From positions 21,195 to 85,194 of the forward strand of contig CACYHN010000002.1 in assembly GCA_902774275.1 (NCBI GenBank): 64,000 bases of DNA, in the 5' to 3' direction. The translations under genes and the position numbers were made by a program. Under the pieces are notes generated by a model. The model was not told the DNA's origin, ran no database searches, and saw only the letters and a program-made list of their open reading frames with translations. This document shows positions 1-64,000 of this stretch, piece after piece. This DNA comes from an uncultured Bacteroidales bacterium (GTDB taxonomy: Bacteria > Bacteroidota > Bacteroidia > Bacteroidales > Bacteroidaceae). Within the stretch, counting starts at the first letter, position 1; each line of letters opens with the position of its first letter.

Positions 1-776
1 AAAAAGAGCATTGCTGCAACAATAGGCAACTGCATTCTTGATCTGGACAAACTGAATATCTGTTCCGGCATTCCGATGGTCCAGCCGGTAGAAAGATTGT
101 ATGTCGCGGTTGGAACAAAAGCTATTGGTGCAAGCAGTATGGCGGCTAAGGCACCAGTTACAGTCGGTATACGGCAACTGATGCAGTTGCTATACAGGAC
201 GATGTCAATCACTGCTGTGATTATTCCGACGATGGCATAGAAACCTGCAATGTAATAACCTGCGAATCCCAATAGTGCGGTTAGCATTATCAGAGCTAAA
301 GGTTTTTGGATTTTTCTCAGTACCGATAAAGTAAGAATTGCCCAAAGATATCCCAGTACAGGCAAGAAAAAAAATCCCGGTATGTTAAGGTTATAAACAA
401 TATAACCCATTGTCATATTGTAAGTGACGAATATAGATGCTGGAATATATGATAACAGAGAAAGATTGTTGGGAATCCTGAAAACTTTACGTGTCAGCTC
501 TGCGGATGCAGTGAGAAGCAGAACCCATATCAGGGCTCCCATCCAGGGAATGTGCAGAAACTGAGTAAGAAATGCACCGCAACAGGATAATATTCCTGAG
601 GGTTTATATAAGAAATTTCGCAGCCAAAAGAGGTCAAATGCAAAAAAAGACCTTTCTTCAACTTTTTGAAGGAATTCGTTGGAAAAAAAGGAAAGTACTA
701 TCCATAATAATACAGGTAGTATCCAACGGGCTTTTGCCAATATTTCTGCAGTATTATTTTTCTCTTTTTGACTCAT
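1..776 (-). CDS. Multi-spanning membrane protein, DUF6057-like, truncated by the window edge
   Basis: The reading frame opens at an ATG on the minus strand at 776 and stays open to base 1, so only the N-terminal part (about 258 residues) is present. It begins MSQKEKNNTAEI, followed by hydrophobic segments and the stretch GAFLTQFLHIPWMGALIW. The nearby protein at 2242-4197 has SFFTQFLYLPWLGSLIW at the same place, so the two are paralogues. I recall this architecture as the Bacteroidota family DUF6057; that name is from memory. The start overlaps the end of the upstream CXXCH lipoprotein gene by 23 bases, so it is probably the third gene of one operon. No function is known to me; it should lie in the inner membrane. 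Confidence 0.75.
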   Translation of the reverse strand, partial: MSQKEKNNTAEILAKARWILPVLLWIVLSFFSNEFLQKVEERSFFAFDLFWLRNFLYKPSGILSCCGAFLTQFLHIPWMGALIWVLLLTASAELTRKVFRIPNNLSLLSYIPASIFVTYNMTMGYIVYNLNIPGFFFLPVLGYLWAILTLSVLRKIQKPLALIMLTALLGFAGYYIAGFYAIVGIITAVIDIVLYSNCISCRIPTVTGALAAILLAPIAFVPTATYNLSTGWTIGMPEQIFSLSRSRMQLPIVAAMLF

Positions 777-2238
777 ATTTGGAACGGGTTGCTTCTGTAC
801 TTGAAATGAATGAGGCGAACTGTCTGGGAGATATATGTACAGGTTCTTTCATAAATTCCGGTATGTTGAATGCATATAAGAATTCACGATTGAATTCGGG
901 GTCACGTTGCGGTAATGCAAACGGTTTTGAAAAACGGCCGTTTTCATCAATATGACTGAAATATAGACGGGTATGGACACCATCTTCACGGCGTGTACTG
1001 AATACAATCCATTTTCCGTTTGACGACCACGTATGATAACTCTCTGCAAAAGGACTGTTGAGTTCATCGACATGTCTGTATGAACCGCTGGTTAAATCGA
1101 ACATAATATAGTCTGAAACTATCTGGTCAAGGGGAAAAACTCCGTGAGTACTTATGCAAGCAAGCAGTTTGGTGCCGTCAGGTGAAACGCGTGGCCACGT
1201 TATGCTGCTATCAACAGCTGCTGCATCATATTCCATCACAACTGGTCCCCATGTTCTAGTATCCGGGTCAAATGATTTACTATATAGGTTAAAGTGAAAG
1301 TCTTCACGTGCGAGAAACATTTCATTCTTTCGTTTATCACCGTAACCTCCTTCATATCGATAAGAGACATAGTATAGTTTTTTGCCGTCAGCTGACCATG
1401 CAGGATAGTTTTCCAATTCGCAGGAATCATTTTCAATTACGCTTACAGTATTGTTTTTTATATCGTATAAGATAAGATCACTTATGTCATCAAGCACTTC
1501 CAATTTATCATGGCTGGCGGCGTGTACGGATTGGTGAGTTCTATTATTGGATAATGCTATGTAATCATGTGTGGGATGCCAAGCTGGATAGACACCGGCA
1601 GAAAGGGTTGAGTCTGTTTTCATGTTGACTTTGTGTAATTCTCCGTTCAAAACAAGAACTGTCCCTCCTTTGTATTGACGAACGTGAAAAAGCATATTGT
1701 CAGTTTCCCAGTTTCTGTAATAATGGCAATTGATACATGTCCCTTGTGAATTGTTATGTACCATTGTGTTTGCAAAAACGACATTTTCTTTAAAACTGGT
1801 CAGGCTTCTTTGATGGATGGAGAGCTTCTCATATGCTTCTACTGCAACAGGTATTATTCGATATGAGATATAAGGGTCTATTTCATCACTAATCGTCATT
1901 TTAAAAGGCTTATATGCTGTCCATTGCTTATCAGTGTAGCCGAAAATTTGAACGCTAATTTCAGGAGCGTTTGTCAGTTTGTTCCATTTGGACTTGGGAA
2001 TACGTACTTCGCTGCCTTTGATTACAATTTCTACCGATGTTGATTTTAATACTGTAATAAAAGCATCAGCCTGTTCCTCGATGAGAAAGTTCAAAGGAGC
2101 TATGTTGCAGGGTATGGTTATATCCGTATAGTCCGGAAATATTGTGGGGACAGAGTTTGCAGTACTGTATGTAGCGGGTGCCTTGGGAGAACAGGCAACA
2201 AACAACATGGCAAGTGCCGGTATGGATAACTTTTTCAT
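754..2238 (-). CDS. Lipoprotein with CXXCH haem motif and TolB/PD40-like beta-propeller
   Basis: 494 residues. The N-terminus MKKLSIPALAMLFVACSPK is a lipoprotein signal with the lipobox ending at Cys16. A single CINCH motif (Cys168, Cys171, His172) is the classic covalent haem c attachment sequence. The C-terminal 300 residues hold repeated PAWSADGKKLYYVSY, PRVSPDGTKLLACIS and WSSNGKWIVFS segments, which are WD40-like PD40 blades as in TolB. Its place in the cell should be the periplasmic face of a membrane. It starts 3 bases after the stop of the upstream membrane protein and overlaps the next gene, so the three are likely co-transcribed. A redox or sensing role linked to the DUF6057-like proteins is inference only. 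The axial sixth haem ligand cannot be identified. Confidence 0.8.
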   Translation of the reverse strand: MKKLSIPALAMLFVACSPKAPATYSTANSVPTIFPDYTDITIPCNIAPLNFLIEEQADAFITVLKSTSVEIVIKGSEVRIPKSKWNKLTNAPEISVQIFGYTDKQWTAYKPFKMTISDEIDPYISYRIIPVAVEAYEKLSIHQRSLTSFKENVVFANTMVHNNSQGTCINCHYYRNWETDNMLFHVRQYKGGTVLVLNGELHKVNMKTDSTLSAGVYPAWHPTHDYIALSNNRTHQSVHAASHDKLEVLDDISDLILYDIKNNTVSVIENDSCELENYPAWSADGKKLYYVSYRYEGGYGDKRKNEMFLAREDFHFNLYSKSFDPDTRTWGPVVMEYDAAAVDSSITWPRVSPDGTKLLACISTHGVFPLDQIVSDYIMFDLTSGSYRHVDELNSPFAESYHTWSSNGKWIVFSTRREDGVHTRLYFSHIDENGRFSKPFALPQRDPEFNREFLYAFNIPEFMKEPVHISPRQFASFISSTEATRSKYESKREK

Positions 2239-2241
2239 AGA

Positions 2242-4197
2242 TTAATAGGTTTGCAGATTTCTTATAAAGTAGTAATAGTAAAAGAATGTGTTGCCGAATT
2301 TTTGTGCGTAAGGATAGGCTGCTTCCTTCATATTTCTTATAGGATTGGAATTGACATAACGATTAAAGGCATCATAATTGTCCTTTACCTCCTTGCTGTA
2401 TGGCAACTCTATTCCTTTCTTTTCAAGACTGCTGTAAAGGAAGGCTGCTTCCTCCACACCGCGTGGCAATACACTGACATTGTTTGAGATGAGATATGGA
2501 ATTATCCGCTGCCAAAGAAGTGGAATATTTTGTGTACGCATAGCCCAAAGGAGAGCTGCGCGGTCATATTCCGGGGTGGCATGCGGCGGTTCTGGCTCCG
2601 AGAAGTGTTGCATAAGGAATTTCTCACTTTTCATCATGTCATTTGACATACGGTTTTCAAAGCACATATAGGGAAGAATCTCCTCATATGGTTTTGAAAT
2701 AGACATTAGAGCACTGTCACATGAGAGGGCCATCTGTTCCTTAGCCCAGTTGCGATAAAAAATGGTCTTGTTAAGTTTGTTCAGATACTTGTAGGCAAAA
2801 TCGCTTTCCTGCATGATTATGCAGTGCATTGCCATATACTTTAGAGTGCTGTAACTCCAACTGTGTTCAATGACATCTTCCAGACACCAACGGTAACTCA
2901 TATTGACCAGGCCATACTGCAGATACAATTGTTTTCCGGACTGGAAAACCATGGGTATCTGGGTGCGGGAATTCTGGGGCCGTCCGCCATCCTTCATGGT
3001 GAAGGCTTCATCAAGAGCACGGTTCATCTTGAGCAGTGCCAGGTCACGGTATATCACCATGGTACGGGTAGGTTCAAAGAACCGGTCATTGTAGCTGTCA
3101 ACGATTTCGTTGATGGTGTTCTGATTCTTTACTCCTTTGAGTTTTGCAGTACGGTCTGCATATGCCTTGGCATCGGATTTGGCATGTGAATTGACAGCAT
3201 CCTGGTAAATGTCAATTACTTTCTGCCATTCAAACCGGTCCACAGCTTCTGACATTGCCAGTTCAGTGCGGAAATTGTCATCTTTGAACCAGAAAATCCA
3301 AACTGCAGCTATGGAGATTATGTAAATTGATACTTGAATTATGATGCTTTTACTACTTTTACTGTTCTCTTTGAAGCGGCTTGATATTAATGACATTACA
3401 GGCAGAAATAGCAGTGCCAGTTGGAGCGGACTTCTAATGGCATGAGTCCACACATCTTCTGATATGGTGGGAAGCCCAAGGTGCCAGCTGTCTGCCAGAC
3501 GATATGAAGTGAAAAAATTATATGCAATAAGAGGTATCAGTATGATAAGAGCAATGCTTACGACCAATATCGACAGACGTTTGCCGCGTAATATTTCCTG
3601 ATTCATAAGTGTTACGCAGGATGCGGAAAGGGTGCCTATTAAAGCGAATGTCCCAAACAGAGGGAATCCTATTGCAGTCCAGAGAACAAGTAAAATAATC
3701 TTGTTCCCGAAGGTTTTGATATGTCTTATGGCAAATAATGGTATGAGCGCAGCCATATAGCCTAAAAGTGGAGCGAAGAAATGATCCTGTTCTCTCATGA
3801 TGAACACTCCGTATCCGAGAGACATATTGCCGATTATAAATAAGGCAACAGGAATTATAGCTAACGCTTTGAATATCTCTGATAATTTAAAAGCCTTGAC
3901 TGTGAGTTGATAAGTGGTTAAAAGCAAAAATACCCAAATGAGTGAACCTAGCCATGGGAGGTATAGGAATTGTGTGAAAAATGAACCGGCAACTCCCAGA
4001 AAACCTCCAGGAATCTGGATTGCTTCCTTGAAATATTGCCAGTCAAACATAAATATTGACAGGTCCTCAACCTTCTTAAGGAAATATTGTCCGTATGTTG
4101 CAAGTATAACCCAAAGCAATACTGCAAGAAAATAGGGGAGCACCTTGAACAGGCGTCTGGGCAGCCCTTCCAATTTATTCTTAGAAATATGTGTCAT
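2242..4197 (-). CDS. Large multi-spanning membrane protein with soluble C-terminal half, DUF6057-like
   Basis: 651 residues from the chosen ATG at 4197 (MTHISKNKLEGLPRR). An upstream in-frame ATG at 4305 would lie 5' of the -7 box at 4236-4243, so it is rejected. The first 330 residues contain about ten hydrophobic segments. The remaining half is soluble and alpha-helical, with TPR-like character (residues about 350-640: EAVDRFEWQKVIDIYQDAV and similar). It is the first gene of a minus-strand operon, with a CXXCH lipoprotein and then a paralogous membrane protein downstream. Its function is unknown. The helical C-terminal part could serve as a periplasmic or cytoplasmic docking surface (inference). 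Confidence 0.75.
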   Translation of the reverse strand: MTHISKNKLEGLPRRLFKVLPYFLAVLLWVILATYGQYFLKKVEDLSIFMFDWQYFKEAIQIPGGFLGVAGSFFTQFLYLPWLGSLIWVFLLLTTYQLTVKAFKLSEIFKALAIIPVALFIIGNMSLGYGVFIMREQDHFFAPLLGYMAALIPLFAIRHIKTFGNKIILLVLWTAIGFPLFGTFALIGTLSASCVTLMNQEILRGKRLSILVVSIALIILIPLIAYNFFTSYRLADSWHLGLPTISEDVWTHAIRSPLQLALLFLPVMSLISSRFKENSKSSKSIIIQVSIYIISIAAVWIFWFKDDNFRTELAMSEAVDRFEWQKVIDIYQDAVNSHAKSDAKAYADRTAKLKGVKNQNTINEIVDSYNDRFFEPTRTMVIYRDLALLKMNRALDEAFTMKDGGRPQNSRTQIPMVFQSGKQLYLQYGLVNMSYRWCLEDVIEHSWSYSTLKYMAMHCIIMQESDFAYKYLNKLNKTIFYRNWAKEQMALSCDSALMSISKPYEEILPYMCFENRMSNDMMKSEKFLMQHFSEPEPPHATPEYDRAALLWAMRTQNIPLLWQRIIPYLISNNVSVLPRGVEEAAFLYSSLEKKGIELPYSKEVKDNYDAFNRYVNSNPIRNMKEAAYPYAQKFGNTFFYYYYFIRNLQTY

Positions 4198-4227
4198 ATA
4201 TATAATCGCGTGTGCGTGCATGTATGA

Positions 4228-8060
<3,833 letters not shown>

Positions 8061-8134
8061 GTTCGCACAATATTTGTTTTATAAAAAAATTTAGAAAACA
8101 CCTCCGCGTGTGCGTTTTTATGAGCTTTTATAGA

Positions 8135-8143
8135 TAATTTTGC
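8135..8143 (+). promoter_or_regulatory. Exact -7 box TAATTTTGC upstream of lptD
   Basis: It is a perfect match to TAnnTTTGC. Transcription should begin near 8147-8150. The in-frame TTG at 8140 lies inside the box and cannot be the start codon; GTG 8173 is the first usable start. Confidence 0.6.
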
Positions 8144-8172
8144 AGTTTGATAAAAAGAATGCTCATAAGCAA

Positions 8173-10995
8173 GTGGCGGAAATAATCAGAAAAACGTGGA
8201 TTCCGATACTTCTCGGATTGCTTTTCCCGGCTGGAAATGCATCGGCTCAAGCCTATGCCGATTCTGTTGTTGGGGATGATACTGTCCATACAGTACAAAG
8301 TTTGTCCACGGATTCTCTCCGGATTACGACTGTTGCGGATTCGCTTGCTGTATTACCTGATACATCCGTTGTTGCTAAATCTGATTCTGTCCCTCCACGC
8401 AGGAATAATGCATTGGATGATCCTGTTATTTATGAATCAAATGACTCCATGGTATGGAATTATGGCGGCTATGCATCACTATATGGCAACGGAAAGGTTA
8501 ATTATCAGGATGTAGTACTGACTGCGGCTATCATAAAAATGCAGATGGACAGCAGTCTTGTCTATGCTGACGGTGTCCGCGATTCTTCGGGAACATGGGA
8601 GGGTACACCTGTTTTTATAGATGGGGATACGCCTTACGAGTCAAATCATATCAGTTATAACTTCAAGACTGAAAAAGGTTACATCAACGAGATCATCACA
8701 CAACAGGGTGAAGGATACATGACCAGTAATGAGGCCAAGAAAGGGCCTGAAGGTGAGTATTATATTGCTGACGGTGTATATACCACTTGTGACCAACATG
8801 ATGATCCGCATTTCAATTTGCGTATAACGCGTGCAAAAGTCCGTCCGGGACGGGATGTTATTTTCGGTCCTGCGTATCTTGAGGTCATGGGTGTACCTTT
8901 GCCGTTGTTCGTGCCATTCGGCTTCTTTCCATTCCTTGAAGGTGAATACTCTTCCGGAATCATATTTCCCACTTACGGTGATGAGATGGAACGCGGTTTC
9001 TATCTTAAGGATGGTGGCTATTATTTTGCCCTGTCTGACTATTTTGACCTTAAGGTTTTGGGAGAGATCTTTACCAAGGGATCCTGGGGCCTTTCCGGAG
9101 AAAGCAAATACAAGAAGAGATATAAGTATTCAGGAAATGTCTATGCCAGTTCTTTGACTACAAAACTTGGAGACAAAGGCTTGCCTGATTATTCTGTTAC
9201 AAAGAGCTTTAAGGTTCGATGGACGCACAGGCAGGATCCAAAGGCCAATCCCTACCAGAACTTCTCGGCCAGTGTAAACTTTGCCACTTCAAGTTATGAA
9301 CGCTCAAATTTGAGCAGTCTGTACAATCCGTCTTTGACATCGCAAAGTACCAGGACATCAAGTGTAAGCTATTCACGCAATTTCCCATCAATTGGTCTGT
9401 CACTTTCCAGTTCAATGAACATGTCACAGAATATGCGTGATTCAACCATCTCTCTCAGTTTTCCCTCTCTTAGTCTAAGCCTGCAGCGTATATATCCTTT
9501 CAAAAAGAAGAAGGCCGCCGGTTCTGAAAAATGGTATGAAAAGATATCATTTACATATTCCGGTTCATTAAGCAACAGCATTTCAACCAAGGAAAACGAA
9601 CTGTTTGATAAGAGTCTTGTCAAAGATTGGAGAAACGGCATGAAGCATTCAATCCCGGTGAGCGCAACATTTCAGATATTCAAGAGTATAAACATAACTC
9701 CTTCTTTCAATTATAACTCCAGATGGTACACTTACAAAGTGATGCAGTCCTGGGATGATTCTAAACAAAAGGTTGCAAGAGATACGATATACGGGTTCAA
9801 TCGCGTGTATAACTACAACCTGAGCGTGAGCGCCAACACCAAGCTGTATGGATTCTATCAGCCGTCCCGCCTGTGGATTAAACTGTTTGGTGACAAGCTG
9901 ATCATGACACGCCATGTGTTCACCCCTTCTGTGAGTTACAGCATGTCGCCTGATTTCGGTGACTCCCGATATGGTTACTATGACACGTATTCTTATACTG
10001 ATAAGAACGGTGAATTCCACACTGTCGAGTATTCTCCGTATTCGGGCTCTCTGTATGGCGTTCCGGGAAAAGGAAAATCGGGGACCATCTCCATGAGTAT
10101 AAGTAATAACATTGAGATGAAGGTGCGCAGTGACAGGGACAGCACCGGCGAGAGGAAGATTCCCATCATTGATGAACTGGGAGCGTCAATGTCTTATAAT
10201 TTTGCTGCCCGCACCAAACCTTGGAGTAATCTTAATACCAGATTGAGACTTAAACTTACCAAAAACTATACTTTCAGTCTGAATGCCACGTGGGCTACAT
10301 ACGCGTATGAGTTCAATGAGCAGGGACGTGTTATCGTAGGTGACAGGACCGAGTATTCATACGGACGATTCGGACGTTTCCAGGGCATGAGTCAGAACTG
10401 GTCATATACATTCAATAACAACACTCTGCATGACTGGCAGAATAAGTGGAACAAGTTATTTCACCGTAATCGTGATGCAGATGAAGATGATGAGGATTTT
10501 GATGAGAATCCCAATGCGGACAGGACATATTACGCAAGTACCCAGTCTGCTCCAGGTAAAGGAAAGGGACCGAGAAGCAAAGCTGCAGAGGTTGATGAAG
10601 ACGGTTATGTGGAGTATTCCCTGCCGTGGTCTTTTTCCATATCATACGGTATCAGCATGAGAGAAAACACTCAGGCGCAAATAGATGCTAAACGTATGCG
10701 TTATCCTTGGAAATTCACGCATAGTATGAATATGTCCGGTAACATGAAACTCACTAACAAGTGGAATATAAACTTCTCGTCTGGATGGGATTTCACCTAT
10801 CATGAGTTTACCACTACGACTATGAGTGTAACACGTGACTTGCACTGTTTCAATATGTCGTGCAGCATGGTGTTGAAACCATATACATCATATAATTTTA
10901 CCTTAAAGGCTAACTCGAGCATGCTGTCTGACCTGTTGAAGGTCAAGAAGCGTTCAAGCTACAACAGTTACGTGAACTGGTATGACGATAAATAA
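8173..10995 (+). CDS. lptD: LPS-assembly outer-membrane protein LptD, Bacteroidota type
   Basis: 940 residues from GTG 8173 (MAEIIRKTWIPILLGLLF), giving a signal peptide ending at ...NASAQ. The first domain (about residues 80-230) has the OstA/LptA-like pattern GKVNYQDVVLTAAIIKM and GYINEIITQQGEGYM. The rest is a very large beta-barrel rich in alternating aromatic strands (LptD_2 type). LptD receives lipopolysaccharide from the Lpt bridge and inserts it in the outer leaflet. Its partners in this window are lptC (29810) and lpxK (53005), though not in the same operon. An acidic loop (DADEDDEDFDENPN) and a Lys/Gly-rich stretch (about residues 770-810) are likely extracellular. asnA follows 11 bases later. 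Confidence 0.85.
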   Translation: MAEIIRKTWIPILLGLLFPAGNASAQAYADSVVGDDTVHTVQSLSTDSLRITTVADSLAVLPDTSVVAKSDSVPPRRNNALDDPVIYESNDSMVWNYGGYASLYGNGKVNYQDVVLTAAIIKMQMDSSLVYADGVRDSSGTWEGTPVFIDGDTPYESNHISYNFKTEKGYINEIITQQGEGYMTSNEAKKGPEGEYYIADGVYTTCDQHDDPHFNLRITRAKVRPGRDVIFGPAYLEVMGVPLPLFVPFGFFPFLEGEYSSGIIFPTYGDEMERGFYLKDGGYYFALSDYFDLKVLGEIFTKGSWGLSGESKYKKRYKYSGNVYASSLTTKLGDKGLPDYSVTKSFKVRWTHRQDPKANPYQNFSASVNFATSSYERSNLSSLYNPSLTSQSTRTSSVSYSRNFPSIGLSLSSSMNMSQNMRDSTISLSFPSLSLSLQRIYPFKKKKAAGSEKWYEKISFTYSGSLSNSISTKENELFDKSLVKDWRNGMKHSIPVSATFQIFKSINITPSFNYNSRWYTYKVMQSWDDSKQKVARDTIYGFNRVYNYNLSVSANTKLYGFYQPSRLWIKLFGDKLIMTRHVFTPSVSYSMSPDFGDSRYGYYDTYSYTDKNGEFHTVEYSPYSGSLYGVPGKGKSGTISMSISNNIEMKVRSDRDSTGERKIPIIDELGASMSYNFAARTKPWSNLNTRLRLKLTKNYTFSLNATWATYAYEFNEQGRVIVGDRTEYSYGRFGRFQGMSQNWSYTFNNNTLHDWQNKWNKLFHRNRDADEDDEDFDENPNADRTYYASTQSAPGKGKGPRSKAAEVDEDGYVEYSLPWSFSISYGISMRENTQAQIDAKRMRYPWKFTHSMNMSGNMKLTNKWNINFSSGWDFTYHEFTTTTMSVTRDLHCFNMSCSMVLKPYTSYNFTLKANSSMLSDLLKVKKRSSYNSYVNWYDDK

Positions 10996-11006
10996 AACCA
11001 AATAAT

Positions 11007-12044
11007 ATGAGTTATCTGATTATTCCTCAGAACTACAAGCCTCTGATGTCAATGAGACAGACAGAGCAGGGTATCAAACTTATCAAAGAGTTCTTTCAGC
11101 AGAATCTCTCCACAGGCCTACAGTTGCGTCGTGTTACGGCTCCGCTGTTTGTGCTCAAAGGCATGGGCATAAATGATGACCTTAACGGTGTGGAACGTGC
11201 CGTGACGTTTCCTATAAAGGATTTAGGTGAGGCTAAGGCAGAGGTGGTGCATTCACTTGCCAAGTGGAAACGCCTTACGTTGGCAGAGTATGATGTAAAG
11301 CCCGGATATGGCATTTATACCGATATGAACGCCATCCGTGCAGATGAGAGCCTGGGTAACCTGCATTCCCTCTATGTTGATCAGTGGGATTGGGAACGCG
11401 TCATTACAGCCGATGACCGTAATATAGATTTCCTGAAACGTATTGTACGTAAAATATACTCGGCAATGCTCAGGACGGAGTATCTTATAAATGAAACGTA
11501 TCCTCAGTTGGAACCGTTCCTGGCTCGAGAGGTGTTCTTTATCCACTCTGAGGAACTCAGAAAACTTTATCCCGGCAAGACTCCCAAGGAGCGTGAGGAT
11601 GCCATCTGCCGCGAACATGGTGCAGTATTCATTATGGGTATTGGCGGTAAATTGGGTGATGGTCAGGAGCATGACCTTCGTGCCCCGGATTATGATGACT
11701 GGACTACTCCGAATGAGGATGGCTTCCTGGGACTTAACGGTGACCTTCTTGTTTGGAATCCCATACTGGGACGTGCCATGGAACTCTCATCAATGGGTAT
11801 TCGCGTAGATAAGGAGTCATTGCTGCGTCAGCTTGACCTTTGCGGCAAGCAGGAGCGCAAGGAGCTTTATTTCCACAAGAAACTGCTTGCCGATGAACTA
11901 CCCCTGTCAATAGGTGGCGGTATAGGCCAGTCACGTCTGTGCATGCTGTTCCTGCAGAAGGCTCATATCGGCGAGATTCAGGCCAGCATATGGCCGGAAG
12001 ATATGCGTGCTAAATGTGCTGCCGCCGGCATACAACTAATATAA
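11007..12044 (+). CDS. asnA: Aspartate--ammonia ligase (asparagine synthetase A)
   Basis: 345 residues. This is the AsnA family, a class II aminoacyl-tRNA-synthetase fold that makes asparagine from aspartate, ammonia and ATP. The recognisable N-terminus is YKPLMSMRQTEQGIKLIK, with FPIKDLGEAKAEVVHSLAKWKR, and the class II-like C-terminal motif is LSIGGGIGQSRLCML. E. coli AsnA is 330 residues, so the length fits. It is cytoplasmic. It lies between lptD (11 bases upstream) and ung, separated from ung by an AATTGAAAATTG repeat cluster. Confidence 0.95.
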   Translation: MSYLIIPQNYKPLMSMRQTEQGIKLIKEFFQQNLSTGLQLRRVTAPLFVLKGMGINDDLNGVERAVTFPIKDLGEAKAEVVHSLAKWKRLTLAEYDVKPGYGIYTDMNAIRADESLGNLHSLYVDQWDWERVITADDRNIDFLKRIVRKIYSAMLRTEYLINETYPQLEPFLAREVFFIHSEELRKLYPGKTPKEREDAICREHGAVFIMGIGGKLGDGQEHDLRAPDYDDWTTPNEDGFLGLNGDLLVWNPILGRAMELSSMGIRVDKESLLRQLDLCGKQERKELYFHKKLLADELPLSIGGGIGQSRLCMLFLQKAHIGEIQASIWPEDMRAKCAAAGIQLI

Positions 12045-12150
12045 AATTGAAAATTGAGAATTGAAAATTGAAAATTAATACGCAGGACCTGCGTATAATG
12101 CTACGCACCGTATGGTCAATTCTCAATTTTCAATTTTCAATTTTCAATTG
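12045..12150. repeat. AATTGAAAATTG repeat cluster, locus 1
   Basis: Tandem copies of (AATTGAAAATTGA)-like units are followed by GCTACGCACCGTATGGTC and then the same units in inverted orientation (TCAATTTTCAATTTTCAATT). The whole could fold into a long AU-rich hairpin. The same units with a GCACCGKATGG-like core recur near 23527-23570 and 35634-35701. It lies between asnA and ung. Confidence 0.8.
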
Positions 12151-12158
12151 GAACTATT

Positions 12159-12821
12159 ATGGAAGTAAGGATAGACCAAAGTTGGAAGGAGAGGCTGCAA
12201 TCGGAGTTTGACAAGCCCTACTTCAGGAACCTGACGGATTTTGTACGTGAGGAGTATTCTCGTGGTACGGTCTATCCTCCGGGACGTTTTATTTTCAACG
12301 CCTTCGACCTGTGTCCTTTTGATAAGGTAAAGGTTGTGATAATAGGACAGGATCCGTATCACGAGCCCGGACAGGCGCATGGACTCTGTTTCTCCGTGAA
12401 TGACGGGGTGCCGTTCCCGCCTTCACTGCGTAACATTTTCAAGGAGATAAGTGATGATATAGGAAAACCGGTCCCTGTGAGTGGTGACCTTACCAGATGG
12501 GCACGCCAAGGGGTGTTGCTTCTGAATGCTACTCTGACAGTCCGTGCCGGACAGGCGGGTTCTCATCAGGGCCGCGGCTGGGAGGAGTTTACGGATGCTG
12601 TCATCAGGGAACTCAATGCATCGCGTGACGGGCTTGTATTCATCCTATGGGGTAGTTATGCCAAGAAAAAAGGTGCTGTAATAGACCGCAGCCGTCATCT
12701 TGTGCTCAGTTCCGCCCATCCATCCCCTCTGTCAGCCTATAACGGCTTCTTCGGCAACCATCACTTCAGCCTGGCCAACGAATGGCTCATACAACACGGA
12801 CAGACTCCCATAGAGTGGTAA
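12159..12821 (+). CDS. ung: Uracil-DNA glycosylase, family 1
   Basis: 220 residues. It removes uracil from DNA as the first step of base-excision repair. The water-activating motif GQDPYH is at residues 63-68, with catalytic Asp65, and the DNA-intercalation motif HPSPLSAY lies near residue 187. The length is that of E. coli Ung (229). The start ATG at 12159 directly follows the inverted AT-rich repeat cluster, with no -7 box recognised, so transcription may come from asnA. Confidence 0.96.
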   Translation: MEVRIDQSWKERLQSEFDKPYFRNLTDFVREEYSRGTVYPPGRFIFNAFDLCPFDKVKVVIIGQDPYHEPGQAHGLCFSVNDGVPFPPSLRNIFKEISDDIGKPVPVSGDLTRWARQGVLLLNATLTVRAGQAGSHQGRGWEEFTDAVIRELNASRDGLVFILWGSYAKKKGAVIDRSRHLVLSSAHPSPLSAYNGFFGNHHFSLANEWLIQHGQTPIEW

Positions 12822-12920
12822 AGAGACCGCGGTCCCGGAGGGCCGCCAAGCTCCCATAGGGAGCCTGTTCACGGAGTGAACTAAAAAAAGGTTTATAGGG
12901 CCTGGCGTAGTCCAGGCCCT
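12822..12920. repeat. Hairpin array with TAAAAAAAGGTT tail, copy 1
   Basis: Consecutive perfect hairpins: GCTCCC-ATA-GGGAGC, GTTCAC-GGA-GTGAAC directly followed by TAAAAAAAGGTT (12881-12893), then AGGGCCTGG-6 nt-CCAGGCCCT. A second array at 51707-51901 has the same tail after a hairpin closing in GTT...AAC but with different stem sequence. There is no coding potential. Confidence 0.65.
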
Positions 12921-12921
12921 A

Positions 12922-12937
12922 AGTCCCAACGGGGTCA
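12922..12937 (+). repeat. 16-nt copy of the tRNA-Arg 3' end in inverted orientation
   Basis: AGTCCCAACGGGGTCA on the plus strand is identical to the last 16 nt of the minus-strand tRNA-Arg at 12974-13047. The two lie 36 bases apart in inverted orientation around the tRNA's terminator. Confidence 0.75.
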
Positions 12938-12938
12938 T

Positions 12939-12967
12939 AAAAAATGGCGGTCGCTATAGCGATCGCC
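12939..12967 (-). terminator. Rho-independent terminator of tRNA-Arg
   Basis: On the minus strand the near-perfect palindrome at 12946-12967 (GGCGATCGCTA/TAGCGACCGCC) is followed by A and six or more T residues. It lies 6 bases after the tRNA 3' end. Confidence 0.75.
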
Positions 12968-12973
12968 TATTTG

Positions 12974-13047
12974 TGACCCCGTTGGGACTCAAACCCAAGA
13001 CCTGCAGAACCGGAATCTGACGCTCTATTCAACTGAGCTACGGGGCC
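12974..13047 (-). tRNA. tRNA-Arg (anticodon CCG)
   Basis: 74 nt on the minus strand. Acceptor GGCCCCG pairs with CGGGGTC (one G-U) and the discriminator is A. The D-arm GCTC/GAGC, the anticodon loop TTCCGGT with anticodon CCG, and the T-arm TTGGG/CCCAA with loop TTTGAGT are all present. The CCA end is not encoded. The pair 27-43 is U-C, a mismatch. It reads CGG arginine codons. Confidence 0.93.
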
Positions 13048-13109
13048 AATGCGGACGCGAAGTTAAGCAATTATTTTGTGAATTATTTTCATGCAGAATA
13101 ATAATGGAT

Positions 13110-13118
13110 TATTTTTGC
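13110..13118 (+). promoter_or_regulatory. Exact -7 box TATTTTTGC
   Basis: It matches TAnnTTTGC 37 bases before ATG 13155. The longer in-frame start at 13104 lies upstream of the box, which supports the 13155 start. Confidence 0.55.
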
Positions 13119-13154
13119 ACATATAATAATGAGGCAAAACAGTATCGGATAAAG

Positions 13155-14018
13155 ATGAGGAAAGCATTCTTGGCATTGTTTGTGACAGGTATGACCTGTT
13201 TCAACGCATCTGCCCAGTACAATATGGAGGCATTCCGCCATATTTCAATAGGAGCAGAGGCCGGATTGCACGGTTTGGGCGTTGAGATAGCAATGCCTAT
13301 ACAGAAACATCTTGTTCTTAAGGCCGGTTACAACCTGATGCCTCCAGGTAATCTGTTATATACTGATATCCAAATTGATACAAAGGATTTTCGTCAGACC
13401 CAGGAGGAGTATGACAATACAATGCATTTCCAATACAAATTTCAGGATAAAGCTATAGTCAATGCCGGGGTGCAGATGGGTATGGCCAACATTAAAGCTA
13501 TGCTGAACTGGTATCCTGTCGCTTCGGGGCGGTTCTATTTTGCAGGTGGCGTCTATTACACGCCTTCTGCACATCAGGATGACCCGTTTATTGAAATCAG
13601 TGGAAATGTCAATGATAATGATTGGGCGGCCTTGGCTGAACTTAATAAAAAAGTGCCGGACCCGAACAGGCCTGATGGCAAGAGGGAACTTATACTTGCT
13701 ACGATAAGCGGAAAGGAATACGCCTTATTTGAAAAAGACGGACACGGACATATGCTTGCTGATTTCAAGATGGATCCTTTAAAGTATTATCTGGGCTTTG
13801 GGATAGGTCGTTGCGTCCCTAACGGTAGGTTGGGATTGCAATTGGAAGCAGGTGCTATGGTTTACCACAATTCATCTATACGTTGTCAGAATCAAGAGAT
13901 GGAATTGAAGTCAGTAGGTGACTCTTTTGGAAGTGATGCAGAGGAGATTCTGGACTATGTTGACAAGTATCCCATTTATCCGCAGGTAACTCTGCGTCTG
14001 TGTTTCCGTGTGCTATGA
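13155..14018 (+). CDS. Predicted outer-membrane beta-barrel protein, unknown function
   Basis: 287 residues with the signal peptide MRKAFLALFVTGMTCFNASAQ. The mature part has alternating amphipathic strands (HLVLKAGYNLMPP, AGVQMGMANIKAMLNWYP, RFYFAGGVYYTP) and ends in VTLRLCFRVL, typical of a small outer-membrane barrel. I do not recognise a characterised family. It is transcribed alone from the box at 13110 and followed 53 bases later by the GH97 gene. A structural or porin-like role is only a guess. Confidence 0.75.
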   Translation: MRKAFLALFVTGMTCFNASAQYNMEAFRHISIGAEAGLHGLGVEIAMPIQKHLVLKAGYNLMPPGNLLYTDIQIDTKDFRQTQEEYDNTMHFQYKFQDKAIVNAGVQMGMANIKAMLNWYPVASGRFYFAGGVYYTPSAHQDDPFIEISGNVNDNDWAALAELNKKVPDPNRPDGKRELILATISGKEYALFEKDGHGHMLADFKMDPLKYYLGFGIGRCVPNGRLGLQLEAGAMVYHNSSIRCQNQEMELKSVGDSFGSDAEEILDYVDKYPIYPQVTLRLCFRVL

Positions 14019-14071
14019 TAATTTGATTGAGAATTACGCTGAATAATATTTGAAAACTTACACTAACTGTT

Positions 14072-16081
14072 ATGAAAAAACTATTTTTATGTTTTGCTTT
14101 CGTGGCTTTGGGCCTGATGGCTCAGGCGCAGGAGAGTGCCGTATCTGATCTCAAGAGTCCTGACGGCCGCCTTGTCGTTTCATTTAATCTTACTGAAACT
14201 GACAGTCCCGTTTATTCTGTCAAGTATGACGGAAAACAGATGCTTGAGGATTCGCCGATAGGTATCATGCTTGATCTGGGTTCAAAACCTACACTTGAGG
14301 GGCTGCCTCAGGGACGTGAGGCAGGAAACGGTGATTTCACCAAGAACTTGAGCCTTGTAGAGTGCCGTACTGAAAGTTCTAATGTGGATTATACCATAGA
14401 CCGTATAAAAACCGCTCATGTGAGCCATGCATATAACGCTGCAGTAATCGTGTTGAGGAATGCTGCACGTGAGACTATAGAGTTTGAGTTCCGCGTGAGT
14501 AACAATGATATTGCAATACGTTACAATATACCTAAGCCTCGCCAGCGTGCAAGCACCCGTGTGCTGTTTGAGAATACCGGATTCCGTTTCCCTGACGGCA
14601 CAACCACATTCCTCACTCCGCAGAGTGACGCCATGATAGGCTGGCAGCGCAGTAAGCCCAGCTATGAGGAGGGCTATTCCAATGATGGCCAGATGAACGT
14701 ACGTTCACAGTATGGTCACGGCTACACATTCCCTGGCCTGTTCCATGTAGGACAGAACGGTTGGGTGCTGCTTTGCGAAACCGGTGTAAGCAGCAGCTAC
14801 TGCGGTTCACGTCTGGGTGACTGCAAGGATAACACCTACAAGATAGAGTTCCCTATGCCCGATGAGAACAATGGTATAGGTACTGTTTGCCCTGCCATGC
14901 GTCTGCCGGGTTCAACTCCTTGGCGTACCATTACCGTGGGTGCTGACCTTAAGCCAATAGTTGAGACTACTGTGATGTGGGATTACGTTGAACCGCTTTA
15001 TGAGGCTCATCACGATTATAAGTATGGCCGCAGTACCTGGAGCTGGATTGTATGGCAAGATGCATCATGCAACTGGGATGATCAGGTCAAGTTCATAGAT
15101 CTGGCAAGCGCTATGGGTTGGGAGTATATCCTGATTGATGCAGGTTGGGATGAGAACATTGGCTATGAGCGCATGGAGCAGCTCATCAAGTACGCCAATT
15201 CAAAGAAAGTGGATGTATTCCTGTGGTACAGTTCAAGCGGTTACTGGAATGATATAGTACAGAGTCCCATCAACCGTATGGATAACTCTATCATACGCAA
15301 GCAGGAGATGGCTTGGCTAGAGAAGGTGGGCTGCAAGGGAATCAAGGTTGATTTCTGGGGCGGTGACAAGCAGGAGACCATCCGTCTTTATGAGGAGGTG
15401 CTTTCTGATGCCAATGACCACGGAATCATGTGCATATTCCACGGCTGCACACTGCCTCGCGGATGGGAGAGAATGTATCCCAACTACGTAGGATCTGAGG
15501 CTGTGCTTGCATCGGAGAACATGTATTTTGGACAGGGCTCATGTGATGAGGAGGCATTTAAGGCTACCCTGCATCCCTTTATCCGTAACACCGTGGGCTG
15601 CATGGAGTTTGGAGGCTGCTTCATGAACCGCATACTGAACAAGCAGAACAGCGGGCGCGGATCACAGCTCAAGACCACTCCCATATTCCAGATTGCAACT
15701 GAGGTCATTTTCCAGAATCCCATTCAGAACATAGCCATCTGCCCCAACAACCTGGAGGATGCTCCTAAGATCTGCATGGATTGGCTGCGTGATGCTCCCA
15801 CTACATGGACTGAGACACGCTTCCTGGACGGTTATCCCGGCAAGTACGTTATACTGGCTCGCAAGAGCACCGACGGTCGTTGGTTCGTGGCTGGTCTGAA
15901 CGCAACCGGTGAGGTTATCAAGTCTAAGATAGACCTCTCATTCTTGGGTGATGGTGAGGTTAAGTTTTATACAGATGACAAGAAAACCAAGGAGCCGTCA
16001 CTGAGTACTCTCAAGCTCAAGACCAAGAAGCCTTATCAGTTTGAGATTCAGCCCAGTGGAGCTACTATGATAATGAAATAA
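14072..16081 (+). CDS. Glycoside hydrolase family 97 (retaining, alpha-galactosidase-like)
   Basis: 669 residues with signal peptide MKKLFLCFAFVALGLMAQAQ. N-terminal beta-super-sandwich (to about residue 290), TIM barrel (about 290-560) and C-terminal sandwich, the layout of GH97 (SusB family). The barrel motif GIKVDFWGGDKQ puts Asp427 at the nucleophile position of retaining GH97 members. The inverting SusB subgroup lacks this Asp, so an alpha-galactosidase-type activity is more likely than starch alpha-glucosidase. Candidate acid/base residues are Glu476 or Glu482. It is likely periplasmic. The lipoprotein at 16109 follows after 27 bases. Confidence 0.9.
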   Translation: MKKLFLCFAFVALGLMAQAQESAVSDLKSPDGRLVVSFNLTETDSPVYSVKYDGKQMLEDSPIGIMLDLGSKPTLEGLPQGREAGNGDFTKNLSLVECRTESSNVDYTIDRIKTAHVSHAYNAAVIVLRNAARETIEFEFRVSNNDIAIRYNIPKPRQRASTRVLFENTGFRFPDGTTTFLTPQSDAMIGWQRSKPSYEEGYSNDGQMNVRSQYGHGYTFPGLFHVGQNGWVLLCETGVSSSYCGSRLGDCKDNTYKIEFPMPDENNGIGTVCPAMRLPGSTPWRTITVGADLKPIVETTVMWDYVEPLYEAHHDYKYGRSTWSWIVWQDASCNWDDQVKFIDLASAMGWEYILIDAGWDENIGYERMEQLIKYANSKKVDVFLWYSSSGYWNDIVQSPINRMDNSIIRKQEMAWLEKVGCKGIKVDFWGGDKQETIRLYEEVLSDANDHGIMCIFHGCTLPRGWERMYPNYVGSEAVLASENMYFGQGSCDEEAFKATLHPFIRNTVGCMEFGGCFMNRILNKQNSGRGSQLKTTPIFQIATEVIFQNPIQNIAICPNNLEDAPKICMDWLRDAPTTWTETRFLDGYPGKYVILARKSTDGRWFVAGLNATGEVIKSKIDLSFLGDGEVKFYTDDKKTKEPSLSTLKLKTKKPYQFEIQPSGATMIMK

Positions 16082-16108
16082 CATTATTTTTTAAACATAA
16101 AAAAGACT

Positions 16109-16663
16109 ATGAGAAAGATTTTTTGTTTTGTTGCAGTAGCTGCACTTCTGGCGTGCACTGTATCATGCGGCGTGTTAGGTATTGGAGGCAACTCTGACGG
16201 TTCTGTTAACGGACAGACATCAGGTGCCGCTCTTAAAAGCCTTTACTCTCAGTACAAGACAGACGGAAAGGTTGATCTGGCTAACCTGAACAATGTTGTC
16301 AGCATGGCTCAGCTTGTAAACGGTATTCAGGGACTTAAGAATGTTGATGACAAGAGTAAGTTCTACGGAGATTTTGCCGCAGGTCTTATCTTGGGTTCAA
16401 ACAATCTTGTAACACAGCAGACCTCTAATCCTGTTACCAGCACTCTTCAGGGTCTTGTACAGGGTACTGACCTGACTGCTATCGCAGCTGCCGGTCTGGC
16501 TGCCGCTGCCCAGTCCAAGCAGGGTCAGCAGGTTCAGCAGACTGCTACTACCGCAAGCAACAATGTTGCCAATACTGTTCAGGCTATCTCTGAGACTACA
16601 GCCGGTGTAACAAACACCCTGTCATCACTTGCCACCATATTCAACATGTTTGGCGGTAAATAA
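16109..16663 (+). CDS. Small alanine/glutamine-rich lipoprotein, unknown function
   Basis: 184 residues. It has a lipoprotein signal MRKIFCFVAVAALLAC with the lipobox ending at Cys16; a second Cys-Gly follows at position 20-21. The middle has LKSLYSQYKTDGKVDLANLNN. The C-terminal third is rich in Ala, Gln and Thr (AAAGLAAAAQSKQGQQVQQ) and predicted helical. I recognise no named family. It lies 27 bases after the GH97 gene and ends before a strong terminator, so the two may form a short operon. Confidence 0.75.
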   Translation: MRKIFCFVAVAALLACTVSCGVLGIGGNSDGSVNGQTSGAALKSLYSQYKTDGKVDLANLNNVVSMAQLVNGIQGLKNVDDKSKFYGDFAAGLILGSNNLVTQQTSNPVTSTLQGLVQGTDLTAIAAAGLAAAAQSKQGQQVQQTATTASNNVANTVQAISETTAGVTNTLSSLATIFNMFGGK

Positions 16664-16683
16664 AAAATTCCATTAACTAGTTT

Positions 16684-16716
16684 AAGAATCCTTGCCAACC
16701 GGTGAGGGTTCTTTTT
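16684..16716 (+). terminator. Rho-independent terminator after the lipoprotein gene
   Basis: AAGAATCCTTGCC (16684-16696), loop AACC, GGTGAGGGTTCTT (16701-16713), then T residues. Thirteen pairs including some G-U. Confidence 0.75.
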
Positions 16717-16724
16717 ATACCTCC

Positions 16725-16917
16725 GCGGAACTATCAGATTGGGGAGACAACGTTCCGAGGCTACTCAGCCTCCTTTCCGGACCCTAAACGTCGAACTCGG
16801 CATTTTTAGTCCCCTATGGGGCCTAACATGCCTCAAACATGCGCCGTTCTTAACGGGATCCTCCAAGGGGCTTCGCTTACGCCTCTTCACTGATGCTCCC
16901 CAATCCGATAGTTCCGC
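16725..16917 (-). ncRNA. Structured intergenic repeat (family SR1), intact copy
   Basis: 193 nt closed by 22-bp inverted arms (16725-16746 and 16896-16917). In minus orientation it contains the hairpin CCGTT-AAG-AACGG, a CCCC/GGGG hairpin inside a GGCAT/ATGCC helix, the conserved blocks GGATCCCGTTAAGAACGG and GAGTTCGACGTTTAGGG, and an ACGTT/AACGT helix. A second copy, split by the IS element, lies at 39369-41144 with the same blocks but different, still complementary stems. Just outside the arm, TTTCCCTTTGCAGGA (minus strand, 16918-16932) is conserved in both copies and resembles a -7 box. No reading frame is conserved. I do not know its function; it is treated as a candidate RNA. Confidence 0.6.
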
Positions 16918-16980
16918 TCCTGCAAAGGGAAAAAGAATCATACCCTTAAAAATTGATATGCTCTGAATTCTGCATTAGCT
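16918..16980. other. Spacer between two structured elements
   Basis: It holds the conserved flank of SR1 (16918-16932) and an otherwise featureless AT-rich stretch. I see no gene in it. Confidence 0.5.
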
Positions 16981-17206
16981 GTTCTTTAGTGAGAATTTTG
17001 GGGTATCGGTATCAGAAACCATGGCCGCCCGTGGGCTTGTGAACCGACGAACGAAGAGAGAGTAGAGGAAGCTTGCTTACTCTACCGAACGAGGAGGAGG
17101 TCTAGAACGTAGTTCTGAACGGGAGGGGCCCGCTGCGAAGCAGTGGGAGGGATAGCGCGAAGCGCGTAGTTTCAGATACTGATACCCCAAAATTCCACTA
17201 AAGAAC
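16981..17206. repeat. Terminal-stem element with 38-39 nt inverted repeats (SR2)
   Basis: Arms 16981-17019 (begins GTTCTTTAGTGAGAATTTTG) and 17169-17206 (ends ATTCCACTAAAGAAC) are complementary over about 35 of 38 positions. Between them are further hairpins: AGAAC-GTA-GTTCT, CCCGCTGC-GAA-GCAGTGGG and GCGC-GAA-GCGC. No open reading frame of note and no clear target-site duplication. It may be a MITE-like element or a structured RNA. It ends 33 bases upstream of the lysS -7 box. Confidence 0.7.
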
Positions 17207-17239
17207 TGCGATCTATAAAAATAGCAGGATATTTTTTAG

Positions 17240-17248
17240 TATCTTTGC
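17240..17248 (+). promoter_or_regulatory. Exact -7 box TATCTTTGC of lysS
   Basis: A perfect TAnnTTTGC match 21 bases before ATG 17270. Confidence 0.65.
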
Positions 17249-17269
17249 AGGTTGAAATAAGATAAACAA

Positions 17270-18778
17270 ATGGAATTAAGCGATCAGGAACAATTCAGGA
17301 GAGAGAGTTTGAAGGAGTTGCGTGCTATGGGTATCGATCCGTACCCCGCAGCAATGTATCCCACAAACGCTTTTGCCGCTGAGATAAAGGAGAATTTCAA
17401 AGATGATGCAGAGCCCCGTCAGGTATGCGTAGCAGGCCGTATGATGAGCCGCCGTATCATGGGCAAGGCATCGTTCATAGAGTTGATGGATTCAACAGGC
17501 CGTATTCAGGTCTATATCACCCGTGATGACATCTGTCCCGATGAGGAGGACAAAGAGATGTACAACAAGGTCTTCAAGAAACTTCTTGACATTGGTGATT
17601 TCATCGGCATTGAAGGTTTTGTATTCCGCACACAGATGGGTGAGATTACAATTCACGCAAAGAAACTCACGGTGCTCTCCAAGTCACTGCGTCCGCTGCC
17701 TATCGTGAAGTATAAGGACGGTGTGGCATATGATAAGTTTGATGATCCTGACCTGCGTTACCGCATGCGTTATGTTGACCTGGTGGTTAACGAGGGCGTA
17801 AAGGAGACATTCCTCAAGCGTACCAAGGTTATCCGCACTCTGCGTTCAGTTCTTGACGAGGCCGGTTACACTGAGGTTGAGACCCCGATATTGCAGTCCA
17901 TCCCCGGAGGTGCCAGCGCACGTCCGTTCATCACACACCATAATACCCTTGACATAGACCTCTACTGCCGTATCGCAACCGAGCTCTATCTGAAGCGTCT
18001 TATCGTAGGCGGTTTTGAAGGTGTTTACGAGATTGGCAAGAATTTCCGTAACGAGGGTATGGACCGCACCCATAATCCTGAGTTTACTTGTATGGAGCTT
18101 TATGTGGCTTACAAGGACTACAACTGGATGATGGATTTCACGGAGAAACTGCTTGAGAAGATCGCAATAGAGACCAACGGTACCACAAAGGTTATGGTAG
18201 GTGAGAACGAGGTTGATTTCAAGGCTCCCTACCGCCGTCTGCCTATCCTTGAGGCTATCAAGGAGAAGACAGGATATGACCTGGAGGGCATGAGTGAGGA
18301 AGAGATGCGTGAGGTTGCCAAGAAATGTGGCGTTGAGGTAACACCCTCAATGGGCAAGGGTAAGCTCATTGACGAGATATTCGGCGAGACCTGTGAGGGT
18401 ACTTTCATACAGCCTACATTCATCACTGACTATCCGGTAGAGATGTCACCCCTTACCAAGATGCACCGCAGCAAGCCCGGTCTTACCGAGCGTTTTGAGC
18501 TGATGGTGAACGGCAAGGAGCTGGCCAATGCATATAGCGAGCTCAATGATCCCATTGATCAGTATGAGCGTTTTCAGGATCAGCTGCGTCTTAGCCAGAA
18601 GGGTGATGACGAGGCTATGTTCATTGATCAGGACTTTGTGCGTGCACTGGAGTACGGTATGCCTCCCACAAGCGGTATAGGCATCGGCATAGACCGTCTG
18701 GTTATGCTTATGACCGGACAGCAGGCTATTCAGGAGGTGCTGTTCTTCCCGCAGATGAAACCTGAAAGCAAAGACTAA
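17270..18778 (+). CDS. lysS: Lysyl-tRNA synthetase, class II
   Basis: 502 residues. It charges tRNA-Lys using ATP in the cytoplasm. The N-terminal OB-fold anticodon-binding domain (about residues 55-150, VCVAGRMMSRRIMGKASF) is followed by the class II catalytic core. Motif 2 is FRNEGMDRTHNPEFT near residue 258 and motif 3 is GIGIGIDRLVMLMTG near residue 468. It is the first gene of lysS-gpsA-pgi-HAD, with gaps of 14-19 bases and its own -7 box at 17240, so the four are probably one operon. The protein ends soon after motif 3, without a long C-terminal extension. Confidence 0.97.
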   Translation: MELSDQEQFRRESLKELRAMGIDPYPAAMYPTNAFAAEIKENFKDDAEPRQVCVAGRMMSRRIMGKASFIELMDSTGRIQVYITRDDICPDEEDKEMYNKVFKKLLDIGDFIGIEGFVFRTQMGEITIHAKKLTVLSKSLRPLPIVKYKDGVAYDKFDDPDLRYRMRYVDLVVNEGVKETFLKRTKVIRTLRSVLDEAGYTEVETPILQSIPGGASARPFITHHNTLDIDLYCRIATELYLKRLIVGGFEGVYEIGKNFRNEGMDRTHNPEFTCMELYVAYKDYNWMMDFTEKLLEKIAIETNGTTKVMVGENEVDFKAPYRRLPILEAIKEKTGYDLEGMSEEEMREVAKKCGVEVTPSMGKGKLIDEIFGETCEGTFIQPTFITDYPVEMSPLTKMHRSKPGLTERFELMVNGKELANAYSELNDPIDQYERFQDQLRLSQKGDDEAMFIDQDFVRALEYGMPPTSGIGIGIDRLVMLMTGQQAIQEVLFFPQMKPESKD

Positions 18779-18792
18779 AAATATATAGAGTT

Positions 18793-19794
18793 ATGGCAAT
18801 TCCACAGGGAAAACTGGCAATTATGGGTGGCGGCAGCTGGGCAACAGCAATAGCCAAGATACTGCTGTCAACTGAGGATTCCATAAACTGGTACATCCGT
18901 CGTGATGACCGTATTGCTGATTTTAAGCGTTTGGGACACAATCCGGCATACCTTTCAGGTGTGCAGTTTGATGTTAACCGCATCAATTTCTCATCGGACA
19001 TAAACCAGATTGTGAATAACTCTGAGGTGCTGGTGTTCGTGACTCCGTCACCTTACTTCAAGAGTCACATGAAGAAACTTAAGGTCAAGCTTAAGGATAA
19101 GTTCGTGGTTTCTGCAATCAAGGGTATAGTGCCTGATGACAACCTGCTTATGTCAGACTATTTCCATCGTTTTTACGGTGTCCCTGTAGAGAATATTGCT
19201 GTGGTGGCTGGTCCGTGTCATGCTGAGGAGGTGGCTCTGGAGCGTCTGTCATATCTTACAGTGGGATGTCAGGAGTTGGAGAATGCACAGGCTATAGCAC
19301 GTAAACTTACCAATTCATACGTCAAGACATCGGTATCAGAGGATGTGGCCGGAATAGAGTTCAGCTCTGTCCTTAAGAATGTCTATGCCATTGCAGCAGG
19401 TATATGCAGCGGACTCAAATACGGTGATAACTTCCAGGCTGTACTTATGTCAAATGCCATTCAGGAGATGAACGGCTTCCTTGCTACGGCCCGCCCCATG
19501 CCTAGCCGCGCAGTGAATGACTCGGTATATCTGGGAGACCTGCTGGTTACCGGTTATTCAAATTTCAGCCGTAACCGTGTGTTCGGAACCATGGTTGGTA
19601 AAGGTTATTCTGTCAAGGCTGCCCAGCTTGAGATGGAGATGATAGCAGAGGGTTACTACGGCACCAAGTGTATGAAGGAGATAAATGAGCATTATCGGGT
19701 TAATATGCCTATTCTTGATGCCATGTATAATATTCTGTATGAACATATATCGCCGGTAATAGAGATAAAACTGCTTACGGATTCATTCAAATAG
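18793..19794 (+). CDS. gpsA: Glycerol-3-phosphate dehydrogenase [NAD(P)+]
   Basis: 333 residues. It reduces dihydroxyacetone phosphate to sn-glycerol 3-phosphate for phospholipid synthesis. The dinucleotide-binding loop is MGGGSWATA (residues 10-18; GAGxWGTA in many homologues). The family motifs VSAIKGIV, AGPCHAEEV and SVLKNVYAIAAGI, the last with the catalytic Lys, are present. It lies 14 bases after lysS and 19 before pgi in the same operon. Confidence 0.95.
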   Translation: MAIPQGKLAIMGGGSWATAIAKILLSTEDSINWYIRRDDRIADFKRLGHNPAYLSGVQFDVNRINFSSDINQIVNNSEVLVFVTPSPYFKSHMKKLKVKLKDKFVVSAIKGIVPDDNLLMSDYFHRFYGVPVENIAVVAGPCHAEEVALERLSYLTVGCQELENAQAIARKLTNSYVKTSVSEDVAGIEFSSVLKNVYAIAAGICSGLKYGDNFQAVLMSNAIQEMNGFLATARPMPSRAVNDSVYLGDLLVTGYSNFSRNRVFGTMVGKGYSVKAAQLEMEMIAEGYYGTKCMKEINEHYRVNMPILDAMYNILYEHISPVIEIKLLTDSFK

Positions 19795-19813
19795 AAACTG
19801 ATTCTAAAGGACT

Positions 19814-21157
19814 ATGATTAAGATTGATATTTCACGGATTCTTGATTTCATTCCGCAGAGTGAGATTAAGGCGCTTGAGCCCCAGGTGAAAGATGCCATT
19901 CTCAAATTGGAGAACGGTAGTGGAGCAGGCAATGACTTTATTGGATGGATGAATCTGGCCTCAAAGAGTGATAGCGGTCTTATTGATGCCATTGAGGATA
20001 CTGCTAAGGTTCTGCGTGAAAACTGTGAAGTGGTTATTGTGGCAGGTATTGGCGGTAGCTATCTTGGTTCACGTGCTGTCATAGAGGCTCTCAGCAATTC
20101 TTTCAGTCAGTCTATTCTGGACGGCAAGAATCCGCAGATAATATTTGCCGGTCAAAATATAAGTGAAGATTATCTGTTTGAACTTGCTGAGTATATCAGG
20201 AATAAAAAGTTCGGCATTATAAACATCTCCAAGTCAGGTACTACTACTGAGACTGCTTTGGCATTCCGCCTGCTCAAGAAGCAGTGCGAGGATCAGCGTG
20301 GTAAGGAGATGGCCCGTAAGGTTATTGTTGCCATTACTGATGCCAAGCGCGGTGCAGCCCGTATATGTGCAGATAAGGAGGGGTATCGCAGTTTCATCAT
20401 ACCAGATAATGTGGGCGGACGTTTCTCTGTCCTCACTCCTGTAGGTCTGCTTCCGATAGCTGTAGCCGGATTTGACATCCGTCAGCTTTTAAGGGGTGCT
20501 GCCGATATGGAGGCATTGACCACCAGCTCAACTCCATTTGAAGATAATCCGTCAGCACAGTATGCAGCTGCACGCAATGCACTGTATCGCAGCGGTAAGA
20601 AGATAGAGATTCTGGCTAACTATCAGCCCAAGCTCCACTATCTGAGCGAGTGGTGGAAACAGCTCTACGGAGAGTCTGAAGGTAAGGAGGGAAAGGGTAT
20701 ATTCCCTGCTTCAGTTGACCTTTCAACAGACCTTCACTCCATGGGCCAATGGATCCAGGAGGGCGAGCGCACAATATTTGAGACGGTCATCTCTGTTGAC
20801 AAGGTTAAGCATTCCGTTCTTGTCCCTTCTGATGATGAGAATCTGGATGGGCTGAACTTCCTAGCCGGCAAGCATGTAGATGAGGTCAATAAGATGGCTG
20901 AGTTGGGAACGCGGTTAGCTCATGTGGATGGCGGTGTGCCCAATATGCGCATCATCGTTCCTGAATTGACTGAATACTGGATAGGCCAGCTTATCTATAT
21001 GTTTGAGAAGGGCTGTGGCATAAGCGGTTATGTGCTAGGGGTAAATCCCTTCAACCAGCCAGGTGTGGAGGCATATAAGAAGAATATGTTTGCCCTGCTT
21101 AACAAACCCGGATATGAGGAGGAATCAAAAAAGATTCTCTCCAGGATAAACAAGTAA
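19814..21157 (+). CDS. pgi: Glucose-6-phosphate isomerase
   Basis: 447 residues, the short bacterial PGI form. It interconverts glucose 6-phosphate and fructose 6-phosphate. The sugar-phosphate-binding SIS motif is [11 protein letters not shown] (about residues 79-89), with the Ser/Thr loop [13 protein letters not shown]. The C-terminal PGI signature [16 protein letters not shown] has the catalytic Lys. It is cytoplasmic, between gpsA and the HAD gene. Confidence 0.96.
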
Positions 21158-21172
21158 ATTAAGATTTAGGGA

Positions 21173-21853
21173 ATGTCATTTTCACTCCGTAATAAAAGCG
21201 CCATCCTGTTTGACATGGATGGCGTTTTGTATGATTCCATGCCCAACCATTCCAAAGCTTGGAGTCAGGCTATGGAAAAGTTCGGTATGTATATGTCTCC
21301 TCATGATGTCTATATGAATGAGGGGGCAACCGGCCATGATACCGTAGTGCGCATCAGCCTGCGTGACCGTGGATATGAAGCAACACCGAGTGAGATAGAT
21401 GACATTTATAACTATAAGGCATCATTGTTCCGCTCCATGCCGGAGGCACGTGTCATGCCGGGAGCGCTTGAGGTGTTCCGCAAGGCTGCAGCAGCTGGAC
21501 TGAAGATCCTGATAGTAACAGGCTCTGGGCAGAAAAACCTTATTGAGAGGGTACAGAGGGATTTTGAAGGTTACATTACACGTGAGCGTATGGTTACAGC
21601 CTTTGAGGTGACTCGCGGTAAACCCTATCCTGATCCTTATCTGAAAGGGTTGAGTATAGCCGGTGTGTCGGCAGGTGAGGCAGTGGTTGTGGAGAATGCG
21701 CCACTTGGAATACGTGCAGGCGTAGCTGCCGGAATAGATACCATTGCAGTAAACACCGGTCCGCTGGAGGATGAGATCCTCCAGGCTGAAGGCCCTGTCA
21801 TGCTTATGCACTCCATGCAGGAGTTTGCAGACAGGTTTGAAACTCTTCTCTGA
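21173..21853 (+). CDS. HAD-superfamily phosphatase, beta-phosphoglucomutase-like
   Basis: 226 residues. Motif I FDMDGVLYDSM holds nucleophile Asp14 and acid Asp16. Motif II is ILIVTGSG, motif III RGKPYPDPYL with Lys, and motif IV VVENAPLGIRAG. The helical cap between residues 20 and 85 is the small C1 cap of the beta-phosphoglucomutase branch. The substrate is unknown; sugar phosphates are likely because it follows pgi by 15 bases. Its stop abuts the stop of convergent aroC with no spacer. Confidence 0.9.
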   Translation: MSFSLRNKSAILFDMDGVLYDSMPNHSKAWSQAMEKFGMYMSPHDVYMNEGATGHDTVVRISLRDRGYEATPSEIDDIYNYKASLFRSMPEARVMPGALEVFRKAAAAGLKILIVTGSGQKNLIERVQRDFEGYITRERMVTAFEVTRGKPYPDPYLKGLSIAGVSAGEAVVVENAPLGIRAGVAAGIDTIAVNTGPLEDEILQAEGPVMLMHSMQEFADRFETLL

Positions 21854-22927
21854 TTATTTTCCTGAGGCAAGCCACTGGTCAAGCAGAACCAGTGCAGTGA
21901 GTGCCTCAACTACAGGTACTGCACGAGGTACCACACAGGGGTCATGACGGCCCTTTGCAGCCACAGTAGTATTCTCACCTGAGCGTGTAACAGTGTACTG
22001 CTCCTGGCCTATGGTAGGAGTGGGCTTGAATGCTACGCGGAACCTTATGGGCTGCCCGTTGCTTATGCCTCCCTGTATGCCTCCGCTGTGATTTGACAAC
22101 ATCGTAACCTGTCCGTTCTCCATGCGCATGGCGTCATTGTGTTCAGAGCCGCGCTGTGATGCGGATTGGAAACCGTCACCGTATTCAAATCCCTTGCATG
22201 CGTTTATGCCCAGCATGGCTTTGGCCAGTGATGCTTCCAGCTTGTCAAATACAGGGTTGCCTATGCCTGCGGGCAGACCGCGGACTATGCATGTTACGCA
22301 TCCTCCGGTAGAATCCTGCTCCTTGCGCAGTTCATGGATGTACTCCTCCATCTTTGCAGCCAGTTCCTGGTCAGGGCATCTTACAGGATTGCTGTCAATG
22401 GCAAAATCAGCATAATCCATATCCCTGGCGGAATCTGTGGAGTAGGGGCCTATCTGTGATGTAAATGCGTTGATTTGCAGTTCAGGCAGCAGTTTCCTGA
22501 AAGCTAATGCTGCCAAAGCGCCGGCTACGCATATAGGGGCGGTAACACGGGCGGATGAGCGCCCGCCACCACGCCAGTCACGTATTCCGTAGCGCTGTTC
22601 CCATGCATAATCAGCATGTGACGGGCGGAACAGATCCTTGAGCTCATCATAATCAGATGAGTGCTGGTCATTATTCCTTATGATAAATGCTATGGGCGCT
22701 CCTGTTGATACTCCGTCAAGCAGGCCTGACAGGAACTCAACCTCATCCTTCTCCTGACGGCCGGTAGTCACGGTGCTCTGTCCGGGACGGCGGCGCTGCA
22801 TGCACTGGCGTACATAATCGGTGTCAACGGTTATTCCTGCAGGGAAACCGTCAAGCACACCACCTATGGCGGGACCGTGGCTCTCGCCGAATGTGGTCAG
22901 GGTAAGGATTTGGCCCAACGTATTCAT
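21854..22927 (-). CDS. aroC: Chorismate synthase
   Basis: 357 residues. It converts 5-enolpyruvylshikimate 3-phosphate to chorismate, the last shikimate-pathway step, with reduced FMN. Signatures are TFGESHGPAIGGVLDGFPAG near the N-terminus, RGGGRSSARVTA in the middle, and GGIQGGISNGQPI and GRHDPCVVPRAVPVVEA near the C-terminus. It lies 6 bases after the SlyD-like gene and shares its promoter at 23510-23518. Confidence 0.97.
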   Translation of the reverse strand: MNTLGQILTLTTFGESHGPAIGGVLDGFPAGITVDTDYVRQCMQRRRPGQSTVTTGRQEKDEVEFLSGLLDGVSTGAPIAFIIRNNDQHSSDYDELKDLFRPSHADYAWEQRYGIRDWRGGGRSSARVTAPICVAGALAALAFRKLLPELQINAFTSQIGPYSTDSARDMDYADFAIDSNPVRCPDQELAAKMEEYIHELRKEQDSTGGCVTCIVRGLPAGIGNPVFDKLEASLAKAMLGINACKGFEYGDGFQSASQRGSEHNDAMRMENGQVTMLSNHSGGIQGGISNGQPIRFRVAFKPTPTIGQEQYTVTRSGENTTVAAKGRHDPCVVPRAVPVVEALTALVLLDQWLASGK

Positions 22928-22933
22928 GTCTAT

Positions 22934-23494
22934 TTATTTTTTGCAGTCGCCGTCGCAATTGCAGTCACCACTGCCGCATTCGCCGTTTGAACAACCGCCG
23001 CTGCAACCCTTGCATTTGGGGTGCAGGATGGCATCTATCTCCTCTTGAGTGGCGGGGCGTGATTCAAGTATTATGCCCTTGAAGGTGAGGTCCTCACCGG
23101 CTAAGGGGTGATTGAGGTCAACGGTAACTTTATCATCTGTTATGTTGGTAACGGTTGCATTGAATGTCTGTTGGCCATCGCTCAAGGGGATTATCGCACC
23201 CACTTTCACGTGCTCATCGTCAAACACTCCGTCGCGCAGGAATATGCCTTTGTCAAGCTCCAGGACATTCTCCTTGCTGTATTCACCGTACGCTTTGTCA
23301 GCAGGAACCTCAAACTCAAAACTCTCACCTACTGCAAGTGAGCCTACGTTGCTCTCAAAAAGGTCAAGGGCATAGCCTATGCCTGTGATGAATATAAACG
23401 GACGCTCGCGTGTGGCGCTCTCATACTTGTATAACTTGCCGTCTGCGTCTTTGAGCATCAGGTCATAAGTAAGGCTTATATACTTTTTCTCCAT
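22934..23494 (-). CDS. SlyD-like FKBP-type peptidyl-prolyl isomerase with cysteine-rich tail
   Basis: 186 residues. The FKBP domain has ISLTYDLMLKDADGKLYKYE at the N-terminus, and the insert-in-flap chaperone domain lies between about residues 70 and 135 (EYSKENVLELDKGIFL; ADVNHPLAGEDLTFKG-like HPLAG motif). The last 30 residues hold eight cysteines in CxxC and CxC patterns with Gly, Asp and Asn, and could bind nickel, zinc or copper as the SlyD tail does. It is a cytoplasmic prolyl isomerase/chaperone. The SlyD tail of E. coli is His-rich; this one is Cys-rich with no His after the last helix. Confidence 0.88.
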   Translation of the reverse strand: MEKKYISLTYDLMLKDADGKLYKYESATRERPFIFITGIGYALDLFESNVGSLAVGESFEFEVPADKAYGEYSKENVLELDKGIFLRDGVFDDEHVKVGAIIPLSDGQQTFNATVTNITDDKVTVDLNHPLAGEDLTFKGIILESRPATQEEIDAILHPKCKGCSGGCSNGECGSGDCNCDGDCKK

Positions 23495-23509
23495 TTTTTA
23501 TAATTTGGC

Positions 23510-23518
23510 GCAAAGGTA
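23510..23518 (-). promoter_or_regulatory. Exact -7 box TACCTTTGC of the slyD-like/aroC operon
   Basis: Minus strand; it matches TAnnTTTGC and lies 15 bases before the start at 23494. Confidence 0.6.
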
Positions 23519-23526
23519 GTAAAAGA

Positions 23527-23570
23527 AAATTGAGAATTGAAAATTGAAAATTGAGAATTGCCATCCGGCG
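23527..23570. repeat. AATTGAAAATTG repeat cluster, locus 2
   Basis: Four AATTGAAAATTGA-type units followed by CCATCCGGCGG. The reverse complement, CCGGATGG then AATTCTCAATTTTC, corresponds to the loci at 12045 and 35634. Confidence 0.7.
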
Positions 23571-23577
23571 GGTTATA

Positions 23578-23609
23578 GGGGCACAAAAAGAACCGTCCCT
23601 TTTGTGCCC
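23578..23609 (-). terminator. Hairpin abutting the stop codon of the DUF4105 gene
   Basis: GGGCACAAAA (23578-23587) pairs with TTTTGTGCCC (23600-23609), with further partial pairing inside. It starts directly after the minus-strand stop codon. Its inner sequence GCACAAAAGGGACGGTTC resembles the palindromes at 61719 and 63030. Confidence 0.5.
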
Positions 23610-26363
23610 TTATTTGAGATTTTGAAGTGGAAGCGCGTAACTGGCATTTGGAGCATCGCAGCGGGCGATGTCGGCAATGGTTGGAGCAAGTACGCTTACT
23701 GAAACCGGCTCGTGATTTACCTCGGCACGTATTCCGTTGCCATAGAGTATCATGGGGAAAGGTTTTGCTATCGGTTTCCGGTAGAGTACCGTTCCGCTCT
23801 TTTCATCAGATATTCCCCATCCCGGAATGGCTTCAATGATTATGTCACCTGAGTATGCGGTGTTGAGTCCGTTGCGTTTACGTACAGCCTCCATATCAGG
23901 AATGGTGGACATAAGGTCACGCATAAGCAATACGTTCCTGATTCCACTTACCTGCACCAGTAGGTCAACGCTGCTTTCAAGTATCTCATGTAGAGTAAGT
24001 CCTTGGTCTTCAATGAACTCGTGGTCCAGGTACAAATGGTTGCGGTAGAATGTCTTGATGTAGTTCCCACTACCGTACTTAGCTGAAAGGTACAGGTTGA
24101 GCAGAGCAGCTGTACGCTCCATGCTTACCTGTCCTGTGGGGATCCTGGTTCCACCCAGTTCAGGCACGCTGTTTTCTACATAACCGGTTGATGTGAGAAA
24201 GAATAAGACATTGTCCAACCCGATTTTGGCTGTTATGGATTGTAACAGCTCCGCTATGTTCTGGTCCAGACGTACATATATATCCTGCTGCTCAAGTGAC
24301 CAAACGGTGTTAGGGGTATGTTTGAAATTGCCAGCATAATATGTCAGGGTCAGCAGGTCTGGGGTATCATCATTTCCCAGTTCCATCTCATCGAGGGATG
24401 CCAGTGCCATCTCCGTAATGCGGTCATTGGCAAATGGTGTTGTTCGCAGATCCCACACATCATCCTTCTTGAATGTGTAAGAGAACGGGCGGAATCTCTC
24501 ATCCTCCGATTTTTGAACATAAAAACCGGTTGCAAACACAGGGTTCCACTCCAGATTCTTCCATATCGGTTCATTGCGTGAATTAACCCATTCCGGCAGT
24601 GCTCCGTAATAATCGGATGAACTCCAACGTCCATCGTCTGAATTCATCCAGATTACCACATCCGGATCATGTCCTGCAGCGAGTATTGCCGCATCCCGTT
24701 CAATGGCTATTGAACACACCTTGGAACGATTGGCTGAACCCAGTTTCATCTCATCAGCCAGGTTGGTGGCAAGAAGCCTTTTGGGTGATGACATCTCTAT
24801 GGTGTTGATACCCTTGTAATAACTGTCATCAATCGGAGATGAAGGTAACAGCGTACGTGGGTTCATCCAGTAATCGGCTACTATCCCGTGTTGGAATGGA
24901 GATGTACCTGTATAGATAGATGCTATGGCCGATGCCCTATCGGTGTTATCGTAGTCAAAAGTGGCGTCTGTGCGGTTGTATCCGTCCATCCATAGACGTT
25001 TCAGTCCATCGGAACCGATGACAGGCAGCATCTTCTCAAAACAGTCCTTGTCAAACTGGTCAATAACTATTCCTACTACAAGTTTCGGGCTTTTCTCCGG
25101 TTTGGCTTCAATGACTGAAGGAAACAAGAGGGCTGCAATTATAAATGTAGGAATATGGCCGTTGAAAGAAGAAGAGTTTTGTATGTTACTTATTCTCGAT
25201 AGTATCTGGTACAGGCAATTGCATAATAATCTCAAGTCAAAAGTGCCTATTAATAGCATGGTGGCGGGTTCAATCGTCTGCGGAATTGCGGGAGACAATA
25301 GAAGGAATGTAGTGCATATTACGAATTCACATAACATGAAGACAGATATCTTTCCCTTTCTTATTCTACTGATAACGAATGGAAGGAATATAAGAGGCAA
25401 CGGGTTGAGGCATATTACAAGCCAGTTGGAATCAAGCGTAGGATGTTCAGAGAAAAAGAACATCAGTGTTACAATAATACCTGCAATTCCCTGAGTTCCG
25501 AATAAAATGACATCAACCAGCCAGAAAGCCTTTTGCCTGTACCATCCGATGAGTGAAATAAGAAGTACTAGCAGAAACAGGATAAACATTACTTGGATTG
25601 GAGTGAATACCGGTTTGCCGAAATCAACTCCGTGATCCGGATTTACAAGTCTCATGCTTTCCTGTACCAATGCCCTTTTGACACCGGCAGTATCTGTAAT
25701 TACAGCATCTGAAGCAAGTTGCATGAGGTGTGAAGGAGCAAAAGCGTCCTGTCTGTAACCTGTGGGGAGATCTCCTTCAGCACCTATTATCAGGTCAACT
25801 GCAAATTCGCTCCACGGACGGACACTTGTATGCTCGGTCAGTATATCACGGAAGGTAAGCGGTATGTCAGGACTTTTATATGATACGGTTCCTGTTATGC
25901 TCTGTTCAATCTTGTCAATGGCCATTGTAGCACAGTTGTTGAACAGGAAGTTGTATCGGTAAACCCTGTTCTCCGGACGGCTGTTCTCTATTAGAAGGGA
26001 ATAAAGCCTTTTTGATTCATCCTGGGTAAGATTGAGCTTCTGTGCAAATACTTCAGAGCCGCGTTCACTGTATTCACGCAGAAAAGAATTGAGTCGCGTA
26101 GCTCCGAGAATATAGTCAGTCTTGCCAAGGGTGAAACGCCATACGAAATGGGGTGTGTTGAAGTCAAACAGCCCGTAGTTGAATACCGCATCGGTCCCGT
26201 TGGTTACATCCTCTATCCATATGGCGGTATGTCCGTAAAGTTCATATATGGCTTTACCGGGTTCACATGTAAGCAGATATGCGTTTATGCTGTCATTCTG
26301 TGCCTTGACTCCCTGAAACAACAGGGTGAGTGCAATCAGAAATATGGATATTCTCTTTTTCAT
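23610..26363 (-). CDS. DUF4105 membrane protein fused to a degenerate PafA-like phosphatase domain
   Basis: 917 residues. Signal peptide MKKRISIFLIALTLLFQGVKAQ; DUF4105 domain at about 25-190 (YELYGHTAIWI, FLFNNCATMAIDK). About five membrane segments follow (255-395). A sequence like an internal signal peptide, IPTFIIAALLFPSVIEA (404-420), precedes an alkaline-phosphatase-superfamily domain (427-917). In that domain Asp435 (VVGIVIDQ) is kept. Where PafA has TDYVGH the protein reads TYYAGN (674-679), and where PafA has TADHG it reads TSTG (724-727). Metal ligands therefore appear lost, so catalysis is doubtful. In related genomes I expect these as two genes. It is divergent from coaX, and its likely site is the inner membrane and periplasm. 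Confidence 0.8.
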   Translation of the reverse strand: MKKRISIFLIALTLLFQGVKAQNDSINAYLLTCEPGKAIYELYGHTAIWIEDVTNGTDAVFNYGLFDFNTPHFVWRFTLGKTDYILGATRLNSFLREYSERGSEVFAQKLNLTQDESKRLYSLLIENSRPENRVYRYNFLFNNCATMAIDKIEQSITGTVSYKSPDIPLTFRDILTEHTSVRPWSEFAVDLIIGAEGDLPTGYRQDAFAPSHLMQLASDAVITDTAGVKRALVQESMRLVNPDHGVDFGKPVFTPIQVMFILFLLVLLISLIGWYRQKAFWLVDVILFGTQGIAGIIVTLMFFFSEHPTLDSNWLVICLNPLPLIFLPFVISRIRKGKISVFMLCEFVICTTFLLLSPAIPQTIEPATMLLIGTFDLRLLCNCLYQILSRISNIQNSSSFNGHIPTFIIAALLFPSVIEAKPEKSPKLVVGIVIDQFDKDCFEKMLPVIGSDGLKRLWMDGYNRTDATFDYDNTDRASAIASIYTGTSPFQHGIVADYWMNPRTLLPSSPIDDSYYKGINTIEMSSPKRLLATNLADEMKLGSANRSKVCSIAIERDAAILAAGHDPDVVIWMNSDDGRWSSSDYYGALPEWVNSRNEPIWKNLEWNPVFATGFYVQKSEDERFRPFSYTFKKDDVWDLRTTPFANDRITEMALASLDEMELGNDDTPDLLTLTYYAGNFKHTPNTVWSLEQQDIYVRLDQNIAELLQSITAKIGLDNVLFFLTSTGYVENSVPELGGTRIPTGQVSMERTAALLNLYLSAKYGSGNYIKTFYRNHLYLDHEFIEDQGLTLHEILESSVDLLVQVSGIRNVLLMRDLMSTIPDMEAVRKRNGLNTAYSGDIIIEAIPGWGISDEKSGTVLYRKPIAKPFPMILYGNGIRAEVNHEPVSVSVLAPTIADIARCDAPNASYALPLQNLK

Positions 26364-26377
26364 TAATTATATTTTTG

Positions 26378-26386
26378 GCAAAGTTA
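26378..26386 (-). promoter_or_regulatory. Exact -7 box TAACTTTGC of the DUF4105 fusion gene
   Basis: Minus strand, 15 bases upstream of the start at 26363. One base separates it from the plus-strand coaX box at 26388. Confidence 0.6.
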
Positions 26387-26387
26387 G

Positions 26388-26396
26388 TAATTTTGC
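26388..26396 (+). promoter_or_regulatory. Exact -7 box TAATTTTGC of coaX
   Basis: It matches TAnnTTTGC and ends 7 bases before ATG 26404, so the coaX transcript should be almost leaderless. It excludes the longer in-frame start at 26326. Confidence 0.6.
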
Positions 26397-26403
26397 GCTC
26401 AGT

Positions 26404-27126
26404 ATGATACTGTTGCTTGATTTTGGAAATACCCGCGTGAAAGTTGCCGTTAAGGATGGTGATGATCTGCGTCATATATATTGCGGTCCTGTGCTTCTGG
26501 AAGATATTGCAAAAGCTGTTGAGGGATTGGATATAAAGGGTGGAATGTGGTGCTCCGTACATCCGTTGGAGCCATCTGTGCAGGCATGGATGTCATCCCT
26601 TGGTCTTTCTGCGCTTAGTGCGGCCACTCCGATACCCATAGGTAATGATTATTCATCTCCCGCAACATTGGGTATGGACCGTCTTGCCGCAGCTGTGGGT
26701 GCATGGTCCATGGGGGCAGGAAAGGAACTTCTTGTGATAGATGCCGGTACAGCCATAACTTATGATTCAGTATCGGCTTCAGGAGTTTATAAAGGTGGAA
26801 ATATCGCTCCGGGAATAGGGCTGAGATTCAAGTCATTGCATGAGCATACGGGATCACTTCCGTTGGTTGAGGCAAAAGGTGTCGTCCCGATGTTGGGAAA
26901 TGATACGGAAACAGCCATCCGCAGTGGGGTGTTGAACGGCATCAGGCATGAGATGGAGGGATATATAGAGGAATTTGGCTCTTTATTCCCGTCTCTTTTG
27001 GTTTTTTTAACCGGTGGTGATGCCGATTTTTTTGATATAAAAGTCAAAAGACGTATTTTTGCAGTTCCGGATCTGGTCCTTCGCGGACTGGCCCGGATTG
27101 TTGAATTCAATGAAAGAGGTTTCTAG
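26404..27126 (+). CDS. coaX: Type III pantothenate kinase
   Basis: 240 residues from ATG 26404 (MILLLDFGNTRVKVAV). It phosphorylates pantothenate, the first committed step to coenzyme A, with an ASKHA fold. Asp6 lies in the phosphate loop DFGNT. GMDRLAAAVGA (90-100) and VIDAGTAITYD with Asp113 and Thr116 are the family motifs. It heads a plus-strand cluster of envelope genes, and its last 17 bases overlap the start of the next gene. Confidence 0.95.
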   Translation: MILLLDFGNTRVKVAVKDGDDLRHIYCGPVLLEDIAKAVEGLDIKGGMWCSVHPLEPSVQAWMSSLGLSALSAATPIPIGNDYSSPATLGMDRLAAAVGAWSMGAGKELLVIDAGTAITYDSVSASGVYKGGNIAPGIGLRFKSLHEHTGSLPLVEAKGVVPMLGNDTETAIRSGVLNGIRHEMEGYIEEFGSLFPSLLVFLTGGDADFFDIKVKRRIFAVPDLVLRGLARIVEFNERGF

Positions 27127-28375
27127 AATAAGAACAACTGTCTTTGCGTTGTTCATTTCCTGTCTGATTCCACTTTACACCTATGCGCAGAGTGGTGTCA
27201 ACTCTCCATATTCAAGATACGGAGTGGGTATATTGTCAGAACAGTCTTCCGGTATGGCCAAGGCTATGGGCGGGCTGGGAGCAGGTTTCCGTCAGGCCAA
27301 TACCATCAACCTAAAGAATCCTGCATCATATTCTACAGTAGATACTCTCACTTTTATTGCAGATTTGGGATTGGCCCTCCAGAATGCCAATTTCAGTGAG
27401 AATGATGTGAAGATAAATGCACATAATGCATTCGTAAACCATATCGCCATTCAGTACAGGATACTGCCCAAAGTTGGTATGACCTTAGGAGTGATGCCTT
27501 TCTCAAATGTGGGTTACAGCTACTCTTCTACTGAATTAGTCCGCAGGGATAAAGAGGGAGACACAGAGATATCCTCTACTAATACTTACTCCGGTACAGG
27601 CGGACTGAGGCAGTTCATGGGCGGATTGGGATGGCGTCCCACAAATTGGCTTTCTGCCGGTGTCAACGTATCATACCTGACGGGAGATATTAATCACTAT
27701 GTCTATAACCGTTACTCAAGTTCAGATATTCAATCCAGAACTCTGATGTACACAACGGATATGGCAGGCCTTAAACTTGATTTCGGAGTTCAGGGAACCG
27801 TACGCTTTGGTGAGAATACCCTTGTGTTGGGTGCCACATTTTCGCCGGCACGGAAGCTGGAGAGTGAGACATTCAAGACAGATATCCACTCTTCCAGTGA
27901 TACTCTTGAGGTTGCCGATGCATTTTCCCTTCCGGATTTTCTCTCTGCCGGATTCACGTATAAGTGGAAAAACCGTATGATTGGAGCAGATGTCTCTTAT
28001 CAGACATGGTCAAAAGCCAGTTTCTTTGGTGATAAAAGCGGATTGGACAAGCTATCGGCCTCTGTGGGATTTATGATTAAACCGGATGAGTCAAGTAAAA
28101 ACCTGTTCAAACGCTCATCATATCAGTTTGGCCTGAATTATTCACAGCCGTATTTTAAGGTTGGAGAGAATAAGGGTCCTATGCAGTTTGGTGTCAGTGC
28201 AGGTTTATCCTTGCCTATCAACACAGCTTATAACAGTATGTCTTGGCTTCACATATCCGGAGAGTATGTCAGGGTGGAGCCTATGGCAAAAGGCATGATA
28301 ACTGAAAACTATCTCAGGATCAATATCGGAGTGACGTTTATGGAACGTTGGTTTATGAAATTGATGGTGGATTGA
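27110..28375 (+). CDS. Outer-membrane protein, FadL/OmpP1-like barrel
   Basis: 421 residues from ATG 27110. The signal peptide is MKEVSRIRTTVFALFISCLI with cleavage after ...YTYAQ. The mature start GVNSPYSRYGVG and AMGGLGAGFRQANTINLKNPASYS resemble OmpP1/FadL-type outer-membrane proteins of Bacteroidota. Repeated amphipathic strands follow to the C-terminus (LRINIGVTFMERWFMKLMVD). Its substrate is unknown. It overlaps coaX by 17 bases and precedes a TPR protein and lptC, a combination consistent with envelope assembly. Confidence 0.8.
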   Translation: MKEVSRIRTTVFALFISCLIPLYTYAQSGVNSPYSRYGVGILSEQSSGMAKAMGGLGAGFRQANTINLKNPASYSTVDTLTFIADLGLALQNANFSENDVKINAHNAFVNHIAIQYRILPKVGMTLGVMPFSNVGYSYSSTELVRRDKEGDTEISSTNTYSGTGGLRQFMGGLGWRPTNWLSAGVNVSYLTGDINHYVYNRYSSSDIQSRTLMYTTDMAGLKLDFGVQGTVRFGENTLVLGATFSPARKLESETFKTDIHSSSDTLEVADAFSLPDFLSAGFTYKWKNRMIGADVSYQTWSKASFFGDKSGLDKLSASVGFMIKPDESSKNLFKRSSYQFGLNYSQPYFKVGENKGPMQFGVSAGLSLPINTAYNSMSWLHISGEYVRVEPMAKGMITENYLRINIGVTFMERWFMKLMVD

Positions 28376-28432
28376 TTTAACCAAATATGTGTTTATTATA
28401 TCTTATTAGTGAGAATTAAAGTTACGGATAAT

Positions 28433-29809
28433 ATGAAAAAGATTGGAATGATTGCCCTTGCGCTTGTTTTAGGCATGGGTGTTAACGCACAGAAAGGCGT
28501 AGAAGACGGTTCTCGTTACGGTCATGGTCAGGATAGTATCAATACCTGGCGTAACATCAGTATGTATCAGGAGTATTATAAGACCAATGATTTCAAGGAG
28601 GCATATGAGCAAGGCTGGAAGGAAGTATTCCGTGATGCTCCCTTGGCGTCAGTCAATACATATAATTATGGTGTCAAGATTCTCCGCTCTATTTATAATG
28701 ATGCCAGAAAGGAGAAGAATGATTCCCTTATGGCCAAGTATTCAGAAGAGTTGTTCCAGGTATATGAACAGCGTTTGAAATATCTTGATAAGCTCAATGA
28801 GATAGCCAAGAACAAGGTTACGGCAGCAGAGATATGGGGTCAGTACGGACATGACTATACTTCATACAACCCGAGGGTTTCTGTTTCCAGGGCATATGAA
28901 CTGCTCAGAAAAGCTGTGGATATGGGTAAGGGCAGGACTCAATATTATGTGCTTGATGATTTGATGAGGGTTTCTGCTCAGCGTTATTCCAACAAGAAGG
29001 ATAATGATGAGTATCGTGAAGCTCTGATTCAGGATTATCTGGATTGTTCTGGTTATATTGACGAGTTCATTGCAATGCAGACTGATGACAAGGTCCTGGA
29101 GGCTGCCACTAAAGTCAAGGAGAATATTGACGGCCACTTTGTAAAGAGTGGTGCTGCTGATTGCGAGAGCCTTCAGAATATTTACGCTCCCAAGATTGAG
29201 AACAAGAAGGATGATCTGGAGTATCTGAATAAGGTGGTTAAGATAATGTCTATCTTCAAATGTGAGTCAAGTGATGCCTATTTTGCTGCTGCGGAGTATG
29301 CTCATGGTCTTCAGCCTTCCGTTCAGACAGCCATCAGTCTTGGAAACCTCTATGTTAAGCAGCGTGAGGACCTTGACAAGGCTCTTGAGTACTACAACCA
29401 GGCTATTGAACTGGATGATGACAAGACTAGCATGGCTGACACCTATTACAAGATGGCAAACATATACTTCTCAAAGAAGAAATATGACAACAGCCGCTCC
29501 TGCCTGCAGAAGTGCCTTGCCAACAATCCTAACAAGGGCGATGCTTACATCCAGATGGCACTTCTTTATGCCGCCAACTATGAGTGGACAAAGGAGGACG
29601 CTTTGAACCGTTGCGCATATTTTGCAGTGATTGACAAACTGGAGCAAGCCAAGAGAGTTGATTCTTCTGTAGCAGATAAGGCCAACAACCTGATTAGACA
29701 GTATAAGGAGCAGACTCCGCAGGTTGACGACCTGTTTATGCTTGGTTATAAAGCCGGTGACCAACTTGAAATCAAAGGCTGGATAAACGAGACAGTTACT
29801 ATCAGATAA
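28433..29809 (+). CDS. Exported tetratricopeptide-repeat protein
   Basis: 458 residues from ATG 28433; signal peptide MKKIGMIALALVLGMGVNAQ. The C-terminal half carries TPR units, for example DLDKALEYYNQAIELDDDK, SMADTYYKMANIYFSKKKYD and NSRSCLQKCLANNPNKGDAY. The N-terminal half is also helical. The protein should be a periplasmic scaffold. It is followed with no spacing by lptC (TAA directly before ATG 29810), so a link to LPS transport or outer-membrane assembly is plausible but not shown. Confidence 0.85.
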   Translation: MKKIGMIALALVLGMGVNAQKGVEDGSRYGHGQDSINTWRNISMYQEYYKTNDFKEAYEQGWKEVFRDAPLASVNTYNYGVKILRSIYNDARKEKNDSLMAKYSEELFQVYEQRLKYLDKLNEIAKNKVTAAEIWGQYGHDYTSYNPRVSVSRAYELLRKAVDMGKGRTQYYVLDDLMRVSAQRYSNKKDNDEYREALIQDYLDCSGYIDEFIAMQTDDKVLEAATKVKENIDGHFVKSGAADCESLQNIYAPKIENKKDDLEYLNKVVKIMSIFKCESSDAYFAAAEYAHGLQPSVQTAISLGNLYVKQREDLDKALEYYNQAIELDDDKTSMADTYYKMANIYFSKKKYDNSRSCLQKCLANNPNKGDAYIQMALLYAANYEWTKEDALNRCAYFAVIDKLEQAKRVDSSVADKANNLIRQYKEQTPQVDDLFMLGYKAGDQLEIKGWINETVTIR

Positions 29810-30400
29810 ATGATACAACGCACCGGTCTTGCACCGATGAAATACAGAACGTACCTGACAACCGTAATCATTACGGTTGTCATGTCGTTTTTCTGCCCTT
29901 CATGCGGAAAGAAAGACAGACAGTTGGGGGCGGCTATAACAAGCCGTGATTCAGCATCGGTCGTAACAACGCGTGGCGTGGATATGCTGATATCGGAAAA
30001 TGGTATCATACGCTATCATGTGATAGCAGAGGAGTGGAAGATGTTTGACAAGATGGACCCTCCGTTCTATAGTATGGAACAGGGCGTGCTATTAGAGATT
30101 CTGGACTCGGTAATGCAGGTGGAATCCATGCTGGAGGCAGATACAGCCTATTATATGAACAAAACAAAAATATGGCATCTGATAAGCAATGTCCATGCTG
30201 AGAATGTAAAGCATGAGGAGTTTGATACTCAGGAACTCTTCATAAACAACGGCAGTGACAGGATGTATTCAGACAGTCTCATACACATAAAGCAGGAAAA
30301 GCAGATCCTGGTGGGGCACGGTTTTGAATCAAACACTAATCTTACACAATATACCATACGTAAGACAGAGGGTGTTTTCCCGATAACAGAAAGCGAATGA
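29810..30400 (+). CDS. lptC: LPS-export periplasmic protein LptC, lipoprotein form
   Basis: 196 residues from ATG 29810; an internal ATG at 29837 is equally possible. The hydrophobic segment ends MSFFCPSCGKK, a lipobox-like site. The fold signature of LptC is visible: GVDMLISENGIIRYHVIAEEW, then FDTQELFINNGSDRMYSDSLIHIKQ with the late GxGFESNxNLTQYTI strand. LptC links the LptBFG transporter to the LptA/LptD bridge for LPS export. It overlaps the CBS transporter gene by four bases (ATGA). Confidence 0.85.
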   Translation: MIQRTGLAPMKYRTYLTTVIITVVMSFFCPSCGKKDRQLGAAITSRDSASVVTTRGVDMLISENGIIRYHVIAEEWKMFDKMDPPFYSMEQGVLLEILDSVMQVESMLEADTAYYMNKTKIWHLISNVHAENVKHEEFDTQELFINNGSDRMYSDSLIHIKQEKQILVGHGFESNTNLTQYTIRKTEGVFPITESE

Positions 30401-31659
30401 GTCATACTTTGGTCATAATGCTGGTGGCGTTGTTTTTCTCGGCTCTTTTCTCAGGGCTGGAGATTGCGTTTGTATCGGCTGACAGACTGAGGTTTGAGAT
30501 GGATGTTGAGAGGCGTACGTTCAGTTCACGTTTGCTTGAACGTTTCTTCCGTAATCCCAATATCTACATCTCCACAATGCTGGTGGGCAATAATATAGCA
30601 CTTGTCCTTTACAGCACCATGATGGCACGTCTTATAGAGATGTTCCTGCCGCAAGGGTTCATTGAAGATGATTTTCTGCTTGTTGTAATTGAAACGCTTG
30701 TTTCAACAGCCATAGTCATTGTGATAGGGGAGTTCGTGCCCAAAACGTTGTTCCGCTCCAATCCTAACGGGAAATTGAACATCCTGGCTTTCCCTATTTA
30801 CCTGATATACATAATCCTTTATCCCATATCGCTTTTTACTACATGGCTTTCAAGGATTATTTTGAGGATGTTTGGCGTAAGGATAGACCGGGAGAATACT
30901 GTCAAGGCTTTCTCAAAGGTTGATCTGGACTATTTCGTGCAGTCCGGTTTGTCGGGATCAGAGGAGGATTCCCAGCCTGAATCAGAGGTGCGTATTTTCC
31001 AGAATGTACTGGATTTCTCAAATGTGAGAACGCGTGACTGTATGGTTCCACGTAATGAGATATGTGCGGTAGAGAAGGGGGTCTCATGGAATGCCCTGCG
31101 TGAGAGGTTCATAGAGACCGGTTATTCCAAGATCCTGGTGTATGAGGGTGATATGGACCATATCATAGGCTATATCCATTCATCGGAACTGTTCCGTCAT
31201 AAGAATGACTGGCGTGAGCATATCCAGACCGTGCCTTTTGTGCCAGAAACACTTGCAGCGCAGAAACTCATGAAACAGCTTATGGCGCGCAAGAAGAGCC
31301 TGGCTGTGGTGGTAGATGAATTTGGAGGTACATCGGGAATAATATCCCTTGAAGATATCATAGAGGAGATATTGGGCGATATTCAGGATGAGCATGACGT
31401 AACCAATCTGATAGCCAAGAAGACAGATGACGGCTGGCTGTTGTCCGGACGTATGGAGATAAGCCGTGTAAATGAGATGTTCGGTCTGGATATTCCTGAA
31501 TCTGATGAATATATGACAGTAGGAGGCCTTATCCTGAGTAAAGCTAAGGGCTTTCCAAAAGTGAATGAGAAGGTTTCCGTAAAGGGTTATACATTCCGTG
31601 TTCTCAAGAAAGGAGAGACTAAAATAGAACTTGTTGAACTGACTCAGGAGCCATCCTGA
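30397..31659 (+). CDS. HlyC/CorC-family (GldE-like) membrane protein with CBS domains
   Basis: 420 residues. An N-terminal DUF21/CNNM membrane domain (about residues 1-160) has the motif EFVPKTLFRSNP. Two CBS domains follow (about 205-325; VRTRDCMVPRNEI, SLAVVVDEFGGTSGIISLED). A C-terminal CorC/HlyC transporter-associated domain (about 345-415; WLLSGRMEISRVNEMFG) completes the family layout. Members are proposed to export magnesium or other cations; GldE is the gliding-linked homologue. It overlaps lptC by four bases in the coaX-lptC cluster. Confidence 0.92.
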   Translation: MSHTLVIMLVALFFSALFSGLEIAFVSADRLRFEMDVERRTFSSRLLERFFRNPNIYISTMLVGNNIALVLYSTMMARLIEMFLPQGFIEDDFLLVVIETLVSTAIVIVIGEFVPKTLFRSNPNGKLNILAFPIYLIYIILYPISLFTTWLSRIILRMFGVRIDRENTVKAFSKVDLDYFVQSGLSGSEEDSQPESEVRIFQNVLDFSNVRTRDCMVPRNEICAVEKGVSWNALRERFIETGYSKILVYEGDMDHIIGYIHSSELFRHKNDWREHIQTVPFVPETLAAQKLMKQLMARKKSLAVVVDEFGGTSGIISLEDIIEEILGDIQDEHDVTNLIAKKTDDGWLLSGRMEISRVNEMFGLDIPESDEYMTVGGLILSKAKGFPKVNEKVSVKGYTFRVLKKGETKIELVELTQEPS

Positions 31660-31699
31660 GAAGTATTAGTGCATAAAATCTAATAAATAAGGTGAGTAA

Positions 31700-31731
31700 T
31701 TGGCATTAAAGAACATTTTTTAGTAATTTTG
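31700..31731 (+). promoter_or_regulatory. Promoter TTG-N21-TAATTTTG of the PpiD-like gene
   Basis: TTG at 31700-31702 and the -7 box TAATTTTG at 31724-31731, spacer 21. The start codon follows 55 bases downstream. Confidence 0.5.
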
Positions 31732-31785
31732 TGCGCTTTTTGCACGTATGTGCGTGTATGCATAAAATAAAAACAATAATAAAAA

Positions 31786-33921
31786 ATGGCAACATTACAG
31801 AAAATCAGAAGCAAAGGACCACTGCTTCTTATCGTTATCGGCCTTGCTATGCTGGCCTTCATCCTTGGTGACGCATGGAAGATTATCCGTCCTACCCAGG
31901 GAATTCAGTTTGTAGGATCAATTGATGGCAAGAACATTTCAGCACAGGATTTTCAGAAAGAGCTGGAAAACTATACTGAGGTGGTAAAGTTTGCAAATCA
32001 GACAAGTGACCTTACAGAGGAGCAGATGAAAGCTGTCAGGGATGAGGTTTGGGCTATCATGGTCCGTAACCAGATTCTTGGCAAGGAGGCTGCAACAATA
32101 GGATTGACAGTTACCGATGCAGAGGTAAGGGATGTTATTGAGCGTGGAACAGATCCGGTTCTTGCAAGCACTCCGTTCAATGGCGCTGACGGTAAGTTTG
32201 ATGCTGACAGACTTAAGGATTTCCTTGCTTTCTATAATGAACTGGATGGTACCAATATGTCATATGATGAGTACAGCTATTATCAGAGCATGTACAACTA
32301 TTGGCTTTTCATAGAGAATGACATCAAGTCCGGTCTGCTTTATTCCAAGTATTCAGCACTTGTAAAGGGTGCTCTTGTGACAAATCCTGTAGCTATGAAG
32401 GATTCATATGTTAACCGCGTTACCAGATATGACGTTCTGGTTGCTGCCCTTCCTTACAGTTCACTTGCTGACGCTGATGTCACTGTAACAAATGCAGACC
32501 TCAAGAAGACATATGCTGAGAATAAGGAGAGTCTTTACAATTACACTGAAAGCCGTGATATCTACTATATAGACTATGAGATTGAACCAAGTCAGGCTGA
32601 TCGTGACGCTCTGCTTGCAGAGGTAAATGAGATAACTACCCAGCTTGAGGAGATGGATGGAGACTATGCTTCATTCCTGCGTCGTTCAGAATCAGAGATT
32701 CCTTATAGCGAGGTTCCGCGTTCTGCCAAGAATCTTCCTGATGATGTAGCTGAAAGACTTGATTCTGTCAACAGTCTTGGTGTGTTTGGTCCCTATTATT
32801 GCGCTGATGATGATTCTTACAACACCTTCAAGGTACTGAATACCGTCAACGGTTATGATTCTATCCAGTTCGCTATGATTCAGGTAATAGGTGAAGGTGA
32901 GGAATTTGACAATCGCGCAGACAGTATCCTTAATGCTGCAAAGAAAGGTGCTGATTTCTCAGAGCTTGCCGCCAAGTACAATCAGACTGCTGCTGAAAAT
33001 TGGATGAGTGCCGATACCTATGAGCCTGCTACAATAAGCGGAGAGAATGCTCTGTATCTGAACAAGCTAAACAGCATGAAGAAAGGTGAAGTGGATGTAT
33101 TAAAGATCTCCGGTGCCAATCTCGTCATCAAGGTTCTTGATACCAAGACTCCTCTTAAGAAGTATGATATAGCTATCGTTAAGCGTCCTGTTGAATTCAG
33201 TGAAGAGACAAGCAATGACGCATATAACAAATTGAGTTCATTCCTTTCACAGAACACAACTCTTGAGGAACTTAAGCAAAATGCAGAGGATTCAGATTTC
33301 CGTCTACTTTACTATCCTTCATTTGAGAATTACAGCTACAACATCAGTGGTGTAAGCCGTTCACATGAGGCTCTGCGTTGGGCTTTTGACGCTAATGAGG
33401 GTGAGGTGTCACGTATATTTGAAGTAGGTTACGCTAACGATCATCTTCTCGTGGTGGGCGTTGACAAGATTAACCAGCGTGGATACCGCAGTCTTGATGA
33501 TGCTTCAACAGCCATCTCTTATAAGGTTATGATGGACAAGAAGGCAGAAGTCCTTGAGGACAAGCTTGCCGGTCTTTCTTTTGATGAAGTCAAGAAGGTT
33601 GACAATATAGTTATTGATACTATAAAGTTCTGTAATTTCACCAACAATGTATTTGTGTCAGCATTATCTTCAAATGAACCGGCTTTAGGTCCTAGCGTAG
33701 CAAAACTTGAGAAGGGTGAGTTGACTGCTCCTATCAAGGGTGATAACTGCGTATTCGTTGCTGAGAAGATTTCTGCCGATGAGGAATCAGGAAGTGGGTT
33801 CAATGAGGATATGGAGAAGTCACGCTTGCAGTCAATTGCCGTAAGCAATATCCCTGGCTCTATCTTTGAGGGTCTTTACTACAATGCTAAGGTAGTAGAT
33901 AACCGTTATAAGATTTTCTGA
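31786..33921 (+). CDS. Membrane-anchored peptidyl-prolyl isomerase, SurA/PpiD-like
   Basis: 711 residues. One N-terminal membrane anchor (GPLLLIVIGLAMLAFILGDAW, about 12-32) precedes a SurA_N-like helical chaperone region (about 50-250). A parvulin-like PPIC segment lies near 350-470 (FDNRADSILNAAKKGADFSELAAKYN, then EVDVLKISGANLVIKVLD). The protein sits in the inner membrane facing the periplasm and should help fold outer-membrane proteins, which fits the neighbouring envelope genes. It has its own promoter and ends before a 20-bp bidirectional terminator. Confidence 0.9.
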   Translation: MATLQKIRSKGPLLLIVIGLAMLAFILGDAWKIIRPTQGIQFVGSIDGKNISAQDFQKELENYTEVVKFANQTSDLTEEQMKAVRDEVWAIMVRNQILGKEAATIGLTVTDAEVRDVIERGTDPVLASTPFNGADGKFDADRLKDFLAFYNELDGTNMSYDEYSYYQSMYNYWLFIENDIKSGLLYSKYSALVKGALVTNPVAMKDSYVNRVTRYDVLVAALPYSSLADADVTVTNADLKKTYAENKESLYNYTESRDIYYIDYEIEPSQADRDALLAEVNEITTQLEEMDGDYASFLRRSESEIPYSEVPRSAKNLPDDVAERLDSVNSLGVFGPYYCADDDSYNTFKVLNTVNGYDSIQFAMIQVIGEGEEFDNRADSILNAAKKGADFSELAAKYNQTAAENWMSADTYEPATISGENALYLNKLNSMKKGEVDVLKISGANLVIKVLDTKTPLKKYDIAIVKRPVEFSEETSNDAYNKLSSFLSQNTTLEELKQNAEDSDFRLLYYPSFENYSYNISGVSRSHEALRWAFDANEGEVSRIFEVGYANDHLLVVGVDKINQRGYRSLDDASTAISYKVMMDKKAEVLEDKLAGLSFDEVKKVDNIVIDTIKFCNFTNNVFVSALSSNEPALGPSVAKLEKGELTAPIKGDNCVFVAEKISADEESGSGFNEDMEKSRLQSIAVSNIPGSIFEGLYYNAKVVDNRYKIF

Positions 33922-33939
33922 TTATATCATTACCTGCAT

Positions 33940-33979
33940 AAAATAATAAAGCCTCGCAATTGCGAGGCTTTATTATTTT
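33940..33979. terminator. Bidirectional terminator, 20-bp perfect inverted repeat
   Basis: A perfect 40-nt palindrome centred at 33959/33960 with core AGCCTCGC/GCGAGGCT, flanked by A-rich and T-rich ends on both strands. It separates the convergent PpiD-like gene and ilvC. Confidence 0.9.
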
Positions 33980-33995
33980 GTTCAATTGACAGTTA

Positions 33996-35036
33996 TCAAT
34001 TGTTTTCAGGACGCAGCTTGCGAACAACGGCACCAGTCTGCCACATCTCGCTGTTACGCAGGGCAGCCAGCTCCTTCTCAAGACCCTCACGATAGCCGGG
34101 CTTTGAGTTGCTGTCGATAGAGATCTGAGCCTCGTTACCGCACTTAACGCTTGCATAGAGCTTCTGTACAACGGGCTTGATTGCATCGTGGAACGGGCCC
34201 ATCCAGTCAAGAGCACCGCGCTGAGCTGTGGTTGAGCAGTTTGCGTACATCCAATCCATACCCTTCTGAGCGAACAGAGGCATAAGTGACTGAGTAAGCT
34301 CCTCAACGGTCTCGTTGAATGCCTCAGAGGGAGTGTGGCCGTTCTCACGGAGAACCTCATACTGAGCCAGGAGCAGCCCCTGGATGGCACCCATCAGTGA
34401 ACCACGCTCACCGGTAAGGTCAGATGTGGCCTCACGTACGAATGTGGTCTCGAACAGGTAACCAGAACCGATACCGATACCGAAAGCAAGGACCTTGTCA
34501 AGAGCCTTGCCTGATGCATCCTGATATACAGCGTATGAGCTGTTCAGGCCGCGACCCTCAAGGAACATGGTACGGAGTGATGTACCTGAACCCTTAGGAG
34601 CAACCATGATAACATCGATATCCTTGGGAGGAACAACGCCTGTGCGGTCATTCCAGGTGATAGCGAATCCGTGTGAGAAGTAGAGAGTCTTGCCGGGAGT
34701 CAGGTAAGGCTTGATGTTGGGCCACTGCTGCATCTGAGCTGCATCAGAGAGAAGCATGCAGATGATGGTACCCTTCTGGGCTGCCTCCTCGATTGAGAAC
34801 AGAGTCTTGCCGGGAACCCAACCGTCGGCTACTGCCTTTTCAAATGTCTTGCCCTGACGCTGGCCAACGATAACGTTGAAACCGTTGTCACGAAGGTTGC
34901 AAGCCTGTCCAGGACCCTGAACGCCGTAACCTATAACTGCGATTGTCTCATTCTTGAGTATCTCGCGGGCTTTCTCCAGCGGGAACTCCTCACGTGTCAT
35001 TACCTCTTCAATGACACCACCAAAGTTCATTTTCAT
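33996..35036 (-). CDS. ilvC: Ketol-acid reductoisomerase (NADP+), class I
   Basis: 346 residues, the usual class I length. It isomerises and reduces acetolactate to 2,3-dihydroxyisovalerate in valine and isoleucine synthesis. The Rossmann loop is GYGVQGPGQACNLRDNG (about 36-52). The catalytic knotted C-terminal domain contains SDLTGERGSLMGAIQGL with metal-binding Asp/Glu. It is the last gene of ilvD-ilvB-ilvN-ilvC, 35 bases after ilvN. Confidence 0.97.
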   Translation of the reverse strand: MKMNFGGVIEEVMTREEFPLEKAREILKNETIAVIGYGVQGPGQACNLRDNGFNVIVGQRQGKTFEKAVADGWVPGKTLFSIEEAAQKGTIICMLLSDAAQMQQWPNIKPYLTPGKTLYFSHGFAITWNDRTGVVPPKDIDVIMVAPKGSGTSLRTMFLEGRGLNSSYAVYQDASGKALDKVLAFGIGIGSGYLFETTFVREATSDLTGERGSLMGAIQGLLLAQYEVLRENGHTPSEAFNETVEELTQSLMPLFAQKGMDWMYANCSTTAQRGALDWMGPFHDAIKPVVQKLYASVKCGNEAQISIDSNSKPGYREGLEKELAALRNSEMWQTGAVVRKLRPENN

Positions 35037-35071
35037 AGTTTTGTTAGTTAAGTTTGTTATGTTAATCCAAA

Positions 35072-35623
35072 TTATTTTTTCCCATATCTGGCTGCAACCT
35101 TGTCCAGGTATTCGCTGACGTGCTCAATGCGGGCGCGGGTTATTGCCACACGACCTGAACTTACAAACTGGAGCAGGCCGCCTTGAGCGGAGAGCTCACG
35201 GTTAAGAGCGGTAATATCCTCGGTAAGGCCGCTTTTCTCAATGACAGAGAATGTTGAGTTTACCTCAATCAGCTTGGCTCCGTAGCGGCGTATTATCTTT
35301 GATATCTCCGGATTTTCAGTCAGTACGCTTGTCACTATCTTGTACAGAGCCACCTCCTGCATGAATATCTCATCATCGGTATAGCACTGGCACTGCAGTA
35401 TGTCCACCTTCTTCTCTATCTGGTCAACTATCTTAACGATAGTCTCGCGGTCAGCCATCGCAGTGATGGTGTAGCGGTGAACTCCCGGTATTGATGATGC
35501 CGATACGTTCAGGCTCTCAATGTTGACCTGACGGCGTGTAAACACGGCCGTAACCTGATTCAGGATACCGGCTATGTTCTCTGAGTGAACTATCAGCGTA
35601 TAAAGTCTTTTATCACTATCCAT
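35072..35623 (-). CDS. ilvN: Acetolactate synthase small (regulatory) subunit
   Basis: 183 residues. An N-terminal ACT domain (YTLIVHSENIAGILNQVTAVFTRR, residues 7-80) binds valine for feedback control. The C-terminal ALS_ss domain has LIEVNSTFSVIEKSG. It pairs with IlvB. It is separated from ilvB by about 65 bases that contain AATTGAAAATTG repeats. Confidence 0.95.
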   Translation of the reverse strand: MDSDKRLYTLIVHSENIAGILNQVTAVFTRRQVNIESLNVSASSIPGVHRYTITAMADRETIVKIVDQIEKKVDILQCQCYTDDEIFMQEVALYKIVTSVLTENPEISKIIRRYGAKLIEVNSTFSVIEKSGLTEDITALNRELSAQGGLLQFVSSGRVAITRARIEHVSEYLDKVAARYGKK

Positions 35624-35633
35624 ATTGTTGTTT

Positions 35634-35701
35634 TTAATTGAGAATTGAGAATTAAATGGTACGCACCGGATGGCTAATTTTCAATTTTCAATTTTCAATT
35701 T
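35634..35701. repeat. AATTGAAAATTG repeat cluster, locus 3
   Basis: AATTGAGAATTGAGAATT, then GGTACGCACCGGATGGC and inverted TTTTCAATTTTCAATTTTC units. It is the same arrangement as locus 1 at 12045-12150, here inside the ilv operon. It reaches into the last codons of ilvB (stop at 35688). Confidence 0.75.
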
Positions 35702-37388
35702 GAAAAATCATTTCATCTACAGAACTGCCTGGCTTGATCATCGGCATAACATTCTCCTCCTCCTCAACTGCAGCCTCAAGCAGGAAAGGCCCCTTTGCTT
35801 TGAGCATATCGGCAACCGCATCCTTAAGCTCCTTACGGTCAGTTATCAGACGGTAAGGGATATTGTATGCGGCGGCTATCTTGCTGTAGTCGGGGTTCAT
35901 CATGTGGGTGCATGAGTAGCGGCTCTTGAACATCATCTGCTGCCACTGGCGCACGTTGCCTAAGTAGGTGTTGTTCATCACTATCATCTTGACGGGTGCC
36001 TGGTTCTCCATTATGGTGCCAAGCTCCTGGATGTTCATCTGGAAACCACCGTCACCAAAGAATGCCAGTATCATGCGCTCAGGTGCTCCGAATGAGGCTC
36101 CTATTGCGGCAGGCATGCAGAATCCCATGGTTCCCAGTCCGCCTGATGTCACTATACTGCGCGGTGAGCGGTACTTGAAGTAACGTGAGGCGAACATCTG
36201 GTTCAAACCTACATCTGTTACCAGAACTGAATTGGCAGGAGACTGGTTACTTACCTCTGTAACAACCTCACCCATCTTGAGCGGTCCGTCTTTGGGGTGT
36301 ATGGCTTTATCTATCACCTTATCATACTCCTCCTTGTCAAGAGGCTTGAAGCTTTCTATCCACTCCTTGTGGTCAGCCTTGACCATACGCTCGGTTATGA
36401 GCTTGAGAGTCTGGCGGCAGTCGCCCAATACTGTAACATCGGGCTTTACGTTCTTACCGAACTCTGACTTGTCTATGTCCAGATGTATTATCTTGGCCTG
36501 TTTGGCATATGTGTTCAGCGTACCGGTTACACGGTCATCAAAACGCATGCCGACAGCTATCAGCACGTCACATTCATTGGTCTTTACGTTGGGGGCCAGG
36601 TTGCCGTGCATTCCAAGCATACCCATGTTGAGAGGGTGGTCTGAGGGCAGGGCTGCAAGTCCTAAAAGAGTACGTGCTGCGGGCAGATTGCCTTTCTCAA
36701 TGAACTCACGCAGTTCATCCTGGGCGTTACCCAACTCTACTCCGTGTCCAACCAGCACCAAAGGCTTCTTGGCACCGTTTATCAAAGCTACCGCATCATT
36801 AATCTGACTCTCAATGGGGTCAGGTGAAGGGATGTAGCTGCGCTCATAATCTATCTTGGCGGGTTTGAAATCAATCTGAGCCACCTGCGCGGTCTTGCTG
36901 AAGTCAAGCACCACAGGACCGGGACGGCCTGTACCGGCAATATAGAATGCACGTGCCACTGCCCATGCTATGTCCTCGGCGCGGCGTATCTGATAGCTCC
37001 ATTTGGTGATAGGCTGGGTTACACCCACCAGGTCAATCTCCTGGAAGGCATCAGTACCCAGAACGTCGGTACTTACCTGACCGGCTATTACCACCAGCGG
37101 AGTGTTGTCAAGCATGGCGTCACTGATACCTGTTATAGTGTTTGTGGCGCCGGGACCACTGGTAACTATGGCCACACCTGTACGGCCCGATACGCGGGCG
37201 TAACCCTGTGCGGCATGTGCTGCACCCTGCTCATGGCGCACCAGAATCTGTTTCAAATCATTCTGATGGTCATACAGGGCATCAAACACCTTAATTATAG
37301 AACCGCCGGGGTATGCAAAAACGGTATCCACACCCTCGGTAAGCAATGCACGGAGCATTGCCTCGGCTCCTGATATCATATTACTCAT
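35688..37388 (-). CDS. ilvB: Acetolactate synthase large (catalytic) subunit
   Basis: 566 residues. It is thiamine-diphosphate dependent and condenses pyruvate with pyruvate or 2-oxobutyrate. The N-terminal FAYPGGSIIKVFDAL and EQGAAHAAQGYARVSGR carry the conserved catalytic Glu. The TPP-binding motif is GDGGFQMNIQELGTIMENQ to NN near residues 440-470. It lies 8 bases after ilvD in the operon. The last residues are encoded within a dispersed AT-rich repeat. Confidence 0.97.
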   Translation of the reverse strand: MSNMISGAEAMLRALLTEGVDTVFAYPGGSIIKVFDALYDHQNDLKQILVRHEQGAAHAAQGYARVSGRTGVAIVTSGPGATNTITGISDAMLDNTPLVVIAGQVSTDVLGTDAFQEIDLVGVTQPITKWSYQIRRAEDIAWAVARAFYIAGTGRPGPVVLDFSKTAQVAQIDFKPAKIDYERSYIPSPDPIESQINDAVALINGAKKPLVLVGHGVELGNAQDELREFIEKGNLPAARTLLGLAALPSDHPLNMGMLGMHGNLAPNVKTNECDVLIAVGMRFDDRVTGTLNTYAKQAKIIHLDIDKSEFGKNVKPDVTVLGDCRQTLKLITERMVKADHKEWIESFKPLDKEEYDKVIDKAIHPKDGPLKMGEVVTEVSNQSPANSVLVTDVGLNQMFASRYFKYRSPRSIVTSGGLGTMGFCMPAAIGASFGAPERMILAFFGDGGFQMNIQELGTIMENQAPVKMIVMNNTYLGNVRQWQQMMFKSRYSCTHMMNPDYSKIAAAYNIPYRLITDRKELKDAVADMLKAKGPFLLEAAVEEEENVMPMIKPGSSVDEMIFQIEN

Positions 37389-37396
37389 AGTCTAAC

Positions 37397-39199
37397 TTAG
37401 TCAATTATTCTTACGCCACCCTTATCGGCAGAGCTAACCATATTGGCATATGCCTTAAGGCTCTTGGCTACCACACGCTTGCGGGTAAGCGGGCGCATGG
37501 GGCGAGCAGCCAGCTCAGCATCGGTAAGGCGTACGTTTATGCTGCGTGCAGGTATGTCAATGTCAATTATGTCACCGTCTACAACCTTGCCTATGGCACC
37601 GCCGTTGGCAGCCTCGGGTGATATATGACCGATGCTCAGACCTGATGTACCGCCGCTGAAGCGGCCGTCGGTGATAAGGGCGCAGGCCTTGCCCAGATGG
37701 CGTGACTTGATGTATGATGTGGGGTAGAGCATCTCCTGCATGCCGGGACCTCCCTTGGGGCCCTCATGGGTGATGACAACTACGTCACCGGCCACTACCT
37801 TGCCGCCAAGTATGCCTTCAACGGCATCCTCCTGTGAGTCAAATACCTTGGCGGGGCCTGAGAACTTCCAGATGCTCTCATCTACACCTGCGGTCTTTAC
37901 TACGCAACCGTCAACTGCAATGTTACCCTTAAGGATTGCCAGACCGCCGTCCTTGGAGTAGGCGTGCTGCAGGTCACGGATGCAACCGTTTGCACGGTCA
38001 GTATCCAGTTCCTTGTATGTGCTCTCCTGTGAGCCAAGTTCAATGTTGAACTTATTGGCCGGAGCGGTAGTGTATATACGCTTGGCCTCAGGATCTATAT
38101 TATCCTTGAGAATGCTGTACTTGTCTATAAGCTCACCGTAGGTGTAACCTGTAACGCTCTTGGCATCGGTGTGCAGCAGGCCACCCTTGGCCAGCTCACC
38201 CAGGATGTTGAGCACACCGCCTGCACGGCCTACATCCTGAACGTGATACTTCTGGGTGTTGGGCGCAACCTTGCAAAGGCATGGCACGTGGCGTGACAGA
38301 CGGTCTATATCGTCCATCTTGAAGTCAACGCCGGCCTCATATGCAACAGCCAGCAGGTGCAGGATTGTATTTGTTGAGCCGCCCATGGCTATATCCAGGT
38401 TCATGGCGTTCTCAAAGTTCTTCTTCTGTGCTATACTGCGGGGCAGTACACTCTCATCACCCTCCTCATAGTACTTGAGAGCATTCTTTACTATGAGCGC
38501 TGCGGCATCCTTCATCAGCTGCACGCGGTTCTTGTGTGTAGCCAGTATTGTACCGTTACCGGGCAGTGACATACCTAAGGCCTCGGTAAGGCAGTTCATT
38601 GAGTTTGCGGTAAACATGCCGGAGCAGCATCCGCAACCGGGGCATGCCGTACGCTCAATGGCGGCAACCTCATCATCGGATACGGTCTCATCACCGGACT
38701 TGATCATTGTGTCAATCAGATCCAGATGCACACCGTTCAACTCGCCGGCCTCCATCGGGCCGCCGCTTACGAATACGGTAGGGATGTTAAGGCGCATGGT
38801 AGCCATAAGCATACCAGGAGTAATCTTGTCGCAGTTGCTTATGCAGACCAAAGCATCGGCCTTATGGGCATTGACCATATACTCAACGCTGTCAGCTATG
38901 ATGTCACGTGATGGCAGAGAGTAGAGCATGCCGTCATGACCCATTGCAATGCCGTCATCTATGGCTATGGTGTTAAATTCAGCGGCAAAACAACCCAGGC
39001 GCTCAATCTCCTTCTTGATTATCTGGCCGGCCTCATGAAGATGCACGTGACCGGGTACAAACTGCGTGAATGAGTTTGCAATTGCAATGATGGGCTTACC
39101 CATCTGCTCCTTCTTCATGCCGTTGGCAACCCACAGAGCTCTTGCTCCCGACATGCGACGACCTACAGTACACTGGTCACTTCTCAATGGAATCTTCAT
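37397..39199 (-). CDS. ilvD: Dihydroxy-acid dehydratase
   Basis: 600 residues from ATG 39199 ([20 protein letters not shown]). An ATG 21 bases upstream at 39220 is also downstream of the promoter and cannot be excluded. It dehydrates dihydroxyisovalerate to 2-oxoisovalerate. Iron-sulphur ligands lie in [11 protein letters not shown] and [19 protein letters not shown], with the C-terminal [11 protein letters not shown] motif. It is the first gene of the ilv operon, expressed from 39250-39281. I see no leader peptide or attenuator; the leader is short. Confidence 0.96.
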
Positions 39200-39249
39200 A
39201 ATCTTTGTATTTATATTCATTCAAATGGCCGTTTCAGCCAAATTGAACT

Positions 39250-39281
39250 GCAAAGATATACCTTATTATTATCTTCTCAAA
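39250..39281 (-). promoter_or_regulatory. Promoter TTTG-N19-TATCTTTGC of the ilv operon
   Basis: On the minus strand TTTG (39281-39278) and the -7 box TATCTTTGC (39258-39250) are exactly 19 bases apart. This is the most complete promoter in the window. Confidence 0.75.
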
Positions 39282-39368
39282 TCTTTTTAAATAAAGATAT
39301 GCTAATAAAACGCCCCAAAATGGCCCAAAGGGGACAGTCCCCCTGTGCCACTCTTTCCCTTTGCAGGA
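39282..39368. other. Non-coding stretch before the split SR1 repeat
   Basis: AT-rich start, then the small hairpin GGGGAC/GTCCCC followed by CCTGTGCCAC, reminiscent of the 61719/63030 palindrome family. From about 39352 comes TTTCCCTTTGCAGGA, the conserved flank of SR1. No gene is seen. Confidence 0.5.
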
Positions 39369-39484
39369 GCAGGACATAGGATCTGAAGACCATCTGTGCA
39401 GAGGCGTTAAGCGGAGGGCCTTGGAGGATCCCGTTAAGAACGGCGCATGTTTGACGAACGTTGCACACCGGAGGTGGGCAAAAG
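39369..39484 (+). ncRNA. Structured intergenic repeat SR1, second copy, 5' part
   Basis: Left arm 39369-39390 (begins GCAGGACATAGGATCTG), then conserved GAGGCGT, GGATCCCGTTAAGAACGG and CGCATGTTTGA. A hairpin CACC-GGA-GGTG replaces CCCC-ATA-GGGG of the 16.7-kb copy. It is cut by the IS element after AAAAG at 39484. Joined to 41072-41144 it would be 189 nt, against 193 in the intact copy. Confidence 0.65.
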
Positions 39485-39493
39485 TTCCTATGT

Positions 39494-39502
39494 TTGAAAT
39501 CC
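39494..39502 (+). repeat. Left subterminal inverted repeat of the IS
   Basis: TTGAAATCC, nine bases inside the proposed left end, exactly complementary to GGATTTCAA at 41052-41060. Confidence 0.65.
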
Positions 39503-39515
39503 CAAAGAAATGTAC

Positions 39516-39608
39516 AGCACCTGCGTATGCAAGCACCTGGACGCTCTCGGGGGTTTCGAATCCCCTGCCGCTATGGCAGCCCCTCGGTGTTTTTCACAGT
39601 ATAAAAAT
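39516..39608 (+). other. Structured 5' non-coding region of the IS
   Basis: Direct repeats AGCACCTG (39516 and 39532), a GGGG-8 nt-CCCC hairpin with a T-arm-like loop (39550-39565) and CTGCC/GGCAG (39565-39579), followed by GGTGTTTTT. It could be a small terminator-like structure protecting the recombinase from outside transcription. It is not a tRNA. Confidence 0.45.
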
Positions 39609-39673
39609 AAGCTGTAGATATTTTTGGTTACATTTAAAAGACCAATCATAAACAAACCAAAATATTACAGCTT
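39609..39673 (+). promoter_or_regulatory. Large hairpin ending at the recombinase start codon
   Basis: AAGCTGTAGATATTTTTGG (39609-) pairs with CCAAAATATTACAGCTT (to 39673) around a loop of about 25 nt. The ATG follows at once (39674). Such a stem could block ribosome access in read-through transcripts. Confidence 0.55.
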
Positions 39674-40747
39674 ATGGAACAAAGGAACGAATTAAACTTC
39701 AAAGGACAAAACATCTACATAGGATTGGATGTCCATTTAAAGAGTTGGACTGTTACGGTACTGTCGGAGGTATCGGTCCTAAAAACCTTCAGTCAGGAAC
39801 CTGATCCGGATAAGCTTTATCGCTATCTGTGCAACAATTACCCCAATGCAGAGTATTACTCTGTCTATGAAGCAGGTTTCTGTGGTTTCTGGATTCATCA
39901 CAGATTGACACAACTCGGTATACACAATATTGTCGTAAACCCGGCCGATGTGCCTACAATGACTAGTGAGAGACTACGTAAGACTGATGCTGTGGACAGC
40001 AAGAAACTGGCAGTCGGATTAAGAGCCAAGCAGCTAAGAGGTATTTATACTCCTGATGATGAAGCTATAGAAGTAAGATCGCTAATCAGACTAAAAAGTA
40101 CGATAGCCAAGGATATCACACGCCAAAAGAATCGTATCAAATCACATCTGAGATATCTTGGCATTGAGATTCCTCAGGAATACACAGGTCGTAGCTTCCA
40201 TTGGCCAATGAGATTTATAGATTGGCTGCGTGACGTTTCCATTAAAACATCCTGTGGACGTCAGACTCTTGATATGCACATCAGGAGACTGGAAGAGTTA
40301 CACGCACAGAATCTTGAAATAACCAGAGAAATAAGGGAGTTGTCACGAACCGACCGTTTTAGTGAAATACACTCACTTCTGATGACCATTCCCGGTATCG
40401 GAAGAACCGTCAGTCTTATTCTTATGGCTGAGATAATTGACATAAAACGTTTTAATAGCTCAGAACAACTGGCTGCTTACATAGGTATGATTCCGATGTG
40501 TCACAGCAGCGGTGAACACATCGGTAGAGGGAATATAACTGTACGTAGGCAAGCAACCTTAAGGTCTGTCGTTATTGAAGCCGCTTGGGCTGCCATAAGA
40601 CAGGATCCGGCATTACAACTGTATTATGCCAACAACTGCAAGCGTATGCCTCCTGGCAAGGCGATAATCAAGGTTGCCAGAAAACTGATTAACAGGATAT
40701 ATTTTGTGCTCAAAAGGCATCAACCATATGTCCATGCTGTGGCATAA
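39674..40747 (+). CDS. IS110-family recombinase (transposase)
   Basis: 357 residues. The N-terminal DEDD/RuvC-like domain has Asp19 (IYIGLDVH), Glu66 (SVYEAGF), Asp105 and Asp108 (LRKTDAVDSKKLA). A coiled middle part (about 145-225) links to the Tnp domain with helix-hairpin IPGIGRTVSLILMAEI and CHSSGEHIGRGNITVRRQ, where Ser279 is the likely nucleophile. The gene looks intact. It catalyses strand exchange between a donor end and a target under RNA guidance. It is preceded by a hairpin and followed by the predicted guide RNA. Confidence 0.95.
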   Translation: MEQRNELNFKGQNIYIGLDVHLKSWTVTVLSEVSVLKTFSQEPDPDKLYRYLCNNYPNAEYYSVYEAGFCGFWIHHRLTQLGIHNIVVNPADVPTMTSERLRKTDAVDSKKLAVGLRAKQLRGIYTPDDEAIEVRSLIRLKSTIAKDITRQKNRIKSHLRYLGIEIPQEYTGRSFHWPMRFIDWLRDVSIKTSCGRQTLDMHIRRLEELHAQNLEITREIRELSRTDRFSEIHSLLMTIPGIGRTVSLILMAEIIDIKRFNSSEQLAAYIGMIPMCHSSGEHIGRGNITVRRQATLRSVVIEAAWAAIRQDPALQLYYANNCKRMPPGKAIIKVARKLINRIYFVLKRHQPYVHAVA

Positions 40748-40779
40748 TGAACTTTATCCTTTTGGTCAAACAGTCTTTC

Positions 40780-40920
40780 TGAGAGATAATACTACGAACT
40801 CAGTGCGGCTTTGAAGTCCGCTTCTAAAAGTGTGCTACTCTCACCTTTGTAAACTAATGAAGGAATATGCGTCATCTCTATGATGTGCGCTGTGGAAAGG
40901 CTGTTTACCAAAGGATTTTT
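40780..40920 (+). ncRNA. Predicted bridge RNA of the IS110-family element
   Basis: Loop 1: stem TGAGAG/CTCTCA (40780-40785/40838-40843) encloses an internal loop capped by the GCGG/CCGC hairpin (40805-40821). Its strands contain CGAACTC (40795-40801), complementary to GAGTTCG just right of the element (41072-41078), and AAAAG (40826-40830), identical to AAAAG ending at 39484. Loop 2: stem CCTTTGTAAAC/GTTTACCAAAGG (40844-40914), capped by GCGTCAT/ATGATGTGC. Its strands contain AGGAA (40861-40865), complementary to left end TTCCT (39485-39489), and TGGAAAGG (40893-40900), identical to right end 41062-41069. T5 follows the second stem, as in a terminator. The 5' end may lie nearer 40748. Confidence 0.6.
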
Positions 40921-41051
40921 CGACCCTTATTCAAGGGCCGATGCCTACTTACATGCTTATTATAAACGATTTATGAAGAGATAAAAACCTAACTCTATCA
41001 TATAGTGACACATACAAATAACATTTTGAGAAAAAACTTCTCAAAAGATTT
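40921..41051 (+). other. Right non-coding flank of the IS
   Basis: It contains the small hairpin CCCTT-ATTC-AAGGG and, near the right end, the 9-bp inverted repeat TTTTGAGAA/TTCTCAAAA (about 41024-41047). No gene is visible. Confidence 0.55.
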
Positions 41052-41060
41052 GGATTTCAA
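41052..41060 (-). repeat. Right subterminal inverted repeat of the IS
   Basis: GGATTTCAA, nine bases inside the proposed right end, the complement of 39494-39502. Confidence 0.65.
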
Positions 41061-41071
41061 CTGGAAAGGAG

Positions 41072-41144
41072 GAGTTCGACGTTTAGGGTCCGGAGAGGTC
41101 CGGAGTAGCCTCGGAACGTTGCGTCTTCAAATCCTATGTCCTGC
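41072..41144 (+). ncRNA. Structured intergenic repeat SR1, second copy, 3' part
   Basis: It starts GAGTTCGACGTTTAGGGTCC, continues with AGTAGCCTCGGAACGTTG and closes with the arm 41123-41144 (GTCTTCAAATCC...CCTGC), complementary at 21 of 22 positions to the arm at 39369-39390. Confidence 0.65.
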
Positions 41145-41198
41145 GGTGTTTAATAAAAGATGATGTGACAAAAATGTCGCAAAAAGCGGAATAATGAC

Positions 41199-41207
41199 TA
41201 TCTTTGC
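41199..41207 (+). promoter_or_regulatory. Exact -7 box TATCTTTGC of secA
   Basis: It matches TAnnTTTGC and gives a leader of about 60 bases before ATG 41272. Confidence 0.65.
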
Positions 41208-41271
41208 GTTTCGGCACGGATTTTGCGTTTGTGCTGCAGATTATTAATACAAAAACAACAGATACCGCATA

Positions 41272-44200
41272 ATGGGTTTTAATGAATTTATCGGGAAGCT
41301 TTTCGGAAACAAGCAGACCCGTGACATAAAGGAGATACAGCCTTGGGTTGAGAAGATCAAGGCTGCTTATCCTAAGTATGAAAAACTTTCCAATGATGAG
41401 CTGCGCGCCGCAACACAGCAGATTAAGCAGAAGGTGCGCGATTTTGTCATACCTGAGAAAAAACGTATTGAGGAGCTTAAGGCTAAGGTAGAACAGACTG
41501 AACTTGAGGAACGCGAGCCTCTGTTCAACCAGATAGATAAACTTGAAAAGGAGGTTCTGGACCGCTATGAAGTGGTTCTGGATGAGGTTCTGCCAGATGT
41601 ATTTGCCATTGTAAAGGAGACAGCCCGCCGCTTTACACAGAACGAGCAGGTGGAGGTAACGGCCACTGATTTTGACCGCGACCTTGCAGCCAAGCATGAC
41701 TTTGTTGTCATAGACGGTGACAAGGCCTTGTGGCAGCAGCATTGGGTGGCAGGCGGTAACGATACCGTCTGGAACATGATTCACTATGACGTGCAGCTGT
41801 TTGGTGGCGTGGTGCTTCATAAAGGTAAGATTGCCGAGATGGCTACCGGTGAAGGTAAGACCCTTGTGGCTACCCTGCCGGTATTCCTTAACGCATTGAC
41901 AGGTAATGGTGTACATGTAGTTACAGTGAATGATTACCTGGCCAAGCGTGATGCTGAGTGGATGGGTCCGCTCTATATGTTCCATGGACTATCTGTGGAC
42001 TGCATTGACAAGCATCAGCCTAACTCCGAGGCCCGCCGTAACGCATATCGGGCCGATATCACATTCGGTACCAACAATGAGTTCGGCTTTGACTACCTGC
42101 GTGACAATATGGCCGGCCATCCCAATGAACTGGTACAGCGCGGTCATAACTATGCCATCGTGGATGAGGTTGACTCGGTGCTCATTGATGATGCCCGTAC
42201 ACCTCTTATTATATCCGGTCCCGTACCCAAGGGCGATGACCAGCAGTTTGAGCAGTTGCGCCCGCAGGTGGAGCAACTCTTTGAGGCTCAGAAACGCCTT
42301 GCTACACAGTATCTGGCCGATGCCCGTAAGAAGGTACATTCTGACAATCAGGATGAGGTTGCAGAGGGATTCCTGTCACTGTTCCGCAGCTTCAAGGCCC
42401 TGCCCAAGAACAAGGCTCTTATCAAGTTCCTGAGTGAGCCGGGCATGAAGGTGGGCATGCAGAAGACAGAGGAGATATACATGGAGCAGCAGAACAAGCG
42501 TATGCCTGAGGCTGTGGAGCCCCTGTATTTTGTGATTGATGAAAAACTGAACAGCGTTGACCTTACCGATAAGGGTGTTGAACTGATAAGCGGCACCAAT
42601 CAGGATCCTGAATTCTTTATCTTGCCCGATATAGCCAGCCAGCTCTCTGAACTTGAGGCTCAGACAGACCTGAGCCAGGAGGAGCGTCTGGCCAAGAAGG
42701 ATGAACTGCTCACCAACTATGCTGTAAAGAGCGAGCGTATACATACCATAAACCAGTTGCTCAAGGCCTACTGTATGTTTGAGCGCGATGTTGATTACAT
42801 CGTGACCGAGGATGGCAAGGTCAAGATCGTTGATGAGCAGACAGGTCGTATAATGGAGGGACGCCGCTGGAGTGACGGACTGCACCAGGCTGTTGAGGCT
42901 AAGGAGCGTGTCAATATTGAGGCCGCTACCCAGACATTCGCAACCATCACTTTGCAGAACTACTTTCGTATGTATCACAAGCTGGCCGGTATGACCGGTA
43001 CGGCTGAGACAGAGGCAGGTGAGTTCTGGGACATCTATAAGCTGGATGTGGTGGTAATCCCTACCAACAAGCCCATTGCCCGTATAGACCAGAATGACCG
43101 CATTTACAAGACCAAACGTGAGAAGTACAAGGCAGTCATCGAGGAGATAGTCAAGCTGGTAGGCGAGGGCCGTCCGGTATTGGTTGGTACCACATCGGTC
43201 GAGATAAGTGAGCAGCTGAGCCGTATGCTTACCATGCGTAAGATAGAGCATAATGTATTGAACGCCAAACTGCACCAGAAGGAGGCCGATATCGTGGCCA
43301 AGGCCGGTCAGAAGAGCATAGTTACCATAGCCACCAATATGGCAGGTCGTGGTACCGATATCAAACTGTCACCAGAGGTTCGTGCCGCAGGCGGTCTGGC
43401 CATAGTTGGTACGGAGCGTCATGAGAGCCGCCGAGTTGACCGCCAGTTGCGTGGCCGTGCAGGACGTCAGGGAGATCCGGGTTCATCAGTATTCTTTATC
43501 TCACTTGAGGATAACCTGATGCGTCTGTTCGGATCAGACCGTATCGCTCCGCTTATGGACAAGCTTGGTCTGCAGGAGGATGAGATGATTGAGAACAGTT
43601 TCATTACCAAGCGTATTGAGCAGGCACAGAAAAAGGTTGAGGAGAACCATTTTGGTATCCGTAAACGCCTGCTTGAGTATGATGACGTGATGAACAAGCA
43701 GCGTACCGTAATCTATGAGAAGCGCCGTCATGCACTGATAGGTGAACGCATAGGTATGGATATTGCCAATATGATCTGGGACCGCTCAGCTGCCGCTGCG
43801 GAGAACTGTGCAGATTATGAGAGCCTGCAGATGGAGGCATTCCGTGTGCTGGCCATAGAGCTTCCGTTCACTGAAGAGGAGTTTGGCAAGATGAAGCAGG
43901 ATGAGGTGTCTGAGCGTATCTTCAACGCAGCTATGGATAACTTCAAGCGTAAGTGCGAGCGTATGGCACAGATAGTCACTCCTGTCATCAAGAAGGTATT
44001 TGAGGAGCAGGGTGACCGCTATATCAACATTCTTATTCCTATAACCGATGGCCGCCGCATGTATCAGATTCCCTGTAATCTTAAGGAGGCATATGAGAGC
44101 GAGGGTAAGAGCGTAGTTACATCTTTCCAGAAGGCTATAATGCTACACACCATAGATGAGTGCTGGAAGGAGAACCTGCGTGAGCTTGATGAACTGAAAC

Positions 44201-44574
44201 ATTCCGTACAGAACGCCAGCTATGAGCAGAAAGACCCGTTGCTCATATTCAAGCTGGAGTCAGTGACCCTGTTTGACAATATGGTCAACAAGATGAATGA
44301 CCAGACCGTTTCAATCCTGATGCGCGGTCAGATTCCGGAGCCTGATCCTGATCAGGTTCGTGAGGCACCTGCTCAGAACCGTCAGCAGAGGCGCCAGTAC
44401 AGCGAGAACCGTAACAGTGACTTGGGTGATCCCAATCAGCGTGCTGCAGCCGGACGTGACACACGTCAGCAGGTACGTGAGCCTATCCGCGTGGATAAGA
44501 CACCGGGCCGTAATGACCCGTGCCCGTGCGGTAGCGGCAAGAAATTCAAGAACTGCCACGGCCAAGGTCTTTAA
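41272..44574 (+). CDS. secA: Preprotein translocase ATPase SecA
   Basis: 1100 residues, the long Bacteroidota form (E. coli 901). It drives proteins through SecYEG with ATP. The Walker A motif [14 protein letters not shown] is near residue 190. The [20 protein letters not shown] segment lies near residue 300, and the second helicase domain has [12 protein letters not shown] and [16 protein letters not shown]. The C-terminal zinc-binding SEC-C tail is [19 protein letters not shown]. An extra charged segment (about residues 340-450) contributes to the length. It has its own promoter, and a small acidic protein gene follows 22 bases later. Confidence 0.97.
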
Positions 44575-44596
44575 AACAAGATAAAACCATACAGCT

Positions 44597-45040
44597 ATGA
44601 GATTAAGCGAATCATCATTCCAGGAAATCAAAGCACTTCTGACAGGAGTCATAAACGAGTTCCGCCGTCCCCAGGAACAGTCTGTAGTGACGGACATACA
44701 TATCATGCCCATACGTGAAACAGGCGATGTGACCGTAAGTGATGATGATCACGACCTGGCCACCACCAGGCTCTCAGATCTGGTGGAGATACCAGAGGAG
44801 GATTTCTACCAGGTAATGGAAAAGGCCCTGCGTCGTATCCTCAAGGATATAGATGCGGAGCAGCCGCTTGAGAACCTTGCCATCTGGAAACCTTTCTCAT
44901 TTGTCCTGGTAGATGATGACCGCGAGACCGTAGCGGAACTCATGCTCTTTGATGAGGACAACACCCTGTTGAGTCAAAGCCTCATGCAAGGTCTCGATGA
45001 GGAACTGGATTCCTTCCTCAAGGATCTTCTGGCAGAATGA
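44597..45040 (+). CDS. Small acidic conserved-type protein, unknown function
   Basis: 147 residues, strongly acidic, without signal peptide or membrane segment. Segments such as QEIKALLTGVINEFRRPQ, DLVEIPEEDFYQVMEKALRRIL and AIWKPFSFVLVDDDRETVAELMLFDEDN suggest an alpha/beta cytoplasmic protein. I do not recognise the family. It follows secA by 22 bases and ends before a terminator, so co-expression with secA is likely. A SecA- or secretion-related role is inference from position only. Confidence 0.7.
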   Translation: MRLSESSFQEIKALLTGVINEFRRPQEQSVVTDIHIMPIRETGDVTVSDDDHDLATTRLSDLVEIPEEDFYQVMEKALRRILKDIDAEQPLENLAIWKPFSFVLVDDDRETVAELMLFDEDNTLLSQSLMQGLDEELDSFLKDLLAE

Positions 45041-45089
45041 AGGATGTATGCTGAAATGCTAAAAATGGCTAAATAGATGGTTTTAGTCG

Positions 45090-45122
45090 GAAAACTCTGC
45101 GCGGTGCGTGGAGTTTTCTTTT
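45090..45122 (+). terminator. Terminator of the secA operon
   Basis: GAAAACTC (45090-45097) and GAGTTTTC (45111-45118) with partial pairing of the GC-rich loop, then TTTT. Its T-tract runs into the next -7 box at 45122. Confidence 0.7.
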
Positions 45123-45130
45123 ATCTTTGC
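45122..45130 (+). promoter_or_regulatory. Exact -7 box TATCTTTGC of the TetR/efflux operon
   Basis: A perfect match 22 bases before ATG 45153. The box overlaps the end of the secA terminator T-tract. An operator for the TetR protein would be expected here, but I see no clear inverted repeat apart from the terminator stem. Confidence 0.6.
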
Positions 45131-45152
45131 GGCTTGAAAACAAGGACGTTTA

Positions 45153-45779
45153 ATGATAATCAATACTTCAAACAGGGAGGAGATTCGTGAGAGGGCTATT
45201 GAAACCACATCGGAGATTGTTCTGCGGTGTGGAAATCTTTCTGTGCGTATGGATGATGTGGCGCAGGAACTTTCAGTGTCCAAACGTACCCTGTATGAGA
45301 TATTCGGTAGCAAGGAAGAGCTTCTGCTGGAATGCATGAACAGGCATATTGCCCGCATGTCAAAGATGCTTGAAGAGGAAATTGGCAGGGAGGAGGATGT
45401 GCTCACGGTGTTCCTTAAGCATCTGGAGGTCCTTATAAATGAATCACGCGAGAGAGACCACAATAAGTTTGAGGATATGGACAAATATCCCAAACTGAAA
45501 AAGGTGTTCCATGAACATCTGGCTGATATGGCTCGCCGTATGCGCGGCTTCATGGAGCTGGGCGTAAAGCAGGGCGTGTTCCGTGATGACCTTAATATGG
45601 ACGTGCTCATGAAAGCATTCAGTGCTATGGGTACAATGGCCAACAAGGAGGCCGATAGGGGTGAGTTCCGTTATGATGAACTGATTGACGGCACTCTTGT
45701 GGTTTTGCTGCGTGGAATTGCCGCACCCAAGGGTATGGCCAAGCTTGAAAAGTATAGGTATAAATCAAATAACAGATGA
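45153..45779 (+). CDS. TetR/AcrR-family transcriptional regulator
   Basis: 208 residues. The N-terminal helix-turn-helix lies at about residues 20-65 (LSVRMDDVAQELSVSKRTLYEIFGSKEELL). The C-terminal helical ligand domain has no recognisable ligand motif. It should bind DNA as a dimer and probably represses its own operon, relieved by a pump substrate. Its stop overlaps the start of the tolC-like gene by four bases, so regulator and pump are translated together. Confidence 0.92.
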   Translation: MIINTSNREEIRERAIETTSEIVLRCGNLSVRMDDVAQELSVSKRTLYEIFGSKEELLLECMNRHIARMSKMLEEEIGREEDVLTVFLKHLEVLINESRERDHNKFEDMDKYPKLKKVFHEHLADMARRMRGFMELGVKQGVFRDDLNMDVLMKAFSAMGTMANKEADRGEFRYDELIDGTLVVLLRGIAAPKGMAKLEKYRYKSNNR

Positions 45780-47137
45780 TGAAAAGAGGTTTATTATGCA
45801 AGACCGGACTCCTGGTTGCGGTTGCCCTTATTATTGGGGTGGCCGTTCATGCGCAGGATACCGGCACTGGTGCTGTTCTTAAACTGACTCTTGATGACGC
45901 ACTCAGCATTGCCCTGAGTGATAATCCAACCATCAAGGTGGCTGAACAGCAGATTGAGGTTAAGAAAATAAGTAAGGATGAGGCATGGCAGTCACTCCTT
46001 CCCAGCGCGGATTTTAGCGGGACAGTACAGTACACAGTACTTGCTGCAGTAATGAAGTTGAACGGTATGGAGTTCAAGATGGGTCAGGACAATACCAGCA
46101 CTTGGAACGGTCAGTTCCAGGTAAGTCTGCCTTTATTTGCTCCCACGGTTTATGCAACCATGAATCTGACCAAGACTGACCTGGATAACGCGGTTGAACA
46201 GAGCCGTAGCTCAAAACTGGATCTGGTTAATCAGGTTACCAAGGCATATTATCAGGTTATATTGGCACAAGACAGTTATGATGTGTTGTGCAAGAGTCTG
46301 GAGCAGGCACAGAAGAACTTTGATGTAGTAAAGTCTCTGTATGATCTGGGTGGTACCAGTGAGTATGACAAGATCAGTGCTGAGGTCCAGTTGCGTAGCC
46401 TGAATCCTACTGTAATCCAGGCCCGTAATGCCGTGACGTTGTCAAAACTGCAGCTGATGGTGCTTATGGGCATTGATCCTGAGACGCAGATTGTAGTTGA
46501 GGGCAGCCTTGAGGATTATGAGGACCAGCTTTACGGTGAGGCTCTTAAGGCAGGTGATTATTCTCTTGAAAACAATACCAATATGCGCCAGCTCAAGATG
46601 AGCGAGACCATGCTGAACCAGACCCTTAAGGTGCAGAAGACAAATTTCCTGCCAACTCTTGCATTGGCCGGTACATATTCATTCCAGTCTCTTTACAATG
46701 ATAACTGGAAGGTCTATGACTATGAATGGGCCAAGAGTTCATCGATAGTGCTGTCTCTCTCAGTGCCTATTTTCCGAATGGGCAATTTTACCAAGATACG
46801 CAGCACCAAGTTGCAGATAAGCCAGCTTAATGAAAACATTGACTATACACGCAAGCAGCTTGACATGCAGGTACGCAGCTACATTGACAACATGAAAGCC
46901 AATGCAGAGCAGGTGGCCAGCAACCATGAGGCAATAGAGCAGGCTGAGAAGGGCCGTGAGATAGCCAGCAAGCGCTATGAGATAGGTAAGGGTACAATCC
47001 TGGAACTTAACAACAGTGAGGTGTCACTTACACAGGCCAAGCTTACATACAGCCAGTCCATATACAACTATCTGGCAGCCAAGGCAGACCTTGACAAGGT
47101 GCTTGGCAATGACGAGAATATTAAGGTTAAGAAATAA
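45776..47137 (+). CDS. TolC-family outer-membrane efflux protein
   Basis: 453 residues; signal peptide MMKRGLLCKTGLLVAVALIIGVAVHA. Two OEP repeats of long coiled-coil helices are seen, for example TKAYYQVILAQDSYDVLCKSLEQAQKNFDVVKSLYD and EGxxIASKRYEIGKGTILELNNSEV. It forms the trimeric outer-membrane channel for the RND pump encoded just downstream. The start could also be the second ATG at 45779. It follows the TetR gene with a four-base overlap. Confidence 0.92.
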   Translation: MMKRGLLCKTGLLVAVALIIGVAVHAQDTGTGAVLKLTLDDALSIALSDNPTIKVAEQQIEVKKISKDEAWQSLLPSADFSGTVQYTVLAAVMKLNGMEFKMGQDNTSTWNGQFQVSLPLFAPTVYATMNLTKTDLDNAVEQSRSSKLDLVNQVTKAYYQVILAQDSYDVLCKSLEQAQKNFDVVKSLYDLGGTSEYDKISAEVQLRSLNPTVIQARNAVTLSKLQLMVLMGIDPETQIVVEGSLEDYEDQLYGEALKAGDYSLENNTNMRQLKMSETMLNQTLKVQKTNFLPTLALAGTYSFQSLYNDNWKVYDYEWAKSSSIVLSLSVPIFRMGNFTKIRSTKLQISQLNENIDYTRKQLDMQVRSYIDNMKANAEQVASNHEAIEQAEKGREIASKRYEIGKGTILELNNSEVSLTQAKLTYSQSIYNYLAAKADLDKVLGNDENIKVKK

Positions 47138-47158
47138 GAAACAAAAAAGATATAGAAT

Positions 47159-48184
47159 ATGAAAGCATTCAGAATTTTTGGAATTGCTCTCTGCTCAATG
47201 CTGCTTCTGGCGGCTTGCGGGCAGAAAAAGAAAGAGGTAGCTCAGGCTCCTTTGGTAGATCCTAATGCAAAACCTCTTGTTAAGCTTGCCAAAGTGGTGG
47301 AGGAGCCTGTAGCACAGATACAGGTTTATTCAGCTACCATAGTTGGAGAGATTAAGAACAACATTGCTCCATCTGCTCCTGGCCGTATTAGCCGTATCAA
47401 GGTTGAGGTGGGCGATAATGTAAGAAAAGGACAGATCCTTGTTGAGATGGACGAGACTACATTGAGCCAGCAGGAGATGCAGCTCAAGAACCTGGAGACA
47501 GAGTTCAACCGTATAGACCAGCTCTATAAGGTGGGCGGTGTCTCCAAGTCAGAGTGGGATAACGTAAACCTGCAGCTTGAGGTGGCCCGCAAGTCTTTCC
47601 AGACACTTAAGGAGAATACCCGTCTGGAGAGTCCTATAGACGGCGTGGTTACCGCACGTAACTATGATAATGGTGACCTGTACAGTGGCCAGGCCATTCT
47701 GGTGGTACAGAAGATTGCTCCTGTAAAGATTACCATCAACGTATCGGAGCAGTACTACTCAAGGGTCAAGAAGGGTGATGAGGTTACCATTGAACTGGAT
47801 GCATATCCCGGTGAGACATTTACAGGTAAGGTATCACTGATATATCCTACAGTGGATGCCATGACACATACATTCCCCGTGGAGATAAACGTAGCAAATT
47901 CTGATCAGAAGTTGCGTCCCGGTATGTTTGCTCGTGCTACCCTTAACCTGGGCACACTGAACCACGTGGTTGTTCCTGACCTGGCCATTGAGAAACGTTC
48001 CGGATCAGGTGACCGTTTTGTATATGTTTACAACAACGGTAAGGTGTCTTACAACAAGGTTGAACTTGGACAGCGTCTGGGTGACCGCTATGAGTTGATA
48101 TCGGGAGTACCCAACGGTGCTCAGGTTGTTATTGCAGGTCAGGCCAAGCTGGCTGACGGCAAGGAAGTTGAAGTTGAAAAGTAA
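47159..48184 (+). CDS. RND efflux periplasmic adaptor (membrane fusion protein)
   Basis: 341 residues. The lipoprotein signal MKAFRIFGIALCSMLLLAAC has the lipobox ending at Cys20. The two halves of the lipoyl-like domain (GRISRIKVEVGDNVRKGQILVEMD and LESPIDGVVTARNYDNGD) surround a short coiled coil. Beta-barrel and membrane-proximal domains follow (VKITINVSEQYYSRVKKGDEVTIELDAYPG). It bridges the inner-membrane pump and the TolC channel. It lies 21 bases after tolC and 15 before the pump gene. Confidence 0.93.
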   Translation: MKAFRIFGIALCSMLLLAACGQKKKEVAQAPLVDPNAKPLVKLAKVVEEPVAQIQVYSATIVGEIKNNIAPSAPGRISRIKVEVGDNVRKGQILVEMDETTLSQQEMQLKNLETEFNRIDQLYKVGGVSKSEWDNVNLQLEVARKSFQTLKENTRLESPIDGVVTARNYDNGDLYSGQAILVVQKIAPVKITINVSEQYYSRVKKGDEVTIELDAYPGETFTGKVSLIYPTVDAMTHTFPVEINVANSDQKLRPGMFARATLNLGTLNHVVVPDLAIEKRSGSGDRFVYVYNNGKVSYNKVELGQRLGDRYELISGVPNGAQVVIAGQAKLADGKEVEVEK

Positions 48185-48199
48185 TTAGCGGGATAAACC

Positions 48200-51100
48200 A
48201 TGAGTCTTTACGAAAGTTCGGTCAAACGACCCATATTTACGGCGCTCTGTTTTGTGGCTGTAGTGGTGTTCGGCTTGTTCTCATACTCCAAGCTGCCCAT
48301 TGACCAGTTACCTGACATTGAGTCAAACACCATCATGGTGTTTACGTACTACAACGGTGCCAACGCATCGGATATAGAGAATAACGTGACCCGTCCGCTT
48401 GAGAATACACTGAACAGTTGTACGCATATCAAGCATATTACGTCAAAATCATCAGAGAACGTATCTGTCATAACTCTTGAGTTTGAGTACGGACACTCTA
48501 TTGATGACCTTACCAATGACGTGCGTGATAAGTTGAGCATGATTACCAACTCCCTGCCCGACGGTGCGGGATCACCTATCATATTCAAGTTCGATACCAG
48601 TATGATGCCTATCATGCTGCTGTCAGTACAGGCTGGTGAGAGCCAGGCTGCCCTCTACAAGATACTGGATGAGAATGTAGTTAACCCGTTGGCACGTATC
48701 CCGGGCGTGGGTACGGTTTCTGTAACCGGTGCTCCGCAGCGTGAGATATACGTATACTGTGATCCTGCCAAGCTTGAGGCATATAACCTGACTATTGAGG
48801 CTATTGCTGCCATGATTGGTCAGGAGAACCGCAGTATTCCCGGCGGTAATCTGGATGTAGGTAATGAGACATACGCTCTGCGTGTGGACGGTGAGTTTAG
48901 GGATCCCCGTGACATGAGCAGTCTGGTGGTTGCATCAATAGGTGGCCGTAATGTATACCTGAGTGATGTGGCTGAAATTGCGGACCGTACTCAGGAACGT
49001 GCACAGGAGTCTTACAACAACGGCGTACAGGGTGCCATGATGGTTATCCAGAAGCAGACCGGCGCCAATACCGTTGAGATATGCCGCAAGGTGAACGAGG
49101 CGTTGCCGGCACTCCAGAAGAACCTGCCCAGCGATATCAAGATTGGAATGATCCATGACGGATCAGAAGATATCATCCAAACGGTAAACTCTCTTGCCGA
49201 GACAATTGCATACGCACTTCTGTTTGTGGTGCTTGTAGTTTACCTGTTCACAGGACGTTGGCGTGCCACAGTGGTTGTGGCCATTACAATTCCGCTTTCA
49301 CTGATAGCATCATTTATCTACCTGTTTGTGACCGATGGTTCACTGAACATCATCTCACTCAGTTCACTTACTATAGCCATCGGTATGGTGGTGGATGATA
49401 CCATTGTGGTACTTGAGAACATCACCACACATATTGAGCGCGGTGCTAACCCCAAACAGGCTGCAATACATGCTACAAATGAGGTGGCTGTATCGGTGAT
49501 GGCGTCAACAATGACGATTTTTGCTGTATTCTTCCCTCTCACCATGATGTCAGGTATGGCAGGCGTCATGTTCAAACAGTTGGGTTGGATGATGTGTATC
49601 ATCATAGCAATATCATTGATCGTGTCTCTCACCCTTACTCCTATGCTCTGCTCACGTATGCTTAAGCTGGAGAAAAAAGGAAGCCGCATACATACCATCA
49701 TTTACCGTCCTATACAGAAGGCGCTTGATGGCTTGGATCATGCCTATTCACGCCTCATCAACAAGGCTGTGCGTCACCGCAAAACCGTGGTTGCATTATG
49801 TCTGTTGCTGTTTGTGGCATCTCTGTTTAGCGCCAGTGACCTCAAGTCAGAGTTCTTCCCGTCCGATGAGCAGTCACGTATATCGGCAACCATCTACATG
49901 CCTATAAATACCAATACAGACCGTTCACGCGGTGTGGCTCAGGAGTTGTCTGACCTGTGGATGAAGCGTTACGCTGATGATATGGTTACCTGTAACTATC
50001 GTGTGGGTGCTGCCGATGAGAATAACACCTTTGCATCAATGCAGACTAACGGTACTCATGTGATATCATTCACCATATCCCTTAAGGAACTTGGTGAACG
50101 CAGCATCTCATCAGATGATGTGGTGGCTCAGATGCGTGCTGACCTGAATGCACGTCCTGAGATTGAGCGTTTCATGGTTGTGGCCGGTGGCGGTATGAGT
50201 ATGGGCAGTCAGTCTTCGGCAGGATTTGAGATTTACGGTTATGATTTCAATGAGACCGATGAGGTGGCTGCCACCCTGCTTGCCGCAATGAAGAATGTGG
50301 AGGGAGTAGGTGAGGCATATATAAGCCGTGACAACTATCAGCCTGAATATGAGGTGGTGTTTGACCGCGAAAAGCTGGCTCAGCATGGACTGAACCTCTC
50401 TACTGCAGCTACTTATTTGCGTAACCGTATTTATGGTGCAACCGCTTCTTACTTCCGTGAGGATGGTGAGGAGTATTACATCAAGGTGCGTTATGCTCCT
50501 GAATACCGTACCCAGCTGGAGGATATTGAGAATATCCTGCTGTACGGAAGCGGCACAAATGCAGTCCGCGTACGTGATGTAGGCCATCTGGAGGAGGTCT
50601 TTACTCCGCCTACAATCCAGCGTAAGGACCGTCAGCGTATCAATACCGTTACCTGTGTGATTGCCGGAGGTGCTGCTCTGAGTGATGTTGTAGAGGCCGG
50701 TCAGAAGATAATAGAAGGAATGGACCTGCCCGAGGGCGTAAACGTTCAGATATCGGGTGACTATGAGGACCAGCAGGAGTCATTCGCCGATATGGCTACA
50801 CTTGCCCTGCTTATCATAATGCTGGTATTCATTGTGATGGCTGCCCAGTTTGAGTCACTTTCCCTGCCGTTCATCATCATGTTCTCCATCCCGTTTGCCT
50901 TTAGCGGTGTTCTTATAGCCTTGTGGCTTACCGGAACTTCAATCAACCTGATGAGTGTTCTGGGTGGAATAATGCTGATAGGTATTGTGGTTAAGAACGG
51001 TATCGTGCTTATTGACTACACCGGTCTTTGCCGTGAGCGTGGTATGTCAGCTGTTACAGCTACCGTTACTGCTGCCCGCAGCCGTCTGCGTCCGGTACTC

Positions 51101-51373
51101 ATGACTACTTTGACCACTATTTTAGGTATGATTCCTATGGCTCTGAGCCAGGGACAGGGTTCTGCCATGTGGCGTCCGCTGGGTATATCGGTTATAGGCG
51201 GTCTCACCGTGTCAACCATACTTACATTGCTTCTTGTTCCTACGCTCTATTGCGTATTCCAGAGCACAGGTATAAAGAAGGCACGCCGCAAGCACCGCAA
51301 GCAGCTGGAACTGGCTAAGTTCTGGGCTGAGAACAAGGATCAGTTCATTCATGATAAAACTGCAAGGATATGA
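48200..51373 (+). CDS. RND multidrug efflux transporter, HAE1-like permease
   Basis: 1057 residues with 12 predicted membrane segments in two halves and two large periplasmic loops. The N-terminal MSLYESSVKRPIFTALCFVAVVVFG is typical. The proton-relay motif AIGMVVDDTIVVLENI is in TM4. The second half has the matching segment GGIMLIGIVVKNGIVLIDY. It exports hydrophobic or amphiphilic compounds using proton motive force. Its last four bases overlap the PII-like gene. Confidence 0.95.
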   Translation: MSLYESSVKRPIFTALCFVAVVVFGLFSYSKLPIDQLPDIESNTIMVFTYYNGANASDIENNVTRPLENTLNSCTHIKHITSKSSENVSVITLEFEYGHSIDDLTNDVRDKLSMITNSLPDGAGSPIIFKFDTSMMPIMLLSVQAGESQAALYKILDENVVNPLARIPGVGTVSVTGAPQREIYVYCDPAKLEAYNLTIEAIAAMIGQENRSIPGGNLDVGNETYALRVDGEFRDPRDMSSLVVASIGGRNVYLSDVAEIADRTQERAQESYNNGVQGAMMVIQKQTGANTVEICRKVNEALPALQKNLPSDIKIGMIHDGSEDIIQTVNSLAETIAYALLFVVLVVYLFTGRWRATVVVAITIPLSLIASFIYLFVTDGSLNIISLSSLTIAIGMVVDDTIVVLENITTHIERGANPKQAAIHATNEVAVSVMASTMTIFAVFFPLTMMSGMAGVMFKQLGWMMCIIIAISLIVSLTLTPMLCSRMLKLEKKGSRIHTIIYRPIQKALDGLDHAYSRLINKAVRHRKTVVALCLLLFVASLFSASDLKSEFFPSDEQSRISATIYMPINTNTDRSRGVAQELSDLWMKRYADDMVTCNYRVGAADENNTFASMQTNGTHVISFTISLKELGERSISSDDVVAQMRADLNARPEIERFMVVAGGGMSMGSQSSAGFEIYGYDFNETDEVAATLLAAMKNVEGVGEAYISRDNYQPEYEVVFDREKLAQHGLNLSTAATYLRNRIYGATASYFREDGEEYYIKVRYAPEYRTQLEDIENILLYGSGTNAVRVRDVGHLEEVFTPPTIQRKDRQRINTVTCVIAGGAALSDVVEAGQKIIEGMDLPEGVNVQISGDYEDQQESFADMATLALLIIMLVFIVMAAQFESLSLPFIIMFSIPFAFSGVLIALWLTGTSINLMSVLGGIMLIGIVVKNGIVLIDYTGLCRERGMSAVTATVTAARSRLRPVLMTTLTTILGMIPMALSQGQGSAMWRPLGISVIGGLTVSTILTLLLVPTLYCVFQSTGIKKARRKHRKQLELAKFWAENKDQFIHDKTARI

Positions 51374-51663
51374 AAGCAATACTTATAACATTTGACCAGT
51401 CATATACTGAGCGTATCATAGATATGCTTACCACAAACAACTGTCGCGGCTTCTCCATGGTGGAGCAGCTGCAGGGCAGGGGTTCCAAGACGGGACAGCC
51501 TCACTATGGCAACCATGCCTGGCCTTCCATGTGCTCTGGCATCATCACTATGGTTGATGATGACAAGGTGGATATCGTGCTTGAGAAGCTGCACGCTATG
51601 GACATCGCCACGGAAAAGCTAGGCCTCCGTGCCTTTACTTGGAACGTGGAAAAATCCATCTAA
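51370..51663 (+). CDS. PII-like transporter-associated protein, PG0541 type
   Basis: 97 residues. The start KAILITFDQSYTERIIDMLTTNNCRGF and the body GRGSKTGQPHYGNHAWPSMCSGIITMVDDDKV match what I know as the PG0541 family, small PII-like proteins encoded after RND pumps in Bacteroidota. It overlaps the pump gene by four bases (ATGA). A ferredoxin-like trimer sensing a small ligand or modulating the pump is a reasonable inference; no nucleotide-binding motif of classical PII is visible. Confidence 0.85.
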   Translation: MKAILITFDQSYTERIIDMLTTNNCRGFSMVEQLQGRGSKTGQPHYGNHAWPSMCSGIITMVDDDKVDIVLEKLHAMDIATEKLGLRAFTWNVEKSI

Positions 51664-51943
51664 GGTTTCCATTTGCACACACCAGCAAGGTTTCCAGTTG
51701 CACCCAGTAAAACAATACCCTGACAGCGAAGCCCGTCAGGGTATTGTTTTACCCGGCCGTAGGCCGGCAGAGTGGAATGGAACGAAGTGTAATGAAACGG
51801 GTTTGGGGCGTCGCCGCCCCAAACTAAAAAAAGGTTGTTTCTAATACGCAGATAAGTTTCCAGTTAGCGACTTTTTAGGCCCTGTAAGGGCCATAAAAGT
51901 CAAAAACGACCGAGTCGCGAAGCGGCGAGAGCCCGTTGTGTAA
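51664..51943. repeat. Hairpin array with TAAAAAAAGGTT tail, copy 2
   Basis: Between convergent stops. An 18-bp perfect hairpin (51707-51724/51735-51752), CCGGCC-GTA-GGCCGG (51753-51767), GTTTGGGGCG-TCGC-CGCCCCAAAC (51801-51824) followed by TAAAAAAAGGTT, and a nested hairpin 51869-51901 (GACTTTT...AAAGTC around GGCCC/GGGCC). Three copies of (GGTTTCCAkTTGCAC)-like sequence occur (51663, 51688, 51854). No coding sequence. The 18-bp hairpin may terminate the pump operon. Confidence 0.65.
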
Positions 51944-52999
51944 CTACAGATTACTAGTCCATCCCTGAGCCTTAAGTTCCACCTCCTGTCCCGATTTAGT
52001 AACCAGGTGGCGGCCCAGTTCCGGGCGTGTCATGTGGCCGATGAGCTTGACGTCCTTGAGCTGGATGACCTTGTCGTGGTCGGTGAGGGGTACGGTGAAG
52101 AGGAGCTCGTAGTCCTCACCTCCGTTGAGGGCACAGGTATAGACATCCATGTTGAGTTCCTCTGCCATGACGGCGGTCTGGTAGTCTATGGGGATGCGCT
52201 CCTGATATACGCTGCAGCCGGTATTGCTCTGCTTGCAGATATGTATGAGTTCTGATGACAGGCCATCGGATATATCCATCATGGCTGTGGGCTGGATTCC
52301 TGCATCACGGAGTTCCTTGATGATGTCACCGCGGGCTTCTGGTTTGAGCTGGCGTTCCAGCAGATATTCCTTACCTGCAAAATCGGGGTTGAAAGGCTCG
52401 TTTGCATTGTGCGGGGTGCTGTTGAATACGGCTTTCTCACGCTCCAGGAGCTGCAGGCCCATGTAGGCGGCTCCAAGGTTGCCCGATACGCATATCAGGT
52501 CATTCTGTCCGGCTCCGTTACGGTAAACAGCCTTTCCTTTCTCTGCTTCACCTATACAGGTAATGCTGATGGCCAGGCCTGTAAGTGATGATGTGGTATC
52601 ACCGCCCACAAGATCTACGCCGTGACGCTGGCAGGCCAGCAGGATTCCGGCATAGAAATCCTCCATATCCTCTACGGAGAACCTCTTGCTCAGTGCAACG
52701 GATACTGTCATCTGGCGTGGAGTGCCGTTCATGGCATATATATCTGAAATGTTTACCATTGCACTCTTGTAGCCCAGATGCTTGAGCGGAACGTATGTCA
52801 GGTCAAAATGTACACCTTCCATAAGCATATCGGTGGTTACGAGTACCTCCTTGTCCTTGCCGGAGTAATCAAGCACCGCGCAATCATCGCCTACACTATA
52901 TAATGTGGAGCTGTTCTGGGGCTTTAGGTCTTTTGTTAGGTGGTCTATCAGTCCGAACTCTCCTAATTCTGAAATCTCGGTACGTTTTGCCTGTGACAT
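51944..52999 (-). CDS. thiL: Thiamine-monophosphate kinase
   Basis: 351 residues. It phosphorylates thiamine monophosphate to the diphosphate cofactor. Family motifs: VGDDCAVLDYSGKD near residue 37, DMLMEGVHFDLTYVPLKHLGYKSA, NISDIYAMNGTP, DLVGGDTTSS, DISDGLSSELIHI and GGEDYELLFTVP. The acidic residues of these motifs bind magnesium and ATP. It is cytoplasmic. It lies 5 bases downstream of lpxK, so the two are co-transcribed. Confidence 0.96.
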   Translation of the reverse strand: MSQAKRTEISELGEFGLIDHLTKDLKPQNSSTLYSVGDDCAVLDYSGKDKEVLVTTDMLMEGVHFDLTYVPLKHLGYKSAMVNISDIYAMNGTPRQMTVSVALSKRFSVEDMEDFYAGILLACQRHGVDLVGGDTTSSLTGLAISITCIGEAEKGKAVYRNGAGQNDLICVSGNLGAAYMGLQLLEREKAVFNSTPHNANEPFNPDFAGKEYLLERQLKPEARGDIIKELRDAGIQPTAMMDISDGLSSELIHICKQSNTGCSVYQERIPIDYQTAVMAEELNMDVYTCALNGGEDYELLFTVPLTDHDKVIQLKDVKLIGHMTRPELGRHLVTKSGQEVELKAQGWTSNL

Positions 53000-53004
53000 A
53001 TTTA

Positions 53005-54057
53005 TTATGACTGTTTAAATGTTTCTATATGATTAAGGATTGTATCATCAAATCCTTTTGCGTCGCGTAGGAATGCGGGTCTTACCGGCAGAATGAAAAT
53101 TCTGGATTTAAGGTCTTCATTAAGGTCCATACCTGATAACCGGGCTGCATCCTTGGCGGTGGTTACTATTATGGAACCTTGCGGCATTTTTTGAAGGCTG
53201 TGTTCTATCTCTATGATATCGTTCCTGCTGAAGTCGTGATGATCAGGGTAGGATAGCATGCCCACCTCCTTGTGGCTCTTGCGGAGTTGCGCTTCCATTG
53301 GGGCTGGGTCTGCTATTCCGGTGAGGGCAAGCACCGGGCAGTCTTGTGAAGGTACGGCCGATTTGCCGTCAAGCGGATAGAGACTGCCGTAGTCAAGTGT
53401 CGTGAAAAACACTTTCTGCTCAGGGCTTACAGCCAGCGTGGATGCAAGGTCATCCATTTCATGTGAACTAAGATCCTTGGGGCACTTGGTTACAACTATC
53501 ATTTGTGCCCGGCGGCGGCAATTGGCGCTTTCACGCAGACGGCCTGCCGGGAGCATGGCATCTTGAAGTATGTTGCGGCTGTAGTTTACCAACAGAATAT
53601 TCAATGAAGGAGTTACCTTGCGGTGCTGATAGGCATCATCAAGGATGATAACCTGTGGTGCACAAAGTTCTGTAAGACGTTTTATTCCTGTTACCCTGTC
53701 CTCACATACTGCTACCGCAACATCCGGGAAACGACGTTTGACCTGTAGGGGTTCATCGCCTATCAGACTGCTGTCTGATTGGGCATCAGACAGGATAAAT
53801 CCTTTTGTATGGCGTCCGTATCCGCGGCTCAGTATGGCTATGCGCATCCTGTCCTTAAGCAAGGTGGCAATGTATTCCGTGTGCGGAGTCTTGCCTGTAC
53901 CACCTACTGTGATGTTTCCTATGCAGATGACAGGTATGGGAAACGACACGCTTTTGAGCATTCCATGGTCATACATACGGTTCCGTAGGCTTGTGATAAG
54001 ACCGTAAAGCCATCCCGCCGGGCGCAAAACGTTGTAAATCCGGAATGCGGTTTTCAT
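53005..54057 (-). CDS. lpxK: Tetraacyldisaccharide 4'-kinase
   Basis: 350 residues. It phosphorylates the 4' position of the lipid A disaccharide precursor at the inner membrane. The P-loop is GNITVGGTGKTPHTEYIA (about residues 48-65), preceded by a short N-terminal amphipathic/membrane helix. The family motif IILDDAYQHRKV stands for DDGFQHR. It gives, with LptC and LptD elsewhere in the window, a partial LPS pathway. It is transcribed away from the tRNA-Ser/exb operon. Confidence 0.95.
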   Translation of the reverse strand: MKTAFRIYNVLRPAGWLYGLITSLRNRMYDHGMLKSVSFPIPVICIGNITVGGTGKTPHTEYIATLLKDRMRIAILSRGYGRHTKGFILSDAQSDSSLIGDEPLQVKRRFPDVAVAVCEDRVTGIKRLTELCAPQVIILDDAYQHRKVTPSLNILLVNYSRNILQDAMLPAGRLRESANCRRRAQMIVVTKCPKDLSSHEMDDLASTLAVSPEQKVFFTTLDYGSLYPLDGKSAVPSQDCPVLALTGIADPAPMEAQLRKSHKEVGMLSYPDHHDFSRNDIIEIEHSLQKMPQGSIIVTTAKDAARLSGMDLNEDLKSRIFILPVRPAFLRDAKGFDDTILNHIETFKQS

Positions 54058-54100
54058 TATATAGGGATATTTATGTATCTTTGATACCTGTTAATTGATA

Positions 54101-54108
54101 CAAAAGTA
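54101..54108 (-). promoter_or_regulatory. -7 box TACTTTTG of lpxK-thiL
   Basis: Minus strand, 43 bases before the start at 54057. No clear -33 element. Confidence 0.4.
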
Positions 54109-54201
54109 CACAAAATAAAGGAAATCAGGTGCATTTGAGGCAACAGGCTTTGGCGGAACAGTGAAGATGACCCCATTTTTACATGTTTTAATAACCTTTG
54201 A

Positions 54202-54233
54202 TTGTTATATTCGCTAAAAAAGTTGTAATTTGC
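54202..54233 (+). promoter_or_regulatory. Promoter-like TTG-N21-TAATTTGC before tRNA-Ser/exbB
   Basis: TTG at 54202-54204 and TAATTTGC at 54226-54233, one base shorter than the TAnnTTTGC consensus. It is the only candidate promoter for both tRNA-Ser and the exb operon. Confidence 0.4.
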
Positions 54234-54270
54234 GCCCGTTTTAGACGCTATGGGTAAATAGTGCCTGAAG

Positions 54271-54358
54271 GGAAAGATGCTCGAGTGGTTGAAGAGGCAC
54301 GCCTGGAAAGCGTGTATACGCCAAAAGCGTATCCGGGGTTCGAATCCCCGTCTTTTTG
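54271..54358 (+). tRNA. tRNA-Ser (anticodon GGA), joined to exbB
   Basis: 88 nt. Anticodon arm CACGC-CTGGAAA-GCGTG with anticodon GGA; long variable arm TATACGC/GCGTATC; T-arm CGGGG-TTCGAAT-CCCCG. The acceptor is GGAAAGA against TCTTTTT, so pairs 1-72 and 2-71 are both G-U where G-C would be expected, and the discriminator is G. CCA is not encoded. The exbB start codon follows after only two bases. Confidence 0.88.
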
Positions 54359-54360
54359 CA

Positions 54361-55176
54361 ATGATGGGACTCCTTACTTTCGGAGTAAACCAGACAATCA
54401 ATGCTCAAGAGACAGCAGCACCTGCCGCAGAGGAGGTTGCTGAGGACAATTCAGAAGCAGTAGATTCAATTGCCGCAGCTGAACCCGCAGAAGAGGAGGT
54501 TGCTGACGTTGAAGAAGAGAAGTCATCAGAAGGTGAGGGCCTTCACAAGATCATCAAGACTAAGTTCATTGAGGGTAGCGCAGGCTTCATGTCACTCGTT
54601 GCTATCGCTATGATTTTCGGTCTTGCCCTTTGCATTGAGCGTATCATTTTCCTGAGCCTTTCAGAGATCAACAGCAAGAAGCTCCTTGAGGATATTCAGG
54701 CTGCTCTTGAGAACGGTGATGTTGAAGGTGCCAAGTCAATCTGCCGCGATACCCGTGGTCCTGTAGCTTCAATCTGCTATCAGGGTATGATGAGAATTGA
54801 TGAGGGTCTTGACGTTGTTGAGCGTTCAGTTATCTCTTACGGTAGCGTTCAGGCTTCAAACCTTGAGAAGAACCTTTCATGGATCACCCTGTTCATCGCA
54901 ATGTCTCCTTCACTCGGATTCTTGGGAACTGTGATCGGTATGGTACAGGCATTTGATGATATCCAGAAGGCTGGTGATATTTCACCTAACGTTGTTGCAG
55001 GTGGTATGAAGGTGGCTCTTATCACAACTATCTTCGGTATTATCGTTGCTCTTATACTCCAGGTATTCTATAACTACATTCTGAGTAAGGTCGAGGCTCT
55101 TAACACAGACATGGAGGACTCTTCAGTCACTCTGCTCGACATTATCATGAAGTACAACCTGAAGTTCAAAAAGTAA
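54361..55176 (+). CDS. exbB: ExbB/TolQ-type proton-channel protein with truncated signal peptide
   Basis: 271 residues from ATG 54361. The N-terminus MMGLLTFGVNQTINAQ looks like the hydrophobic end of a signal peptide without its positively charged start. An acidic linker (to about residue 60) precedes the ExbB domain with three membrane helices (SLVAIAMIFGLALCIERIIFL; ITLFIAMSPSLGFLGTVIGMV; ALITTIFGIIVALILQVFY). ExbB with ExbD energises TonB at the inner membrane. The frame stays open back through the tRNA-Ser gene, where CTTTTTGCA would encode LFA just before MMG. This suggests the original start was lost when tRNA and gene were joined. Confidence 0.85.
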   Translation: MMGLLTFGVNQTINAQETAAPAAEEVAEDNSEAVDSIAAAEPAEEEVADVEEEKSSEGEGLHKIIKTKFIEGSAGFMSLVAIAMIFGLALCIERIIFLSLSEINSKKLLEDIQAALENGDVEGAKSICRDTRGPVASICYQGMMRIDEGLDVVERSVISYGSVQASNLEKNLSWITLFIAMSPSLGFLGTVIGMVQAFDDIQKAGDISPNVVAGGMKVALITTIFGIIVALILQVFYNYILSKVEALNTDMEDSSVTLLDIIMKYNLKFKK

Positions 55177-55188
55177 TAAACCCCGATT

Positions 55189-55686
55189 ATGGAAAACGAG
55201 AATAAACAAATAAAGGCTTCCAAGTGGGCTCTGGGTATTCTCTTCGTACTTTCAGCTGTAGTTCTTGTAATGTTCTTCGGCGTAGGTTACGGGAATAAGA
55301 CCTATCTCAATGGAAAGAACCAGATAGATCCCCAATATACCGGACTGCTGATCATATGGCTGTACGCTCTTGTAGGTCTGTGCATCCTGTCAGTACTCGG
55401 TTTCGGATTAGTGGCCGCTTTCAGGAATCTGAAGACCAAGACTAAGAGTCAAAAGAGAACCGGATTTGCCGGATGGGTATTCCTGTTCACTTTTATCATC
55501 ATAGCTGCTTCATATTTCCTGTCCAGCACAGATCCCGTATTGTTGGGTGACGGAAAGACATGGGAAACAGACGTAACTAACCTTACACTGTCAGATGTCT
55601 GCCTTTACTCAATATACGCTCTGTTCTTAGGTGCTGTTCTGAGTGCTCTGCTCTCAATGTGCAACATATTCAAGGCAAGAAAGTAA
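55189..55686 (+). CDS. Small membrane protein of the exb operon, unknown function
   Basis: 165 residues with four hydrophobic segments (ALGILFVLSAVVLVMFFGVGY; LLIIWLYALVGLCILSVLGFGL; WVFLFTFIIIAASYFL; SIYALFLGAVLSALLSMC). It lies between exbB (12 bases before) and the first exbD (23 bases after), a position I regard as common in Bacteroidales. No characterised family is recognised. It may be an accessory subunit of the ExbBD complex (inference). Confidence 0.8.
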   Translation: MENENKQIKASKWALGILFVLSAVVLVMFFGVGYGNKTYLNGKNQIDPQYTGLLIIWLYALVGLCILSVLGFGLVAAFRNLKTKTKSQKRTGFAGWVFLFTFIIIAASYFLSSTDPVLLGDGKTWETDVTNLTLSDVCLYSIYALFLGAVLSALLSMCNIFKARK

Positions 55687-55709
55687 TCTGATAAACTAAG
55701 AAAAGAGTT

Positions 55710-56309
55710 ATGGGAAAAGGTAAAAGAAAAGTTCCCGGACTTAACCAGTCTTCGACAGCGGATATCTCATTCATTCTGCTTATCTTCTTCCTGGTGACCA
55801 CATCTATGGATACTGATACGGGTCTTCCCCGTCGTCTTCCGGAGTGGGATCCTAATGTTGAGGAGCAGGAGCTGACCATCAAGGAGCGTAACGTCATGAC
55901 GGTCAAGGTAAATAAGAATAATGAGATTCTTGTCAAGAATGGAAAAATAAATAGACCAATTGATGTTTCGGAACTAAAGGATCTCGCTATGGAGTTTATT
56001 GCAAATCCTAATGATGATCCTAATCTTCCTATCATTGAGCCGTATGACATAGAGGGTTATGGTACTGTCAATACCACTATCAAGCATGTCATTGCTCTTG
56101 AAACGGACCGAACTGCCAATTATGAGATTTATTTCAAAGTCCAGCATGAACTGTCAAAAGCTTATACTGAGTTGAGAGATGCTTGGGCAAGAAGGAATTT
56201 TGGTAAGCCACTTTCCGAGTGTGATCCTAAGACAGAGGAGCCTATTGCCAGAGCAGTGTATGCTTCCAAGATTTCGGAAACTAACCCTAAAGAATACGGT
56301 ACGGAGTAA
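55710..56309 (+). CDS. exbD: ExbD/TolR biopolymer transport protein 1
   Basis: 199 residues. A single N-terminal membrane helix DISFILLIFFLVTTSMDTD carries the Asp (STADISF) needed for proton passage. A periplasmic domain follows, longer than in E. coli ExbD (141). It works with ExbB and TonB to power outer-membrane uptake. Its stop overlaps the start of the second exbD by one base. Confidence 0.92.
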   Translation: MGKGKRKVPGLNQSSTADISFILLIFFLVTTSMDTDTGLPRRLPEWDPNVEEQELTIKERNVMTVKVNKNNEILVKNGKINRPIDVSELKDLAMEFIANPNDDPNLPIIEPYDIEGYGTVNTTIKHVIALETDRTANYEIYFKVQHELSKAYTELRDAWARRNFGKPLSECDPKTEEPIARAVYASKISETNPKEYGTE

Positions 56310-56785
56310 TGAGTAAGTTTAGAAGTAATGGAAAGAGAGAAATGCCGGAGTTGAATACTTCGTCACTTCCAGACCTTATATTTACTGTCCTGTTCTTCTT
56401 CATGATGGTAACGTCCATGCGTGATGTAACGCCATTGGTGGATGTTAAGACTCCGACAGGCGGATCTGAGATTGAGAAACTTGAGAGAAAATCTTTGGTT
56501 TCACATATTTACATTGGTCCTCCCGCCAGACAGTTCCGCGCCACTTTGGGTTCTGCTGAGCGTATTCAGCTGAATGAGAGTTTTGCCGAGGTCGCTGCAA
56601 TACGTGAATTCGTAATTGCAGAGCGTGAGAGTATGTTTGAGAAGGATAAACCTCTCATGAAGATGTCTCTTAAAGTAGATAAAGGCTCTAAGATGGGTAT
56701 AATACAGGATGTAAAGCAGGAACTTAGAAAGGCTAAGGCCTTGAATATAGTCTATTCTGCTTCACAGGAAAAGCCCAAGAATTAA
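56309..56785 (+). CDS. exbD: ExbD/TolR biopolymer transport protein 2
   Basis: 158 residues. The membrane helix has the conserved Asp in SSLPDLIFTVLFFFMMVTS, followed by a periplasmic alpha/beta domain. Two unlike ExbD proteins next to each other are usual in Bacteroidales and may form a heteromeric pair. It is the last gene of the operon and ends before a terminator at 56804. Confidence 0.92.
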   Translation: MSKFRSNGKREMPELNTSSLPDLIFTVLFFFMMVTSMRDVTPLVDVKTPTGGSEIEKLERKSLVSHIYIGPPARQFRATLGSAERIQLNESFAEVAAIREFVIAERESMFEKDKPLMKMSLKVDKGSKMGIIQDVKQELRKAKALNIVYSASQEKPKN

Positions 56786-56803
56786 CGTTAATCGTTCTAG
56801 ATA

Positions 56804-56838
56804 AAGAAAGGCTCCCTTATAAGGAGCCTTTCTTGTTT
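56804..56838. terminator. Bidirectional terminator between exbD and folA
   Basis: A 12-bp perfect stem AAGAAAGGCTCC (56804-56815) / GGAGCCTTTCTT (56823-56834), followed by GTTTT on the plus strand. Confidence 0.85.
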
Positions 56839-57326
56839 TATCTGCGGTATGTCAGGAAAGAGTAGGGGAAAGGATTCTTTTCATCCGGATCGTGATCCTC
56901 TTGGCTTATCAGTTTCCAACGTCCGTTGCTGATGTAATCAGGAAAGAATGTATCAGCCTCAGCAGGTGTGTCATGAACCAGCGTTATCTCCAGTTCATCA
57001 GCCAGTTCCAGAGCCTGGGCGTATATCTGTGCTCCTCCAATAATGAAGACTCTCTCATCCGGTGTGCAGTGTTCCAATGCTTCCGTAAGGGATGGATAGA
57101 CTTCTGTTCCGGGGAATGAGACCCCTTGCTGACGTGTAAGGACAATGTTACGGCGGTTGGGCAGGGCACCCTTGGACAGTGATTCAAAGGTCTTGCGGCC
57201 CATAAGTACGGTGTGACCGGTAGTGAGTGCCTTGAATCGTTTGAGGTCGGCGCTAAGATGATAGATCAAGTCCCCTTTATAACCTATGGCTCTGTTCTGA
57301 GCTATTGCAACAATGATTGATATCAT
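56838..57326 (-). CDS. folA: Dihydrofolate reductase
   Basis: 162 residues, the usual length. It reduces dihydrofolate to tetrahydrofolate with NADPH. The N-terminus is [19 protein letters not shown]. The substrate-binding acid is the Asp of LSADLKRFK, and the NADPH motif is GRKTFESL. The Trp of the E. coli PW motif is Tyr here (DLIYHLSAD). It overlaps thyA by four bases, so thyA-folA form a coupled pair. Confidence 0.96.
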
Positions 57327-58117
57327 ACGGAAACGTCGGCTTTGATATGCGGATGCGGATCATAGCCCTCAAGCTGGAAATCCTCATATTTGAAGTCAAA
57401 GATGCTCTTAACATCCGGATTGATAATCATCTTGGGCAGTGGACGAGGCTCACGCGTAAGCTGCAGGCGGGCCTGGTCAAGATGATTCAGATAGAGGTGT
57501 GTATCACCTGTGGTATGGATAAAATCTCCCGGTTTTAGGCCGGTTACCTGCGCCATCATCATGGTGAGCAGGGCGTATGACGCAATATTAAAAGGTACAC
57601 CTAAGAAGCAGTCGGCACTGCGCTGATAGAGCTGAAGGCTCAGACGCCCGTTTGCCACATAGAATTGGAAGAAGGCATGGCAGGGGGGCAGGTTCATGTT
57701 CTTGAGGTCTGCCACGTTCCATGCACTAACTATAATGCGGCGTGAATCAGGGTTATTCTTGATGGTCTCTACGGCCTCTGATATCTGGTCAATGAATCCA
57801 CCCTCATAATCGGGCCATGAACGCCACTGGTAGCCATAGATATGGCCTAAGTTGCCGTCAGGATCAGCCCACTCATTCCAGATACGTACGCCACGTTCCT
57901 GAAGCCACTTGGCGTTGGTGTTTCCGTCAAGGAACCAGAGCAGTTCATATATGATTGATTTGAGGTGCAGCTTCTTGGTGGTGAGTAGGGGGAATCCCTC
58001 CTCAAGGTTGAACCGCATCTGATGTCCGAACACGCTTATTGTGCCCGTTCCGGTGCGGTCACCTTTCTGTACTCCCTCGCGTAATATCCTGTCAAGCAGG
58101 TTCAGGTACTGTTTCAT
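57323..58117 (-). CDS. thyA: Thymidylate synthase
   Basis: 264 residues, identical in length to E. coli ThyA. It methylates dUMP to dTMP using methylenetetrahydrofolate. The catalytic Cys lies in [13 protein letters not shown], and [17 protein letters not shown] binds the nucleotide. The product dihydrofolate is recycled by the overlapping folA. Confidence 0.97.
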
Positions 58118-58190
58118 CCTTATTTCTCTTTTCTTGTCTGCGAATATACTGATTTTTTGGCTTACCTTCGCGTATTAATTCAACTAAGGC

Positions 58191-59552
58191 ATGGCTTTTA
58201 CACAGGAATTTATCAACATATTACCCGTTTCTGAACGTGATGCTCTGCTGGCTGCATTGGAGCTTGAGCCGGAGGTGAGCATAAGGTTCAATCCCAAGGT
58301 AGATGATGTGGAGGACCTTGTGTTGGAGTCACTTGCCTGCAGGGCCGATGGGCGTGTGCCTTGGATGGACGGAGCGGTATATCTGGACCACAGGCCACAG
58401 TTTACTATGGATCCTCTTCTGCATCAGGGGTGCTACTATGTTCAGGAGGCATCATCCATGTTCCTTGCAGAGGCTGTAAGGAAATGTGTAAGCGGGCCGG
58501 TACGTGCACTTGATCTCTGTGCCGCTCCAGGCGGTAAGTCAACACTGTTGGCCGGGCTGCTGCCGGAGGGGAGTTTGCTCATATCCAATGAGATTCAGCG
58601 CGGCCGTGCTCAGATACTGGCCGAGAATATGGTCAAGTGGGGACGTCCCGGAGTGATGGTAACCTGCAATACTCCTAAACAGATAGGTCAGTCAAGCCTT
58701 TTGTTTGATATTATTACTGTCGATGCACCTTGCTCCGGTGAGGGCATGTTCCGTAAGGATGAGGGGGCTGTACGCGACTGGAGCATCGGGAATGTTGAGA
58801 TGTGTGCTGCGCGTCAGCGTGAGATAATAGAGGATATCTGGCCGGCTCTCAAACCTGGCGGATACCTTATTTACAGCACATGCACCTTCAACCGTCAGGA
58901 GGATGAGGATAATGTGCGTTGGATTATGGAGAGGTTCGGTGCTGAGGCTATCGGACTTAACCCTGCGGCCGAATGGAATATAGCAGGTTCATTTACTGAT
59001 TATAGTCTGCCGGTTTATCATTTTATGCAGCATCGCACACGTGGTGAAGGATTTTTCCTGTCCCTTCTGCGTAAACCTGAAGGCGCTGTGTCTACCTTGA
59101 AAAGCAGACCTTTCAAGGCTGACAGTTCAAAGATTCCTGCAGAGTGCAGGGGATGGCTCAGACCCGATAGCGGTTTTGAGTTCTTTATAAAGAATGAATC
59201 AGTCTATGCCCTGCCTATGGAACTGGCTGATGATATGTGGCAGGTGGCCCAGGAACTATATCCTCTTGTACCTGGTGTGGAGGTGGCAATGCTTAAGGGC
59301 CGTGATTGGGTTCCGGCACATGCGTTGGCCATGAACGCCGTTCTCAATAGGGATGCTTTCCAACGCGTGGAGGTGACCCGACAGCAGGCTCTTGCATACC
59401 TGCATTGTGATGCTTTGAGATTTGATGATGTGCCGCGAGGCATAGTACTTCTCACTTATCAAAATATTCCGTTGGGATTTGCCAAGAATATAGGCAACCG
59501 TGCCAATAATATGTATCCTCAGGAGTGGAGGATAAGGAACTCAATCAGTTAA
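58191..59552 (+). CDS. rsmF: RNA (cytosine-5)-methyltransferase, RsmF/NOL1-NOP2-Sun type
   Basis: 453 residues. The SAM-binding domain has LDLCAAPGGKSTLLAGLLPEG (about 104-124) and SNEIQRGRAQILAENM. The two catalytic cysteines are in VDAPCSGEGMFRKDE and STCTFNRQEDEDNV. The C-terminal third (about 330-453) fits the RsmF/PUA-like domain, ending GFAKNIGNRANNMYPQEWRIR. It methylates a 16S rRNA cytosine in E. coli RsmF; the site here is inferred. Its stop codon shares TTAA with the convergent OmpA-like gene. Confidence 0.9.
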   Translation: MAFTQEFINILPVSERDALLAALELEPEVSIRFNPKVDDVEDLVLESLACRADGRVPWMDGAVYLDHRPQFTMDPLLHQGCYYVQEASSMFLAEAVRKCVSGPVRALDLCAAPGGKSTLLAGLLPEGSLLISNEIQRGRAQILAENMVKWGRPGVMVTCNTPKQIGQSSLLFDIITVDAPCSGEGMFRKDEGAVRDWSIGNVEMCAARQREIIEDIWPALKPGGYLIYSTCTFNRQEDEDNVRWIMERFGAEAIGLNPAAEWNIAGSFTDYSLPVYHFMQHRTRGEGFFLSLLRKPEGAVSTLKSRPFKADSSKIPAECRGWLRPDSGFEFFIKNESVYALPMELADDMWQVAQELYPLVPGVEVAMLKGRDWVPAHALAMNAVLNRDAFQRVEVTRQQALAYLHCDALRFDDVPRGIVLLTYQNIPLGFAKNIGNRANNMYPQEWRIRNSIS

Positions 59553-61528
59553 TTGCTTCCGAACAACCCGTAGGTGGTGCGGATTACGCGGAATTCGATA
59601 CGGCGGTTTAGCTGGTTACATATCTCCTGCTGTTCCGGCGTGAGGGCGTTTATGAATTCTTCTGAAAGAACTGCTCCCTCCTCCAGAAACTCATACTTCT
59701 CAGCAACTTTCTTGTTGATGGTTTTGGGAGTGCTTTCCCCGTATCCGCGTGCAGTAAGACGTTTCTTGTCTATCCCGCTGTTGATGAGATACTCAACCAC
59801 GCTCTCTGCACGCTGTTGTGACAGACGTTTGTTATAGTCATCATCGCCAACGTAATCGCAGTGGGCCCCGATTTCAATCGTAACACCGGCATTATCCTTT
59901 AGCTGTTGCACCAGGTCATCAAGTGACTCAGTTGATTCAGGACGCAGTGTGGCACGGCCAAAGTCAAATAAGATGTTGTCAATAAGCACAGGCTTGGAGA
60001 TTGAAGAGAGCGGGAACTGCAGCACATATTCACGGTCTTGATTGGTGCTATCGGCAGTTATCTCCTGTTTGTAGTTCATGAATCCTTTGGCTGTACCCAG
60101 AAGCAGATAGCTTACTCCAGGATTGATTCTCTGGGTAAATGAACCGTCCTCCTTTACATTGAGCTTGAGGTTGGTACCGTCATTGCCTACCAGATAGACC
60201 AGGGCATCAGGTAGCTCATAACCGTCTTTTTCATATACCCAGCCTGTAATCTTGTGTACCGTCTCAGGTAGCTCAAAGGTCCAGATATGGTCACGTCCGC
60301 GTCCGTCACCGCGGTTGCTTGAAAAGAACCCGCGTGTCAGGTCACCATCAAATGTCATTCCGAAATCATCGGAAGCGGAGTTGACAGGTGCACCCATATT
60401 GGTAACAGTCCATGTGCTGTCACTGGTGCTTACGGCGCGGAAGATGTCCAGTCCACCCATGCCGGGGTGTCCGTTTGATGAGAAATAGAGCTCTCCGTTG
60501 CGGCGGAATGTGGGAAACATCTCATCGCCGGGTGTGTTTATGTCCGGGCCCAGATTCTCGGCACCTATCAGACGGCCTCCTATCGGTACCCTCCACAGAT
60601 CCATGCCACCGTATCCGCCATCCATGTCAGATACAAAATAGAGCCATTTGCCGTCAGGTGATGCTGCCGGGTGTGCATAGTTATAAATTGAGTCTGATGA
60701 TGAGCTGTATGGCTTGCCTGCAGCCCATGCGGCATCACTTCTGGCCGATTCATGTATGGTGGCTGGGCGTGGCTGTTGCGGGTCCGATGAGCAGTAGGTG
60801 TAGTACATGGTCTTGAAGTCTGGACTGAACGAGCAAGTGCCGTCCTCGAATTCGGTGTTGGGACCACCCTCAATGTGCTCCGGCTTCTGCCATTTGCCTT
60901 TCTCGTCCTTGCGTATCACAAAGAAGTCACAGCTCTTCATTCCGGTGATGCCGTTGATGTCATCGCCGGTACACTCCTTGCGGGCGGATGTAAAAACTAT
61001 CTGGTCATACTCTGCACTGGCATATACTGGTGACCAGTCGGCGTATCGGCCGTTCATCAGTTTGTCTTTCTTTACGCTGTAGCGGGTGGGATTGTCTTTC
61101 CACTCCTGAATCATACTGCATGATTCCAGGCCTGTCCGGGCCAGCCGGTCATCAGGATCATATTCCAGTGCTATCAGGTAGTTCTTTTCTGCATCCTTTA
61201 GTTTTTCGTCCATGCGTTGCATATCGGCTAGATGGCGAAATACTATGCTGTCAGGGTATTTGTAACGGACTGCGTTCTGATAGGCGGAAAGGGCGCGCGG
61301 AACATAGCTGATGTGGCGATAGCTCTCTCCCAGTTTGAAGGCTATCTGTCCTCTAAGTTCCTTCTCTTTGGAGGGTGTGCCGGCGTAAGCTTTCTTATAG
61401 AGTGCGGCTGCATCGGTGTATTCGCCTAATGCATACTTGTGGTCACCTTTGCGCAGACTGATTTCAGCCCCGCAGCTGCAAAACAGCAACAGGGCCGCTA
61501 CTATTACGTATGCAGCCGGTCTCTTCAT
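59549..61528 (-). CDS. OmpA-family lipoprotein with TPR, PD40 propeller and CRD domains (PorE-like)
   Basis: 659 residues. The lipoprotein signal MKRPAAYVIVAALLLFCSC is followed by TPR-like helices (about 25-150: DHKYALGEYTDAAALYKKAY). A PD40 beta-propeller spans about 160-420 (PAASPDGKWLYFVSD, MFPTFRRNGELYFSSNG). A carboxypeptidase-regulatory-like domain (about 430-505) and a C-terminal OmpA peptidoglycan-binding domain follow (about 530-655: LFDFGRATLRPESTESLDDL, LSQQRAESVVEYL, LTARGYGES). This order is that of PorE of Porphyromonas gingivalis. Homologues also occur where no type IX secretion system is known. It links outer membrane and cell wall. Confidence 0.88.
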   Translation of the reverse strand: MKRPAAYVIVAALLLFCSCGAEISLRKGDHKYALGEYTDAAALYKKAYAGTPSKEKELRGQIAFKLGESYRHISYVPRALSAYQNAVRYKYPDSIVFRHLADMQRMDEKLKDAEKNYLIALEYDPDDRLARTGLESCSMIQEWKDNPTRYSVKKDKLMNGRYADWSPVYASAEYDQIVFTSARKECTGDDINGITGMKSCDFFVIRKDEKGKWQKPEHIEGGPNTEFEDGTCSFSPDFKTMYYTYCSSDPQQPRPATIHESARSDAAWAAGKPYSSSSDSIYNYAHPAASPDGKWLYFVSDMDGGYGGMDLWRVPIGGRLIGAENLGPDINTPGDEMFPTFRRNGELYFSSNGHPGMGGLDIFRAVSTSDSTWTVTNMGAPVNSASDDFGMTFDGDLTRGFFSSNRGDGRGRDHIWTFELPETVHKITGWVYEKDGYELPDALVYLVGNDGTNLKLNVKEDGSFTQRINPGVSYLLLGTAKGFMNYKQEITADSTNQDREYVLQFPLSSISKPVLIDNILFDFGRATLRPESTESLDDLVQQLKDNAGVTIEIGAHCDYVGDDDYNKRLSQQRAESVVEYLINSGIDKKRLTARGYGESTPKTINKKVAEKYEFLEEGAVLSEEFINALTPEQQEICNQLNRRIEFRVIRTTYGLFGSN

Positions 61529-61718
61529 GTTATGTTGTTATAACGTGAAAAGGTTTGCGATATTGCAGAAACAGTACAATTGGGAACTTCCCCCAATTGT
61601 GGTCAAGTCACAGAACGCCAGCGTAGGTTCAGTGACAACAATATCCCTTTCGGCAACGAGTATACTCGTTTCAATAGCAAGCCTGCTGGTCAATATCCTG
61701 AGATAACAGCGAGCAATA
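61529..61718. other. Non-coding stretch with small palindromes
   Basis: It contains ACAATTGGG/CCCAATTGT (near 61575-61600) and the palindrome AACGAGTATACTCGTT (near 61657-61672). Short frames here are not convincing genes. Confidence 0.55.
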
Positions 61719-61776
61719 GCACAAAAGGAACAGTTCCCTGTGTCACGCGTGACACAGGGAACTGTTCCTTTTGTGC
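61719..61776. repeat. 58-bp perfect palindrome
   Basis: Bases 61719-61747 are the exact reverse complement of 61748-61776, centred on ACGCGT, with no loop. It contains GCACAAAAGGAACAGTTCCC. Related sequences sit at 63030-63081 and more loosely at 23578-23609. It lies between two minus-strand lipoprotein genes. Confidence 0.9.
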
Positions 61777-61852
61777 TCGCGCCGAGGGTGGCGACGGTTT
61801 CTGAGACTATACCCTTCAAGTTTTGCTCACTTGGAGAGATTGGTACTGTTTG

Positions 61853-63001
61853 TTATTTGATGTTGTAGTAAACCAATACGGGATTGTTGAATGCCTGGCT
61901 TTTCATTACGTTTTCCAGTTCTGTGGTGAAGGGGCTGCGGTTACCGGTTTCGTCAAACATTGTCTCGGGGAGCAGATCCACTACCGATACGTAGCGGCCG
62001 TCATCGGTCAGGCCGGTGGGAAGGATGAATCCATTGGTGCCCGATGCCTTGAAGCCGGTGTATTTGACTATATCATCCCCCTCAAGGCGGAAATAATGCT
62101 TATTACCTACCAGTCCGTACTGATACCAGAATGAAACGGAGCCATCTTTTACCATAACCTTGTTGACCTCTGTCACCACCGTCTCGCGATGATCGTTGAG
62201 GTATTGGCCCAATTCCATAATGAAATCCAGGTCAGTATCACTGCCTATTGAATCAAATTTGGCCGGCATTCCGTCTTTTCCGAAATCAAATCTAAGGATG
62301 GTCTCTTCGCCGCCATTAATATCGGCCGATACTTCCGATATGACACTACGGCTGCTTAATTCGGCCAGTATCCGGTGGTCAGGGGAATAATATGCCATAT
62401 CGGGACTCATCAGGAATGACAGGCCGCATACATCTTTTAGTTTTCCGCGCACCTGGCCGTCATCGGCATTGACAAAATAGATTCCGGGGATTTCATCGTC
62501 CAAAGTCATTCTGCAAATGAGAGTGGAATCATCATGCTCGGCAAAACCTGTCACGTTTTTAAGTTGAAGGGTTCCCAGATGTTCCATTTCAGGAACAGAA
62601 TACTTAAGAATCATACTGCCTGCTCCCTGGACATACAGTATATTTGTGGACGGTGAGTAAACAAAAGAAGAGATGATGGTATATTCACCGCGTCCGCGGC
62701 CCACCTTATTGAGTTTGGCAGTGAGTTTGCCGTCATCAAAGATGTATATGCTCTCAGCGCCGGTAGCACGCATCACTGCCCTGGATCCGTAACATTTCAC
62801 GCTGTTGATACCATCTATCGGCTCATCGCATATGAGCGGAACTATGCTTATGTCCGTGGCAACATCCTCAAACGCCACCTCCTGGCTCTCACTGGAATCG
62901 GTTATTGACAGGAAACCGTCATTAACGGCATTACCATTCTTACACTCTGTGAACAGCATGACACTGGCTGTCATGCAAACAAACAATTTAAGAAATTTCA
63001 T
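61853..63001 (-). CDS. Six-bladed beta-propeller lipoprotein, unknown function
   Basis: 382 residues. MKFLKLFVCMTASVMLFTEC resembles a lipoprotein signal with a non-standard lipobox (Glu before Cys20). Repeated strands such as ESIYIFDDGKLTAKLNKVGRG, STNILYVQGAGSMILKYSVPEMEHLG and GIYFVNADDGQVRGKLKDV match the Bacteroidales 6-bladed propeller family. It is probably tethered in the periplasm or on the surface; its ligand is unknown. The 58-bp palindrome lies 77 bases downstream. Confidence 0.75.
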   Translation of the reverse strand: MKFLKLFVCMTASVMLFTECKNGNAVNDGFLSITDSSESQEVAFEDVATDISIVPLICDEPIDGINSVKCYGSRAVMRATGAESIYIFDDGKLTAKLNKVGRGRGEYTIISSFVYSPSTNILYVQGAGSMILKYSVPEMEHLGTLQLKNVTGFAEHDDSTLICRMTLDDEIPGIYFVNADDGQVRGKLKDVCGLSFLMSPDMAYYSPDHRILAELSSRSVISEVSADINGGEETILRFDFGKDGMPAKFDSIGSDTDLDFIMELGQYLNDHRETVVTEVNKVMVKDGSVSFWYQYGLVGNKHYFRLEGDDIVKYTGFKASGTNGFILPTGLTDDGRYVSVVDLLPETMFDETGNRSPFTTELENVMKSQAFNNPVLVYYNIK

Positions 63002-63029
63002 ATCTGTATATTATTATGTTGGACTTGGG

Positions 63030-63081
63030 CACAGAAGGAACAGTTCCCTGTGTCATGGCACAGGGAACTGTTCCTTTTGTG
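63030..63081 (-). terminator. 23-bp inverted repeat abutting a stop codon
   Basis: CACAGAAGGAACAGTTCCC (63030-) pairs with the arm ending at 63081 with one G-U/mismatch, loop TCATGG. It begins directly after the stop of the membrane-protein gene ending at 63082, so it may mark its transcript end. It is a member of the 61719 palindrome family. Confidence 0.6.
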
Positions 63082-64000
63082 TCATTGTTTTCTGGGGGTT
63101 GTGTTCAAATACAATACCATTATTGCAAGGAATGCCGGGAAAATATTGGTAAATACTACCGAGCTGTTGTTGATATACATAATGATGGCAGGAATTATTG
63201 TCAGTATGATGCAGACTATTGCCAAAATTGAAGTGACCTTGGTCATTATGGGGGCTTGACCTCCCCTGATTTTTTTCAGGAATAAGCCTTGGAGTATGAT
63301 GGAAAGGTAAGCGAACAAATAACCGATTCTGAGCAGGAACTTGAACAGATCAAAACCATTGGCTGTTATGTCCATGACGTACCCTACCGACAGTGGAATA
63401 AGTACAAGAATCAGTAATATGGAGAAGAACCATATAAATATCTGTCTGCCCTTTCCTATCTCTACAGCTTCTATTGGAGTGGCTAAAGACCTGATTACAC
63501 TTCTCTTGAAGAAACTTGTCCTGGAAACAATCAACAGAAGAAGTAATGCTGCGTAGATTATTGTAAATGTGTAGTTGAAGTAAATCAGGCCGTATGCAAT
63601 CCAGAATGCAAATGCAAAAAATGCGATGGCTGCATTGGCTTTCATATAGTTCTTCTCCTCTTCCAAGAGCGTTTTTACGTCGAGTGTGGAAAAATCGACA
63701 CGGTTCATCCTGCGAACCAACAGGAAACGCAGTGTAAGATCAATAGCGTAATATATACACAGGATACTCAGAGATTTGACTGTATATAGATTGTTTAATA
63801 CAAGATACAGGATAGCGATAGGCACGAATGCAAGAGTTGACCATGTGACGTCTCTCTTGAATACTGTCTTGAAGAAACCTATGTTCTTGAGGGTGACGGT
63901 GCGGATCTGCTCGGGAGTTACAATCTCCTTGCCGTCCAGTTTCTCATCAATAAGCTGATAAGCCTGCTTGAGCTCATCAAGTTCGCTAAGGTTGAAAGTA
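63082..64000 (-). CDS. Membrane protein, truncated by the window edge
   Basis: The frame is open from base 64000 to the stop at 63082 (about 305 residues visible), so the N-terminus is missing. The visible start is soluble (FNLSELDELKQAYQLIDEKLDG, then TLKNIGFFKTVFKRDVTW). Eight or so hydrophobic segments follow (LAFVPIAILYLVLNN, AAIAFFAFAFWIAYGLIYFNY, IFIWFFSILLILVLIPLSVGY, ILAIVCIILTIIPAIIMYI). I do not recognise the family. A GTG at 63825 is in frame but lies within the first helix and is not the start. Confidence 0.7.
   Translation of the reverse strand, partial: TFNLSELDELKQAYQLIDEKLDGKEIVTPEQIRTVTLKNIGFFKTVFKRDVTWSTLAFVPIAILYLVLNNLYTVKSLSILCIYYAIDLTLRFLLVRRMNRVDFSTLDVKTLLEEEKNYMKANAAIAFFAFAFWIAYGLIYFNYTFTIIYAALLLLLIVSRTSFFKRSVIRSLATPIEAVEIGKGRQIFIWFFSILLILVLIPLSVGYVMDITANGFDLFKFLLRIGYLFAYLSIILQGLFLKKIRGGQAPIMTKVTSILAIVCIILTIIPAIIMYINNSSVVFTNIFPAFLAIMVLYLNTTPRKQ

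What the first reader, a model, noticed from the sequence alone, without database searches (positions are those of the whole stretch)
40748..40925. Predicted bridge RNA of an IS110-family element, with all four guide strands matching the element's junctions
Downstream of the recombinase the RNA folds into two adjacent internal loops, each with an outer stem and a capping hairpin. Loop 1 strands: CGAACTC (40795-40801) pairs with GAGTTCG right of the element (41072-41078); AAAAG (40826-40830) equals AAAAG left of it (39480-39484). Loop 2 strands: AGGAA (40861-40865) pairs with left end TTCCT (39485-39489); TGGAAAGG (40893-40900) equals right end 41062-41069. All four matches abut the same proposed AG core. 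In both loops the 5' strand pairs with the top right half and the 3' strand with the bottom left half, as in a target loop followed by a donor loop. Bridge RNAs are known for IS110/IS621; this Bacteroidales example, 3' of the gene, with a definite target, appears undescribed.
Basis: partly seen in the sequence, partly recalled or inferred. Interest (0 to 1): 0.88.

Follow-up and report, generated by a model that had tools for sequence, protein, structure and literature searches.

The report
Bridge-RNA insertion sequence in a repeat

Summary
The element is real: an IS110-family insertion sequence of IS1111-like build, about 39484-41067, with a folded RNA downstream of the transposase gene. The bridge-RNA reading holds. 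In 24 distinct elements, the window's among them, both target-loop strands match the element's own flanks far better than foreign flanks (0 of 20,000 shuffles each). The fold is conserved with compensatory changes. An orthologous empty site exists in another species of the genus.

Corrections. The empty site reads GGGCAAAAGGAGGAGTTCG, not GGGCAAAAGGAGTTCG, so the right end lies 3 nt further in. Three of the four strands reach the core; the fourth, CGAACTC, pairs 3 nt away from it. The corrected ends also rebuild a Bacteroidota-type promoter at the circle junction (TTG exactly 20 nt before the TATGTTTG position in 47 of 50 junctions).

The target is a roughly 200-nt structured repeat seen only in this genus. 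All 15 exact ends of this IS type found in two genomes sit at the same base of different repeat copies.

Bridge/seekRNAs 3' of the gene are published for IS1111 elements, so this is a new member of a known kind. More novel: 15 of 21 guides in the closer group carry an anti-start-codon.

The parts
39484..41067 (+). insertion sequence, IS1111-like, about 1584 bp; ends can slide by up to 3 nt within the AAAG shared by both junctions (39481-39484 / 41065-41068)
   Evidence: orthologous empty site L032; end motifs A|GNNNNTATGTT and TGGRAA| in relatives
39674..40747 (+). DEDD transposase/recombinase, 357 aa
   Evidence: Pfam DEDD_Tnp_IS110 and Transposase_20; NCBIfam NF033542 IS110 family RNA-guided transposase, 220.7 bits vs cut-off 140
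39483..39484 (+). left core dinucleotide AG
   Evidence: AG precedes the left end in the relatives' ends listed; the extraction pattern itself required AG
   Evidence: empty site, end motif TGGRAA|, circle-junction promoter spacing
39494..39502 (+). left subterminal inverted repeat TTGAAATCC
   Evidence: 9 bp here, 19 bp in L002
41052..41060 (+). right subterminal inverted repeat GGATTTCAA
40754..40922 (+). predicted bridge RNA / seekRNA (true ends unknown)
   Evidence: single fold z = -5.6 for 40748-40925; consensus fold of 16 RNAs, 11 of 30 pairs with compensatory change
40780..40785 (+). target-loop outer stem, 5' side TGAGAG (pairs with 40838-40843)
   Evidence: stem with different sequences in relatives (TGGGAAG/CTTCCCA, CCAGAG/CTCTGG, CGGGGG/CCCCCG)
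40838..40843 (+). target-loop outer stem, 3' side CTCTCA
40795..40801 (+). target loop 5' strand CGAACTC; pairs with top strand GAGTTCG 41072-41078, three bases away from the core
   Evidence: score 7 on own flank, best of 23 other flanks 4; register offset +2, outside the -2 to +1 of the other elements scoring 5 or more
40805..40821 (+). target-loop capping hairpin GCGGCTTTGAAGTCCGC
   Evidence: conserved with compensatory changes
40826..40830 (+). target loop 3' strand AAAAG; matches left flank AAAA|G with the core
   Evidence: weak alone (score 5, equal to best foreign flank)
40861..40866 (+). donor loop 5' strand AGGAAT; pairs with left end G|TTCCT (the last pair is G-U)
   Evidence: same best register in 13 of 13 elements; 101 of 20,000 shuffles reach the observed score
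40869..40890 (+). donor-loop capping hairpin
40893..40899 (+). donor loop 3' strand TGGAAAG; same as right end TGGAAA plus core G
   Evidence: right-end hexamer found in 12 of 13 RNAs (not L109); L058 carries TGGGAA in both end and RNA
39369..39483 (+). left part of the interrupted target repeat, beginning with stem arm GCAGGACATAGGATCTGAAGAC
41068..41144 (+). right part of the interrupted target repeat, ending with stem arm GTCTTCAAATCCTATGTCCTGC

Best explanation
An IS110-family element built and arranged like the IS1111 group. It encodes a DEDD recombinase and, downstream, a bridge RNA (seekRNA). The RNA's first loop selects the target: its 5' strand pairs with the top strand right of the core and its 3' strand with the bottom strand left of it. 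The second loop holds the element's joined ends in the same way. The recombinase excises the IS as a circle and inserts it at AAA-AG inside a roughly 200-nt structured repeat, in one orientation and without duplicating target bases. Joining the ends recreates a Bacteroidota-type promoter (TTTG-N20-TATGTTTG) that probably transcribes transposase and RNA. Shown here by sequence comparison: element, ends, empty site, target reuse, loop-flank co-change, donor co-change, conserved fold. Inferred from published relatives: RNA expression, RNP formation, the circle, and strand exchange.
For: Cognate guide-flank match in 24 distinct guide pairs: 5' strand mean 7.33 vs 2.93 for foreign flanks, 3' strand 5.58 vs 3.45, 0 of 20,000 shuffles each. 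L002 and L003 have identical guides in different surroundings and share AAAAAAAGGT on the right before they diverge. Orthologous empty site L032: 97% over 1504 nt on the right, 89% over 1471 nt on the left, reading GGGCAAAAGGAGGAGTTCG. Target reuse: 3 right and 3 left ends in the own genome, 4 right and 5 left ends in G005, all at the same base and orientation in different repeat copies; neither pattern was found in the other 35 of 37 genomes. Those patterns held target bases, so I repeated the search in these two genomes with end-only patterns: the same 7 right and 8 left ends came back, and the only other right end was that of L002. Covarying fold. Donor co-change. Circle-junction promoter spacing in 47 of 50 junctions. 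Strand order and 3' position as published for IS1111.
Against: In the window's own copy the 5' strand pairs 3 nt away from the core; its register offset (+2) lies outside the -2 to +1 of the other elements scoring 5 or more. L061 fits its flanks on neither strand and L113 not on the 3' strand. L058 and L059 share guides and left flank, but L058's right flank fits poorly. Apart from the window copy, the ends at this target in the own genome and G005 lie in contigs that stop inside the IS, so their guides are unread, and their last 63 bases are only 79-80% identical to the window's. Only 30 of 83 loci gave both flanks and a recognised cap hairpin. The junctions are not independent, and the TTG lies beside or in the inverted repeat, which may be conserved for other reasons. 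No Rfam match. There are no expression data.
Confidence: 0.93

Rival explanations
1. One reading: core at 41070-41071, empty site GGGCAAAAGGAGTTCG, all four strands abutting the core.
For: With that boundary the window's 5' strand would fall in the register of its relatives (registers; my arithmetic).
Against: The orthologous empty site and two repeat copies in two further genomes have the extra GAG; relatives' ends stop at TGGRAA; the other 6 right ends at this target, in two genomes, read TGGAAAGGAGGAGTTCG as the window does; promoter spacing would become 23 instead of 20 (my arithmetic).
Confidence: 0.04
2. The RNA is a bridge RNA, but the window copy's target guide has drifted or was programmed for a slightly different repeat variant (for example one with CTGAGTTCG at the core), and this insertion used an imperfect site or was made by a related copy's RNP acting in trans.
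For: Register outlier at +2; related IS copies with diverged right ends occupy the same target in the same genome; seekRNAs are said not to be rigorously confined to very closely related transposases (PMC11187229 section read).
Against: None of the repeat copies printed carries CTGAGTTCG; seven consecutive pairs are still formed.
Confidence: 0.35
3. The RNA fold is an ordinary regulatory or terminator structure, and the junction matches are chance or simple insertion-site homology.
For: AAAAG and TTCCT are short and common (163 and 169 occurrences on both strands of the window).
Against: Guide-flank co-change across distinct elements, donor-end co-change and variable loop strands beside conserved hairpins.
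Confidence: 0.02

Closest known systems
IS1111-group elements with seekRNA (ISEc11, ISKpn4, ISPst6, ISPa11; Siddiquee et al. 2024, PMC11187229)
   Same: RNA downstream of the transposase gene; top-strand match 5' of bottom-strand match; subterminal inverted repeats; no target duplication; one orientation; use of repeated, folded targets (ISPa11 in REP, ISKpn4 in attC).
   Different: The perfect inverted repeat is 9 bp in the window copy (19 bp in L002) and the terminal extensions are about 10 and 7 bp, against the published 11-13 bp and 7/3 bp. The target is a different, genus-specific repeat. The circle promoter is of the Bacteroidota type.
IS621 bridge RNA, IS110 group (Durrant et al. 2024, PMC11208160)
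   Same: Two guide loops, target then donor, each contacting both strands around a dinucleotide core.
   Different: RNA is 3' rather than 5' of the gene; strand order reversed in each loop; longer inverted repeats. Transposase only distantly related (IS621 8wt6 E = 1e-9, ISCro4 9t56 E = 3e-14).
IS900 (IS110 family by recall), said in the title of Doran et al. 1997 to target translation initiation signals
   Same: Relatives of the window element also insert just before ATG codons, some of them gene starts.
   Different: The window copy itself does not; its target is the repeat. The IS900 paper was seen only as a reference title.

Membership tests
IS110 family | N-terminal DEDD (RuvC-like) domain and C-terminal Transposase_20 domain with an SG motif | tested here: met
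   Pfam hits, NCBIfam NF033542 above cut-off; S279-G280 invariant among 6 aligned proteins. Positions D19, E66, D105, D108 read by eye, their role recalled.
IS1111 group | longer non-coding region downstream of the transposase gene | tested here: met
   about 320 nt from stop codon to right end, about 190 nt from left end to start codon; the RNA lies in the downstream part. Some IS110-type elements also have a 3' region.
IS1111 group | subterminal inverted repeats, usually 11-13 bp | tested here: inconclusive
   present but only 9 bp perfect in the window; 14-19 bp in L002, L054, L057
IS1111 group | terminal extensions of 7 and 3 bp (occasionally 6 and 3) | tested here: not met
   about 10 and 7 bp here, counted. 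For this reason I call the element IS1111-like and do not file it as a strict member of the group.
IS1111 group | top-strand match 5' of bottom-strand match in the RNA | tested here: met
   definition
IS1111 group | transposase clusters with IS1111 transposases in a phylogeny | not tested
bridge RNA / seekRNA | loops co-vary with target and donor sequences | tested here: met
bridge RNA / seekRNA | conserved structured RNA | tested here: met
bridge RNA / seekRNA | RNA expressed and bound by the transposase | not testable with these tools
   needs small-RNA sequencing or pull-down

The most novel reading that the evidence does not exclude
A Bacteroidota lineage of IS1111-like elements has split by guide. 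One branch carries target-loop guides containing the complement of ATG, so that the IS lands a few bases before start codons and leaves the gene's coding frame intact. The window's branch has been re-aimed at a genus-specific, probably mobile, structured repeat. Both keep a circle-junction Bacteroidota promoter at a fixed 20-nt spacing, and the 5' target strand tolerates a variable gap of 0-3 bases from the core.
Probability: 0.45. Interest if true: 0.6.

Novelty: new member of a known kind. Interest (0 to 1): 0.42.

Why it matters
It gives an independent, purely comparative test of the 3' bridge-RNA model in a phylum where my searches of an open-licence library showed no such description: four strands, an empty site, target reuse and co-change with flanks. 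It also gives a set of naturally differently programmed guides with their targets, including guides aimed at start codons, useful for finding the pairing rules and tolerated gaps of RNA-guided recombinases in Bacteroidota.

Tried and rejected
Rfam for the RNA and for the empty repeat: no match up to E = 1. Viral contigs: 4 distant relatives only. Plasmids: 4061 records, all below 60% identity, not used further. The first end/hairpin patterns left 0 of 83 loci complete and were corrected (30 of 83). These patterns were written after I had seen several matches by eye; flanks and guides were then taken by rule. Further searches in relatives' genomes gave some more transposases; their flanks and RNAs were not examined and are in no count. 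L055 looked like a start-codon insertion, but the frame carries the tail of a peptidase M41 domain, so its ATG is probably internal. A paper on a Bacteroides beta-lactamase gene (PMC9472255, passages) mentions IS110-like elements nearby but no start-codon targeting in the passages seen. No covariance model, structure prediction or transposase tree was made.

Full report
What was checked. The RNA stretch folds far better than shuffles (z = -5.6, 0 of 200). The gene upstream is an IS110-family transposase, related only distantly to IS621 and ISCro4 of known structure.

Ends and empty site. The left flank of the element is part of a sequence repeated in the genus: 23 of 150 genomes searched, the own included, all of one genus, with at most 5 matches scored per genome. 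One copy, L032 in another species of the genus, lies at the orthologous locus (97% identity over 1504 nt on the right, 89% over 1471 nt on the left) and has no insertion. It reads GGGCAAAAGGAGGAGTTCG, as do copies in L033 and L034. Both junctions fit an exchange within the shared AAAG with no lost or duplicated base: left CAAAAG|TTCC, right CTGGAAAG|GAGGAGTTCG.

The end rule is general. One genome-contig scan gave 91 confirmed relatives, of which 80 loci were kept. In those whose ends could be recognised, the left end is A|G plus four variable bases plus TATGTT, and the right end is TGGRAA in the closer group or CATAGAA in the more distant group. Rebuilding the circle junction for the 50 of 83 loci with both end patterns puts TTG exactly 20 bases before the TATGTTTG position in 47 of 50 (exceptions L060, L067, L127). 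TAnnTTTG is present in 44 of 50, and TAnnTTTG with TTTG 17-23 bases upstream in 22 of 50. The 50 are not independent; six are copies of one element in one genome. TAnnTTTG at -7 with TTTG near -33 is the published promoter of the Bacteroides primary sigma factor (PMC7366714, one passage seen). A promoter formed by joining the ends is published for IS1111 and IS110 elements (PMC11187229, introduction and discussion read).

Do the loops know the flanks? For 30 of 83 loci with both flanks and a recognised capping hairpin (53 dropped: truncated contigs, or end or hairpin not recognised by the patterns), reduced to 24 distinct guide pairs, the 5' target strand scores 7.33 on its own right flank against 2.93 on foreign flanks. 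The 3' strand scores 5.58 on its own left flank against 3.45. Neither is reached in 20,000 shuffles. The 11 elements of the closer group alone (the window included) also give 0 of 20,000 for both. The own flank is best or tied best in 19 of 24 and 16 of 24. Failures: L061 on both strands, L113 on the 3' strand. Good examples: L052 AATAGTTATG, L065 AGGAATGCAA and L081 AGTTCGTGA match base for base. The second IS of the own genome, L002, and L003 of another species have identical guides and share AAAAAAAGGT on the right before their sequences diverge; only 6 bases of L003's left flank are in its contig.

The window's own guide. Its 5' strand scores 7 (best of 23 foreign flanks: 4), but at register +2, while the other elements scoring 5 or more lie between -2 and +1. 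Three target bases next to the core stay unpaired. Either gaps are tolerated or the guide has drifted; the data do not decide.

Donor loop. In 13 of 13 elements of the closer group the donor 5' strand fits the left end best in one and the same register, with changes that follow the left end (101 of 20,000 shuffles reach the score). L052 is a mismatch at the variable position. L058 carries TGGGAA in both its right end and its RNA; the right-end hexamer is found in 12 of 13 RNAs.

Structure. RNAalifold on 16 RNAs gives the outer stem and both capping hairpins; 11 of 30 pairs show changes on both sides. The stem closing the target loop is not in that consensus, since the alignment is out of step there. 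Searched sequence by sequence, a helix of 4-7 bp is found in 16 of 16, with clearly different sequences; in L061 and L063 the best helix is a doubtful one. Near-duplicate rows (L062, L063, L064, L125) are in the set.

Target reuse. The right-end-plus-target pattern is found 3 times in the own genome and 4 times in G005, and in none of the other 35 genomes of the genus searched. The left-end pattern is found 3 and 5 times. All sit at the same base of different repeat copies and in the same orientation. These patterns held target bases; end-only patterns in the same two genomes returned exactly these 7 right and 8 left ends, and besides them only the right end of L002, which has other guides and another target. 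Apart from the window copy, the contigs stop inside the IS, so those RNAs cannot be read, and their right ends are only 79-80% identical to the window's.

The repeat. About 200 nt, with closing arms that vary but stay paired: 28 of 61 consensus pairs in 9 copies show compensatory change, single-copy DNA fold z = -7.1, no Rfam match up to E = 1. In a sample of 201 genomes of the family its core pattern is found in 8, the own included, all of this genus. Folded repeats are known targets of IS1111 elements: ISPa11 in REP, ISKpn4 in attC.

Start codons. In 21 elements of the closer group (the window included) the complement of the 5' target guide contains ATG in 15. Of the 13 of these with a readable right end, 11 have an ATG beginning at base 4 to 9 after the junction; for L063 this holds only for the second of two candidate ends. 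Four of those ATGs open frames with Pfam support from near their beginning: TonB receptor L060, integrase L062, RmlD L064, glycoside hydrolase 2 L126. Two more frames (L063, 58 codons; L128, 100 codons, open at the contig end) have no Pfam hit. L055 is probably an internal ATG of a peptidase M41 gene. L052, L053, L057 and L109 open only 10-13 codons. Several elements are near-identical, so the counts are not independent. IS900 was reported to target translation initiation signals (title only, in the reference list of PMC8141618).

Known or new. Bridge RNAs (PMC11208160: passages and section 12 read) and seekRNAs (PMC11187229: abstract, sections 4, 6, 9, 12, 13, 14 and passages read) are published, including the 3' location, the strand order seen here and predicted bridge RNAs in 93% of the IS1111 elements of ISfinder. 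Searches aimed at this lineage and at start-codon guides listed no description of either, judged from listings and a few passages in an open-licence library. The element is filed as an IS110-family member of IS1111-like build with a predicted bridge RNA, a new member of a known kind. It is not filed as a strict IS1111 member, because its terminal extensions differ from the published lengths and its transposase was not placed in a tree.

Noticed in passing
39369-39483 plus 41068-41144; a second copy around 16779-16861 (- strand); copies in L032-L050 and L135-L142: A roughly 200-nt structured repeat with closing arms that vary yet stay complementary, many copies per genome, seen only in this genus in the samples searched, no Rfam match: perhaps an undescribed palindromic mobile element or structured RNA.
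   Followed up: partly
L051-L053, L055, L057, L060-L064, L084, L109, L125, L126, L128: Relatives whose target guide contains the complement of an ATG; in 11 of 13 with a readable right end an ATG begins at base 4-9 after the junction, and four of these ATGs start frames with Pfam support.
   Followed up: partly
circle junctions of 50 elements; window 41049-41067 joined to 39484-39497: Fixed 20-nt spacing between TTG/TTTG in the right end and the TATGTTTG position in the left end, a Bacteroidota-type promoter formed only when the ends are joined.
   Followed up: partly
L034 1445-1632 (-) and 1721-1868 (+): Two copies of the structured repeat in opposite orientation about 90 bases apart.
   Followed up: no
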